Made by a program: the position numbers and the translations under genes
DNA from: an uncultured Lachnospiraceae bacterium
GTDB taxonomy: Bacteria > Bacillota > Clostridia > Lachnospirales > Lachnospiraceae
Direction: 5' to 3'
Assembly (NCBI GenBank): GCA_905236025.1
Contig: CAJOOB010000067.1
Span: forward strand, 1-40,494
Length of the DNA: 40,494 nt
The notes under the pieces: model-generated
Told to the model about the DNA's origin: nothing
What the model saw: the letters and a program-made list of their open reading frames with translations, nothing else
Database searches by the model: none
In this document: piece after piece, positions 1-40,494 of the stretch
Layout of the letters: every line of letters starts with the position of its first letter
Position numbering within the stretch: the first letter of the stretch is position 1

Positions 1-2
1 AT

Positions 3-1034
3 ATTGATGCTTTGTTTAATGAAGAATTAAGCAAGGCTTCTTATAATGTCGTATTTACGTTTAATTTCAGCCCCACGGTATCAGAAAACTGTAAAAAGCA
101 CGGCCTGCCGTATATTTCATATGTGTACGACAGCCCTCAGGTTCTTTTATATTCTTATATGCTCATTAATCCGTGCAACAAGGTTTATATCTTTGATAAA
201 GCAATGTATGAAGACTTTAAAAAGTCCGGAATAAGTACGGTTTATTACATGCCGCTTGCGGTTAACCAAAGGAGGCTTTCTAAGCAGACGGATTCATTTT
301 TAAATAAGAATGAGTTTATGTCTGACCTAACATTTGTCGGATCCATGTATAACGAGGCGCATAATCTGTATGACCGTTTAGACACAATAAGTAAGTACAC
401 AAAGGGCTACCTTGAAGGAATCATGGAGGCGCAGCTTAAAGTCTACGGGGATTTCTTTATTGAAAAGCTCTTAACTCCTGAGATTCTGGAAGATTTACAA
501 AACTCCGTTCCGTATGTGCCGGATAGAAAGAGCGCTGTAAAGCCTGAATATGTGTATGCAAATTACTTCATCGGAAGGAAACTTACAAACATTGAACGAA
601 CCACTCTTTTATCAGAGGTTTCAAATAAATTCAAAGTTGATTTGTATACAAAACTAAGTACTCCTGATTTAAAGAATGTAAATAATCACGGACCAATTGA
701 TTATTACGATAAAATGCCTGAAATTTTTGCAAAGAGTAAGATTAATTTAAATATTACATTAAGATCGATAAGAAGCGGTATTCCTCTTAGAGCAATGGAT
801 ATTTTAGGATGCGGAGGCTTCCTTTTATCTAACTATCAGGCGGATTTCTTTGATTTCTTCAATCCCGGAGAAGACCTTGTTTTGTATGATTCAAAAGATG
901 ATTTGCTTGATAAATGTGATTATTATTTAAAGCATGACGAAGAGAGAATTAAAATTGCAAGAAGCGGTATGGAACGTGTAAGGAATGAATATAATTATGA
1001 TATTATCCTTGGCGAAATGCTTAAAAATCTTTAA
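3..1034 (+). CDS. DUF3880/CgeB-type glycosyltransferase (5' end missing)
   Basis: This is the last 343 codons of a gene that enters from the left edge; the frame is open to the first base, so a TTG near base 12 is not a credible start. The visible part begins inside the DUF3880 region (VFTFNFSP, ISYVYDSP, CNKVYIFD) and continues into a C-terminal glycosyltransferase-like half with KINLNITL, GIPLRAMDILGCGGF and NPGEDLVLYD, the nucleotide-sugar-binding half seen in CgeB-like proteins. The family is cytoplasmic and transfers sugars from nucleotide donors. In motile Lachnospiraceae such genes often sit near flagellar genes and may glycosylate flagellin; that role is inferred from the rod genes just downstream. 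About 220 bases separate it from mbl, so it probably ends a different transcript. Family confidence is high, substrate unknown. Confidence 0.8.
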   Translation: MDALFNEELSKASYNVVFTFNFSPTVSENCKKHGLPYISYVYDSPQVLLYSYMLINPCNKVYIFDKAMYEDFKKSGISTVYYMPLAVNQRRLSKQTDSFLNKNEFMSDLTFVGSMYNEAHNLYDRLDTISKYTKGYLEGIMEAQLKVYGDFFIEKLLTPEILEDLQNSVPYVPDRKSAVKPEYVYANYFIGRKLTNIERTTLLSEVSNKFKVDLYTKLSTPDLKNVNNHGPIDYYDKMPEIFAKSKINLNITLRSIRSGIPLRAMDILGCGGFLLSNYQADFFDFFNPGEDLVLYDSKDDLLDKCDYYLKHDEERIKIARSGMERVRNEYNYDIILGEMLKNL

Positions 1035-1085
1035 GTGTAATTAAAAAAATAAGTATATTTTTAATAAGAAAAATTCAAAAAAAAG

Positions 1086-1114
1086 TGGAATAACATTTGA
1101 TTTAAGTGTATAAT
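1086..1114 (+). promoter_or_regulatory. weak sigma-A-like promoter upstream of mbl
   Basis: A perfect -10 TATAAT at 1109-1114 has a poor -35 (TGGAAT, 1086-1091) 17 bases upstream. It would give a long leader to the mbl start at 1258. The -10 match is strong, the -35 is not. Confidence 0.35.
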
Positions 1115-1169
1115 CCTTTATGATGTGTAAAAACATAAAAAAATAAGAAGAAAAATGGTTAAAAAGCGT

Positions 1170-1196
1170 TAATATTTCGCTGTGTAATACCGATAA
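1170..1196 (+). promoter_or_regulatory. possible sigma-28 (SigD) promoter of the mbl-flagellar rod operon
   Basis: ACCGATAA at 1189-1196 resembles the sigma-28 -10 consensus GCCGATAA; TAAT at 1170-1173, 15 bases upstream, matches three of four bases of the TAAA -35. The downstream genes encode flagellar rod parts, which fits. The same CCGATAA element recurs before the FliD-like gene at 26796. CCGATA also pairs with TATCGG at 1228-1233, so the word could instead be a leader stem. Confidence 0.3.
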
Positions 1197-1257
1197 AATT
1201 TACGTGAGGGTTCTCCTTAACGAAAAGTATCGGATTACTGATTGAAAGGAGAAACCA

Positions 1258-2247
1258 ATGCAAGCGACAGATATAGGAATTGATTTGGGAACAGCCAGCG
1301 TCCTTGTTTATATTAAAGGAAAGGGTATTGTTCTTAAAGAGCCTTCAGTAGTAGCTTTCGACAGAGACACAAATAAGATTAAGGCAATTGGTGAAGAAGC
1401 CAGACTTATGATCGGTAGAACACCGGGTAACATTGTGGCCATCAGACCGCTCAGACAGGGCGTTATCTCTGATTATACGGTTACCGAAAAGATGATGAAA
1501 TATTTCATCCAAAAGGCTTTGGGCAGAAGACCTCTTAAAAAGCCAATCATCAGTGTTTGTGTACCAAGCGGATGTACCGAAGTTGAAAAGAAAGCCGTAT
1601 TTGACGCTACATTACAGGCAGGCGCAAGAGATGTAAAAATCATCGAAGAGCCAATCGCCGCAGCAATCGGCGCAGGTATTGATATTTTAAGACCTTGCGG
1701 TAACATGATTGTTGATATCGGCGGCGGTACAACCGACATTGCCGTTATCTCCCTTGGTGGCGCAGTTGTCAGTGCTTCCGTAAAGGTTGCGGGCGATGAT
1801 TTTGACGAAGCCATTGTTAAATACATGCGTAAAAAGCACAATCTTCTCATTGGTGAAAGAACAGCGGAAGATATTAAGATTAATATCGGTTCCGTATTCC
1901 CTGGTTTAGAGCAGGAGCCAATGGATGTAAGAGGCCGTAACCTTGTAACAGGTCTTCCAAAGACAATTCAGGTTACTTCAGCCGAAACAGAAGAAGCGCT
2001 TAGAGAAGTTACATCTCAGATTGTTGAAGCCGTTCACGGTGTTCTTGAAAAGACTCCTCCTGAACTTGCGGCAGATATTGCTGACAGAGGTATCGTACTT
2101 ACGGGTGGCGGTGCACTTTTGAAGGGCTTAGAGAAGTTAATAGAGAGCAAAACAGGAATCAATACAATGACAGCGGAAGACCCGATGACAGCCGTGGCTA
2201 TCGGCACGGGCAAATACGTTGAATTTATTAGCGGTTCAACGAATTAA
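1258..2247 (+). CDS. mbl: MreB/Mbl-family actin-like cell-shape protein
   Basis: This 329-residue protein has the usual length and both phosphate-binding motifs of bacterial actins: [10 protein letters not shown] near residues 9-18 and DIGGGTTD at 153-160, plus the adenosine motif LTGGGALL near the C-terminus. It polymerises with ATP under the membrane and guides wall elongation. It opens a tight group with flgF, flgG and the rod-binding gene; the same neighbourhood in Bacillus is mbl-flhO-flhP, so Mbl is a better name than MreB, although sequence alone does not separate the paralogues. The start follows AAAGGAG at about nine bases. It is separated from flgF by 34 bases. Confidence 0.9.
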
Positions 2248-2281
2248 TTTATCGGTTTTCCAAAAAAAGGAGACTTCGTCT

Positions 2282-3064
2282 ATGGTAAGAGGATTGTATA
2301 CCGCATACACTGGTATGGCGCATCAGATGGACAGACTTGATGTAATCACTAACAATATGGCCAATGCTGATACAACCGGGTATAAGCGGGAAGGAATTAC
2401 CTCGAGATCATTCTCGGATGTATTGACTTACAAAGTAAAGGATCTCTCCACACCGTTTACTTATGCCGAAAATATCGGAACAATGAGTTTGGGTGTAAAG
2501 ATTGGTGAAGGTTATACCGACTGGTCACAGGGATCTTTTAAAGAGACAGGTAATACTTATGATCTCGCCTTAGAGGGAAACGGATTTTTCTCTATATCAT
2601 TTACCGATAAAGCCGGAAATGAATCAGTTATGTATACCAGGGATGGTGAGTTTGTTACCGACGCAGACGGATATTTGCGAACGAAGGAAGGAGATTATGT
2701 ACTTTCTGAAAGTGGCGGATTAATCCAGATTCCAACAGATGCGGCAAATATTTCCATAAACTCACAGGGTGATATTTATGCGGACGGTGAATACGTAGAT
2801 ACCCTTGGTATTACGGATTTTGAAGATTATGATTATCTTCAGAAATACGGCGAAAATTATTTGATAGCCGTGGATGGGGCAACGGAGACAGACGCAAGTT
2901 GCACAGTTGTACAGGGATATCTTGAAACTTCAAACATTAACGTCGTTGACGAAATGGTTGAACTTATTACAATAACCAGAGCATATGAAGCTAATCAGAA
3001 GGTTTTACAGGCGGAAGACGATATGCTTGAGCAGTCTGTAACAACCGTGGGCAGAGTACAATAG
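2282..3064 (+). CDS. flgF: flagellar rod protein FlgF (FlhO-type)
   Basis: A 260-residue flagellar basal-body rod protein. The N-terminus has the rod/hook signature (GLYTAYTGM, VITNNMANADTTGYKRE) and the C-terminus the matching helix (NINVVDEMVELITITRAYEANQKV, given here in part), which together form the coiled-coil core of axial proteins. The start at 2282 is chosen because AAAGGAG lies about nine bases upstream and because rod proteins begin MxRGLY; an upstream in-frame ATG at 2219 lies inside mbl and lacks such a site. It is exported by the flagellar type III apparatus without a cleaved signal. It precedes flgG by 45 bases. FlgF and FlgG are paralogues; the first position after mbl and slightly shorter form favour FlgF/FlhO. 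Confidence 0.88.
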   Translation: MVRGLYTAYTGMAHQMDRLDVITNNMANADTTGYKREGITSRSFSDVLTYKVKDLSTPFTYAENIGTMSLGVKIGEGYTDWSQGSFKETGNTYDLALEGNGFFSISFTDKAGNESVMYTRDGEFVTDADGYLRTKEGDYVLSESGGLIQIPTDAANISINSQGDIYADGEYVDTLGITDFEDYDYLQKYGENYLIAVDGATETDASCTVVQGYLETSNINVVDEMVELITITRAYEANQKVLQAEDDMLEQSVTTVGRVQ

Positions 3065-3109
3065 TATGATAAAGTGTAATTTACTTTACATGCGGACCGG
3101 AGGTTTATT

Positions 3110-3928
3110 ATGATGAGAGCTTTGTGGTCTGCCGCTTCAGGAATGAAGTCACAGCAGACAAATGTTGATGTTATTGCCAACAATCTTGCGAATGTAAATA
3201 CAACATCCTATAAGACTGAATCGGCACAGTTTAAATCGCTTTTATATCAGACAATTCAGAATGTAACAACCAGCAACAACGGCGAAACAAAGCCTGTTGG
3301 CGCTCAGGTTGGTCTGGGTACAAGAACGGGAAGTATCTCGAGTATTTTTACTCAGGGCTCGTTTAGTGAAACAGGACTCACAACGGACTTTGCAATCAGC
3401 GGTGAAGGTTTCTTCATGCTTCAGAGTGAAGACGGTGAGACAATTTATACAAGAAACGGTAATTTCTTGTGGTCCTTAAGTGAAAACGGTGTTATGCTTA
3501 CCACTCAGGCCGGTTTGCCTGTTCTTGACACTAACGGCGATCCGATTGAATTTGACACTGACGAATACTCAACAAGTAATATAACAATAGATGCAGACGG
3601 AAATATCTGTTATCCTGATGAAACGGGAAATCCTCAGAATCTTGGCATTCAGATTGGAATTGCGCAGTTTGCAAATCCAAGCGGACTTGAAAAGATTGGG
3701 AGCACCAATTATGCGGTGACTGAGGCATCCGGCGAAGCAATTCTTGAATCCGAAAATGATAATCTTGAAAAGAGTGTTATCAGACAGGGATACTTAGAGG
3801 CTTCAAATGTTAATGTTGCAGATGAAATGGTTGACTTGATCATTGCTCAAAGAGCGTACGAAATGAACTCAAAAGCAATTCAGGCAGCAGATGACATGCT
3901 TTCACAGGCAAATCAGCTCAGACGTTAA
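3110..3928 (+). CDS. flgG: flagellar distal rod protein FlgG (FlhP-type)
   Basis: A 272-residue paralogue of the preceding gene with the same axial-protein ends: MRALWSAASGM, VIANNLANVNTTSYKTE at the N-terminus and NVNVADEMVDLIIAQRAYEMNSKAI at the C-terminus (key residues NLAN and QRAYEMNS). FlgG forms the distal rod joining the proximal rod to the hook. A GGAGG at 3099-3103 precedes two consecutive ATG codons at 3110 and 3113; either could be used. It follows flgF by 45 bases and is followed by the rod-binding gene after 19 bases, all with good ribosome sites, so the four genes form one operon. Confidence 0.9.
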   Translation: MMRALWSAASGMKSQQTNVDVIANNLANVNTTSYKTESAQFKSLLYQTIQNVTTSNNGETKPVGAQVGLGTRTGSISSIFTQGSFSETGLTTDFAISGEGFFMLQSEDGETIYTRNGNFLWSLSENGVMLTTQAGLPVLDTNGDPIEFDTDEYSTSNITIDADGNICYPDETGNPQNLGIQIGIAQFANPSGLEKIGSTNYAVTEASGEAILESENDNLEKSVIRQGYLEASNVNVADEMVDLIIAQRAYEMNSKAIQAADDMLSQANQLRR

Positions 3929-3947
3929 TTAGTGGGAGGTTTTATTA

Positions 3948-4316
3948 ATGGATATAAGCGGACTTACATCAAGTGCATACAGTACGGCATCGCAGACTTC
4001 TGCTTCTGCACTTGAAGAAACATTAAGCACAACAAATTATTCCACGGCAACCGAAGAAGAGCTTATGGAAGCCTGCAAGAGTTTTGAATCATATTTTGTA
4101 AAACAACTCTTTGAGGCAATGGAGAAGATGGTACCAAAAAGCGATGAGGACACGGATTCATCCATGGCACAGACTTTGGATTATTTTGAGGATACACTTT
4201 TGGAGCAATATGCAGATGCGGCAACCGAAAGAGGTTCCCTTGGAATTGCAGAAAAGCTTTATGAGCAGATGAAACGAAATTACAATATTCAGACAGTATC
4301 TGAAGACGAAGAATAA
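3948..4316 (+). CDS. flgJ: rod-binding protein, FlgJ N-terminal-like, no muramidase domain
   Basis: A 122-residue protein. A low-complexity Ser/Thr-rich N-terminus (about 30 residues) is followed by the rod-binding core: EACKSFESYFVKQLFEAMEK, then QTLDYFEDTLLEQYADAATERGSLGIAEKLYEQM. In enterics FlgJ fuses this domain to a peptidoglycan hydrolase that opens the wall for the rod; here only the rod-binding half is present, which is usual for Firmicutes. The hydrolase function must come from another gene. It is last in the mbl-flgF-flgG operon, directly before a terminator, with GGGAGG about 9 bases upstream of the ATG. Confidence 0.8.
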   Translation: MDISGLTSSAYSTASQTSASALEETLSTTNYSTATEEELMEACKSFESYFVKQLFEAMEKMVPKSDEDTDSSMAQTLDYFEDTLLEQYADAATERGSLGIAEKLYEQMKRNYNIQTVSEDEE

Positions 4317-4325
4317 AAATTTTTT

Positions 4326-4362
4326 CCCGCTCCTTTTGGGGCGGGATTTTATTGTCTTTAAA
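4326..4362 (+). terminator. intrinsic terminator of the mbl-flagellar rod operon
   Basis: CCCGCTCC (4326-4333) pairs with GGGGCGGG (4338-4345) around a TTTT loop, with one G-U pair, followed by ATTTTATTGTCTTT. It begins ten bases after the FlgJ-like stop. Confidence 0.9.
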
Positions 4363-4380
4363 TCTTTTTACTGATATAAT
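4352..4380 (+). promoter_or_regulatory. sigma-A promoter of the HerA-like gene
   Basis: TTGTCT (4352-4357), a 17-base spacer and perfect TATAAT (4375-4380), directly behind the previous terminator and about 60 bases before the next start codon. Confidence 0.75.
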
Positions 4381-4440
4381 TAAAAAGGTTTGTGCGTATT
4401 TATATGCATTAATTCGTTATTAATTCGGAGGATAGCAAAA

Positions 4441-6018
4441 ATGGTAGAAGAAGGTAAAATTTGGGTTGGTTGTACGGATTTGAACGAGCACGTATGCTTA
4501 AATCCCCAAATGGCCAATCGCCACGGTTTAATCGCAGGTGCGACAGGTACCGGTAAAACCGTTACTTTAAAGGTTTTGGCAGAGAGTTTTTCTGAAATGG
4601 GAGTTCCTGTGTTTTTGGCAGATGTAAAGGGTGATGTTTCAGGTATGGCAAATCCCGGCACAGACAGCGAAAACATGCAAAAAAGAATTGAAAAATTCGG
4701 CCTTGCAAACGCAGGTTTTTCGTATCAGGGTTGTCCCGTTACTTTATGGGATATTTACGGTGTAAAAGGTATTCCTTTAAGAACAACTGTTTCAGAGATG
4801 GGACCGCTTCTTCTTTCAAGAATCCTTGGCCTTAATGATTTACAAAGCGATTTAATGACAATTGCCTTTAAGATTGCGGATGATAATAATCTTTTGCTTG
4901 TTGATACAAAGGATTTAAAGGCTATTCTTAATTATATGGGAGACAATAACAAGGAGTTTGCCGCAGATTACGGTAATATCAGCAAAACGTCCATTGCCGC
5001 AATTGTAAGAGCGGTAGTATCATTAGAAGTTGCGGGAGGAGAAACCTTCTTTGGCGAGCCGGGCGTTAATATACATGACTTTTTATGCACGGATTCAAAT
5101 GGAAAGGGAATTATTAATATCCTTGATTCGACTTCCCTTGTTAATAATAAAGAATTATATTCAACTTTCCTTTTATGGCTTCTTTCAGAACTTTTTGAGG
5201 CCCTCCCGGAGGTTGGTGATTTAGATAAGCCAAAGCTTGTATTTATTTTTGACGAAGCACATCTTTTATTTGATGGTGCAAGTAAGGCTTTAACAGATAA
5301 GATTGAGCAGGTTGTAAAGCTCATCCGTTCTAAGGGTGTCGGTGTATATTTTTGTACACAAAATCCGAAGGATATTCCGGATGGTGTTTTGGCTCAGCTT
5401 GGTAATAAGATTCAGCACGGTTTGCGTGCATATACACCTGCAGAGCAGAAAAACGTAAAGGCGGCAGCACAGTCATACAGAGAAAATGAGGCTTTTGATA
5501 CGTATGAAACCATTCTTGCGTTAGGTACGGGCGAAGCGATTGTTTCTTTCTTGGATGAAAAGGGTATACCGGATATTGTGCGTAAGGTAAACATCCTTCC
5601 TCCAAAATGCCTAATGGCCGCAATTGACGAAGCAAGAAGGGATAATTTAATAAAGAGCAGTCTTCTTTATTCTAAGTACAGTGAGGCTGTCGATCCTGAT
5701 TCTGCGTATGAATTCTTACAAAGAAAAGGCATGGAAGACGCAGAAAACGAGGCTAAAGAAAAGGAAGAGGCTTTAGCTAAAAAAGAAGCTGATAAGGCCG
5801 CAAAGGCAAAAGAAAAAAACGAAGCTAAAGAAAAGGATGCTACTAAGAAAGCGGCTACAAAGGCTGCAAAATCTGTTGGTAATACGGTTTCGGGAACCGT
5901 TGGAAGAGAAGTAGGTAAGCAGATTGGTTCAAGTTTTGGTTCATTTGGCAAGACTCTTGGCGGAAACGTCGGAGCAAGCCTTGCAAGAGGAATTTTTAGT
6001 ACAATATTTAAAAAATAG
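4441..6018 (+). CDS. HerA-like (DUF853) P-loop ATPase/helicase
   Basis: A 525-residue RecA-fold ATPase of the DUF853 type, related to HerA/FtsK. The Walker A motif is GATGTGKT at residues 33-40; Walker B is LVFIFDEAHLLF around residue 265, followed by a sensor-like YFCTQNPKDIP segment. The last 90 residues are a Lys/Ala/Glu-rich helix followed by a Gly-rich tail ending in IFSTIFKK, a layout usual for this family. The start at 4441 follows GGAGG at 4426-4430; an in-frame ATG at 4390 has no ribosome site. The biological role of DUF853 proteins is unproven; DNA translocation is inferred from the fold. It has its own promoter and is followed after 18 bases by the rRNA methyltransferase. Confidence 0.85.
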   Translation: MVEEGKIWVGCTDLNEHVCLNPQMANRHGLIAGATGTGKTVTLKVLAESFSEMGVPVFLADVKGDVSGMANPGTDSENMQKRIEKFGLANAGFSYQGCPVTLWDIYGVKGIPLRTTVSEMGPLLLSRILGLNDLQSDLMTIAFKIADDNNLLLVDTKDLKAILNYMGDNNKEFAADYGNISKTSIAAIVRAVVSLEVAGGETFFGEPGVNIHDFLCTDSNGKGIINILDSTSLVNNKELYSTFLLWLLSELFEALPEVGDLDKPKLVFIFDEAHLLFDGASKALTDKIEQVVKLIRSKGVGVYFCTQNPKDIPDGVLAQLGNKIQHGLRAYTPAEQKNVKAAAQSYRENEAFDTYETILALGTGEAIVSFLDEKGIPDIVRKVNILPPKCLMAAIDEARRDNLIKSSLLYSKYSEAVDPDSAYEFLQRKGMEDAENEAKEKEEALAKKEADKAAKAKEKNEAKEKDATKKAATKAAKSVGNTVSGTVGREVGKQIGSSFGSFGKTLGGNVGASLARGIFSTIFKK

Positions 6019-6036
6019 ATTTAATTTGGAGAAATT

Positions 6037-7236
6037 ATGTACACAACAGTTAAGTTAAAAAAAGGCGAGGGAAGACTCTTAAGACACGGCGGTATGTGGG
6101 TTTTCGACAACGAAATCGCGCAAATTGAAGGTGAATATGAAAACGGAGACCTTGTATGTATCAGAGATTATAATGATTATGTTATGGGGATTGGGTATAT
6201 TAACGACAATTCCAAGATTGTCTGTCGTCTTTTGTCCCATAATATTAACGCAGTAATTGATGAGAGCTTTTTTGAAATGCGTTTAAGAAATGCGTGGGAA
6301 TACAGAAAAAATGTTGTGGACATATCTTCATGCCGTATTGTTTTTGGTGAAGCGGATTTTTTGCCGGGCCTTGTAATTGATAAGTTTTCTGATGTTCTGG
6401 TTGTTCAGTCTTTAGCCCTTGGCATTGATAAATACAAGGTTATGATTGTTGATATTTTAAAGCGAATTTTGGCGGAAGATAACATCAAAATAAAGGGCGT
6501 TTACGAAAGAAGCGACGCTAAGGTGCGTGAGCAGGAAGGCTTAGAAAGAATAAAAGGCTTTATCGGAGATGAATTTGATACAACCGTTGAAATTGTTGAA
6601 AATGGTGTTAAGTATTATGTTGATGTTAAAGATGGCCAAAAGACCGGCTTTTTCCTTGATCAAAAATATAACCGCCTTGCAATTCAACGGCTTTGCAAGG
6701 ATAAGAAGGTTTTGGACTGCTTTACCCATACAGGTTCTTTTGCGTTAAATGCAGGTCTTGCCGGCGCAAAGTCGGTTTTGGGACTTGATGCGTCTGACTT
6801 GGCGATACAAATGGCACAAAAAAATGCCGAACTTAACGCCCTTTCTGACAGAGTTAAGTTTCAGTGCACGGATGTCTTTGACTTCCTTACACAGGCGGAA
6901 GAAACAGGTGAAAAGTATGACTTTATAATCCTTGATCCTCCTGCTTTTACAAAATCAAGAAATTCAGTAAAGAAGGCAACTAAAGGATACAGAGACATTA
7001 ATTTGAGAGCAATGCGCTTAATTAAGGACGGTGGCTTTTTGGCAACGTGTTCATGTTCTCACTTCATGACTTACGATCTTTTTACGGAGACCATTGCGCA
7101 GGCCGCATCCAACGTTCATAAACGTTTAAGACAGGTCGAATTTAGAACTCAGGCTCCGGACCATCCAATTTTATGGGCCGCAGACGAAAGCTATTATCTT
7201 AAATTCTATATTTTCCAGGTTGTGGATGAAAAATAA
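6037..7236 (+). CDS. rlmI: RlmI-type 23S rRNA (cytosine-C5) methyltransferase
   Basis: A 399-residue class I SAM-dependent methyltransferase. An N-terminal PUA domain (about residues 1-75: LKKGEGRLLRHGGMWVFDNE) is followed by an EEHEE-like middle region and a Rossmann catalytic domain with VLDCFTHTGSFALNAG (SAM binding), LDPPAFTKSR (motif IV) and TCSCSHFM (motif VI). This is the layout of RlmI/YccW, which methylates C1962 of 23S rRNA in Escherichia coli; the same target here is inferred. GGAG sits seven bases before the ATG. It is the second gene of the HerA-like operon and ends at a shared terminator. Confidence 0.87.
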   Translation: MYTTVKLKKGEGRLLRHGGMWVFDNEIAQIEGEYENGDLVCIRDYNDYVMGIGYINDNSKIVCRLLSHNINAVIDESFFEMRLRNAWEYRKNVVDISSCRIVFGEADFLPGLVIDKFSDVLVVQSLALGIDKYKVMIVDILKRILAEDNIKIKGVYERSDAKVREQEGLERIKGFIGDEFDTTVEIVENGVKYYVDVKDGQKTGFFLDQKYNRLAIQRLCKDKKVLDCFTHTGSFALNAGLAGAKSVLGLDASDLAIQMAQKNAELNALSDRVKFQCTDVFDFLTQAEETGEKYDFIILDPPAFTKSRNSVKKATKGYRDINLRAMRLIKDGGFLATCSCSHFMTYDLFTETIAQAASNVHKRLRQVEFRTQAPDHPILWAADESYYLKFYIFQVVDEK

Positions 7237-7240
7237 AAAG

Positions 7241-7273
7241 ACGGGTTGCTTAATTTGCAGCCCGTTTTCTTTA
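7241..7273. terminator. bidirectional intrinsic terminator between converging genes
   Basis: ACGGGTTGC (7241-7249) pairs with GCAGCCCGT (7257-7265) with one G-U pair around a seven-base loop. TTTTCTTT follows on the plus strand; on the minus strand the preceding AAAAATAAAAAG reads as CTTTTTATTTTT. It can end both rlmI and the esterase gene. Confidence 0.88.
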
Positions 7274-7278
7274 TTCAA

Positions 7279-8094
7279 TTACAGTCTTTTAATCCATTCA
7301 ATACATAAATCTATCCAGACAGAGACGCTTGGCTCGTATCCGTGGCCATCGGCACCGATTGTACGTTCGTCTCCAAGGCTTAAACCGTGGTCGCCTTTAT
7401 TAAAGATATGAAGCTCTGTGTTTACGTTTTTTTCAACAAGAGCAGAGGCGAGTAAAAGTGAGTTTTGCACAGGTACCAAAGAATCCTCAAAGGTATGCCA
7501 GATAAAGGTTTTTGGGATGTTTGAGTGAGCATTTTTTTCTAAGGATAAAACCTTTAAAAGTTCTTTGTTTTCATACTCATCACCAAGTAAATTCTTAAAT
7601 GAATCCTGATGGCCGTGTTTTCCGCTTGTAATTACCGGATAACACAAAATCTGAGCATTTGGAATAACATCTTTTGCTTCAAGGTTAATGTGTCTTGTAA
7701 CGTAGTCCGTGTTCCAGTAAGCGCCGTAACTTGCAACAAGGTGGCCGCCCGCTGAAAAACCGCAGGTGATGATTTTATTTTCGTCAATGTTCCACTTCTT
7801 TGCATTTTTTCTTATTAAAGCAACGGATTTTCCAAGTTCGCAAAGTTGAATCGGGAAGTGGTACGGAGCAACGGAATATCTTAAAACCGCAGCGTTAAAG
7901 CCTGCCGCATAAAACTGCATTGCAACCATTTCAGCTTCTCTGTCTGAGGTGAATGCGTACGCACCTCCCGGACAGACAATAATCATTGGCTTTAAGGCGC
8001 TTGAGAGAGTTTCTTTAGGTTCCTGTACATAAACAGTGAGTTCTGCATACTTTGCGGATTTTTTTGTCCTGATATTAAGGGTTTCGTTTATCAT
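7279..8094 (-). CDS. alpha/beta-hydrolase esterase (BD-FAE/acetyl esterase-like)
   Basis: A 271-residue alpha/beta hydrolase without a signal peptide. Visible features are an oxyanion-hole loop (CPGGAYAF near residue 42), the nucleophile elbow GFSAGGH, a later Asp in the FEDSLVP segment and the catalytic His in KGDHGLSL. This pattern fits cytoplasmic carbohydrate esterases that remove acetyl or feruloyl groups from hemicellulose oligosaccharides, as well as other small-ester hydrolases; the substrate cannot be read from the sequence. It lies 46 bases downstream of the heparinase-like gene on the same strand and ends at the two-way terminator, so the pair is probably one transcript. AGAGG precedes the ATG. 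Confidence 0.8.
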   Translation of the reverse strand: MINETLNIRTKKSAKYAELTVYVQEPKETLSSALKPMIIVCPGGAYAFTSDREAEMVAMQFYAAGFNAAVLRYSVAPYHFPIQLCELGKSVALIRKNAKKWNIDENKIITCGFSAGGHLVASYGAYWNTDYVTRHINLEAKDVIPNAQILCYPVITSGKHGHQDSFKNLLGDEYENKELLKVLSLEKNAHSNIPKTFIWHTFEDSLVPVQNSLLLASALVEKNVNTELHIFNKGDHGLSLGDERTIGADGHGYEPSVSVWIDLCIEWIKRL

Positions 8095-8140
8095 TTTTTA
8101 CCTCTGTTTTTATATATTGCGTTACGGTTTAAATTAAGTG

Positions 8141-9979
8141 CTATAAAAGCGTTAATTTAAAACAGTTTTCTTTTAACTTAAATCTTAATCTATATACGGT
8201 GTCGTAACTTTTTTTCAGTCTTTCGTCCGTAATGTTGTATTTTTCCGTAATTAGTGATGAAACGCCGCAAACCGTAAAGGAAATGCCATTTTCTAATTTA
8301 ATTAAATATTCATCATCTGTTATTTCTGTGGTTTCTTTAAGTGATTTGCCGTCTTTATTTAAAGGGGTGGAAGAAACCATCAGGTTTTCGAGTATTTCTT
8401 TGTTTGCTGAATCATCGCTTATTTTAAATTCATCATAAAACGTAAAGGTTGCATCCTCTTTATTGATATTAAATTTACGCACAAATCTTTCAACCGGACA
8501 GTTTTGATTATATGCGTTTGCAAGGTCCATTTTAACGCTTTCTTTATTTGTTTTATGGTTTGTTGCGCAATACCTTTTTCCGTCTGATTCGTCAAATCCT
8601 GCAATTGTCGGTAGGTTATGAAAACAGGACTGCATTGTCCAAAGAGAGTAGCGGTCATTGGAAAAGGTGGTTTTTGTATAGCTTTCAACACCCAAATCAA
8701 TAAAGGCCTGCTTGTTATCTTTGTATGCACTAAAGCTTCCGGTGTCGTTATGATTGTGGCTTTCTGCGTTGTTTCCTCCTTTTGTTGCAAGGGAAAGTGA
8801 ACCGTAGTTAAATACGCTTAACTGCGTGCTTTCATAATAAATATATTCTTTCTTCTTTTCGTTACTCTTTTCATAAGAGCCCATTTCTTTTTCGTATTGA
8901 AGGGCAAGGTAGCGATAAAATAAATTTATTTCGTTTGGAAGAACGTAATTTGCGTCTTTGTCAAAGAAGTAATCATTATATGCATTATCACATAAAACGC
9001 CGCTTCCAACGCGTTTTCCGAATAAGAATTCGCGTACCGTACAAGGCCCCGGATTTGGCGAACAGTCAGAAAAGTTAAAGTAATATTTTTCGTTAACCCG
9101 CATATAAACAATGTATTCTGCGATATTTTTAATTTTATCCGGATACTTTTCATATAAAGAAGGGTAGTTTTCCTTGTCTTCACAGGATTTAAGCGGGCTG
9201 TACTTACTTTCCAAAAACTCTAAAGAAAGGAAGAGGCAAAGCCCTGCGTGTCTGTAATAAAGCGCGCCCTCATCACAACATCCGTCTTCTTTGTAGCTTT
9301 CAATAAAAAGCTTTATACTTTTATATGCCTTTTTATATATTAAAAGAAGTTCGTCGCTTAAAAGTCCTTCATAAAATCTTGCGGCAATGAGGACGTTTTG
9401 AGTACACCATGGCGTCCAGTTGCACATTCCTTCAGGTCTGTCGCCCATCCACCACTCATAATTTGTGATATACGGCTTTATAATGCGATTATATACCTCG
9501 TAAGCAAGCCTTTTTCTAATATAAGTTGTCTCTTTATCAAGTTTATCCTTTAAAAGAAAAGAAGCAAAAGATAAAAGCGCGCCCGTTTCACAGGCAAAAA
9601 GGTCAAGTACCGGTCTTGAGACATCCGGCACGGGTACGTTTCCGTACGAATCCGGGTAAGAATTGTGAGGCGGTAACTGCCAGCCGCTTTCTTCGCAGAT
9701 TGAAACAAGCCCGTTTATGATTTTATCAAGGACCGCATCATCCGCCTTAATCCCTGTTATATACGAAAGAATAATGGAATTTATCATATATCTTTTTAAG
9801 AAATATTTATCCTCAAAATTTGTTCTGTTTCCGGTTCTTGAAAATTCCATATAATCAGTGGCAAGAAGATAAGGATAGGGCATTTCCATGTATTTGTTTG
9901 CGTCATCAAAAAGCCTTTTTTTGCCCATAGCCGAGATATCGCTTACATTTAACGGTTTTATATTGTCTGAAACATTCAT
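8141..9979 (-). CDS. heparinase II/III-like polysaccharide lyase family protein
   Basis: A 612-residue protein. Roughly the first 330 residues are helical with many Trp and Tyr (EWWMGDRPEGMCNWTPWC), as in the (alpha/alpha) toroid of heparinase II/III-like lyases. The following beta-rich part holds the family signature ESHNHNDTGSFSAY and FIDLGVESYTKTTFS, where the His and Tyr residues are candidate catalytic groups. Known members cleave uronic-acid-containing polysaccharides or oligosaccharides by beta-elimination. There is no signal peptide, so it should act on imported oligosaccharides in the cytoplasm. The ribosome site (GGATGG, ten or more bases upstream) is weak; an internal ATG at codon 18 (MGKKRL) is an alternative start. 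The gene heads a two-gene minus-strand unit with the esterase. Confidence 0.75.
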   Translation of the reverse strand: MNVSDNIKPLNVSDISAMGKKRLFDDANKYMEMPYPYLLATDYMEFSRTGNRTNFEDKYFLKRYMINSIILSYITGIKADDAVLDKIINGLVSICEESGWQLPPHNSYPDSYGNVPVPDVSRPVLDLFACETGALLSFASFLLKDKLDKETTYIRKRLAYEVYNRIIKPYITNYEWWMGDRPEGMCNWTPWCTQNVLIAARFYEGLLSDELLLIYKKAYKSIKLFIESYKEDGCCDEGALYYRHAGLCLFLSLEFLESKYSPLKSCEDKENYPSLYEKYPDKIKNIAEYIVYMRVNEKYYFNFSDCSPNPGPCTVREFLFGKRVGSGVLCDNAYNDYFFDKDANYVLPNEINLFYRYLALQYEKEMGSYEKSNEKKKEYIYYESTQLSVFNYGSLSLATKGGNNAESHNHNDTGSFSAYKDNKQAFIDLGVESYTKTTFSNDRYSLWTMQSCFHNLPTIAGFDESDGKRYCATNHKTNKESVKMDLANAYNQNCPVERFVRKFNINKEDATFTFYDEFKISDDSANKEILENLMVSSTPLNKDGKSLKETTEITDDEYLIKLENGISFTVCGVSSLITEKYNITDERLKKSYDTVYRLRFKLKENCFKLTLL

Positions 9980-10064
9980 TATTATTTGTCCATCCGTTGC
10001 AAAAAATATTGTTATTAACAGTATTTTAAACCAAGTAAGACCAAAATAAAAGATTTTATTTCTT

Positions 10065-10099
10065 ATTGAAAAATATTACCGAAATAAACTGTTTTCAAT
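10065..10099. repeat. inverted repeat between divergent genes
   Basis: ATTGAAAA (10065-10072) and TTTTCAAT (10092-10099) form a perfect eight-base dyad with a 19-base centre, between the heparinase-like gene and speE. It could be an operator for either direction; the DNA is AT-rich enough that chance is possible. Confidence 0.35.
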
Positions 10100-10110
10100 A
10101 TTTATTTACA

Positions 10111-10138
10111 TTGTCGATTTTTTAGTATATATTATAAA
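10111..10138 (+). promoter_or_regulatory. sigma-A promoter of the polyamine operon
   Basis: TTGTCG (10111-10116), a 16-base spacer and TATAAA (10133-10138), about 40 bases before the speE start. The only reasonable promoter for the five-gene operon in this 200-base divergent gap. Confidence 0.55.
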
Positions 10139-10180
10139 TTAGACTTTAATGTCGCATATTCTTGTTATATGGAGGTTGCC

Positions 10181-11035
10181 ATGGAAATGTGGTTTAGCGA
10201 ATTTCATACGCCTGATGTAAAATTAAGCATTCGTATGAATAAGCAGCTTTATTCTGTAGAAAGCGATTATCAGAGAATAGACATTTTTGAGACTCCCGAA
10301 TTTGGACGTGTACTTACTCTTGACGGTAACGTAATGTTAACCGAACGAGATGAATTTATATATGATGAGATGATTACACATATCCCCATGGCGGTTCATA
10401 AAGAAGCAAAGACCATTCTTGTTATCGGAGCCGGTGACGGCGGTGTTGTAAGAGAACTTACAAGATATGACAGAGTGGAAAGAATTGACCTTGTTGAGAT
10501 GGATCCGGCCGTTGTTGAGGCCTGCAGGGCTTATCTTCCAAGTAATGCTTCACGTATGGACGACGCAAGAGTTCATATTTACTTTGAACACGCACTCAAA
10601 TTTATCAGAAGATGCGAAAATACATATGATTTGATTATTGTAGATTCCTCCGATCCTTACGGTCCTTCCGAAGGATACTTTACAAGAGAGTTTTACGGTA
10701 ATTGTTTTAATGCTCTTAAAGAAGACGGAATCATGGTAAATCAGCAGGGCAGCCCGTTTTATCAGGAAGACGCAGAGGCAATGAAGCGTTCACATAAGAG
10801 AATTGCCAGCACTTTCCCAATAAGCAGGGTTTATCAGGCACATATTCCTACATATGCCGCAGGTTACTGGCTCTTTGGTTTTGCAAGTAAAAAATACCAT
10901 CCAATTGATGATTTGGATGTTGAGGCATGGAAAGCGCTTAATTTAAAGACACGTTATTATACGACAAGACTTCATAAGGGAGCATTTTACCTTCCTGCCT
11001 TCCTTGAAGAAATGCTTGAAGAAGTGGAAAGATAA
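10181..11035 (+). CDS. speE: spermidine synthase (polyamine aminopropyltransferase)
   Basis: A 284-residue aminopropyltransferase, usual length. The SAM-like binding loop GAGDGG is at residues 83-88, the ribose-binding acidic stretch LVEMDP at about 104-109, and the catalytic DSSDPYGPSEGYF segment with Asp155. The enzyme transfers aminopropyl from decarboxylated SAM to putrescine. The start at 10181 is taken because GGAGG at 10171-10175 lies five bases upstream; an in-frame ATG at 10169 overlaps that site. First gene of a compact run speE-speB-ldh-AKR-speA, with 40 bases to speB. No S-adenosylmethionine decarboxylase (speD) lies in the window, so decarboxylated SAM must come from elsewhere. 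Confidence 0.92.
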   Translation: MEMWFSEFHTPDVKLSIRMNKQLYSVESDYQRIDIFETPEFGRVLTLDGNVMLTERDEFIYDEMITHIPMAVHKEAKTILVIGAGDGGVVRELTRYDRVERIDLVEMDPAVVEACRAYLPSNASRMDDARVHIYFEHALKFIRRCENTYDLIIVDSSDPYGPSEGYFTREFYGNCFNALKEDGIMVNQQGSPFYQEDAEAMKRSHKRIASTFPISRVYQAHIPTYAAGYWLFGFASKKYHPIDDLDVEAWKALNLKTRYYTTRLHKGAFYLPAFLEEMLEEVER

Positions 11036-11075
11036 AAATATACATACACATGTAATATTTTGATACGGAGGCAAT

Positions 11076-11933
11076 ATGTTGGGACCGAATATTGAAACAT
11101 TTATTGGATGCGAAGCTGATTTTGAGTCTTGTGATATTGTTATGTTTGGTGCACCTTACGATTCAACCACCAGTTTCAGACCGGGGGCAAGATTTGCAAG
11201 TGCGGCCATCAGACACGAAAGCTTTGGAATTGAAACTTACAGTCCATATCAGGATAAGGACCTTTTAGATTATAAGATCTTTGACAGCGGTGATATTGAG
11301 TTGCCGTTTGGCAATCAGCAGGAATCACTGAATCTCTTAAAAGAACGTGCGAAAATAATACTTGATGCAGGGAAGCTTCCTTTTATGATAGGAGGGGAGC
11401 ATCTGGTAAGTTACGCTCCAATTTCTGAGGTTTTCAAGAAATACCCGGATTTACACATTATTCAGTTTGATGCACATGCTGATTTAAGAGATGATTATCT
11501 TGGAAATAAATTAAGTCATGCCTGCGTAATGAGAAGAAGTTACGAGCTTGTTTCTGATGCGCATATTCACCAGTTTTGCATAAGGAGCGGCGAAAGAGAA
11601 GAATTTATGTTTGCAAAGGAACATACCGACATGCATAAATTTAATTTTGACGGCCTTAATGAATTGTGCGATAAATTAATAAAAGACAATACACCGGTTT
11701 ATTTAACCATTGATCTTGATTGCCTTGATTCGGGAATATTCCCGGGCACGGGCACACCGGAAGCAGGCGGAGTCAGCTTTAATGAATTGCTTAACGCCAT
11801 GATTAAAGTCGGAAAATGTAATGTTGTGGGTGCGGATGTTAACGAGCTTGCGCCTAATTTGGATACATCCGGCATGTCAACAGCGGTTGCATGCAAGGTT
11901 GTCAGGGAATTATTATTAGCACTTGCTAAATAA
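11076..11933 (+). CDS. speB: agmatinase (agmatine ureohydrolase)
   Basis: A 285-residue ureohydrolase of the arginase/agmatinase fold. The two-manganese centre is visible: GGEH at residues 106-109, DAHAD at 132-136 and DLDCLD starting at 213, followed by GTGTPEAGG. It hydrolyses agmatine to putrescine and urea, which together with SpeA downstream and SpeE upstream makes a complete arginine-to-spermidine path except for SpeD. The related choices arginase, guanidinobutyrase or formiminoglutamase are made less likely by the neighbours. CGGAGG lies about eight bases before the ATG; the next gene begins 22 bases after the stop. Confidence 0.9.
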   Translation: MLGPNIETFIGCEADFESCDIVMFGAPYDSTTSFRPGARFASAAIRHESFGIETYSPYQDKDLLDYKIFDSGDIELPFGNQQESLNLLKERAKIILDAGKLPFMIGGEHLVSYAPISEVFKKYPDLHIIQFDAHADLRDDYLGNKLSHACVMRRSYELVSDAHIHQFCIRSGEREEFMFAKEHTDMHKFNFDGLNELCDKLIKDNTPVYLTIDLDCLDSGIFPGTGTPEAGGVSFNELLNAMIKVGKCNVVGADVNELAPNLDTSGMSTAVACKVVRELLLALAK

Positions 11934-11955
11934 ATGTATATAGGAGGATATTTAC

Positions 11956-13062
11956 ATGGAGACAAGACCTTATGTTTCTTGGGATTTGGTTGGGAAGTTT
12001 GTAACGGATGCTTTTGTGGCGGCAGGCGTTCCAAGAGAGGATGCCGAAATTTGTACCGACGTCCTTATGGAAAGTGACAGAAGAGGCATTGAAAGCCACG
12101 GAACAAACCGTTTTAAACCGATTTACATTGACAGAATAGAGGAGGGAATCCTTAATCCTGTAACAAATTACGAGGTAATTAAGGAAACACCGACAACACT
12201 CGTTGCGGATGCGCATGACGGAATGGGTATGGTTGCAAGTTATAAGATGATGAATTCTCTTATTGAAAAGGCAAAGACATACGGAATCGCAATGGGAACA
12301 ATTACAAATTCATCACATTACGGAATTGCCGGATATTGGGCAATGATGGCTTCAAAGCGGGGATTACTCGGTATTACCGGAACAAACGCAAGAGCATCTA
12401 TTGCGCCTACATTCGGTGTAGATAACATGATGGGAACAAACCCTCTTACATTTGCTTTCCCAACAGATGAAGACTTCCCGTTTGTACTTGACTGTGCAAC
12501 ATCAATTGTACAAAGAGGAAAGATTGAATATTACGCAAGAAGCGGAAAAGACACTCCAAAGGGAATGGTAATAAGCGAAAACGGCGAAGAACTTACGGAC
12601 AGTAATTACATCCTTGAAGCATTAACAAAGGGAACCGCGGCCTTAAATCCACTTGGCGGCACAGGCGAAGAGCTTGCGGGATATAAGGGGTACGGATATG
12701 CGGCCGTTGTTGAAATTCTCTCTGCTGCTCTTTCAGGCGGTATGTTCATGAAAGACCTTACAAACAAGGACGAAAACGGAAACAAGAGGCCTTACCACCT
12801 TGGACATTTCTTTATTGTAATAAACCCTGATTTCTTTATGGGCTTAGATACATTTAAAAAGACAACCGGTGACATTATAAGAGCCCTGCGTGCTTCAAAG
12901 AAAGCTCCGGGACACGACAGAATTTACACTGCCGGCGAAAAAGAGTGGGATGTATGGCTTGAAAGAAAAGATAAGGGCGTACCAATGGGTGAAAGCGTTC
13001 AAAAAGACTTTATCACGGTAAGAGATAAGTACAATTTGGATTATAAATTCCCGTTTGAATAA
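11956..13062 (+). CDS. Ldh2-family NAD(P)-dependent dehydrogenase (malate/L-lactate type)
   Basis: A 368-residue member of the Ldh2 (YlbC/YiaK/malate-lactate dehydrogenase) family, not the Rossmann lactate dehydrogenases. Family marks are ESDRRGIESHGTNRF near residues 40-55, SSHYGIAGYWAMMA, GTNPLTFAFP and GYKGYGYA. Members reduce 2-oxo acids or cyclic imino acids such as piperideine- or pyrroline-carboxylate with NAD(P)H. It sits inside the polyamine operon between speB and the aldo/keto reductase, with AGGAGG upstream and a 25-base gap downstream. A role in metabolising an oxo-acid or imine linked to arginine or lysine is inference from that position; substrate is unknown. Confidence 0.82.
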   Translation: METRPYVSWDLVGKFVTDAFVAAGVPREDAEICTDVLMESDRRGIESHGTNRFKPIYIDRIEEGILNPVTNYEVIKETPTTLVADAHDGMGMVASYKMMNSLIEKAKTYGIAMGTITNSSHYGIAGYWAMMASKRGLLGITGTNARASIAPTFGVDNMMGTNPLTFAFPTDEDFPFVLDCATSIVQRGKIEYYARSGKDTPKGMVISENGEELTDSNYILEALTKGTAALNPLGGTGEELAGYKGYGYAAVVEILSAALSGGMFMKDLTNKDENGNKRPYHLGHFFIVINPDFFMGLDTFKKTTGDIIRALRASKKAPGHDRIYTAGEKEWDVWLERKDKGVPMGESVQKDFITVRDKYNLDYKFPFE

Positions 13063-13087
13063 AATTTGATTAAGATTGGAGAAAAGT

Positions 13088-14065
13088 ATGAAATACAGAA
13101 ACGTCGGAAATTCCGGCTTAAAGGTAAGCGAAGTGGCACTTGGCAGTTGGATGACAAATTTGTCGGATTCAAACGCAAAGGCCGTTGCTCAGGAAGTTGT
13201 TGACCTTGCATTTGAAAAGGGCATTAACTTCTTTGACTGTGCGGATGCATACAGCGGCGGCGAGGCGGAAAGATTCCTCGGTTCACTTCTTAAGAATCAC
13301 GAAAGACACGAATACGTAATATCAAGCAAGGTATTCTTCCCAACGGGCAGGGGGGCAAATGATTGGGGTCTTTCAAGAAAACATATCACGGAAAATATTG
13401 ACAGAACCCTTAAAAATACGGGACTTGATTATATTGACCTTTATTACTGCCACAGATTTGACAACACAACCCCAATGGAAGAAACCTTAAGAACTCTTTC
13501 GGGACTCGTTGATTCCGGGAAAATCTTATATTACGGCGTAAGTGAGGAATGGAGCGCTGCCCGTCTTACAGAAGCGGAAAGAATAATTGAAAAATACAAC
13601 CTTCATCCGCTTACGGTAATTCAGCCTCAGTATAATATGGTCGATCGCTACATTGAGCATGAAATTGTGGATGTATGTAAAAAGTACGGTATTGGAATAA
13701 CACCGTTTTCGCCGCTTGCTCAGGGTCTGTTAACTGGTAAATACAAAAAAGGTGAGCCGTTCCCTGAAGGATCGCGTGCCATTTTACAGGCAGACCATCA
13801 GGTAAATGCCTTACTTACAGACGAAAACCTTGATAAGGTTGAAAAGCTTTCGGGGATTGCAGAGGAACTTGGCACAACAATGCCTTGTGTTGCACTTGCT
13901 TGGATTCTTAAAAAGCCAATGATAAGCTGTGTGATTGTAGGAGCCACAAAAGCTTCACAGCTTGAAACAAATGTAAAAGCCACGGAAGTTGAAATCCCGG
14001 ATGATAAAATGAAGGAAATTGAAGACATTTTGGGATTTACAAGATTTGAAAGACACGTGGGTTAA
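13088..14065 (+). CDS. aldo/keto reductase
   Basis: A 325-residue (beta/alpha)8 aldo/keto reductase of the Kv-beta/YghZ-like group. The catalytic tetrad can be placed at Asp50, Tyr55, Lys81 and His122 (FFDCADAYSGGEAE, ISSKVFF, YYCHRFD), and the NADPH-phosphate site near the C-terminus is IVGATKASQLETN. The start at 13088 is chosen because the GGAG at 13078-13081 would lie inside the gene if a TTG at 13076 were used. It is the fourth gene of the spe operon; its substrate (perhaps an aldehyde from polyamine breakdown) is not shown by the sequence. Confidence 0.85.
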   Translation: MKYRNVGNSGLKVSEVALGSWMTNLSDSNAKAVAQEVVDLAFEKGINFFDCADAYSGGEAERFLGSLLKNHERHEYVISSKVFFPTGRGANDWGLSRKHITENIDRTLKNTGLDYIDLYYCHRFDNTTPMEETLRTLSGLVDSGKILYYGVSEEWSAARLTEAERIIEKYNLHPLTVIQPQYNMVDRYIEHEIVDVCKKYGIGITPFSPLAQGLLTGKYKKGEPFPEGSRAILQADHQVNALLTDENLDKVEKLSGIAEELGTTMPCVALAWILKKPMISCVIVGATKASQLETNVKATEVEIPDDKMKEIEDILGFTRFERHVG

Positions 14066-14100
14066 AACATATAAACAGTTGATATCAGGAGATTTTATCC

Positions 14101-15573
14101 ATGACGGAGAAAAAGTTAGACCAGCACAGAGCCCCTATTCATGAGGCCCTTGAAAATTTCAGACAGGCAAGAGTTGTGCCGTTTGATGTGCCCGGACATA
14201 AAAGAGGAAGAGGAAATCCGGAACTTGCACAGTTTTTGGGGCAGCAGTGCGTAAGCATTGATGTAAATAGTATGAAACCGTTAGATAATCTTTGCCACCC
14301 TATTTCAGTTATTGGGGAAGCGGAAGATTTGGCGGCAGCAGCCTTTGGTGCCGCACATGCATTTTTGATGGTTGGGGGGACCACGTCTGCGGTCCAGAGT
14401 ATGGTGCTTTCCGTTGTAAAGCGCGGAGAAAAAATCATCATGCCAAGAAACGTACACAGAAGTGTTATTAATGCACTTGTATTAAACGGCGCCATTCCTG
14501 TTTACGTAAATCCGGAAGTGGATAAGAGACTTGGTATTTCTCTTGGAATGAAGAGGGAACAGGTTGAACGTGCCATCAAGGAAAATCCTGATGCAAAGGC
14601 CGTACTTGTAAATAATCCCACATATTACGGAATATGTTCAGACCTTAAAGCGATTGTCAAAATGGCGCATGATGCAGGAATGTACTGCCTTGCGGATGAA
14701 GCACACGGTACTCACTTTTATTTTGGAAAGGGCTTACCTGTATCCGCAATGGAAGCAGGAGCTGATATGGCATCCGTATCCATGCATAAAAGCGGCGGTT
14801 CGCTTACTCAGTCAAGTTTTTTGCTTACCGGGCCAAACATACATCCGGGTTATGTAAGACAGATAATAAACCTTACACAGACAACCTCTGCAAGTTATCT
14901 TTTGATGTCAAGCCTTGATATAAGCAGAAGAAACCTTGCTTTAAACGGTAAAAACGTGTTTAAGAAGGTTGCCGATATGGCTGAATACGCAAGGGAGGAA
15001 ATAAACGAAATAGGCGGCTATTATGCCTTTGGAAAAGAGATGATTAACGGGGATTCAATCTTTGATTTTGACGTTACAAAGCTTAGTGTTCATACGCTTG
15101 ATATTGGACTTGCGGGAATTGAAGTATATGATATTTTAAGAGATGAATATGATATTCAGCTTGAATTCGGTGACTTTGGCAACTTCCTTGCATACCTTTC
15201 AATAGGTGACAGAGCGCAGGATTTGGAAAGACTCTGCAGCGCCCTTGCCGAAATAAAGCGTCGTTACTCAACAGACGGTGCCGGACTTTTAAGCCAGGAA
15301 TATGTTGACCCGGAAGTTGTTATTTCACCGCAGGAAGCCTTTTATGCAAGAAAGAAGAGCGTTCCGATAGAAGAATCCGAAGGTGAAATCTGTACGGAAT
15401 TTGTTATGTGTTACCCGCCGGGAATTCCAATTCTGGCTCCGGGAGAACGTATAACGGCAGAGATTTTGGAATATATCAGATACGCAAAAGAAAAGGGCTG
15501 TAGCATGACGGGCCCTGAAGATGCGGAAATAAACAATCTTAACGTCTTTGACGGACAATTACAAATGTATTAA
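14101..15573 (+). CDS. speA: arginine (Orn/Lys/Arg) decarboxylase, fold I
   Basis: A 490-residue PLP enzyme of the short, AAT-fold Orn/Lys/Arg decarboxylase group found in Firmicutes. Visible are the N-terminal DVPGHKRGRG substrate/PLP segment, the Asp199-Glu200-Ala-His202 motif (LADEAHGTH) and the PLP-binding Lys230 in SVSMHKSGGS; the C-terminal domain ends with PPGIPILAPGE. Lysine and arginine enzymes look alike; arginine is preferred because speB lies in the same operon, so product agmatine is used directly. AGGAG sits about 9 bases before the ATG. It is the last gene of the operon; no clear hairpin terminator follows before the structured region. Confidence 0.87.
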   Translation: MTEKKLDQHRAPIHEALENFRQARVVPFDVPGHKRGRGNPELAQFLGQQCVSIDVNSMKPLDNLCHPISVIGEAEDLAAAAFGAAHAFLMVGGTTSAVQSMVLSVVKRGEKIIMPRNVHRSVINALVLNGAIPVYVNPEVDKRLGISLGMKREQVERAIKENPDAKAVLVNNPTYYGICSDLKAIVKMAHDAGMYCLADEAHGTHFYFGKGLPVSAMEAGADMASVSMHKSGGSLTQSSFLLTGPNIHPGYVRQIINLTQTTSASYLLMSSLDISRRNLALNGKNVFKKVADMAEYAREEINEIGGYYAFGKEMINGDSIFDFDVTKLSVHTLDIGLAGIEVYDILRDEYDIQLEFGDFGNFLAYLSIGDRAQDLERLCSALAEIKRRYSTDGAGLLSQEYVDPEVVISPQEAFYARKKSVPIEESEGEICTEFVMCYPPGIPILAPGERITAEILEYIRYAKEKGCSMTGPEDAEINNLNVFDGQLQMY

Positions 15574-15615
15574 AAATTTCGTTAAGTTTTTTTAGTTATC
15601 TGTCGATATATTATA

Positions 15616-16189
15616 TATGCGTGATGTGTTTTAATATTTTATTTAAAATACGGGGATCACGTATGAAAAACGGTTAACACATACACATAAACGGTAAGAC
15701 AAACCAAGATCAAAGAAAGGATTTTTTGAGAGTTATGTCTTTGCGATTAAGGTAACGTGAAACCTTAATTACATCAAAGCATATGGATTGGTGCTTTATG
15801 ACATGATGATTGGAAAGTTTGGACTGTTTCTTTAATAGTTGTGGTTACTTAAAAGAAACTGATTGATGCTAAGGATTATCAGCGGTGAGAACAAAAGAGC
15901 TTAGTGACGGGCGACAATGACCAAAAAAAGGTGCCTGAAGTTTTTTTCTTTGTGCCGCAGGGCGAAGGCTTGTGTAGTGAGAGTCAGAGTATTCTAAACA
16001 TTGTAAAGAATTGACTTTTACCGGGTGCGAAAGATAAACCGAAATCATGGTACAGGCGTGGGCTGTGGAAACGCAGTTGTACAAATCGGATTGACGGTGA
16101 AAAAGTGTGGTTGCAGTTTGTAAGCTTTCTAGGGCGGGAGTTATGAAAATAACTGCAGATGGCTAAAGGACTGTAACTCTCCACTTTTT
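15616..16189 (+). ncRNA. candidate large structured noncoding RNA (ROOL-like class possible)
   Basis: This stretch has no plausible gene on either strand but is dense in pairing. Stems seen: 15616-15625 with 15656-15665, enclosing 15626-15634 with 15643-15651; 15739-15743 with 15775-15779, enclosing ATTAAGGT/ACCTTAAT (15746-15753, 15762-15769); the alternative 15772-15781 with 15792-15800; GTTTCTTT/AAAGAAAC (15826-15833, 15852-15859); 15982-15995 with 16007-16016; a three-part stem CCGA, GTACA, CTGTG closed by a GAAA tetraloop (16039-16089); a second GAAA hairpin AGTTAT/ATAACT (16139-16154); and AAAAAGTG (16100-16107) with CACTTTTT (16182-16189), ending in a T run. Size, complexity and a rumen-type host recall ROOL or GOLLD RNAs, but I cannot match a consensus from memory. 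The plus strand is inferred from the 3' T run and GNRA loops. Ends are approximate. Confidence 0.6.
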
Positions 16190-16265
16190 TGTGAGTGTAA
16201 GCAAAAATTTTTTTATTCCGGTATGTATTAAAATAAGTTTAGTGCATGCCAAAGAGGCTAATCAT

Positions 16266-17549
16266 ATGAATAAAGGTATGATGTATGAAAGACCGAAGAT
16301 AGGGAAAAAGAGGGGCACCGGTTTACTTGCGGTGCTTTTTCTTTTTACCCTGATACTTTCGGCCTGTGATTATGGAAATGTAATAAAAAAGTCCACTAAA
16401 AATATAATAAATGAGCGGACAACAATAAGCGATTCAGATGATGAAACATCAGATGAGTCTTTGTCGGTTACGGAAAAATCCGGAGAATCTGTGAGAGATG
16501 ACGGTGAAAGTACAGAAGAAGAAACAACAACGCAAAACGATGAAACGACGGTTTCTGAAACGGAAGAAGAAACAACAACGTCTTTGCCTGCCACAACCAC
16601 CACACAGTTAACTACAACAACGCAAACCACTACAACAACGCAGGCAACGACAACTGTTGCGCCTACAACAGTTGCGGCGGCAACAACAACTCACCAGTCG
16701 GGGGGTGGATTAAGCACAGAAGAAGAGACCACTCCTTACGGCCTTGATTCAAATGCCGCATTATCAGATTATTACGATAAATACGGTGTTCATTATGCCA
16801 TTATGTATGCATATAAAACAGGTGATATGAGTGTGTTGGATGCGGAAGATTTAGCTGTTTATAATGTTGTGGTACCTGCGGCATTATCGATTATGGCATC
16901 CACAACCTCAACTTTTTACAGGGAACTGGCTGCTCATGACTGGATTATTAAAAGATGTACGTATCTTTCAAATGAATATGATCAGACCGTATACGGAACC
17001 GTTGTTTTGGGTACGGCCGTATGTGAAGGGTATGCAAGAACATTTGAACTTTTTATGGATATATTCGGTATTGAAAATATAAGAGTGGACAGTTTGCCTG
17101 ATGATCACGCCTGGAATCTTGTTAAGCTTTCGGGAGAGTGGTATCTTGTTGACTGTACCTGGGATGACCCGGACGAAGGCGATACCATTTATTATTTTTA
17201 TTTTAATACAACGGATGCAGAGCACGGACATGTTTACACAACCTATAATTATGCATCAAACAGCAGAACTTATGCGTATTATGAATATGTCTGGGCGGGA
17301 AAATGCTTTTATGATGTTAGTGATTCAGCGGTTATGACATATTTAAATGCAGCTTATGCATCCGGTTTAACAGAAATTCCTTTTGTAATACACAGAACAT
17401 CCGGTGACGGCGTGAACTATTTTTATTATTCGGTATACGGAATGGAAATATTTAATTCCGCAACTTCGACAACTGTAAGCGGGGCAAGTATTGGGTATAC
17501 ATATAATGATTATTATGTTTTTGTAACCGTATATCCTACGTATCAATAG
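16266..17549 (+). CDS. surface lipoprotein with transglutaminase-like domain
   Basis: A 427-residue predicted lipoprotein. Residues 1-40 form a basic N-terminus, a hydrophobic core and the lipobox LSAC. Next come about 60 acidic Ser/Glu-rich residues and a Thr-rich linker with TTTTTQ-like repeats, typical of wall-spanning spacers. The C-terminal domain is transglutaminase-like: AVCEGYA (Cys near residue 253), DDHAWN (His near 281) and VDCTWDDP (Asp near 297) form a Cys-His-Asp triad. Such domains act as proteases, transglutaminases or binding domains on the cell surface. The start at 16266 follows AGAGG and gives a sensible signal peptide; an earlier in-frame start at 16191 would lie in the upstream T-rich stretch. 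It lies about 75 bases beyond the structured RNA. Confidence 0.78.
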   Translation: MNKGMMYERPKIGKKRGTGLLAVLFLFTLILSACDYGNVIKKSTKNIINERTTISDSDDETSDESLSVTEKSGESVRDDGESTEEETTTQNDETTVSETEEETTTSLPATTTTQLTTTTQTTTTTQATTTVAPTTVAAATTTHQSGGGLSTEEETTPYGLDSNAALSDYYDKYGVHYAIMYAYKTGDMSVLDAEDLAVYNVVVPAALSIMASTTSTFYRELAAHDWIIKRCTYLSNEYDQTVYGTVVLGTAVCEGYARTFELFMDIFGIENIRVDSLPDDHAWNLVKLSGEWYLVDCTWDDPDEGDTIYYFYFNTTDAEHGHVYTTYNYASNSRTYAYYEYVWAGKCFYDVSDSAVMTYLNAAYASGLTEIPFVIHRTSGDGVNYFYYSVYGMEIFNSATSTTVSGASIGYTYNDYYVFVTVYPTYQ

Positions 17550-17558
17550 CCTTAATTA

Positions 17559-17587
17559 TTGCACAATCGTTACCGTTTTGGTATAAT
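17559..17587 (+). promoter_or_regulatory. sigma-A promoter of the Cys-tail protein and first amidase
   Basis: TTGCAC (17559-17564), a 17-base spacer and perfect TATAAT (17582-17587), about 50 bases before the start at 17638. Confidence 0.82.
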
Positions 17588-17637
17588 TATGCCGTTATAA
17601 ATATAAAATTTACGGTAATTCGAAGGTGTAATTATAC

Positions 17638-18030
17638 ATGATATATCAAAATATAGAAGATGTATTCTATGATACGGATACTAAAGAGTATAACGAATAC
17701 CCGTGCGATGAAGCGCCGGGTATTTTGTATGATGAAAACGGGGATTTGGAAATGGTAATAAGCGCATCCTCACAATTTACAATCAGAAAAGGTGATGATG
17801 TTAAAATCTGGAGCCCTGTTTTTTATCAAAATCCCATGGATCCCGATATAAAAATTATATATCCCATAAAGCTTGAGAAGGTTAAAGATAACCTTCTTAT
17901 CAGCACGCGTTTTGCGTCTGAGATTCTTGATGTTACTAAGTGCCACATTATTATTAATGAGTGGATACCAAACACGAATCCCCGGACAAACTGTGACCAT
18001 TGCACGAATTGCGGGCATTGCAGCTGGTAG
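17638..18030 (+). CDS. uncharacterised small protein with CxxCxxCxxC tail
   Basis: A 130-residue protein that I do not recognise. It has no signal peptide or membrane segment. The first 110 residues look beta-rich and acidic; the end is NCDHCTNCGHCSW, placing Cys at 119, 122, 125 and 128 with His at 121 and 127, while Cys23 and Cys102 lie in the body. The regular three-residue spacing suggests metal or iron-sulfur binding, or a substrate for peptide modification, but no maturase is near, so function is open. It has its own strong promoter, GAAGG before the ATG, and a 29-base gap to the first amidase, with which it is probably co-transcribed. Confidence 0.72.
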   Translation: MIYQNIEDVFYDTDTKEYNEYPCDEAPGILYDENGDLEMVISASSQFTIRKGDDVKIWSPVFYQNPMDPDIKIIYPIKLEKVKDNLLISTRFASEILDVTKCHIIINEWIPNTNPRTNCDHCTNCGHCSW

Positions 18031-18059
18031 ATAAAAGGTTTTTGAAGGAAGAAATTATT

Positions 18060-19550
18060 ATGAAAAAAAGTTTGTGTTTTATTATATTATTCGCATTTAT
18101 TCTTATAGTTGGCGTTCTTGCATCCTCTGATGATGTATATGCAAGAGATTCAGAGGGAAATCTCGTTATTATTGTGGATCCGGGTCACGGAGATGACGAC
18201 CCCGGTGCTTTGGGTAACGGTGTTGAAGAAGAAGATTGTAACTGGACCATTGCGCTTAGCTTAAAAGCTCAGCTTGAGACATACGAAGGTGTTAAGGTTT
18301 ATTTAACAAGAGGTTCTTCTGAATGGTTTTCAAATACCGGAAGGGGAAGATTCGGTTATCTTTTGGGAGCGGATCTTTTTGTGTCCTGTCATATCAATTC
18401 TTCGACAGACACTTCGGTCTGCGGCGTTAACGTGTACAGCCAGGTAAATGCGGCGTTTAACGAAGAAGGATCAAAGCTTGCTGAAATGATTGCAGAAAAT
18501 GTTGCTTCTTTGGGCTTATATAATAACGGCGTAAGCAGTCGTGAATCGGATTATGATGCAGGAAGAGATTATTATACTGCGCTTGATGAGGCGGCAAGAG
18601 CGGGAATTATGGGCGTTATTATTGAACATGCCTTTGTTTCGAATACATCTGATGCAGAATTTTTATTCCTTACATCTAATCTTAAACAGCTTGGTGTTCA
18701 GGATGCGTTGGCAATTGCAGAGTATTACGGATTAACAAAAAGAACAGTTTCTGATGGCGATGAAATCACTCTTACAAGAACATATAGCGCAAAGTTTGTG
18801 GTTTCTGAAAGCGGAGGAACGTTTTCTTCTTCCAAAACCGCGTATGTATATGTAAGTGATGACGGTACAATTACCGCATGCAGAAAGGGAACTGCGGTTA
18901 TTACATATATTTCTCCAAGCGGAGATGAAGAAAGTGTTACGGTTATCGTGCCAGAGGTAACAATGGTCGGCATTGCCGCAGGTAACCTTAAAACATTTTA
19001 TTCAAGTTTAACGGCATATAATTCTTCTTATACGCTTGTAAAAGAAATCTCCAGTGACGGATCTGCATGTGCCGTCACGGATTATACGCTTGGAAGCGTA
19101 AGTGCAATCACGGATACATCGATTACGTCCGCTTCAAATGCGTACGGCGTTTTGGTTACAATGGGTGATTATTCCTGTACCATGGTTTTATATATTGATG
19201 CAAACTTAGACAGTGCGCAGGCTTCCACGTCTTTACTTACCTCTAACAGTAACTTAAATTCAGATATTTTAATGTATCCGGACGGAGAGGCAAGTTACGG
19301 TGAATCAGAAACCGAGACGGAAACACAGGAAGAAACGGAAACGGAAACCACGGCTATTGTCACGACTGAGGCAACAACAATTAATGCTAAAAAGGAAGAG
19401 GCAAAAAAAACGGAACTTCTTGAAAATATTGTGATTGGAATTATTTCTGTTTTTGTATTTCTTACAATTTTAGTTTTATTTAGAATGTATATGGTGAGCA
19501 AGAGAAGAAAGAGAAACAGAAGGCTTAAAAAAAGTAAATATATTGACTGA
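18060..19550 (+). CDS. membrane-anchored N-acetylmuramoyl-L-alanine amidase (Amidase_3), copy 1
   Basis: A 496-residue cell-wall amidase. A signal peptide (about residues 1-28, ending VYA) leads into an Amidase_3 domain (33-212) with zinc ligands His43, Glu57 and His111 and catalytic Glu189 (DPGHGD, SCHINSS, IIEHAFVSN). A BIG2-like Ig segment follows (ITLTRTYSAKF, GTAVITY), then a further beta-rich part, a Glu/Thr-rich linker and a C-terminal membrane helix (IVIGIISVFVFLTILVLF) with a basic tail. It cleaves the bond between MurNAc and the stem peptide while held at the membrane. The start at 18060 follows GAAGGAAG; an earlier in-frame ATG at 18000 lies in the previous gene. The amidase domain aligns without gaps to the next gene. 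Confidence 0.88.
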   Translation: MKKSLCFIILFAFILIVGVLASSDDVYARDSEGNLVIIVDPGHGDDDPGALGNGVEEEDCNWTIALSLKAQLETYEGVKVYLTRGSSEWFSNTGRGRFGYLLGADLFVSCHINSSTDTSVCGVNVYSQVNAAFNEEGSKLAEMIAENVASLGLYNNGVSSRESDYDAGRDYYTALDEAARAGIMGVIIEHAFVSNTSDAEFLFLTSNLKQLGVQDALAIAEYYGLTKRTVSDGDEITLTRTYSAKFVVSESGGTFSSSKTAYVYVSDDGTITACRKGTAVITYISPSGDEESVTVIVPEVTMVGIAAGNLKTFYSSLTAYNSSYTLVKEISSDGSACAVTDYTLGSVSAITDTSITSASNAYGVLVTMGDYSCTMVLYIDANLDSAQASTSLLTSNSNLNSDILMYPDGEASYGESETETETQEETETETTAIVTTEATTINAKKEEAKKTELLENIVIGIISVFVFLTILVLFRMYMVSKRRKRNRRLKKSKYID

Positions 19551-19556
19551 TGAAAA

Positions 19557-19585
19557 TTGAATAAAAGTATGCTGTATAGTATAAT
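19557..19585 (+). promoter_or_regulatory. sigma-A promoter of the second amidase
   Basis: TTGAAT (19557-19562), a 17-base spacer and perfect TATAAT (19580-19585), in the short gap between the two amidase genes. It lets copy 2 and the GH43-MATE-GH51 genes be expressed apart from copy 1. Confidence 0.83.
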
Positions 19586-19635
19586 TATCAATATGTTTTA
19601 TTTTTTGATAAAAACAGATGAAGGAAAAAAGGGAA

Positions 19636-21213
19636 ATGGTTAGAAAATTATATGGTTTTGCAATGATGCTTTTTTTAGCGGCATTTTGTGTTATTTTCTG
19701 CAATGATGAAGCGTTAGCAAGGGATTCTTCGGGAAATCTTGTCGTTATTGTAGATCCGGGTCACGGAGATGATGATCCGGGTGCTTCGGGTAACGGCGTT
19801 GTGGAAGAGGATTGTAACTGGGCAATCGCCCTTAGCTTAAAGGCTCAGCTTGAAACATACGAAGGCGTAAAGGTTTATTTGACAAGAGGTTCTGCTGAGT
19901 GGTTTTCAAATACCGGCAGAGCGAGACTCGGTTACCTTTTGGGTGCGGATCTTTTTATTTCCTGCCATATAAACAGTTCTTCAAGTTCAACTCCTTGCGG
20001 TGTTACGGTTTACGGTCAGGTAAATGCGACATATGCTGCAAATGGAAAAACTTTATCTAATATGATTGCAACAAATATTGCGTCTTTGGGGCTTGTTAAC
20101 AGAGGATATGCCACACGTTCTGCTTCTTCTGATTCATCAAGAGATTATTATACGGTTTTGGATGAATCTGCAAGAGCGGGAATTATGGGTATAATTATTG
20201 AACACGCCTTTGTTTCTAATGCTTCTGATGCTGCTTTTTTAAAGAGCAGAGCGAATCTTACAAATCTTGGTATTCAGGATGCTTTGGCAATTGCGCAGTA
20301 TTACGGATTAACAAAGAGAACCGTTTCTAACGGTGATGAAATTACTCTTACAAGGACGTACAGTGCGTATTTTGAACCTTCAACAACCGGCGGAACTTAT
20401 TCTTCGTCTGATTCGTCCGTTGCGTATGTATCTTCAAGCGGTACAATCACCGCATGCAGTCAGGGAACTGCCGTAATTACATATACGGATACTTCAGGGA
20501 ACACGGAAAGTGTTACAATTATGGTTCCTGCAGTCACACTGGTTGGTATTGCCGCAGGTAACACAAAGACCTTTTATGATAATGTTGTATCTGAATATAA
20601 TTCTTCAAATACCGTTGTAAAGGCAATTTACAGTGACGGCTCGGTTACACAGGTATCCGGGTGGAGTGGCAGCGCACTTAATGCAACAAGTGATACAAGT
20701 ACTACAACGGGTTACGGTGCATATTACAGCACCATTGAATATGGCGGTTTTTCGTGCAAACTTATTTTATATAATGATTCAACGCTTTCTTCGGTAAAGG
20801 CGGCTGCGTCGTCTCTTATAACACCAAATACCTCAAACACGGATATTTTGGTTTATCCAAACGGTAATACGGATTACACGGGCGAAGCTGCGACAACTGT
20901 AGCTGCAACCACAACGACACAGACTACAACAACCACCACACAGGCTGTTACAACAGCTGAAGAAGAAAACACAACAACTGAAGAAGAAACAACCACAACA
21001 GAGGAAGAAACGACTGAAGAAGAATCAACAGAAGAAACCTCTGAAACAACGGACGAAGAAACTAAAGAAACTCAGAGTGTTACATCCGTTAAAGAAGAGG
21101 ATGAATCGCTTTCTGCCGTGAAAGTGGTGGCTGTGGGCATCATTATTATTGTTGTTGCGGGTGGGGTAATATTTGGATTAAGAAAACCGGTTATGAAAAT
21201 GAAGAAGAAATAA
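19636..21213 (+). CDS. membrane-anchored N-acetylmuramoyl-L-alanine amidase (Amidase_3), copy 2
   Basis: A 525-residue tandem paralogue of the preceding gene, with the same plan: signal peptide, Amidase_3 domain, BIG2-like segment, linker and C-terminal membrane helix (VVAVGIIIIVVAGGVIFGL) plus basic tail. His43, Glu57, His111 and Glu189 occupy identical positions, which supports the start at 19636 (AAGGA upstream) over an in-frame ATG at 19618 that has no ribosome site. The linker is longer and more repetitive than in copy 1 (TTTTTQ and EEETTTTEEE blocks). Both copies keep all catalytic residues, so neither looks decayed. Its stop lies only 25 bases from the GH43 gene, suggesting shared transcription. 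Confidence 0.87.
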   Translation: MVRKLYGFAMMLFLAAFCVIFCNDEALARDSSGNLVVIVDPGHGDDDPGASGNGVVEEDCNWAIALSLKAQLETYEGVKVYLTRGSAEWFSNTGRARLGYLLGADLFISCHINSSSSSTPCGVTVYGQVNATYAANGKTLSNMIATNIASLGLVNRGYATRSASSDSSRDYYTVLDESARAGIMGIIIEHAFVSNASDAAFLKSRANLTNLGIQDALAIAQYYGLTKRTVSNGDEITLTRTYSAYFEPSTTGGTYSSSDSSVAYVSSSGTITACSQGTAVITYTDTSGNTESVTIMVPAVTLVGIAAGNTKTFYDNVVSEYNSSNTVVKAIYSDGSVTQVSGWSGSALNATSDTSTTTGYGAYYSTIEYGGFSCKLILYNDSTLSSVKAAASSLITPNTSNTDILVYPNGNTDYTGEAATTVAATTTTQTTTTTTQAVTTAEEENTTTEEETTTTEEETTEEESTEETSETTDEETKETQSVTSVKEEDESLSAVKVVAVGIIIIVVAGGVIFGLRKPVMKMKKK

Positions 21214-21238
21214 AAGGGAAGAAGGAGAAGAAAACGAA

Positions 21239-22765
21239 ATGATTATCAAAAATCCGGTATTTACGACAGACATGCCTGACATTGATGTACTTCGCGTGGG
21301 TGATTCGTATTATATGGTTTCAACCACCATGTTCTTTATGCCCGGTGCACCAATCCTTAAATCAAAGGATTTGCAGAACTGGGAAATTGTTGCATATATC
21401 TTTGATAAGATTGCGGACAATGACATTTACGAACTTAAAAACGGCAAAAACGCATACGGCGTTGGACAGTGGGCTACAAGCCTTGCTTATCATAACGGCC
21501 GCTATTACGCGTGTTTTGTGTGCCATGATATGAAGAAAACTTTTATTTATCACACAGATGATATTGAAAAGAGTAACTGGGAAAGATATGAATTTGATGA
21601 GGTTTTCCATGATATGAGCTTCCTTTTCTTTGAAGGAAAGTCTTATCTTGTGTATGGAACAGGACATATAAGCATTGTAGAACTTGAAGATGATTTAAGT
21701 AAGGTTAAGGAAGGCGGCTTAAGAGAGACACTTTTTGAGACACCAAAGGAAGGAATCGGTCTTAGATGTGAGGGCTGCAGAGCTTATGTAAAGGACGGAT
21801 ATATTTATCTATTATTTATTGAATGGCCAATAAAAGGTGTCGGTAACGGAAGACGTCGTGAAATCTGCTACAGATCAAGGACTCTTATGGGACCATACGA
21901 AAGAAAAGTTGTAATGGATGATGACGCGGGATACGAAAATTGCGGTGTTGCACAGGGAATCATTGTTGATGATGAAAACGGTAACTGGTACAGCGTCTTG
22001 TTCCAGGATCACGGAGCAGTCGGCCGTATGCCTTACGTACTTCCTGCAAAATTTGAAGACGGATGGCCTGTGATTGGTAAAGACGGTCTGGTTCCTCTTG
22101 AATTTGAAGTTCCTTTTAAAGAGCATAAATGCGCTCCGCTTATTGTAAGTGATGCGTTTAATTATACCGAAAATAAGATTCCAATGCAGTTTGAGTGGAA
22201 TCATAACCCGATCAATGATGCGTGGTCATTTACAGAGAATCCGGGTTATTTAACGCTTACAACGGCTCAGCTTGCAAACGATTTTATGACTGCAAGAAAT
22301 ACGCTTACTGAGCGTACACAGACTCCGTTTACTTCGTTTAGCATTGAAGGAGACTTTAGCGAAATGAAGGACGGGGATTATGCCGGACTTGCAGCGTTTA
22401 TGGGATTTTACGGACTTGTCGGCTTAAAGAAAGAAGACGGTAAATACTATCTTACCGTTTCAAAGAAGGATAATGATACAAAAGCACAGTATGAAGCCTT
22501 AAAGATTTCCGTTTCTGATATTGCAGGCTTTGATACGGGCAAATTCTTCTTAAAAATTGAATTTGATTATTCAATCGGTAAAGATATTGCTAAGTTCTTT
22601 TATTCTGCGGACGGCGTAAATTATACAGAACTTAAAGAAACGTTACAGATGCTTTATACGCTTGATGTTTTTGTTGGTTACAGAATTGCCGTATTTAATT
22701 ACGCAACAAAGACTCTTGGCGGTAATGCTAAGTTTAAGGATCTTACTTTTAAGACAGAAAAGTAG
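21239..22765 (+). CDS. GH43 glycoside hydrolase (beta-xylosidase/alpha-L-arabinofuranosidase type)
   Basis: A 508-residue enzyme. The N-terminal five-bladed propeller (about 1-300) carries the GH43 triad: base Asp14 in DMPDIDVLRVG, the middle Asp in FHDMSF near residue 130 and acid Glu in RCEGCRA near 180. The C-terminal 200 residues form a concanavalin-like beta-sandwich of the GH43 C2 type (NPGYLTLTT, AGLAAFMGFYG, FFYSADGVNYTEL). No signal peptide is seen, so it should release xylose or arabinose from imported oligosaccharides in the cytoplasm. Arabinose is favoured by the GH51 gene two genes downstream. AGGAG lies about 10 bases before the start. It may be read through from the amidase promoter, as no own promoter was found. 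Confidence 0.85.
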   Translation: MIIKNPVFTTDMPDIDVLRVGDSYYMVSTTMFFMPGAPILKSKDLQNWEIVAYIFDKIADNDIYELKNGKNAYGVGQWATSLAYHNGRYYACFVCHDMKKTFIYHTDDIEKSNWERYEFDEVFHDMSFLFFEGKSYLVYGTGHISIVELEDDLSKVKEGGLRETLFETPKEGIGLRCEGCRAYVKDGYIYLLFIEWPIKGVGNGRRREICYRSRTLMGPYERKVVMDDDAGYENCGVAQGIIVDDENGNWYSVLFQDHGAVGRMPYVLPAKFEDGWPVIGKDGLVPLEFEVPFKEHKCAPLIVSDAFNYTENKIPMQFEWNHNPINDAWSFTENPGYLTLTTAQLANDFMTARNTLTERTQTPFTSFSIEGDFSEMKDGDYAGLAAFMGFYGLVGLKKEDGKYYLTVSKKDNDTKAQYEALKISVSDIAGFDTGKFFLKIEFDYSIGKDIAKFFYSADGVNYTELKETLQMLYTLDVFVGYRIAVFNYATKTLGGNAKFKDLTFKTEK

Positions 22766-22805
22766 TTTGATAAAATATTCAAGTTTTTACTGATGAGGTA
22801 AAATT

Positions 22806-24206
22806 ATGCATGCAAGTGTGCGTGTTAAAAGCGAAAAAAACAAAATAGACATGTTAAACGGCCCTGTATTTATAAGGGTCGTTGCTTTTACGGTTCCGCT
22901 TATTATATCAAGTGTTTTGCAGCTTTTGTTTAACTCTGCGGATGTTGTGGTTTTGGGCCGGTTTGCCGGAGATTATTCAATGGCTGCCGTGGGATGTACG
23001 ACATCTTTGGTTCATCTTTTCCTTAATTTCTTTATGGGACTTTCGGTTGGTGCTAATGTCTGCGTGGCAAGGTATTGCGGCGCGGGCAGGAAAAAAGACG
23101 CGGGGGAAGCGGTTCACACGGCTATGGGCATGGCTCTTATTTGTGGTATTATTCTTACGCTTGTGGGAATATTTACGAGCCGTAAAATGCTTGAATTAAT
23201 GGACACTCCGGAAAATGTCATTGACCTTGCGGATTTATATTTAAAGATTTATTTTCTTGCAATGACCGGCGTACTTATATATAACTACGGAAGCGCCATT
23301 TTACGAGCGATTGGGGACACCAAAAGACCTTTGTATTTTCTCTTTATTGCAGGTATAATAAATGTAATACTTAATCTTATTTTTGTTATCTGCTTAAAGA
23401 TGGATGTTATGGGGGTGGGTCTTGCAACCCTTATTTCGGAGTATATTTCCGCGGTTTTGGTTGTAATATGCCTTATCAAAGAAAAGTCCGTAGTTCATTT
23501 AAGTATTAAAAAGATAAGAGTTCACGGTGATAAATTAAAAGAAATGCTCATGGTCGGCCTTCCTGCAGGCTTACAGGGCACAGTGTTTGCTCTTTCAAAC
23601 GTTGTGATTCAGTCAAGCATAAATATATTCGGAGGAATTGTTGTTGCAGGTGATTCTGCTGCAAAAAACATTGAGGGATTTGTGTATGTTTCAATGAATG
23701 CGGTTTCTCAGGCAACAATCAGCTTTGTTTCCCAAAATTACGGTGCCGGAAACAAAGAAAGAATAAAGAGAATTTTCTTTTCAAGCGAGGGATTTGTTAT
23801 ATTAATCGGCCTTGTTTTGGGCAATCTTGCATATATATTTGCAAGCCCGTTACTTTCAATTTATACGCAAAATCCTGAAGCAATTAAAGCGGGAATTGTG
23901 AGAATGAGCGTAATATGTACAACATATTGTCTTTGCGGAATTATGGACGTTTTGGTGGGCGCGTTAAGAGGAATTGGGTATTCCGTTATTCCAATGGTGG
24001 TTTCTCTAATCGGGGCCTGCGGATTAAGACTTGTCTGGATTGCCACGGTATTTAGAATTGAACGTTTCCACAGTCCGTTTACCGTGTATTTATCATACCC
24101 GATATCCTGGATATTAACATCTTTGGTGCATTTAATAACATTTATTGTTTTATATAAAAAGCTTAACTTTAAAACAGACAAAACAAAACAGGAGGTACTT
24201 TCATGA
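22806..24206 (+). CDS. MATE-family transporter
   Basis: A 466-residue membrane protein with about 12 hydrophobic segments in two similar halves, the multidrug and toxin extrusion layout. Landmarks are the N-terminal GPVFIRVVAFTVPLIISSVLQ, the NSADVVVLGRF segment in helix 2 and LMVGLPAGLQG plus QATISFVSQNYGAGN in the second half. MATE proteins export organic cations or metabolites using Na+ or H+. Placement between GH43 and GH51 is unusual; its stop overlaps the GH51 start by four bases (ATGA), so the two are translationally coupled. Whether it exports a sugar-derived or aromatic product is inference. GAGG precedes the ATG. Confidence 0.88.
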   Translation: MHASVRVKSEKNKIDMLNGPVFIRVVAFTVPLIISSVLQLLFNSADVVVLGRFAGDYSMAAVGCTTSLVHLFLNFFMGLSVGANVCVARYCGAGRKKDAGEAVHTAMGMALICGIILTLVGIFTSRKMLELMDTPENVIDLADLYLKIYFLAMTGVLIYNYGSAILRAIGDTKRPLYFLFIAGIINVILNLIFVICLKMDVMGVGLATLISEYISAVLVVICLIKEKSVVHLSIKKIRVHGDKLKEMLMVGLPAGLQGTVFALSNVVIQSSINIFGGIVVAGDSAAKNIEGFVYVSMNAVSQATISFVSQNYGAGNKERIKRIFFSSEGFVILIGLVLGNLAYIFASPLLSIYTQNPEAIKAGIVRMSVICTTYCLCGIMDVLVGALRGIGYSVIPMVVSLIGACGLRLVWIATVFRIERFHSPFTVYLSYPISWILTSLVHLITFIVLYKKLNFKTDKTKQEVLS

Positions 24207-26650
24207 GCACAAAATTAGCCTTTGATCCTGCAGATACCCGCGAGAATTACGGGGATTTATTCGGTATATTCTTTGAGGATATTAATCATGCTGCCGATGG
24301 CGGCCTTTACGCTGAAATGATAAGAAACCGTTCCTTTGAATTTTGTGGGATTGATAACAGAAATTACAATAATCTCACAGCCTGGAAAAAGGTTGAGTTT
24401 GCCGGAAGATGTGAACTTGAAATAATGGATGAAGGGGCGTTTTGTGATAAAAACCCTCATTATTTAAGAATAAACGTAACAACACCCGGAAGTGACGTGG
24501 GTGTTTTAAATGAAGGCTTTAATTCAGGCCTTAACATTAAAAAAGATGCTGTATATAATTTTAGAATTTATGCAAGACGTAAACCGCACGGTGATATGGC
24601 ATTAAGGGTTGCGTTAAGAAGCGAGGCGGGAGACATTTATTCTTCGCAGGATTTTAATGTCACGGATACATGGCAAAAATACGAGATGGATATAATTTCT
24701 CCTGTTGATGATACAAATGCAAGGCTTTCCGTAACAGTGCTTGGTGAAGGTGAGGCGGATATTGACTTTGTTTCAGTTTTTCCTGCGGATACATATAAGG
24801 GAAGAAAGTACGGCTTAAGAAAGGATATTGCAGAGGCGCTTGAAGAACTTCACCCTGCGTTTATGCGTTTTCCGGGCGGATGCCTTGTACATGACGGTTC
24901 ATTAAATCCAAGTGACAGGGATTCAATGTATCGTTGGAAAAATACTTTGGGACCTGAGGAAGAAAGACCTGCAAGGCGCTCAAACTGGGGATATAATCAA
25001 ACTTTGGGACTTGGATATTATGAATATTTTTTGTTCTGTGAGGATATTAAGGCAAAGCCGCTTCCCGTAATACCGGGCGGATGTGATCCGCATCACAGAA
25101 GATATGAAGATATAAATAATCTTAAGCCTTGGATTGATGATGCGCTTGATTTGATTGAATTTGCTAACGGCGATGAAACCACAAAATGGGGACAGGTAAG
25201 AATAAATCTTGGACATAAGGAGCCTTTTAATCTTGAATATCTTGGCGTTGGAAATGAAGAAGTAAGTGCTCCTTTCTTTGAAAGAGAGCCATACTTTGTA
25301 AAAGCAATTAGAGAAAAGTATCCGGATATTAAACTTATTGGTACAAGCGGACCGTTTGCAAAAGGCGGCGAGTTTGACAGAGGCTTTGATGCGGCAGTAA
25401 GAGACGGCATGGATTTTGTGGATGAACATTATTACATGGCGCCTGAATGGTTTGTTGCAAATGCCTCAAGATACGCAGATAAAACAAGATATAAAGAGGG
25501 AAATCCAAAGGTTTTCCTTGGTGAATATGCAACATGGGGAAATGATTGGCTTAATGCCCTTACAGAAGCCGCTTACCTTGTTGAAGTAAAAAATAACGCA
25601 TCGGTTGTTGGGCTTTGTGCATATGCTCCTCTTTTATGTAATGATGCGTACCGTAACTGGGCACCTGACATGATTTGGTTTAATAATCATGATTTATATA
25701 AGACACCAAATTATTTTGTTCAAAAGCTATTTATGCACAATTGCGGTGATAATAGAATAAATGCGTCGCTTACATATGATTTAACACAAAGTGACTTTAA
25801 GGTGATGAGTGATGACTATGCATATGCAAATAAAGAGGCGTTGTTTGGAGGTCTCAGATTTGAGACCGTTGATTCGGATGTTGAGTATACAAATATCAGA
25901 ATAAAGGATAATGAAAACGGCTCGAGCGAGCTTTTGTCGGATATACATATTCGTAAGGGTGGCGAACCTGTATTTGGAAAGTATGATGAGGTTTTGGATA
26001 CCTTTATTCCGGTTGAATCTTCTGAATATGAAATTGAATTTGATGCTGTAATGAATGAAGGTAACAGAGGCTTTATTTTAAGATTCGGCTATCTTGACGA
26101 AAATAACTTTATTACCTGGGAAGTTGGCGGATGGCAAAATCTTGATAACGTTATTGATAAAAGAATTAACGGAAGAGGTGCCTGCCTTGAACAATTTGAA
26201 TTCAGTGTTGAAAAGGGAAGAACTTATCACATGCTCTTAAAGGTTAATAAAAGGAGGATACAGGCATATATTGACGGGGTTTTATATCAGGATGTATATG
26301 ATAAAGTGCCTTACATTAAACCTGTGTATGTTAACGTTTCAAAAGATGATACGGATATAATTATTAAATATGTAAATCTTTTGTATGAGAGCGAAAAGGT
26401 TATGGTTGATTTACTTAACACTCCTTTTGCAAACGAAGAAACGGGCAGAGACGCAAATTGCATGGCGGTAAGTGAAATAACAGAGCTTTCCGGATTTGAT
26501 GATAAAGCAACAAACAATTATGAAAATAAAGATTGCGTAAAACCAAAAGAATATACCATAAACACACCGCTTCCTTCGTTTGATATAATGATTCCAAAAA
26601 GAAGTTTTGTTATACAAAGAATAAAAAATTATTGTAAACCGGTTGAATAA
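24203..26650 (+). CDS. GH51 alpha-L-arabinofuranosidase
   Basis: An 815-residue retaining arabinofuranosidase. It opens with the family motif LFGIFFEDINHAADGGLYAE, has an N-terminal carbohydrate-binding-like sandwich (about 60-195), and a TIM barrel with FMRFPGGC (221-227), acid/base Glu352 in YLGVGNEE and nucleophile Glu441 in FLGEYATWG. After the usual catalytic part there is an extra beta-sandwich of about 200 residues (ESSEYEIEFDAVMNEG, RGFILRFGYLDENNFITWE) that resembles a laminin/concanavalin-type insert. There is no signal peptide, so it acts in the cytoplasm, removing arabinose from arabinoxylan or arabinan fragments together with GH43. AGGAGG within the MATE end drives it. No terminator was seen after it. 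Confidence 0.9.
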   Translation: MSTKLAFDPADTRENYGDLFGIFFEDINHAADGGLYAEMIRNRSFEFCGIDNRNYNNLTAWKKVEFAGRCELEIMDEGAFCDKNPHYLRINVTTPGSDVGVLNEGFNSGLNIKKDAVYNFRIYARRKPHGDMALRVALRSEAGDIYSSQDFNVTDTWQKYEMDIISPVDDTNARLSVTVLGEGEADIDFVSVFPADTYKGRKYGLRKDIAEALEELHPAFMRFPGGCLVHDGSLNPSDRDSMYRWKNTLGPEEERPARRSNWGYNQTLGLGYYEYFLFCEDIKAKPLPVIPGGCDPHHRRYEDINNLKPWIDDALDLIEFANGDETTKWGQVRINLGHKEPFNLEYLGVGNEEVSAPFFEREPYFVKAIREKYPDIKLIGTSGPFAKGGEFDRGFDAAVRDGMDFVDEHYYMAPEWFVANASRYADKTRYKEGNPKVFLGEYATWGNDWLNALTEAAYLVEVKNNASVVGLCAYAPLLCNDAYRNWAPDMIWFNNHDLYKTPNYFVQKLFMHNCGDNRINASLTYDLTQSDFKVMSDDYAYANKEALFGGLRFETVDSDVEYTNIRIKDNENGSSELLSDIHIRKGGEPVFGKYDEVLDTFIPVESSEYEIEFDAVMNEGNRGFILRFGYLDENNFITWEVGGWQNLDNVIDKRINGRGACLEQFEFSVEKGRTYHMLLKVNKRRIQAYIDGVLYQDVYDKVPYIKPVYVNVSKDDTDIIIKYVNLLYESEKVMVDLLNTPFANEETGRDANCMAVSEITELSGFDDKATNNYENKDCVKPKEYTINTPLPSFDIMIPKRSFVIQRIKNYCKPVE

Positions 26651-26670
26651 GAGCATAAATATTCCGATAA
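26644..26670 (+). promoter_or_regulatory. possible sigma-28 (SigD) promoter of the FliD-like gene
   Basis: TCCGATAA (26663-26670) resembles GCCGATAA, with TGAA (26644-26647) 15 bases upstream in place of TAAA. It overlaps the GH51 stop. It is the same -10 word seen before mbl; a stronger sigma-A promoter lies just downstream. Confidence 0.3.
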
Positions 26671-26691
26671 AGTATTTAGAATGGCATAAAG

Positions 26692-26720
26692 TTGATTTTA
26701 TTAATTAACCGTGCTATTAT
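26692..26720 (+). promoter_or_regulatory. sigma-A promoter of the FliD-like gene
   Basis: TTGATT (26692-26697), a 17-base spacer and TATTAT (26715-26720), leaving a leader of about 70 bases that contains a small hairpin. Confidence 0.72.
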
Positions 26721-26758
26721 AACCATATAAACATGTGGATCGAACAAGGATGTTTAAG

Positions 26759-26776
26759 GTGGCATAAATATGCCGC
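26759..26776 (+). promoter_or_regulatory. leader hairpin before the FliD-like gene
   Basis: GTGGCAT (26759-26765) pairs with ATGCCGC (26770-26776) around an AAAT loop with one G-U pair, ending six bases before the AAGGAG. GGA motifs flank it on both sides, as in leaders bound by CsrA, but that is only a possibility. Confidence 0.4.
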
Positions 26777-26795
26777 AGCAAAAAGGAGTGATATT

Positions 26796-27551
26796 ATGTC
26801 TGCATATTATGGGATTACATCAAGCGGTGTATCAACGCTTTTTTCGTCGCTTAGTACAAGCAGGACTACAATGACGAATTCCTTTGACAGTATGTATGGT
26901 TTAACTTCATCTACACTTGATACGAGTTATCTTGGAACATATGCAAGTATAAGAAACGGAAGTTACGCAACGCTTGTCAAAGCTTATTATGAAAAAAATG
27001 AAGATGCGGATGCAAATGTAACAACGACGTCCACATCAACCGACACCGTAAAAGAATTAAAACTTGTTGAATCATCGGCTGAGGATTTAAAATCAGTAGC
27101 TGATGAATTATATTCATCGGGAAGTACACTGTTTGCAACCGATGATGACGGTGAATATGATACAGATGCAATTTATGAAAAGGTAAGCGAATTTGTTGAT
27201 TCATACAATTCTCTTATTTCGGATTCGAAGAATATAAATTCATCAACAATTGCATCGGCTGTATCAAATCTCCAAAATGCAACCGAAAATTATGAAGTGC
27301 TTTTAAAGAAAGCCGGTATTACGATTAACAGTGACGGCAAGCTTTCAATCGATGAAGATACATTTAAACAGGCCAATATGTCAACAGTAAAGACAATATT
27401 CAGCGGAACAAATTCGCTTGCATACCAGACATCTGCATATGCTGCAACGGTTGATTATTATTCGGCATACGAAGCAACAAAATCGAATACTTATACATCA
27501 AGCGGAGCATATTCATATAACTACGCAAGCACATATACATCATACATTTAA
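26796..27551 (+). CDS. stand-alone FliD C-terminal-like protein
   Basis: A 251-residue protein rich in Ser, Thr and Tyr, with no Cys, no signal peptide and no membrane segment, as in flagellar secreted proteins. Residues about 80-220 contain FVDSYNSLISD and then KKAGITINSDGKLSIDEDTF followed by IFSG, which resemble the C-terminal region of the flagellar cap FliD. The FliD N-terminal and hypervariable regions are missing, and the last 35 residues are Tyr/Ser/Thr repeats. It may be a flagellar or adhesin-like secreted helper rather than the cap. The start at 26796 follows AAAAAGGAG; an in-frame ATG at 26733 is in the leader. It is a single-gene unit with its own promoter and strong terminator. 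Confidence 0.7.
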   Translation: MSAYYGITSSGVSTLFSSLSTSRTTMTNSFDSMYGLTSSTLDTSYLGTYASIRNGSYATLVKAYYEKNEDADANVTTTSTSTDTVKELKLVESSAEDLKSVADELYSSGSTLFATDDDGEYDTDAIYEKVSEFVDSYNSLISDSKNINSSTIASAVSNLQNATENYEVLLKKAGITINSDGKLSIDEDTFKQANMSTVKTIFSGTNSLAYQTSAYAATVDYYSAYEATKSNTYTSSGAYSYNYASTYTSYI

Positions 27552-27573
27552 AGGCGTAAGAAAAGCTTAAAAA

Positions 27574-27613
27574 ACCCTCTTTACCGGAATATGGTAAAGA
27601 GGGTAATTATTTT
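27574..27613 (+). terminator. intrinsic terminator of the FliD-like gene
   Basis: ACCCTCTTTACC (27574-27585) pairs perfectly with GGTAAAGAGGGT (27593-27604) around a seven-base loop, followed by AATTATTTT. It starts 23 bases after the stop. Confidence 0.9.
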
Positions 27614-27710
27614 GTACATTAAAGAAAAACTATAATTTTTTGAAAAAGAACTTTAATTTTGGAAATTATCAACTTAATTTTTAGAAATTGAAAAAATGAA
27701 TTTAAAAAAC

Positions 27711-27739
27711 TTGCCATTAAGGACAATATGTGGTAGAAT
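27711..27739 (+). promoter_or_regulatory. sigma-A promoter for the long leader or noncoding transcript
   Basis: TTGCCA (27711-27716), a 17-base spacer and TAGAAT (27734-27739). No gene starts within 500 bases downstream, so the transcript is either a long leader or noncoding. Confidence 0.6.
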
Positions 27740-28055
27740 ATCAGAGAATAAAAGTCAAAATATTGCGTTTTGGCTTTATAGTTATGACATTTGAAATTTA
27801 TAGTTTTTAGGGAGAACCCACGTATTTTGGCGTTTTTTAAAGGCTGTGACAAGGCAAAAATAATCGTTATGGTAAACCACTCTTTTGGTGGTAGTCCTTA
27901 AAAATAAAGATTATAAAAAGTCAAAAATCAGCATTTTGATTTGTAACAAATTTATAGGTGCAGATTTTTGGATTTTGGAATGATATTTTCGTGGGCATTT
28001 TGTGGAAAGTATTTAAAATTCCAATTGCAGAAAAATATCTGACAATTGTTGTTAA

Positions 28056-28083
28056 TTGACATAATAAAACTGAATTGTATATA
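28056..28083 (+). promoter_or_regulatory. sigma-A promoter of the transporter-hflX unit
   Basis: A perfect -35 TTGACA (28056-28061), then TATATA (28078-28083) at 16 bases or TATACA (28080-28085) at 18. The -10 lies inside a perfect palindrome, which suggests repressor control. Confidence 0.58.
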
Positions 28084-28088
28084 CAATT
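28073..28088. promoter_or_regulatory. palindromic operator overlapping the -10 box
   Basis: AATTGTATATACAATT is a perfect 16-base palindrome covering the -10 region of the 28056 promoter. This is the usual size and position for a dimeric repressor such as a MarR, GntR or TetR family protein; no regulator gene is adjacent. Confidence 0.55.
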
Positions 28089-28156
28089 ATGACATTTCCA
28101 TTTATAAAATATTGGAAATGAATTTTTTTATTCATGAAAAATTTCTTTGAATTACG

Positions 28157-28226
28157 TGGAGGCGAAAATTACAATATTTACAATAAATAAAATTATTGTA
28201 AACTACTTCGCCCCATGATTTTTTTT
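28157..28226 (+). terminator. terminator-like attenuator in the transporter leader
   Basis: TGG-A-GGCGAA (28157-28166, one bulged A) pairs with TTCGCCCCA (28207-28215); inside, TTTACAATA (28177-28185) pairs with TATTGTAAA (28194-28202). Eight T residues follow (28219-28226). A repeat of TTACAATA at 28169-28176 offers an alternative partner for the inner right arm. It ends 13 bases before the GAGGG of the next gene, so read-through must be controlled or partial. Confidence 0.75.
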
Positions 28227-28249
28227 ATGTTAACGTAGAGGGAAACGGT

Positions 28250-29356
28250 ATGGAAAAGGTTTTAAAGTTTGTAAAAGATGAAGCAGTATTAGTGATTTCG
28301 GGCGTTTTGGCGTTTGTGTCCTGCTTTGTTATTCATCCTGATAAATTGTATTTTAATTACATAAATTTTGATGTACTTATTCTTTTATTCTGCCTCATGG
28401 TTGTCGTGGCGGGATTTAGAGAAATCGGCGTTTTTGATTATCTTTGCAGAATTATGTTAAAGAGAGTTTCAAAGTTAAGAGCGGTTTCAATGCTTCTTTG
28501 TTTATTTTCATTTGTGACCGGAATGTTTTTGACTAATGATGTTACCCTTGTTACGGTTGTTCCGTTTACACTTCTCGTTTTTGGATATTATTCCTCAAAG
28601 TCTCTTATATTTTTACTCATAATGGAAACGGTATCCGCAAATCTTGGGAGTATGCTTACTCCGCTTGGCAATCCGCAGAATCTTTACATATATGATGTAT
28701 ATAATTTTGAGATGTCTGAGTTTTTACTTACCATGCTTCCGTATTCAGCTTTGGCACTTTTGCTTATATTTATAAGCTGCATGGTTATGTTTAATAAAAA
28801 AGATGAGATTGTGGTTCCCGAATATACGAAAAAGAAAATCGACAAAAGAAAGCTTTTGATTTTTTCAATGCTTTTTATACTAAGTATTCTTGCGGTGCTT
28901 CATATTCTAAATTATTTTGTGTTACTGGCTATCGTCATTATTTTATGTATTTTTACGGATTACAGGGTGATTTTTAGGGCGGATTATTATTTATTGTTAA
29001 CCTTCGTTTTTTTCTTTATATTTATTGGTAATATTGGAAGAATTGGTGCAATAAGCGAAGGATTAAAGGGTATTGTTACCGGAAATGAAATTTTTGTTTC
29101 GGTTTTTCTTTCGCAGTTTATAAGTAATGTGCCTGCTGCGGTTTTACTTTCTGACTTTACAAAGAACGGAAAAGAGCTTTTAATTGGAATCAATCTTGGC
29201 GGGCTTGGCACCATCATTGCCTCAATGGCAAGCCTTATTACATATAAGTTTTACGTTAAAATTGACGGAGCAAGCGCAAAGAAATATATTTTATGTTTTT
29301 CTTTCGTCAGTGTCATTTATTTGGTGGCTTTAATCGGACTTTCGGTTATAATATAA
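28250..29356 (+). CDS. ArsB/NhaD (SLC13-like, citrate-transporter superfamily) membrane transporter
   Basis: A 368-residue protein with about 10-11 hydrophobic segments. Two re-entrant signature segments of the ion-transporter superfamily are visible: MFLTNDVTLVTVVPF in the first half and SQFISNVPAAVLLSDF in the second, plus MLTPLGNPQNLYIY. These Asn-Asp/Asn-Val-Pro motifs hold the ion and substrate in ArsB, NhaD and DASS-type carriers. The substrate (arsenite, Na+/H+, dicarboxylate or another anion) cannot be decided; no arsenic genes are near. It lies behind a terminator-like leader and a palindrome-covered promoter, so tight regulation is likely. hflX follows after 26 bases. GAGGG precedes the ATG. 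Confidence 0.8.
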   Translation: MEKVLKFVKDEAVLVISGVLAFVSCFVIHPDKLYFNYINFDVLILLFCLMVVVAGFREIGVFDYLCRIMLKRVSKLRAVSMLLCLFSFVTGMFLTNDVTLVTVVPFTLLVFGYYSSKSLIFLLIMETVSANLGSMLTPLGNPQNLYIYDVYNFEMSEFLLTMLPYSALALLLIFISCMVMFNKKDEIVVPEYTKKKIDKRKLLIFSMLFILSILAVLHILNYFVLLAIVIILCIFTDYRVIFRADYYLLLTFVFFFIFIGNIGRIGAISEGLKGIVTGNEIFVSVFLSQFISNVPAAVLLSDFTKNGKELLIGINLGGLGTIIASMASLITYKFYVKIDGASAKKYILCFSFVSVIYLVALIGLSVII

Positions 29357-29382
29357 AAGATGAAAGAAAAAATGAGGTATTT

Positions 29383-30633
29383 ATGTCGGAACTTTATGAT
29401 ATTAAAGAAGAACAGGAAAGAGTAATCTTGGTTTCTGTGTGCACTGATGATCAGGATGCAGAGGAGTCTTTGGATGAACTTGAGGAACTTGTGGATACTG
29501 CGGGCGCTGTTACGCTTGGCCGTATGATACAAAACCGTGAAAAGGTTCATCCGGGTACTTATATTGGAAAAGGAAAAATTGAAGAACTCTCATTATATAT
29601 AAAAGCAAACAATGCAACCGGTATTGTCTGTGATGATGAGCTTTCCCCCGCACAGCTTAAAAATCTGCAGGAGGAACTTAACATAAAGGTTATGGACAGA
29701 ACCCTTGTGATTCTTGATATTTTTGCAAAGAGAGCAACCACGAAGGAAGGCAAGATACAGGTTGAACTTGCGCAGTTAAAGTACAGAATGTCAAGGCTTA
29801 TAGGTTCAAGAGACTCGCTTTCAAGACTTGGCGGCGGTATTGGTACAAGAGGGCCGGGTGAGAAAAAACTTGAAATTGACAGGCGTTTGATTGGTGACAG
29901 GGTTTCCTTCTTAAAAAAGGAAGTTGAAGAACTGGCCATGCACCGCGAGATTTCAAGAAACAAGAGGAAAACCGGGATGTTACCCGTTGTGGCAATTGTG
30001 GGATATACAAACGCAGGCAAGTCCACTCTGTTAAATAAACTTACGGAAGCGGATATTTTGGCAGAGGATAAGCTTTTTGCGACGCTTGACCCAACCACGA
30101 GAAATTTTAAACTTCCGGGAGACAGAGAAATTCTTCTTACGGACACGGTCGGATTTATAAGGAAACTCCCGCATCATTTGATTGACGCGTTTAGAAGTAC
30201 CTTGGAGGAAGCAAAATACGCAGATATCATTATCCACATGGCCGATAGCCACAATAAATCCCTGGATTCACATATGGTCACGGTTTACGACACTTTAAAC
30301 AAATTAGGAGCGGGCGATAAACCGGTAATTACGTTTTTTAACAAGTCCGATATAAACGAAGAAAAGCCGGATTTGCACGATCCTAAAGCGGATTATGTGA
30401 TTTACGGAAGCGTAAAGACGGGTGAAGGCCTGGATGGATTAATAAATGCGGTTTCGGAGATTGTTAACAAACAGTCGGTGCATATTGATACTGTTCTTTC
30501 GTTTGATAAGGCGGGAATTGTTGCACAGGTAAGAAAGTACGGCGCACTTATAAAAGAAGAATATATAGAAAGCGGAATTCACGTGATTGCGGATGTTCCA
30601 AGCGATATTTACGGTAAATATTTTAAAGAGTAG
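29383..30633 (+). CDS. hflX: ribosome-associated GTPase HflX
   Basis: A 416-residue GTPase. The N-terminal HflX domain (about 1-185) has GTYIGKGKIEEL, DDELSPAQLKNL, DRTLVILDIFAKRA and the Gly-rich GGGIGTRGPGEKKLE; the G domain follows with G1 GYTNAGKST, G3 DTVGF and G4 NKSD. HflX splits stalled or hibernating 70S ribosomes under stress. The length is normal. The start at 29383 follows GAGG and gives the usual N-terminus; an in-frame upstream ATG at 29293 lies inside the transporter gene. It is 26 bases from the transporter and ends before the thyA promoter; no hairpin terminator was seen. Confidence 0.93.
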   Translation: MSELYDIKEEQERVILVSVCTDDQDAEESLDELEELVDTAGAVTLGRMIQNREKVHPGTYIGKGKIEELSLYIKANNATGIVCDDELSPAQLKNLQEELNIKVMDRTLVILDIFAKRATTKEGKIQVELAQLKYRMSRLIGSRDSLSRLGGGIGTRGPGEKKLEIDRRLIGDRVSFLKKEVEELAMHREISRNKRKTGMLPVVAIVGYTNAGKSTLLNKLTEADILAEDKLFATLDPTTRNFKLPGDREILLTDTVGFIRKLPHHLIDAFRSTLEEAKYADIIIHMADSHNKSLDSHMVTVYDTLNKLGAGDKPVITFFNKSDINEEKPDLHDPKADYVIYGSVKTGEGLDGLINAVSEIVNKQSVHIDTVLSFDKAGIVAQVRKYGALIKEEYIESGIHVIADVPSDIYGKYFKE

Positions 30634-30638
30634 TGTGC

Positions 30639-30667
30639 TTGATGTTTCTTTTTATATAGAATATAAT
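30639..30667 (+). promoter_or_regulatory. sigma-A promoter of the thyA-folA operon
   Basis: TTGATG (30639-30644), a 17-base spacer and perfect TATAAT (30662-30667), leaving a leader of about 60 bases before thyA. Confidence 0.82.
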
Positions 30668-30734
30668 TAGTAGAGTTTGATCATTTTACTTAAGGTTGGT
30701 TAAAGGTTAAAAAATAAAAAAAGGAGTTTTAGAG

Positions 30735-31565
30735 ATGAGTTACGCAGATGAAGTTTTTAAAACAATGTGTAAGGATATCCTGGAAAACGGGTTTAGCACG
30801 GATGGCGAAAAGGTCCGTCCAAAGTGGGATGACGGCAGTTATGCATACACAATAAAGAAATTCGGTGTTGTGAACAGATATGATTTAAGCAAGGAATTTC
30901 CTGCTCTTACCTTAAGAAAGACTTCTCTTAAGAATTCTGTTGATGAACTCCTTTGGATCTGGCAAAAAAAGTCAAATAACATACATGAATTAAGAAGCCA
31001 CATCTGGGACAGCTGGGCTGACGAAAACGGTTCAATCGGTAAAGCGTACGGCTATCAGCTTTCTGTAAAGCATAAATATAAAGAAGGCGAAATGGACCAG
31101 GTTGACAGAGTGCTTTATGATTTGAAGAACAATCCGTACAGCAGACGAATAATGACAAATATGTACGTTCACCAGGATTTGTCCGAGATGGGCCTTTATC
31201 CTTGCGCGTACAGCATGACATTTAACGTAACGGGCGATAAACTTAATGCAATACTTAACCAGCGTTCAAATGATATTTTGACGGCCAATAACTGGAACGT
31301 TGTGCAGTATGCCGTTTTGGTACATATGCTTGCACAGGTAAGCGGCTTTAAAGCGGGCGAACTGGTACACGTTATTGCGGATGCGCATATATATGACAGG
31401 CATATTCCTTTAGTAAAGGAACTCATTGAAAGACCTTCGCTTCCTGCACCTAAGTTCTGGATTAATCCGGAAATCAAAGACTTTTATGATTTCACCGTGG
31501 ATGATGTAAGACTTGATGATTACGAGGCGGGACCACAGATTAAGAATATACCTGTTGCAGTGTAG
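30735..31565 (+). CDS. thyA: thymidylate synthase, divergent ThyA1/phi3T-like type
   Basis: A 276-residue folate-dependent thymidylate synthase that makes dTMP from dUMP. The catalytic Cys157 lies in LYPCAYSM instead of the common LPPCH, and the dUMP-binding loop is QRSNDILTANNW with the RS pair kept. Other segments (ELLWIWQKKSNN, HIWDSW, INPEIKDFYDFTVDDVRL) match what I recall of the Bacillus subtilis ThyA1/phage phi3T branch rather than the Escherichia coli-like branch. All core residues for catalysis appear present. AAAGGAG precedes the ATG. folA follows after 23 bases, which pairs dTMP synthesis with dihydrofolate recycling. Confidence 0.92.
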   Translation: MSYADEVFKTMCKDILENGFSTDGEKVRPKWDDGSYAYTIKKFGVVNRYDLSKEFPALTLRKTSLKNSVDELLWIWQKKSNNIHELRSHIWDSWADENGSIGKAYGYQLSVKHKYKEGEMDQVDRVLYDLKNNPYSRRIMTNMYVHQDLSEMGLYPCAYSMTFNVTGDKLNAILNQRSNDILTANNWNVVQYAVLVHMLAQVSGFKAGELVHVIADAHIYDRHIPLVKELIERPSLPAPKFWINPEIKDFYDFTVDDVRLDDYEAGPQIKNIPVAV

Positions 31566-31588
31566 TTTGGTATTGTAAAGGAGAAAAT

Positions 31589-32083
31589 ATGAATTTAATC
31601 GTTGCAGTTGATAAGAATTGGGCCATTGGATATAAAAACAAGCTTTTAATAAGCATACCCGAAGATATGCAGTTTTTCAGAGAAACCACAAGAAATAAGG
31701 TGGTTGTGATGGGAAAGAATACTTTGGAGAGTTTGCCGGGCGGCAAGCCTTTAAAGAACAGAATTGCTAATATTGTAATTGCGCTTGAAAAAGACTATAA
31801 GGTTGAAGGCGCAACTACCGTATACAGCATTGAAGAAGCTCTTAAAGAAATTGAAAAATATAATACTGAAGATGTTTTTGTAATGGGAGGCGGTTCAATA
31901 TACAGACAGCTCCTTCCGTACTGCGATAAGGCATATATCACATATGTAGATTATGCGTATCAGGCAGATACGGCCATCCCGAATCTTGACGAAAGCGATG
32001 AATGGGAGATGGTTTCTGAAAGCGAAGAAAAAACATACTTTGATGTTTTGTATTATTTCAGAACTTATGAGAGAATAAAATAA
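31589..32083 (+). CDS. folA: dihydrofolate reductase
   Basis: A 164-residue dihydrofolate reductase of normal length. Recognisable parts are the N-terminal NLIVAVDKNWAIGYKNKLL (active-site loop), PEDMQFFRETT, VVMGKNTLESLPG (NADPH binding) and VFVMGGGSIYRQLLP. It regenerates tetrahydrofolate used up by the ThyA encoded just upstream. Asp/Glu at the usual folate-binding position is Glu in the PEDMQFF segment. AAAGGAG lies about eight bases before the ATG. The wall-hydrolase gene starts 18 bases after the stop and may be co-transcribed. Confidence 0.94.
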   Translation: MNLIVAVDKNWAIGYKNKLLISIPEDMQFFRETTRNKVVVMGKNTLESLPGGKPLKNRIANIVIALEKDYKVEGATTVYSIEEALKEIEKYNTEDVFVMGGGSIYRQLLPYCDKAYITYVDYAYQADTAIPNLDESDEWEMVSESEEKTYFDVLYYFRTYERIK

Positions 32084-32101
32084 GATTGAGTGTTTTGGCT
32101 A

Positions 32102-33400
32102 ATGAAAAAAGTGTCGTACAAAAGACGAAACGGAAATTTATCACAGATTATTTTGGCAGGCGTCATAACGGGTGTTATGGGCCTGTTTGTTGTGGGTAAG
32201 ATAAAAACCGGTGCGGCATCTGAGATTGGAAACATTCAAAGTAATTATGAAAATGCAAGTAACGCAGCCGTTGTTGCAGAGTCTGTATCCGCGGAATTAC
32301 AGTCCATTTTGGATTCTTTAAAGGATAGGCAGGATGATTTAGAGGCTTATCTTGCCGAACTAAACACAAGATACAGTGAAATTCAGGATGAAATTGACAT
32401 TCTTGATGCGCAGATAGCCGCAAAAGAACAGGAAATTGCGTATGCTGATGCCGAACTTGAAAGTGCGGCCATTGAACAGGATGAACGTTATGAAGCAATG
32501 AAAAAGCGTATTCAATATCTTTATGAAAACGGAAACCTTAATTTTATTGAAGGAGTACTTTCTGCAGGCGGTGGCATTGCGGCTGTTTTAAATGAAGCGG
32601 AATATTATAAAAGTATTATTGAATATGACAGAAATCAGCTTGAAGAATACAGGGAACTCCTTGTGCTCATTGGGGTTTTGAAGGCAAATGCAGAAGATGA
32701 GTTGGAAGACCTTGAAACCATGAAGGAAATTCAGGAATTAAAGAAAGCGGAGTTAGAAGAGCTTATGCAGGCATCCTCATTGGAAATTGCAAGTCAGCTT
32801 GCTTTGATTGATGATGCAGAGGAAGATGCAAGGGCTCAGGAAATTGAACTTGAATCATTATATGCGCAGATGGATTACTATGCGCAGGCGGAATCAGAGT
32901 GGTATAAAGCTTCTGAGGAAGCGTCAATCAGTGAATCCATAAGGATAGCGCAGGGTGGAGAGGAAGAAACCACCACTGCAAGAACTGACGGAAGTTATAT
33001 TGATTACGGTTATACCATTCAGGACGGAGATTACGAATGGCTTGCGGCCATTATTTATTGTGAAGCTTCAGATCAGAGCTATTACGGAATGTTATGTGTG
33101 GGAACAGTTGTAATGAACAGAGTAGTGGCAGTGGGTGCTTTTGCTGATGACGTCAAATCAGTAATTTCAAGTCCTCACCAGTTTTCGCCGTATGGTGGAA
33201 CAAGGTGGACAAAAGCACTTGCACTTGCTTATGCGGGAACTTTACAGTCTGAGTGTATGCAGGCTGCGTATGAAGTTCTTTACGATGGCTACTATGCGGC
33301 AAACTGGCATTTCTTCAGAATGTACAGTCTTGCCCTTACAGACGGAACCGCGGCAAAACATCCGGAAGGCGTCGTTGTGGGAGACCACTTCTTTTATTAA
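32102..33400 (+). CDS. coiled-coil cell-wall hydrolase with SleB/CwlJ (Hydrolase_2) domain
   Basis: A 432-residue protein. A basic N-terminus and one hydrophobic segment (IILAGVITGVMGLFVV) form a signal or anchor; about residues 45-270 are a long Glu/Ala-rich coiled coil resembling the N-terminal part of PcsB/CwlO-type hydrolases; an acidic EEETTTA linker leads to a C-terminal SleB-like domain (EWLAAIIYCEASDQSYYGMLCVG, SSPHQFSPY, NWHFFR) with the candidate catalytic Glu in YCEA. SleB domains are lytic enzymes, first known from spore cortex, but here a growth or division role is likely given the coiled coil. The ATG at 32102 is preferred over GTG at 32090; neither has a strong ribosome site, so translation may depend on folA. 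Confidence 0.8.
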   Translation: MKKVSYKRRNGNLSQIILAGVITGVMGLFVVGKIKTGAASEIGNIQSNYENASNAAVVAESVSAELQSILDSLKDRQDDLEAYLAELNTRYSEIQDEIDILDAQIAAKEQEIAYADAELESAAIEQDERYEAMKKRIQYLYENGNLNFIEGVLSAGGGIAAVLNEAEYYKSIIEYDRNQLEEYRELLVLIGVLKANAEDELEDLETMKEIQELKKAELEELMQASSLEIASQLALIDDAEEDARAQEIELESLYAQMDYYAQAESEWYKASEEASISESIRIAQGGEEETTTARTDGSYIDYGYTIQDGDYEWLAAIIYCEASDQSYYGMLCVGTVVMNRVVAVGAFADDVKSVISSPHQFSPYGGTRWTKALALAYAGTLQSECMQAAYEVLYDGYYAANWHFFRMYSLALTDGTAAKHPEGVVVGDHFFY

Positions 33401-33470
33401 TTCTTTTTAATATTAAAAAACCTTTTTTTCGCGGTCAAATTTGTACTTTTTAAATCTTTGGAAAAATATG

Positions 33471-33499
33471 TTGCAAACAATAAGAGTTTGATATATAAT
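33471..33499 (+). promoter_or_regulatory. sigma-A promoter of carAB
   Basis: TTGCAA (33471-33476), a 17-base spacer and perfect TATAAT (33494-33499), giving a leader of about 115 bases before carA. Confidence 0.82.
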
Positions 33500-33557
33500 T
33501 TTGAAGATTTGAGCAAAAGTCGGAAAACGATGTTTTAAATGCTTGAAAAAGTCAAAT

Positions 33558-33580
33558 AAATGCAGTAATTTACTGCGTTT
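33558..33580. promoter_or_regulatory. dyad in the carA leader
   Basis: GCAGTAA (33562-33568) and TTACTGC (33570-33576) form a near-perfect palindrome extended by AAA/TTT with one mismatch. It lies about 50 bases after the predicted transcription start, so it may be a repressor site or a small RNA hairpin. It does not match an ArgR box. Confidence 0.5.
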
Positions 33581-33621
33581 GAACAAATAAATAGTACATA
33601 CACGCGGAAAGAGGTAATCTA

Positions 33622-34695
33622 ATGAAGGCATATCTGATTTTGGAAGACGGACACGTGTTTACCGGTACATCTATCGGGGCACAGAAAGAAGTAATTAGCG
33701 AGATAGTTTTTAATACTTCGATGACAGGCTATCTTGAAGTGCTTACTGACCCTTCTTATGCGGGGCAGGCAGTTGTAATGACTTACCCTTTGATTGGTAA
33801 TTACGGAATTTGCCATGAAGACATGGAGTCGTTAAAACCGTGGCCGGATGGATATATAGTTCGCGAACTTTCAAGAATGCCAAGCAATTTCCGCTCAGAT
33901 GATACAATACAAAATTTCTTAGAGAAAAACGGTGTTCCGGGTATTGCCGGTATCGACACCAGAGCCCTTACAAAAATCTTAAGAGAAAAGGGCACAATGA
34001 ACGGAATGATCACCACAAAAGAGTATTCCGATATCAATGAAGTAATTCCAAGATTAAAAGAATATACGCCTGCAAAGGTTGTTGAAAAAGTTACCTGCAG
34101 CGAAAAGCACGTATTAAAAGGCGATGGCTACAAAATTGCGCTTATGGACTTTGGCGCAAAGAGAAACATTGCGCGCTCACTTAACGAAAGAGGCTGCGAG
34201 GTTACAATTTATCCCGCAAAGACAAGCGCAAAGGAAATCCTTGCTACAAATCCTGACGGTATCATGCTTTCAAACGGCCCCGGAGATCCAAAGGAATGTG
34301 TGGAAATTATTGAACAGTTAAAAGAGTTGTATGCTTCATCTGTTCCAATATTTGCTATATGTTTAGGACATCAGTTAATGGCTCTTGCAACAGGTGCCGA
34401 TACTCACAAGATGAAATACGGACATCGTGGTGCAAATCATCCCGTAAAGGATTTAAAGAGCGGTAAGGTGTATATATCTTCACAAAACCACGGATATGTT
34501 GTTGATGAAACGACCATTAATCCTGAAATTGCCGAAGTTGGTTTTATTAATGTAAACGACAAGACGGTTGAAGGTTTGAGATACAAGAATAAGAATATAT
34601 TCACCGTACAGTTTCATCCTGAAGCCTGCCCGGGCCCGCAGGATTCGAACGCGCTGTTTGATGAATTCATGAACATGATAAAAGAGTCAAAGTAA
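33622..34695 (+). CDS. carA: carbamoyl-phosphate synthase small subunit (glutaminase)
   Basis: A 357-residue glutamine amidotransferase subunit. The N-terminal CPSase-small domain (LILEDGHVFTGTSIGA, NTSMTGYLEVLTDPSY) is followed by a class I glutaminase domain with nucleophile Cys247 in FAICLGHQ and His332/Glu334 in FHPEA. It delivers ammonia through a tunnel to CarB. The length is normal. AGAGG sits ten bases before the ATG and carB begins ten bases after the stop. Product carbamoyl phosphate feeds both pyrimidine and arginine synthesis; no other genes of either path are in view. A leader dyad rather than a pyrimidine attenuator is seen upstream. Confidence 0.95.
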   Translation: MKAYLILEDGHVFTGTSIGAQKEVISEIVFNTSMTGYLEVLTDPSYAGQAVVMTYPLIGNYGICHEDMESLKPWPDGYIVRELSRMPSNFRSDDTIQNFLEKNGVPGIAGIDTRALTKILREKGTMNGMITTKEYSDINEVIPRLKEYTPAKVVEKVTCSEKHVLKGDGYKIALMDFGAKRNIARSLNERGCEVTIYPAKTSAKEILATNPDGIMLSNGPGDPKECVEIIEQLKELYASSVPIFAICLGHQLMALATGADTHKMKYGHRGANHPVKDLKSGKVYISSQNHGYVVDETTINPEIAEVGFINVNDKTVEGLRYKNKNIFTVQFHPEACPGPQDSNALFDEFMNMIKESK

Positions 34696-34705
34696 GGAGA
34701 AAACA

Positions 34706-37700
34706 ATGCCAAGAGATAATTCCATAAAAAAAGTACTTGTTATAGGTTCCGGACCAATTGTTATCGGTCAGGCAGCAGAATTTGATTATGCCGGAACTCA
34801 GGCTTGTCGTTCTCTTAAAGAAGAAGGCCTTACGGTTGTCCTTGTTAACTCAAATCCTGCAACAATCATGACGGATAAGGATATTGCGGATAAGGTATAT
34901 ATTGAGCCTCTTACGGCTAAAGTAGTTGAAAAAATAATATTAGAAGAAAAGCCTGACAGTGTGTTACCGACACTTGGCGGCCAGGCAGCGCTTAATCTTG
35001 CAATGGAACTTGCGGAGAGCGGCTTCTTAAAAGAACATAATGTAAGACTTATCGGAACAACCCCTGAAACAATAAAGAAGGCAGAAGACCGTCTTGAGTT
35101 TAAGGAAACAATGGAAAAAATCGGTGAGCCTGTAGCTCCGTCACTCGTTGTTGAAAATGTTGAAGACGGTATTAAGTTTACAAATACAATCGGTTATCCG
35201 GTGGTATTAAGACCTGCATATACACTTGGTGGTTCAGGCGGCGGTATTGCACACAACCAGACAGAGCTTGAAGAGATTCTTGAAAACGGTTTGAGACTCA
35301 GTCGTGTCGGCCAGGTATTGGTTGAAAGATGTATTGCTGGCTGGAAAGAAATTGAATATGAAGTAATGAGAGATTCAAACGGTAACTGTATTACCGTTTG
35401 TAATATGGAAAACATTGATCCTGTCGGTGTTCATACCGGTGACAGTATCGTTGTTGCGCCTTCTCAGACGCTCAGCGATAAAGAATATCAGATGTTAAGA
35501 ACATCAGCTCTTAACATTATTTCAGAACTCAACATAACGGGTGGGTGTAACGTTCAGTATGCTTTACACCCTACAAGTTTTGAATACTGTGTTATTGAAG
35601 TAAATCCAAGAGTAAGCCGTTCTTCAGCGCTTGCATCAAAGGCAACGGGTTACCCAATCGCAAAGGTTGCCGCAAAGATTGCCGTTGGTTATACTCTTGA
35701 TGAAATCAAAAATGCCATTACAAAAAAGACATACGCAAGCTTTGAGCCTGCGCTTGATTACTGCGTAGTTAAGATGCCAAGACTTCCGTTTGATAAATTC
35801 ATTACCGCAAAGCGTACCCTTACAACACAGATGAAGGCAACAGGTGAGGTTATGAGTATCTGTACAAACTTTGAGGGCGCTCTCTTAAAGGCCATCAGAA
35901 GTCTTGAACAGCACGTGGAAGATTTAAGAAGCTATGATTTTACAAACCTTGATAAAGACGATCTGCTTGAACAGCTTGCAGTTGTAGATGACAGAAGAAT
36001 CTGGGTCATTGCGGAAGCGTTAAGACGCGGCATTGATTACGATACAATATACGAAATTACAAAGATCGATCGCTGGTTTATTGATAAACTTGACATTATT
36101 GTACAGATGGAGTCAAGATTAGAAAAAGAAGAACTTACAAAAGAACTTTTGACTGAAGCTAAGAGAATGGAATTTTCGGATATTACCATTGCGTCGCTTA
36201 CAGGTAAAAAGGCTGCTGAAATCAGAGATTTGAGAAATGAATACGGTATTGTTGCGGGATACAAGATGGTAGATACCTGTGCGGCAGAGTTTGAAGCCGA
36301 AACACCGTATTATTATTCTGCATACGGCGTAGAAAACGAAGCAATTGAAACAAGACCTGAAAAAAAGGTGTTGGTTCTTGGTTCGGGACCAATCAGAATT
36401 GGCCAGGGCATTGAGTTTGACTTCTGTTCTGTTCATTCAAACTGGGCTTTTAAAGATGCCGGATATGAAACAATCATTGTAAATAATAACCCTGAAACGG
36501 TCAGTACGGACTTTGATATTGCTGATAAGCTTTATTTTGAGCCGCTTACCGCTGAAGATGTTGAAAATATCGTAAATATTGAAAAACCTGACGGAGCTGT
36601 TGTGCAGTTTGGCGGTCAGACAGCCATTAAACTTACGGAAGCACTCATGAAGATGGGAGTTCCGATCCTTGGAACAAAGGCTGAAGATGTTGATGCTGCA
36701 GAAGACAGAGAACTTTTTGATGAAATCCTTGAAAAGTGTCAAATCCCAAGAGCGGCCGGCGGAACTGTATTTACAACACAGGAAGCGCTTGAAGTTGCGC
36801 ACAGACTCGGATACCCTGTGCTTGTTCGTCCTTCATATGTACTTGGCGGACAGGGCATGCAGATAGCCACAAGTGATAATGATATTGTTGAATTTATGGC
36901 TATCATCAACAGAATAGCTCAGGACCACCCGATTTTGGTTGATAAGTACCTTATGGGTAAGGAAATTGAAGTAGATGCAATCTGTGACGGTGAAGATATT
37001 TTAATCCCGGGAATTATGGAACATATCGAAAGAACCGGTATTCATTCGGGCGACAGTATTTCCGTATATCCTGCACAAAGCCTTACAGAATCAAATATTG
37101 AAAAACTCACTGACTACACAAAGAAGCTTGCCATGGCGCTTCATGTAAAGGGTATGATCAATATCCAGTTTATTGTAATTGGTGAAGATATTTACGTTAT
37201 TGAAGTTAACCCTCGTTCAAGCCGTACGGTTCCTTATATAAGCAAAGTTACCGGTATTCCTATTGTTAAGCTTGCCACCCGTGCAATCATTGGTGAAAAG
37301 ATACGTGATATGGGATATGAACCGGGACTTCAGAAGAAATCCGATTATATTGCAATTAAGATGCCGGTATTCTCTTTTGAGAAGATTCGTGGTGCTGAAA
37401 TAAGCCTTGGACCTGAAATGAAGTCCACAGGTGAGTGCCTTGGTATTGCAAAAGATTTTGATGAAGCGCTTTATAAGGCATTTATCGGTGCCGGTGTAAG
37501 ACTTCCTAAACATAAAAAGATTATCATTACGGTTAATGATGCGGATAAAAAGGATGCAATCTCAATCGGACAAAGATTTGAAAAGCTTGGTTATGAAATT
37601 TACGCAACCAGAAGTACCGCGAAGGTATTGCAGGAAAACGGCGTAAATGCCATTAAGGTAAATAAGCTTTCTCAGGAATCTCCAACGGTTATTGACCTTT

Positions 37701-37903
37701 TGCTTGAGCATAAGATAGATCTTGTTATTGATACTCCTACAAAGGGGCGTGATAAATCAAGGGATGGTTTCCTTATAAGACGTATTGCCATTGAAACGGG
37801 TGTGTACTGCTTTACGGCCATCGACACGGTAAACGCCTTGTTAAGAAGTCTTGAAAGTGATGCCAAAGACAACCTTACTTTGGTTGATGTGGCAACAATA
37901 TAG
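34706..37903 (+). CDS. carB: carbamoyl-phosphate synthase large subunit
   Basis: A 1065-residue synthase with the expected internal duplication. Two ATP-grasp halves each open with a matching segment (VLVIGSGPIVIGQAAEFDYAG near residue 10 and VLVLGSGPIRIGQGIEFDF near 555) and each hold VVLRPAYTLGGSGGG- or VLVRPSYVLGGQGMQ-type nucleotide loops and an EVNPR motif. The C-terminal MGS-like domain (about 935-1065) binds allosteric effectors. It makes carbamoyl phosphate from bicarbonate, ammonia from CarA and two ATP. Full length and intact. AAGGAG precedes the ATG. A strong terminator follows. Confidence 0.96.
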   Translation: MPRDNSIKKVLVIGSGPIVIGQAAEFDYAGTQACRSLKEEGLTVVLVNSNPATIMTDKDIADKVYIEPLTAKVVEKIILEEKPDSVLPTLGGQAALNLAMELAESGFLKEHNVRLIGTTPETIKKAEDRLEFKETMEKIGEPVAPSLVVENVEDGIKFTNTIGYPVVLRPAYTLGGSGGGIAHNQTELEEILENGLRLSRVGQVLVERCIAGWKEIEYEVMRDSNGNCITVCNMENIDPVGVHTGDSIVVAPSQTLSDKEYQMLRTSALNIISELNITGGCNVQYALHPTSFEYCVIEVNPRVSRSSALASKATGYPIAKVAAKIAVGYTLDEIKNAITKKTYASFEPALDYCVVKMPRLPFDKFITAKRTLTTQMKATGEVMSICTNFEGALLKAIRSLEQHVEDLRSYDFTNLDKDDLLEQLAVVDDRRIWVIAEALRRGIDYDTIYEITKIDRWFIDKLDIIVQMESRLEKEELTKELLTEAKRMEFSDITIASLTGKKAAEIRDLRNEYGIVAGYKMVDTCAAEFEAETPYYYSAYGVENEAIETRPEKKVLVLGSGPIRIGQGIEFDFCSVHSNWAFKDAGYETIIVNNNPETVSTDFDIADKLYFEPLTAEDVENIVNIEKPDGAVVQFGGQTAIKLTEALMKMGVPILGTKAEDVDAAEDRELFDEILEKCQIPRAAGGTVFTTQEALEVAHRLGYPVLVRPSYVLGGQGMQIATSDNDIVEFMAIINRIAQDHPILVDKYLMGKEIEVDAICDGEDILIPGIMEHIERTGIHSGDSISVYPAQSLTESNIEKLTDYTKKLAMALHVKGMINIQFIVIGEDIYVIEVNPRSSRTVPYISKVTGIPIVKLATRAIIGEKIRDMGYEPGLQKKSDYIAIKMPVFSFEKIRGAEISLGPEMKSTGECLGIAKDFDEALYKAFIGAGVRLPKHKKIIITVNDADKKDAISIGQRFEKLGYEIYATRSTAKVLQENGVNAIKVNKLSQESPTVIDLLLEHKIDLVIDTPTKGRDKSRDGFLIRRIAIETGVYCFTAIDTVNALLRSLESDAKDNLTLVDVATI

Positions 37904-37917
37904 AGTAATATAAAGTA

Positions 37918-37960
37918 AACCGGCATGTGATGATTGTTTCGCATGCCGGTTATTATATTG
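37918..37960 (+). terminator. intrinsic terminator of carAB
   Basis: AACCGGCATGTGA (37918-37930) pairs with TCGCATGCCGGTT (37939-37951) with one G-U pair and an eight-base loop; TATTATATT follows. The T tract is interrupted, but the stem is very stable. Confidence 0.82.
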
Positions 37961-38034
37961 CCCTGATTTTACTTTATTCAGCAATTTTGAGATTCCTTCA
38001 TTTTTCAACATTTGGTTATAAAGTTAAAAACAAA

Positions 38035-38050
38035 ACACAATATATTGTGG
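38035..38050. promoter_or_regulatory. NrdR box upstream of nrdD
   Basis: ACACAATATATTGTGG contains the perfect 14-base palindrome CACAATATATTGTG (38036-38049) and matches the NrdR consensus ACACWATATATWGTGT at all but the last base. NrdR is the ATP/dATP-sensing repressor of ribonucleotide reductase genes. The box ends nine bases before the -35. A second tandem box about 31 bases away, common in this system, was not clear. Confidence 0.87.
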
Positions 38051-38058
38051 TCTTGGTA

Positions 38059-38087
38059 TTGACATATCATTTTTCGGGTGTTAGTAT
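38059..38087 (+). promoter_or_regulatory. sigma-A promoter of nrdD
   Basis: A perfect TTGACA (38059-38064), a 17-base spacer and TAGTAT (38082-38087), directly downstream of the NrdR box, with a leader of about 80 bases. Confidence 0.84.
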
Positions 38088-38112
38088 AGGGATGTACTTA
38101 TTAGTGAATGAC

Positions 38113-38145
38113 AGGAATAAAAAGTTTTTGGTTCTTTTTATTCCT
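38113..38145 (+). promoter_or_regulatory. stable hairpin in the nrdD leader
   Basis: AGGAATAAAAAG (38113-38124) pairs perfectly over 12 bases with CTTTTTATTCCT (38134-38145) around a nine-base loop. No T run follows, so it is not a normal terminator; it may affect RNA stability or translation. The AGGA in its left arm could mimic a ribosome site. Confidence 0.6.
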
Positions 38146-38176
38146 CATAATAAAAAATGTATAGGAGAGGCATGTT

Positions 38177-40372
38177 ATGAAGATTATCAAAAGAGACGGT
38201 TCGGAAGTCCAGTTCGACGTCGAAAAAATCAAAAACGCCATAAGTAAAGCAAACTTGGCAACTGAAGATAAGCCTGAGCTCATTCCTGAGCAGATTACGG
38301 CCATTGGTGCTATCATTGAAAATTATTGCAGCGAAGTAGAAAGAGCGCTTTCTGTAGAAGAAATACAGGAACTTGTGGAAGTACAGCTCATGAAGCACAA
38401 TGCTTTTGAGACGGCAAAGAGATATATCCGTTACAGATATGTGCGTAATATGGCACGTTCTTCAAACACAACGGATGATAAGATCTTAAGCCTTATTGAG
38501 TGTAACAACGAAGAAGCAAAACAGGAAAATTCAAACAAGAATCCAAGAGTAAACAGCGTACAGCGTGATTACATGGCAGGTGAAGTAAGCCGTGACTTAA
38601 GTGAAAGAATCCTTCTTCCTGAAGAGGTTGTAAAGGCTCACAGAGAAGGTATACTTCATTTCCACGACAGTGATTATTACGCACAGCATATGCACAACTG
38701 TGATCTGGTAGACCTTGAAGGAATGCTTCAAAACGGTACCGTTATCAGCGGAACAATGATTGAAACACCAAAGAGCTTCTCAACCGCATGTAATATTGCA
38801 ACACAGATTATTGCACAGGTTGCATCAAACCAGTATGGCGGACAGAGTATCAGCCTTACACATCTTGCTCCTTTTGTTGATGTATCCCGTGAAAAGATCA
38901 GAAAACAGGTTATTGAAGAATACAAGATTGCCGGATTTGAACCGACAACCGATGTTTTATCAAAGATTGTAGAAGGAAGACTTGCAAAGGAAATTGAAAA
39001 AGGTATTCAGACCTTACAGTATCAGGTTGTTACTCTTCTTACAACAAACGGCCAGGCACCTTTCATTACAATCTTCATGTATCTTAATGAAGCAAGAAAT
39101 GAAAAAGAAAAGCATGATCTTGCCCTCATTATTGAAGAAATTTTGAAACAGCGTATCATTGGCGTTAAGAACGAAGCCGGTGTATATATAACTCCTGCCT
39201 TCCCTAAACTTATTTATGTTTTGGAAGAGGATAATATCACAGAAGATTCGCAGTTCTACTATCTTACGAAACTTGCGGCTAAATGTACCGCTAAGCGTAT
39301 GGTTCCTGATTATGTATCGGAAAAGATTATGCTTAAACTTAAGGTGGATAAAAACGGAGAAGGTCATTGCTATACTCCTATGGGATGCAGAAGCTTTCTT
39401 ACGCCATATGTTGATGAACACGGAAAGCCGAAGTATTACGGAAGATTCAATCAGGGCGTTGTTACAATAAACCTTGTTGATGTTGCCTGTACGGCATGCC
39501 GTGAAAAGAAGGATGTTGACAAATTCTGGGAAGTACTTGAAGAGAGACTTGAACTTTGCCACAAAGCCCTTAGATGTCGTCATGAAAGACTTAAAGGCAC
39601 TTTGTCAGATGCAGCTCCAATCCTTTGGCAGTACGGCGCTCTTGCAAGACTTAAAAAGGGCGAACCAATTGACAAGCTCCTTTACGGCGGATATTCAACA
39701 ATTTCTCTTGGTTATGCCGGCCTTTGGGAATGCGTATATGAAGTTACCGGACGTAAGTTAACGGAAAAAGAAGGCGAAGAATTTGGCTTAGAGGTAATGC
39801 AGAGGCTTAATGATGCGTGCAAGCGTTGGAAAGCGGCTGAAAATATTGATTACTCAATTTACGGAACACCGCTTGAATCAACAACATATAAGTTTGCAAA
39901 ATCCTTACAGCGTCGTTTTGGTATAATTGAAGGCGTTACAGATAAGAATTACATCACAAATTCATATCATGTACATGTTACCGAAGAAATTAATGCATTT
40001 GATAAACTTGCCCTTGAAAGTAAGTTCCAGGCGCTTTCACCGGGTGGTGCAATAAGCTACGTAGAAGTACCTAATATGCAGGATAACCTTGAGGCAGTCC
40101 TTGACTTAATGAAGTTTATTTATGACAACATAATGTATGCGGAGCTTAATACAAAGAGTGATTTCTGCCAGGTATGCGGTTATGACGGTGAAATAACCAT
40201 TGTAAAAGATGATGACGGAAAGCTTGTATGGCAGTGTCCAAATTGCGGAAACAGAGATGAAACAAAGATGAATGTTGCAAGACGTACTTGCGGATACATT
40301 GGAACACAATTCTGGAATCAGGGACGAACACAGGAAATAAAGGAAAGAGTATTACATCTTTCAGCGGTTTAA
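38177..40372 (+). CDS. nrdD: anaerobic (class III) ribonucleoside-triphosphate reductase
   Basis: A 731-residue glycyl-radical enzyme that reduces NTPs to dNTPs without oxygen. An N-terminal ATP-cone (about 1-90: IIKRDGSEVQFDVEKIKNAI, RYIRYRYVR) gives allosteric control; the ten-stranded barrel follows (SILLTHLAPF-like segment reading SISLTHLAPF, GQAPFITIFMY). The C-terminus has the zinc site CQVC...CPNC and the glycyl-radical loop RRTCGYIGTQ, where the Gly after Cys carries the radical. It needs the radical-SAM activase NrdG, which is not in the remaining 120 bases. Regulated by the NrdR box upstream. AGGAGAGG precedes the ATG. Confidence 0.95.
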   Translation: MKIIKRDGSEVQFDVEKIKNAISKANLATEDKPELIPEQITAIGAIIENYCSEVERALSVEEIQELVEVQLMKHNAFETAKRYIRYRYVRNMARSSNTTDDKILSLIECNNEEAKQENSNKNPRVNSVQRDYMAGEVSRDLSERILLPEEVVKAHREGILHFHDSDYYAQHMHNCDLVDLEGMLQNGTVISGTMIETPKSFSTACNIATQIIAQVASNQYGGQSISLTHLAPFVDVSREKIRKQVIEEYKIAGFEPTTDVLSKIVEGRLAKEIEKGIQTLQYQVVTLLTTNGQAPFITIFMYLNEARNEKEKHDLALIIEEILKQRIIGVKNEAGVYITPAFPKLIYVLEEDNITEDSQFYYLTKLAAKCTAKRMVPDYVSEKIMLKLKVDKNGEGHCYTPMGCRSFLTPYVDEHGKPKYYGRFNQGVVTINLVDVACTACREKKDVDKFWEVLEERLELCHKALRCRHERLKGTLSDAAPILWQYGALARLKKGEPIDKLLYGGYSTISLGYAGLWECVYEVTGRKLTEKEGEEFGLEVMQRLNDACKRWKAAENIDYSIYGTPLESTTYKFAKSLQRRFGIIEGVTDKNYITNSYHVHVTEEINAFDKLALESKFQALSPGGAISYVEVPNMQDNLEAVLDLMKFIYDNIMYAELNTKSDFCQVCGYDGEITIVKDDDGKLVWQCPNCGNRDETKMNVARRTCGYIGTQFWNQGRTQEIKERVLHLSAV

Positions 40373-40380
40373 AAGATAAG

Positions 40381-40415
40381 TATGCGGCCCGTAAATTGCG
40401 GGCCGCATTTTGTTG
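40381..40415 (+). terminator. intrinsic terminator of nrdD
   Basis: ATGCGGCCCG (around 40381-40390) pairs perfectly with CGGGCCGCAT around a seven-base TAAATTG loop, followed by TTTTGTTG. It ends the nrdD transcript before any nrdG. Confidence 0.9.
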
Positions 40416-40421
40416 CACAAG

Positions 40422-40470
40422 ACCGGCAAGCGAATGGATGCTTGCATACAAATTCATTTGCCGGTCGTAA
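40422..40470. repeat. nested inverted repeats after nrdD
   Basis: GACCGGCAA and TTGCCGGTC form a nine-base perfect inverted repeat; inside it, GCAAGC and GCTTGC pair around GAATGGAT, sharing bases with the outer arm. No gene covers it. It could be part of a downstream terminator on the opposite strand or a dispersed repeat cut by the window edge. Confidence 0.55.
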
Positions 40471-40494
40471 GAACATGGAGCACTAAGTGCGGAA

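Follow-up and report, generated by a model that had tools for sequence, protein, structure and literature searches.

Bacteria have few large noncoding RNAs, mostly of unknown role. One of them, ROOL, has a background in rumen Firmicutes. Long, genus-restricted RNA candidates can slip past Rfam and past pipelines based on sequence similarity, and a link to the flagellar regulon would bring a testable physiological setting (motility), which is absent for ROOL, GOLLD and others. In Bdellovibrio, FliA-dependent and attack-phase small RNAs have been described; FliA promoters have the form TTAAG-N16-CCGATA, and merRNA was proposed to store c-di-GMP (PMC3627812). For C. difficile a SigD-type promoter of the form aTAAAtattttttttatttatCCGATAAt was reported (PMC3865298), and a few promoters of this type were predicted for noncoding RNAs. 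The published sigma-28 consensus is generally TAAA-N15-CCGATAT; for Butyrivibrio it reads TAAA-N16/17-MCGATAa (PMC3720852).

The locus studied here lies in a stretch of 40,494 nucleotides (the window) from an uncultured Lachnospiraceae bacterium. For the host, a flagellated bacterium, there is a draft genome of 85% completeness, the single representative of its genus. An initial annotation had proposed that the gap between speA and a lipoprotein gene is free of genes, rich in stem-loops and a candidate for a large noncoding RNA.

The gap and its predicted fold

About 690 bases separate the speA stop codon (15573) from the lipoprotein gene, and no credible gene lies in them (15574-16190 included); this is one of just three gaps of at least 250 bases in the 40 kb window. 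No plus-strand open reading frame of at least 60 amino acids was found between the two genes. The minus-strand frames measured 66-71 amino acids (84-97 from stop to stop), and neither these 66-71 residue frames nor the main plus-strand frames of at least 24 amino acids had a Pfam match at E ≤ 1. The ORF listing and the Pfam search on the frames tested thus bear out that the gap carries no credible gene. With no Pfam match among these frames, a pseudogene was rejected as a reading.

The first plausible start codon of the lipoprotein gene is the ATG at 16266, on the same strand as the candidate RNA and 76 nt past its 3' end, with the Shine-Dalgarno sequence AAAGAGG at 16251-16257. The genes downstream of the gap encode cell-surface proteins, one with a Transglut_core domain and then two with Amidase_3 domains. 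The tandem Amidase_3 pair (18060-21213) shares about 62% protein identity between its members, and comparable pairs occur, without the RNA, in the nearest genera. SpeA (14101-15573) is about 80-84% identical to proteins of Faecalibacterium, Blautia and Oscillospiraceae, which are very different Clostridia. In those foreign loci an ORF of about 285 amino acids usually follows speA directly; in the present window, by contrast, speE is found upstream and the unit ends with speA. The identity to distant Clostridia together with the differing gene order suggests that speA may have undergone horizontal transfer and rearrangement.

The minimum free energy of the plus strand between 15616 and 16206 was -167.4 kcal/mol, compared to a mean of -136.1 (sd 6.1) for dinucleotide shuffles (z -5.1), and none of 100 shuffles reached the native value. 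Such an energy, beyond that of dinucleotide shuffles, is what the general test for a large structured noncoding RNA looks for. The two strands differed strongly (-166.9 for the plus and -109.6 for the minus strand). When the window was cut into 68 equal tiles, the 591-nt region ranked first, with an energy excess of -25.9 (tile mean -7.4, sd 7.4), only about 2.5 sd from the mean. Because a tile of repeat-rich coding sequence (16207-16797) came close with an excess of -25.0, the folding excess of the region is clear but not unique in the window.

From its 5' end, the predicted fold comprises a hairpin, a series of arms (15694-16021), a stem capped by GAAA (16039-16089) and, last, the 3' domain (16099-16190). 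Mean pair probability was at least 0.9 in about half of the helices and 0.6-0.9 in the remainder. All pairings named in the initial annotation (the stem 15616-15665, the GAAA hairpins, the three-part stem and the closing pair) do exist; the elements of the predicted fold are listed below together with the flanking features.

Coordinates of the predicted RNA elements and flanking features in the window
Feature	Position	Strand	Description
Putative sigma-28 (FliA/SigD) promoter	15583-15609	+	TAAG-N15-GTCGATAT; TAAG 15583-15586, GTCGATAT 15602-15609
5' hairpin	15616-15665	+	10 bp + 9 bp, GGGG bulge; mean pair probability 0.89-0.99
Long-range closing helix, 5' strand	15673-15684	+	pairs with 16191-16202, 10 bp, P 0.80
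Helix 15694-15704/15732-15744	15694-15744	+	inner hairpin 15710-15729, AGGA loop
Hairpin	15745-15770	+	9 bp, predicted fold
Hairpin	15772-15800	+	10 bp, GGA in loop
Long irregular hairpin	15804-15881	+	15804-15811/15874-15881 and 15816-15833/15852-15870
Strongest arm	15882-15958	+	18 bp and CGGGC/GCCUG 5 bp, mean P 0.96-1.00
Hairpin	15977-16021	+	15977-15986/16012-16021 and 15991-15995/16007-16011
Three-part stem	16039-16089	+	CCGA/UCGG, GUACA/UGUAC, CUGUG-GAAA-CGCAG; inner hairpin P 0.95
3' domain	16099-16190	+	closing helix 16099-16107/16182-16190, 3' arm ending in U6
Hairpin	16220-16250	+	13 bp, directly before Shine-Dalgarno of lipoprotein gene
Lipoprotein gene	16266-17549	+	LSAC lipobox, Transglut_core domain; candidate cis target

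The two GAAA hairpins are located at 16063-16076 and 16139-16154. The first lies within the three-part stem, which is partly rivalled in the ensemble, where 16085-16088 favours pairing with 16095-16098 (P about 0.7). The second sits inside the 3' domain, together with an 11-bp helix (16109-16119/16168-16178). With its A-tract, stem and U-tract, the 3' domain is predicted to form a terminator-like end that differs from a canonical terminator. A canonical terminator was found neither at 16190 nor before the lipoprotein gene, so the transcript may run on into the lipoprotein mRNA. The long-range helix could close the whole body of the RNA, and its formation would need transcription beyond 16190. 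In the predicted fold the Shine-Dalgarno sequence of the lipoprotein gene is largely unpaired and not sequestered.

At the base of the 5' hairpin, GGGG is followed by a four-codon frame (ATG AAA AAC GGT TAA, 15663-15677); this frame possibly encodes a leader peptide or occurs by chance. In one foreign locus (L155) a similar element, GGGGA-N-CACGTATGAAAAA, stands at the start of an apparent gene.

A putative sigma-28 promoter

A possible AT-rich -10 element had been noted just before the 5' stem. A promoter element does appear to be present at this place, but it is better read as part of a sigma-28 promoter, with the half-sites TAAG and GTCGATAT separated by N15, as in promoters of the TAAA-N15-CCGATAT type and at the right distance from the RNA. 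Transcription is predicted to start at about 15616, seven bases beyond the -10 box, which is also where the 5' stem begins. When the host genome was scanned with TAAN-N15-GYCGATAT, eight matches were obtained, compared to one for the reversed control. One of the eight, TAAA-N15-GCCGATATTATATATG, with a tail near-identical to GTCGATAT, is located 43 nt before a fliK-like gene (identified by its sequence, not by a profile search). With a looser score (11 of 12) there were four sites in the 40-kb window against one in the control. A chance match is thus unlikely, if conceivable.

In a foreign genome, a blastn match (L003) was identical at 33 of 39 positions over the promoter, 78 nt before a gene which, as named from its sequence, encodes a methyl-accepting chemotaxis protein. 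As a match to the stretch it is apparently fortuitous, the promoter being what the two loci seem to share. The host encodes FliA (TIGR02479, 263 bits; curated cut-off 189.6) and flagella, and the window itself contains rod genes (FlgEFG-type) and a FliD_C gene. A second sigma-28-like site, TGAA-N15-TCCGATAA, was noticed at 26644-26670, before the FliD_C-domain gene (26796-27551). We regard the sigma-28 promoter at 15583-15609 as supported by computation, with 15616 as the probable start site. With this promoter, a structured gap that would otherwise be anonymous becomes a candidate member of the motility regulon that can be tested.

Search for relatives and known families

The initial annotation had suggested collecting homologues by nucleotide search in Lachnospiraceae. 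None came to light: blastn detected no homologue in 61 relatives, in 397 genomes of the family (334 genera) or 363 of the order (about 690 Lachnospiraceae and same-order genomes in all), or in phages or plasmids. The scattered matches of 20-50 bases that it yielded appear to be due to chance, to the shared promoter (L003) or to resemblance to a ribosome-binding site (L155). A single-sequence covariance model of the 3' domain (R1), run over 397 and then 12 genomes, recovered the window itself only, the remaining weak matches having E values of at least 0.09. Five exact patterns searched in viral contigs gave nothing beyond two isolated 17-mers. No counterpart was seen in 80 speA loci, where the next ORF begins about 0-270 nt after speA, and no comparable gap near the related amidases of the nearest genera. 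This leaves the RNA an orphan, represented by one sequence.

The window's other long gap contained no paralogue. A second extended stretch that is AT-rich and carries no gene is present at 27620-28230, directly behind a canonical terminator. Its plus strand folds strongly (z -4.7 to -7.9), with a long stem near the 3' end (GGAGGCGAA...TTCGCCCC); no Rfam family matched it above gathering, and a DNA relative was absent from 358 Lachnospiraceae genomes.

None of the 4227 Rfam families matched the window at gathering scores. Permissive filters (E ≤ 10) applied to a 1-kb stretch returned no ROOL, GOLLD, OLE, HEARO or raiA, just small unrelated chance families (E 0.6-5.9). The gathering score of ROOL (RF03087, 99.1 bits) was not reached in the window or in the host genome, and the control genomes were likewise devoid of ROOL. 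Covariance models and an ARAGORN scan for tRNA and tmRNA detected no group I or group II intron, RNase P or tmRNA, and neither the c-di-GMP riboswitch nor any other known riboswitch was matched in Rfam. Membership in the known large-RNA families, which the initial annotation had considered, was rejected on these grounds, whereas its proposal of a large noncoding RNA in a structured, gene-free stretch stands as the best reading.

Interpretation and comparison with known systems

Our tentative preference is for a large structured noncoding RNA that stands alone, measures about 575 nt (15616 to about 16190) and forms part of the motility regulon in a flagellated bacterium of the Lachnospiraceae. 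Counted in its favour were the lack of a gene on either strand, the z of -5.1, the strand asymmetry, the promoter joined to the 5' stem, the ratio of eight matches to one in the genome, the promoter match at the chemotaxis gene, FliA, the flagellar genes and the small RNA precedents. Counted against it were the single sequence, the missing canonical terminator at 16190 and the looser promoter score of four against one. FliA/SigD-RNA polymerase would start at 15616 from the sigma-28 promoter, the transcript would fold into the 5' hairpin and then the multi-arm body, and it would end at the A-tract/stem/U-tract domain. Such an RNA would be made in swimming cells and, by analogy to the role proposed for merRNA, would most likely act in trans as a stable RNA binding a ligand or a protein. 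The further step would be a new class: large multi-domain noncoding RNAs of gut and rumen Lachnospiraceae that are controlled by the flagellar sigma factor, have no relative among the described large bacterial RNAs, and work in trans in swimming cells, either as a sink for a ligand or protein or as a scaffold for an RNP. This is conceivable but unlikely; with a single sequence and no homologue, a new class is unproven and cannot be claimed.

Alternatively, the transglutaminase-like lipoprotein gene at 16266 could have a long structured 5' leader of about 650 nt, which would be made from the same sigma-28 promoter and regulate this surface gene in cis through ligand sensing or mRNA protection. 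This is possible, if on balance rather unlikely. Nothing coding intervenes between promoter and gene, which lie on the same strand, no canonical terminator was found before the gene, and the long-range helix and the 13-bp hairpin extend the structure to the Shine-Dalgarno sequence; the cell-surface genes downstream (Transglut_core, two Amidase_3) would moreover fit the control of autolysins by SigD in B. subtilis (PMC3865298). The free RNA is nevertheless favoured because sigma-28 flagellin promoters of related species are 47-375 bp from the start codon (PMC3720852), a distance exceeded by the 650 nt here, because the fold terminates in the A-tract/stem/U-tract element (16099-16190), and because most of the Shine-Dalgarno sequence is unpaired in the predicted fold. 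The amidase neighbourhoods lacking a comparable gap also speak against a leader.

A further reading is that the stretch behind the spe genes is a spacer without function, or sequence that decayed long ago, and that its apparent structure simply follows from composition and short inverted repeats. This reading would agree with the lack of conservation at the blastn level, with the energy excess approached by other tiles, and with the match of the 5' arm to L155, which looks like a normal ribosome-binding site with its start codon (GGGGA-N-CACGTATGAAAAA). It is improbable in view of the z of -5.1 against dinucleotide shuffles, the high pair probabilities of most helices, the precise junction of promoter and 5' stem, and the absence of any protein trace in the frames tested. 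GGA in hairpin loops binds CsrA, and GGA occurs in the apical loops 15718-15721 and 15783-15790, while csrA was present in the flagellar loci of all Eubacterium and Roseburia genomes examined (PMC3720852). A CsrA-sequestering RNA of the motility network is nonetheless most improbable: there are 10 GGA against 11.1 ± 2.6 in shuffles (6.3 against 5.3 ± 1.3 when weighted by unpaired state). Without enrichment of GGA over shuffles, membership in the CsrB-type sponges was rejected. Equally remote is the possibility that the RNA belongs, as a strongly diverged member, to a known large family (ROOL, GOLLD, OLE, group II intron or similar); length, A+G-rich loops and GNRA tetraloops would suit this, but the Rfam results have already largely refuted it.

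The stand-alone RNA resembles ROOL, OLE and GOLLD in size and style alone. ROOL is of similar length (a model of 574 positions) and multi-branched, but its covariance model matched neither window nor host genome; OLE (RF01071) and GOLLD (RF01998) are large ornate RNAs of roughly 600-800 nt, but without an Rfam match here and with unlike neighbouring genes and promoter type. With long structured leaders and riboswitches the candidate shares a same-strand gene 76 nt past its 3' end; it differs in matching no known riboswitch and in leaving the Shine-Dalgarno sequence free in the predicted fold. merRNA of Bdellovibrio (445 nt) carries a c-di-GMP riboswitch and is massively expressed, whereas in the present candidate Rfam matched no such riboswitch; a similarity is that merRNA has no conserved downstream ORF (PMC3627812). 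Likeness extends to the attack-phase RNAs of Bdellovibrio, which are long, lineage-restricted and linked to the motile phase, some of them, such as APsRNA6 (655 nt), having FliA promoters (PMC3627812).

Follow-up and report, generated by a model that had tools for sequence, protein, structure and literature searches.

A terminator hairpin beside the start codon of a CitMHS transporter gene in a Lachnospiraceae genome, possibly overlapping the transporter's own promoter

The window, a 40,494-nt stretch of DNA from an uncultured Lachnospiraceae bacterium, contains a strong hairpin followed by eight T residues (T2) shortly before the start codon of a transporter gene. By sequence and folding T2 is an ordinary intrinsic terminator, with a stem and U-tract beyond chance, and the explanation preferred here, with confidence somewhat short of even, is that it shares sequence with the transporter's own promoter and ends transcription coming from upstream. 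This is the most economical reading, and premature termination of the transporter mRNA is close behind it. The ion- or metabolite-sensing riboswitch suggested in the original prediction is unsupported, as the searches gave no aptamer, no conserved leader and no significant antiterminator, and T2 illustrates that a strong terminator beside a start codon may wrongly suggest a riboswitch. The elements around the transporter start are the following.

28155 to 28217, forward strand: T2, terminator hairpin of 63 nt, -19.3 kcal/mol in the computed fold
28219 to 28226, forward strand: T8, the U-tract of T2, read from the sequence
28169 to 28185, forward strand: TTACAATA in two copies (28169-28176 and 28178-28185), from sequence and folding
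28177 to 28202, unstranded: palindrome of 26 bp with perfect arms, TTTACAATAA-N6-TTATTGTAAA, read from the sequence
28237 to 28242, forward strand: ribosome-binding site AGAGGG, read from the sequence
28250 to 29356, forward strand: CitMHS (PF03600) transporter of 368 aa, Pfam E 6e-36
29383 to 30633, forward strand: hflX, the next gene, 26 nt 3' of the transporter

The base stem of T2 has 11 bp and one bulge: C28155-G28159 pairs with C28213-G28217 and G28161-A28166 pairs with T28207-C28212, A28160 being bulged. An asymmetric internal loop separates it from an A+T-rich apical stem of 10 bp, in which 28177-28186 pairs with 28193-28202. The last T of T8 lies 24 bases from the ATG, whose A is at 28250, and some 11-13 bases from the AGAGGG ribosome site, while the hairpin itself ends 32 nt before the ATG. 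The two-part stem with eight T residues that had been described from the letters is thus present by sequence reading, folding and shuffling. The duplication of TTACAATA is present as well, and its copies are alternative partners of TATTGTAA (28194-28201), giving two nearly equal inner stems of -19.3 and -18.7 kcal/mol, 0.6 apart. The 28177-28202 palindrome may be the apical stem of the T2 RNA, or else a candidate DNA operator just 3' of a predicted -10 element.

Among 400 dinucleotide shuffles of 28100-28249, one gives a hairpin and U-tract as strong as T2. For the leader 28092-28226 the folding z is -5.5, which none of 200 shuffles equals, and the wider 191-nt fold of 28100-28290 is ordinary (z -1.4, 16 of 200 shuffles). 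T2 was missed by a generic terminator scanner because the scanner allowed only loops of 3-8 nt. Like other intrinsic terminators, T2 has a base stem that contains G+C and a T-run directly after it, and its strength is within the range of gene-end terminators: among 119 of these in the sampled genome, 45% have -19.3 kcal/mol or stronger and 24 are at least 60 nt long, while a T-run of 8 follows only three. It differs from them in lying 32 nt before a start codon rather than after a gene, and in its length of 63 nt.

The frequency of such elements was taken from 456 genes in 625 kb of the same genome, 211 of which have an intergenic gap of at least 80 nt; start codons of these genes and of the transporter homologs were assigned by simple rules. 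A hairpin and U-tract of -19 or better ending at most 40 nt from the start is found at seven of the 456 genes, and wholly intergenic cases at five of the 211, so T2 is uncommon in this genome, but not unique. At -14 or better and the same distance the count is 24 of 456, about one gene in twenty. Transporter homologs carry such an element at 5 of 101 loci, compared with 24 of 456 ordinary genes, and a near-start terminator is therefore not a property of the CitMHS transporter family (one further homolog, with less than 150 nt of upstream sequence, was dropped from this count).

Several of the near-start hairpin-plus-T elements of the genome overlap or precede a predicted promoter, and T2 is one of them. 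Promoters were scored with a model built by expectation-maximisation on 222 upstream regions of the same genome, excluding the transporter locus, for which the upper quartile of the training set is 11.1 and the 95th percentile of random 250-nt sequences is 8.6. The elements of the gap upstream of the transporter are the following.

28147 to 28175, forward strand: top predicted promoter, TTGAAT-N17-TACAAT, score 11.3, with the -35 at 28147 and the -10 at 28170
27711 to 27739, forward strand: second strong predicted promoter, TTGCCA-N17-TAGAAT with TG before the -10, score 11.1
28093 to 28129, forward strand: T1, a weaker terminator-like hairpin (28093-28120, -7.3 kcal/mol) followed by T7 (28123-28129)
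28056 to 28085, forward strand: promoter-like TTGACA with TATATA (spacer 16) or TATACA (spacer 18)

The 28147 promoter has the highest score in the 645-nt gap and predicts a start at ~28182, within the T2 hairpin and 68 nt from the ATG, a distance inside the interquartile range of the genome (35-76 nt). The next site upstream of T2, at most 200 nt before the ATG, has a score of 4.8. A start that bypasses the terminator had been named beforehand as what would speak against premature-termination control; the top-scoring promoter predicts just such a start, but chance is possible, as its score is matched by 21 of 1000 shuffles of 28100-28249 (150 nt) and by 37 of 500 shuffles of the whole gap. 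Three fits on half of the data each placed the 27711 promoter first and the 28147 promoter second, while fitting that began with a non-consensus seed gave neither of them. The T2 hairpin is better supported than the 28147 promoter. The TTGACA site at 28056 scores 4.8, about the median of random sequence under the genome-trained model. It is overlapped by a perfect 16-bp palindrome, AATTGTATATACAATT (28073-28088); TTGTATATACAA (28075-28086) was considered as a regulator site and rejected, its sole other genome copy lying within an apparent coding stretch.

From these elements we infer the following arrangement. T2, with the weaker T1 ahead of it, would end transcription arriving from upstream of the transporter, and the transporter promoter would overlap the left arm of T2, though neither of its hexamers falls in 28155-28166. 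RNA starting at ~28182, inside the hairpin, would give an mRNA that lacks this left arm and would therefore not be terminated. T1 and T2 would in this way shield the transporter promoter from RNA of the strong upstream promoter at 27711, whose product would be a noncoding transcript of ~385-480 nt, or alternatively from read-through past the terminator of the upstream fliD-like gene. The A+T palindrome 28177-28202, just 3' of the -10, is a possible DNA operator. The 625 kb of the genome contain no further site that has fewer than two mismatches to this palindrome, and none occurs in the homolog leaders at up to two mismatches.

The upstream RNA that T2 would stop is hypothetical, because the fliD-like gene already has its own terminator at 27574-27604. 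This terminator has a 13-bp stem and -20.2 kcal/mol and is scored on both strands, and fliD transcription should therefore not reach the transporter. An overlap of promoter and terminator is also not forced by lack of space in a gap of ~700 nt. A strong near-start terminator is present at 25 genes, of which 15 have a best promoter that scores over 8.6, and in these the promoter is nested in the hairpin-plus-T in three (the transporter included), upstream of it in six and downstream in six, the scores of genes other than the transporter being in-sample. With only three of 15 genes nested, nesting is not the rule in near-start terminators. The two other nested cases are at L061:3864 (argF-like) and L150:12036 (GGDEF/EAL-like), both names being taken from the translations. 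At L150:12036 (forward strand, contig C24 of the same genome) a 49-nt inverted repeat encloses a promoter with a score of 14.2.

The fliD-like ORF (26733-27551, 272 aa) matches FliD_C partially and FliD_N not at all, and adjoins genes for xylan and arabinan degradation. A RybB-like Rfam match on the reverse strand (27567-27633, E 0.0099, below the gathering score) was rejected, as it is the fliD terminator. Five small ORFs in the gap were examined for a hidden protein, and none has a match at a Pfam family cut-off.

The transporter belongs to CitMHS by its Pfam match, and no NCBIfam model is reached at its cut-off, the score being far below every one; no relative of solved structure was found by sequence search. 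The earlier designation as an ArsB/NhaD-type transporter, which lacks NCBIfam support, fits at superfamily level only. The transporter is found in 159 of 397 family genomes, with the nearest homolog ~52% identical, and the homolog set used here has 102 loci, 89 from the family genomes and 13 from another search (the partial match L020 was excluded). The transporter and hflX are probably co-transcribed, and the genes that follow hflX are thyA and then dihydrofolate reductase. This hflX encodes the only full HflX found in the genome. None of the 102 homolog loci has fliD, hflX or thyA beside the transporter, within short flanks in which distant neighbours are missed.

Premature termination, the control proposed originally, is a quite possible explanation that we place second. 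The transporter mRNA would start upstream, at ~27746 or 28090, most of it would end at T2 and some at T1, and read-through, either constitutive or regulated, would set the expression of the transporter and hflX. The regulator of read-through might be a protein, a small RNA or the translation of a short leader ORF. T2 is placed as an attenuator would be: its spacing of 32 nt from the ATG resembles the ~38 nt at a T-box gene of this genome, and in both the terminator lies shortly 5' of the ribosome site, as in T-box and riboswitch expression platforms. The tandem arrangement agrees with this, since T1 with its T7 is matched by one of 500 shuffles and T2 is similarly rare, and so does the 27711 promoter (-10 at 27734), which would start a leader of ~480 nt at ~27746 ending at T1/T2. 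A mutually exclusive fold is also present, in which 28121-28136 pairs with the left arm of T2, and prefix folding indicates that, before the right arm has been made, the left arm is held in this competing fold. However, 91 of 500 shuffled versions of the upstream part equal the gain of this antiterminator, 5.0 kcal/mol, so that no antiterminator beyond chance was found.

An attenuator of this sort is described as controlling hflXr in Listeria (PMC6310831), and the present locus is similar in having a possible terminator-controlled leader 5' of an hflX gene. It differs in that hflX is second in the operon, the antiterminator is not above chance and the RLR motif of the hflXr leader peptide is absent from leader ORFs of at least 20 aa and from shorter ones. 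Short leader ORFs such as 28118-28150 have no clear ribosome site. Against premature-termination control stand also the 0 of 102 homolog loci with hflX beside the transporter, the lack of terminator enrichment among the homologs and the lack of a conserved leader, described below. Simple premature termination at T2 is possible. If regulated termination is true, it would link the transporter to hflX, the gene of the ribosome-splitting GTPase HflX. A more specific form, in which tandem terminators and near-equal inner stems make up a lineage-specific leader, a new class of orphan attenuator without aptamer that sets the ion-type transporter and HflX together by regulated read-through, seems improbable to us.

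That T1 and T2 are instead the 3' end of an unannotated small RNA, running from ~27746 to 28129 or 28226, and that leaky read-through is the only source of transporter expression, is likewise unlikely. The strong 27711 promoter and the tandem T1/T2 are what such an RNA would need, but the stretch has only short A+T-rich matches in the 397 genomes, no Rfam match and an ordinary folding z. A structured noncoding RNA at 27745-28060 was tried and rejected: its z is -3.7, yet for 27746-28046 it is -2.7. The folding z of the gap, -2.7, is ordinary, since 23 of the 69 other intergenic leaders compared have a lower value.

A riboswitch, with a leader aptamer that toggles T2 on sensing an ion or metabolite which the transporter handles, is the least probable of the explanations and is very doubtful. 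Riboswitches of the Na+-I and nhaA-I (Li+-I) types can stand, together with a terminator, before nhaD-type transporter genes (PMC9337991, PMC9646797), and one nhaD case is described with three aptamers, each with its own terminator (PMC9646797). Should the 27711 site be a promoter, the leader could be as long as 480 nt. In the transporter genome, unlike in those cases, neither the Na+ nor the nhaA-I model has a match with an E limit of 1. A search of the window gives no Rfam family at its gathering score, and the gap and leader have no relevant match with an E limit of 10, in contrast to T-box and riboswitch leaders, with which the transporter leader shares neither an aptamer nor a conserved structure. 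An Rfam cis-regulatory RNA upstream on the transporter strand occurs at 0 of 100 homolog loci (L128 and L129 left out); the T-boxes at L024 and L071 are on the strand opposite to the transporter. The ordinary folding z of the gap also argues against an aptamer.

The original prediction had proposed a comparison of leaders with Infernal. A covariance model of the leader (R1), searched with stricter filters that lose weak matches, finds one of 397 family genomes, its own, and a DNA search of the leader in the same 397 genomes gives short A+T-rich matches only. Of three foreign matches from a DNA search, two were rejected, as the one at L004 is a gene-end terminator and the one at L006 shares the palindrome only. 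The own genome is the sole member of its genus among the genomes compared and the nearest homolog is ~52% identical, so these comparisons would miss an aptamer that is recent and lineage-specific.

Two other leaders present features of their own. In the leader of a homolog of 49% identity (L007:1141-1197), the right arm of a -29.6 kcal/mol hairpin holds a GGAG ribosome site and is followed by T5 directly before the ATG, which could be translational control. In the same genome as the transporter, the gene at L168:10187 (forward strand, contig C42) has a gap of 868 nt, a 300-nt leader with a z of -7.1, the lowest of 69, and a hairpin with U-tract of -19.8 with a promoter of score 12.5 just 5' of the hairpin, and it is a better attenuator candidate than the transporter leader.
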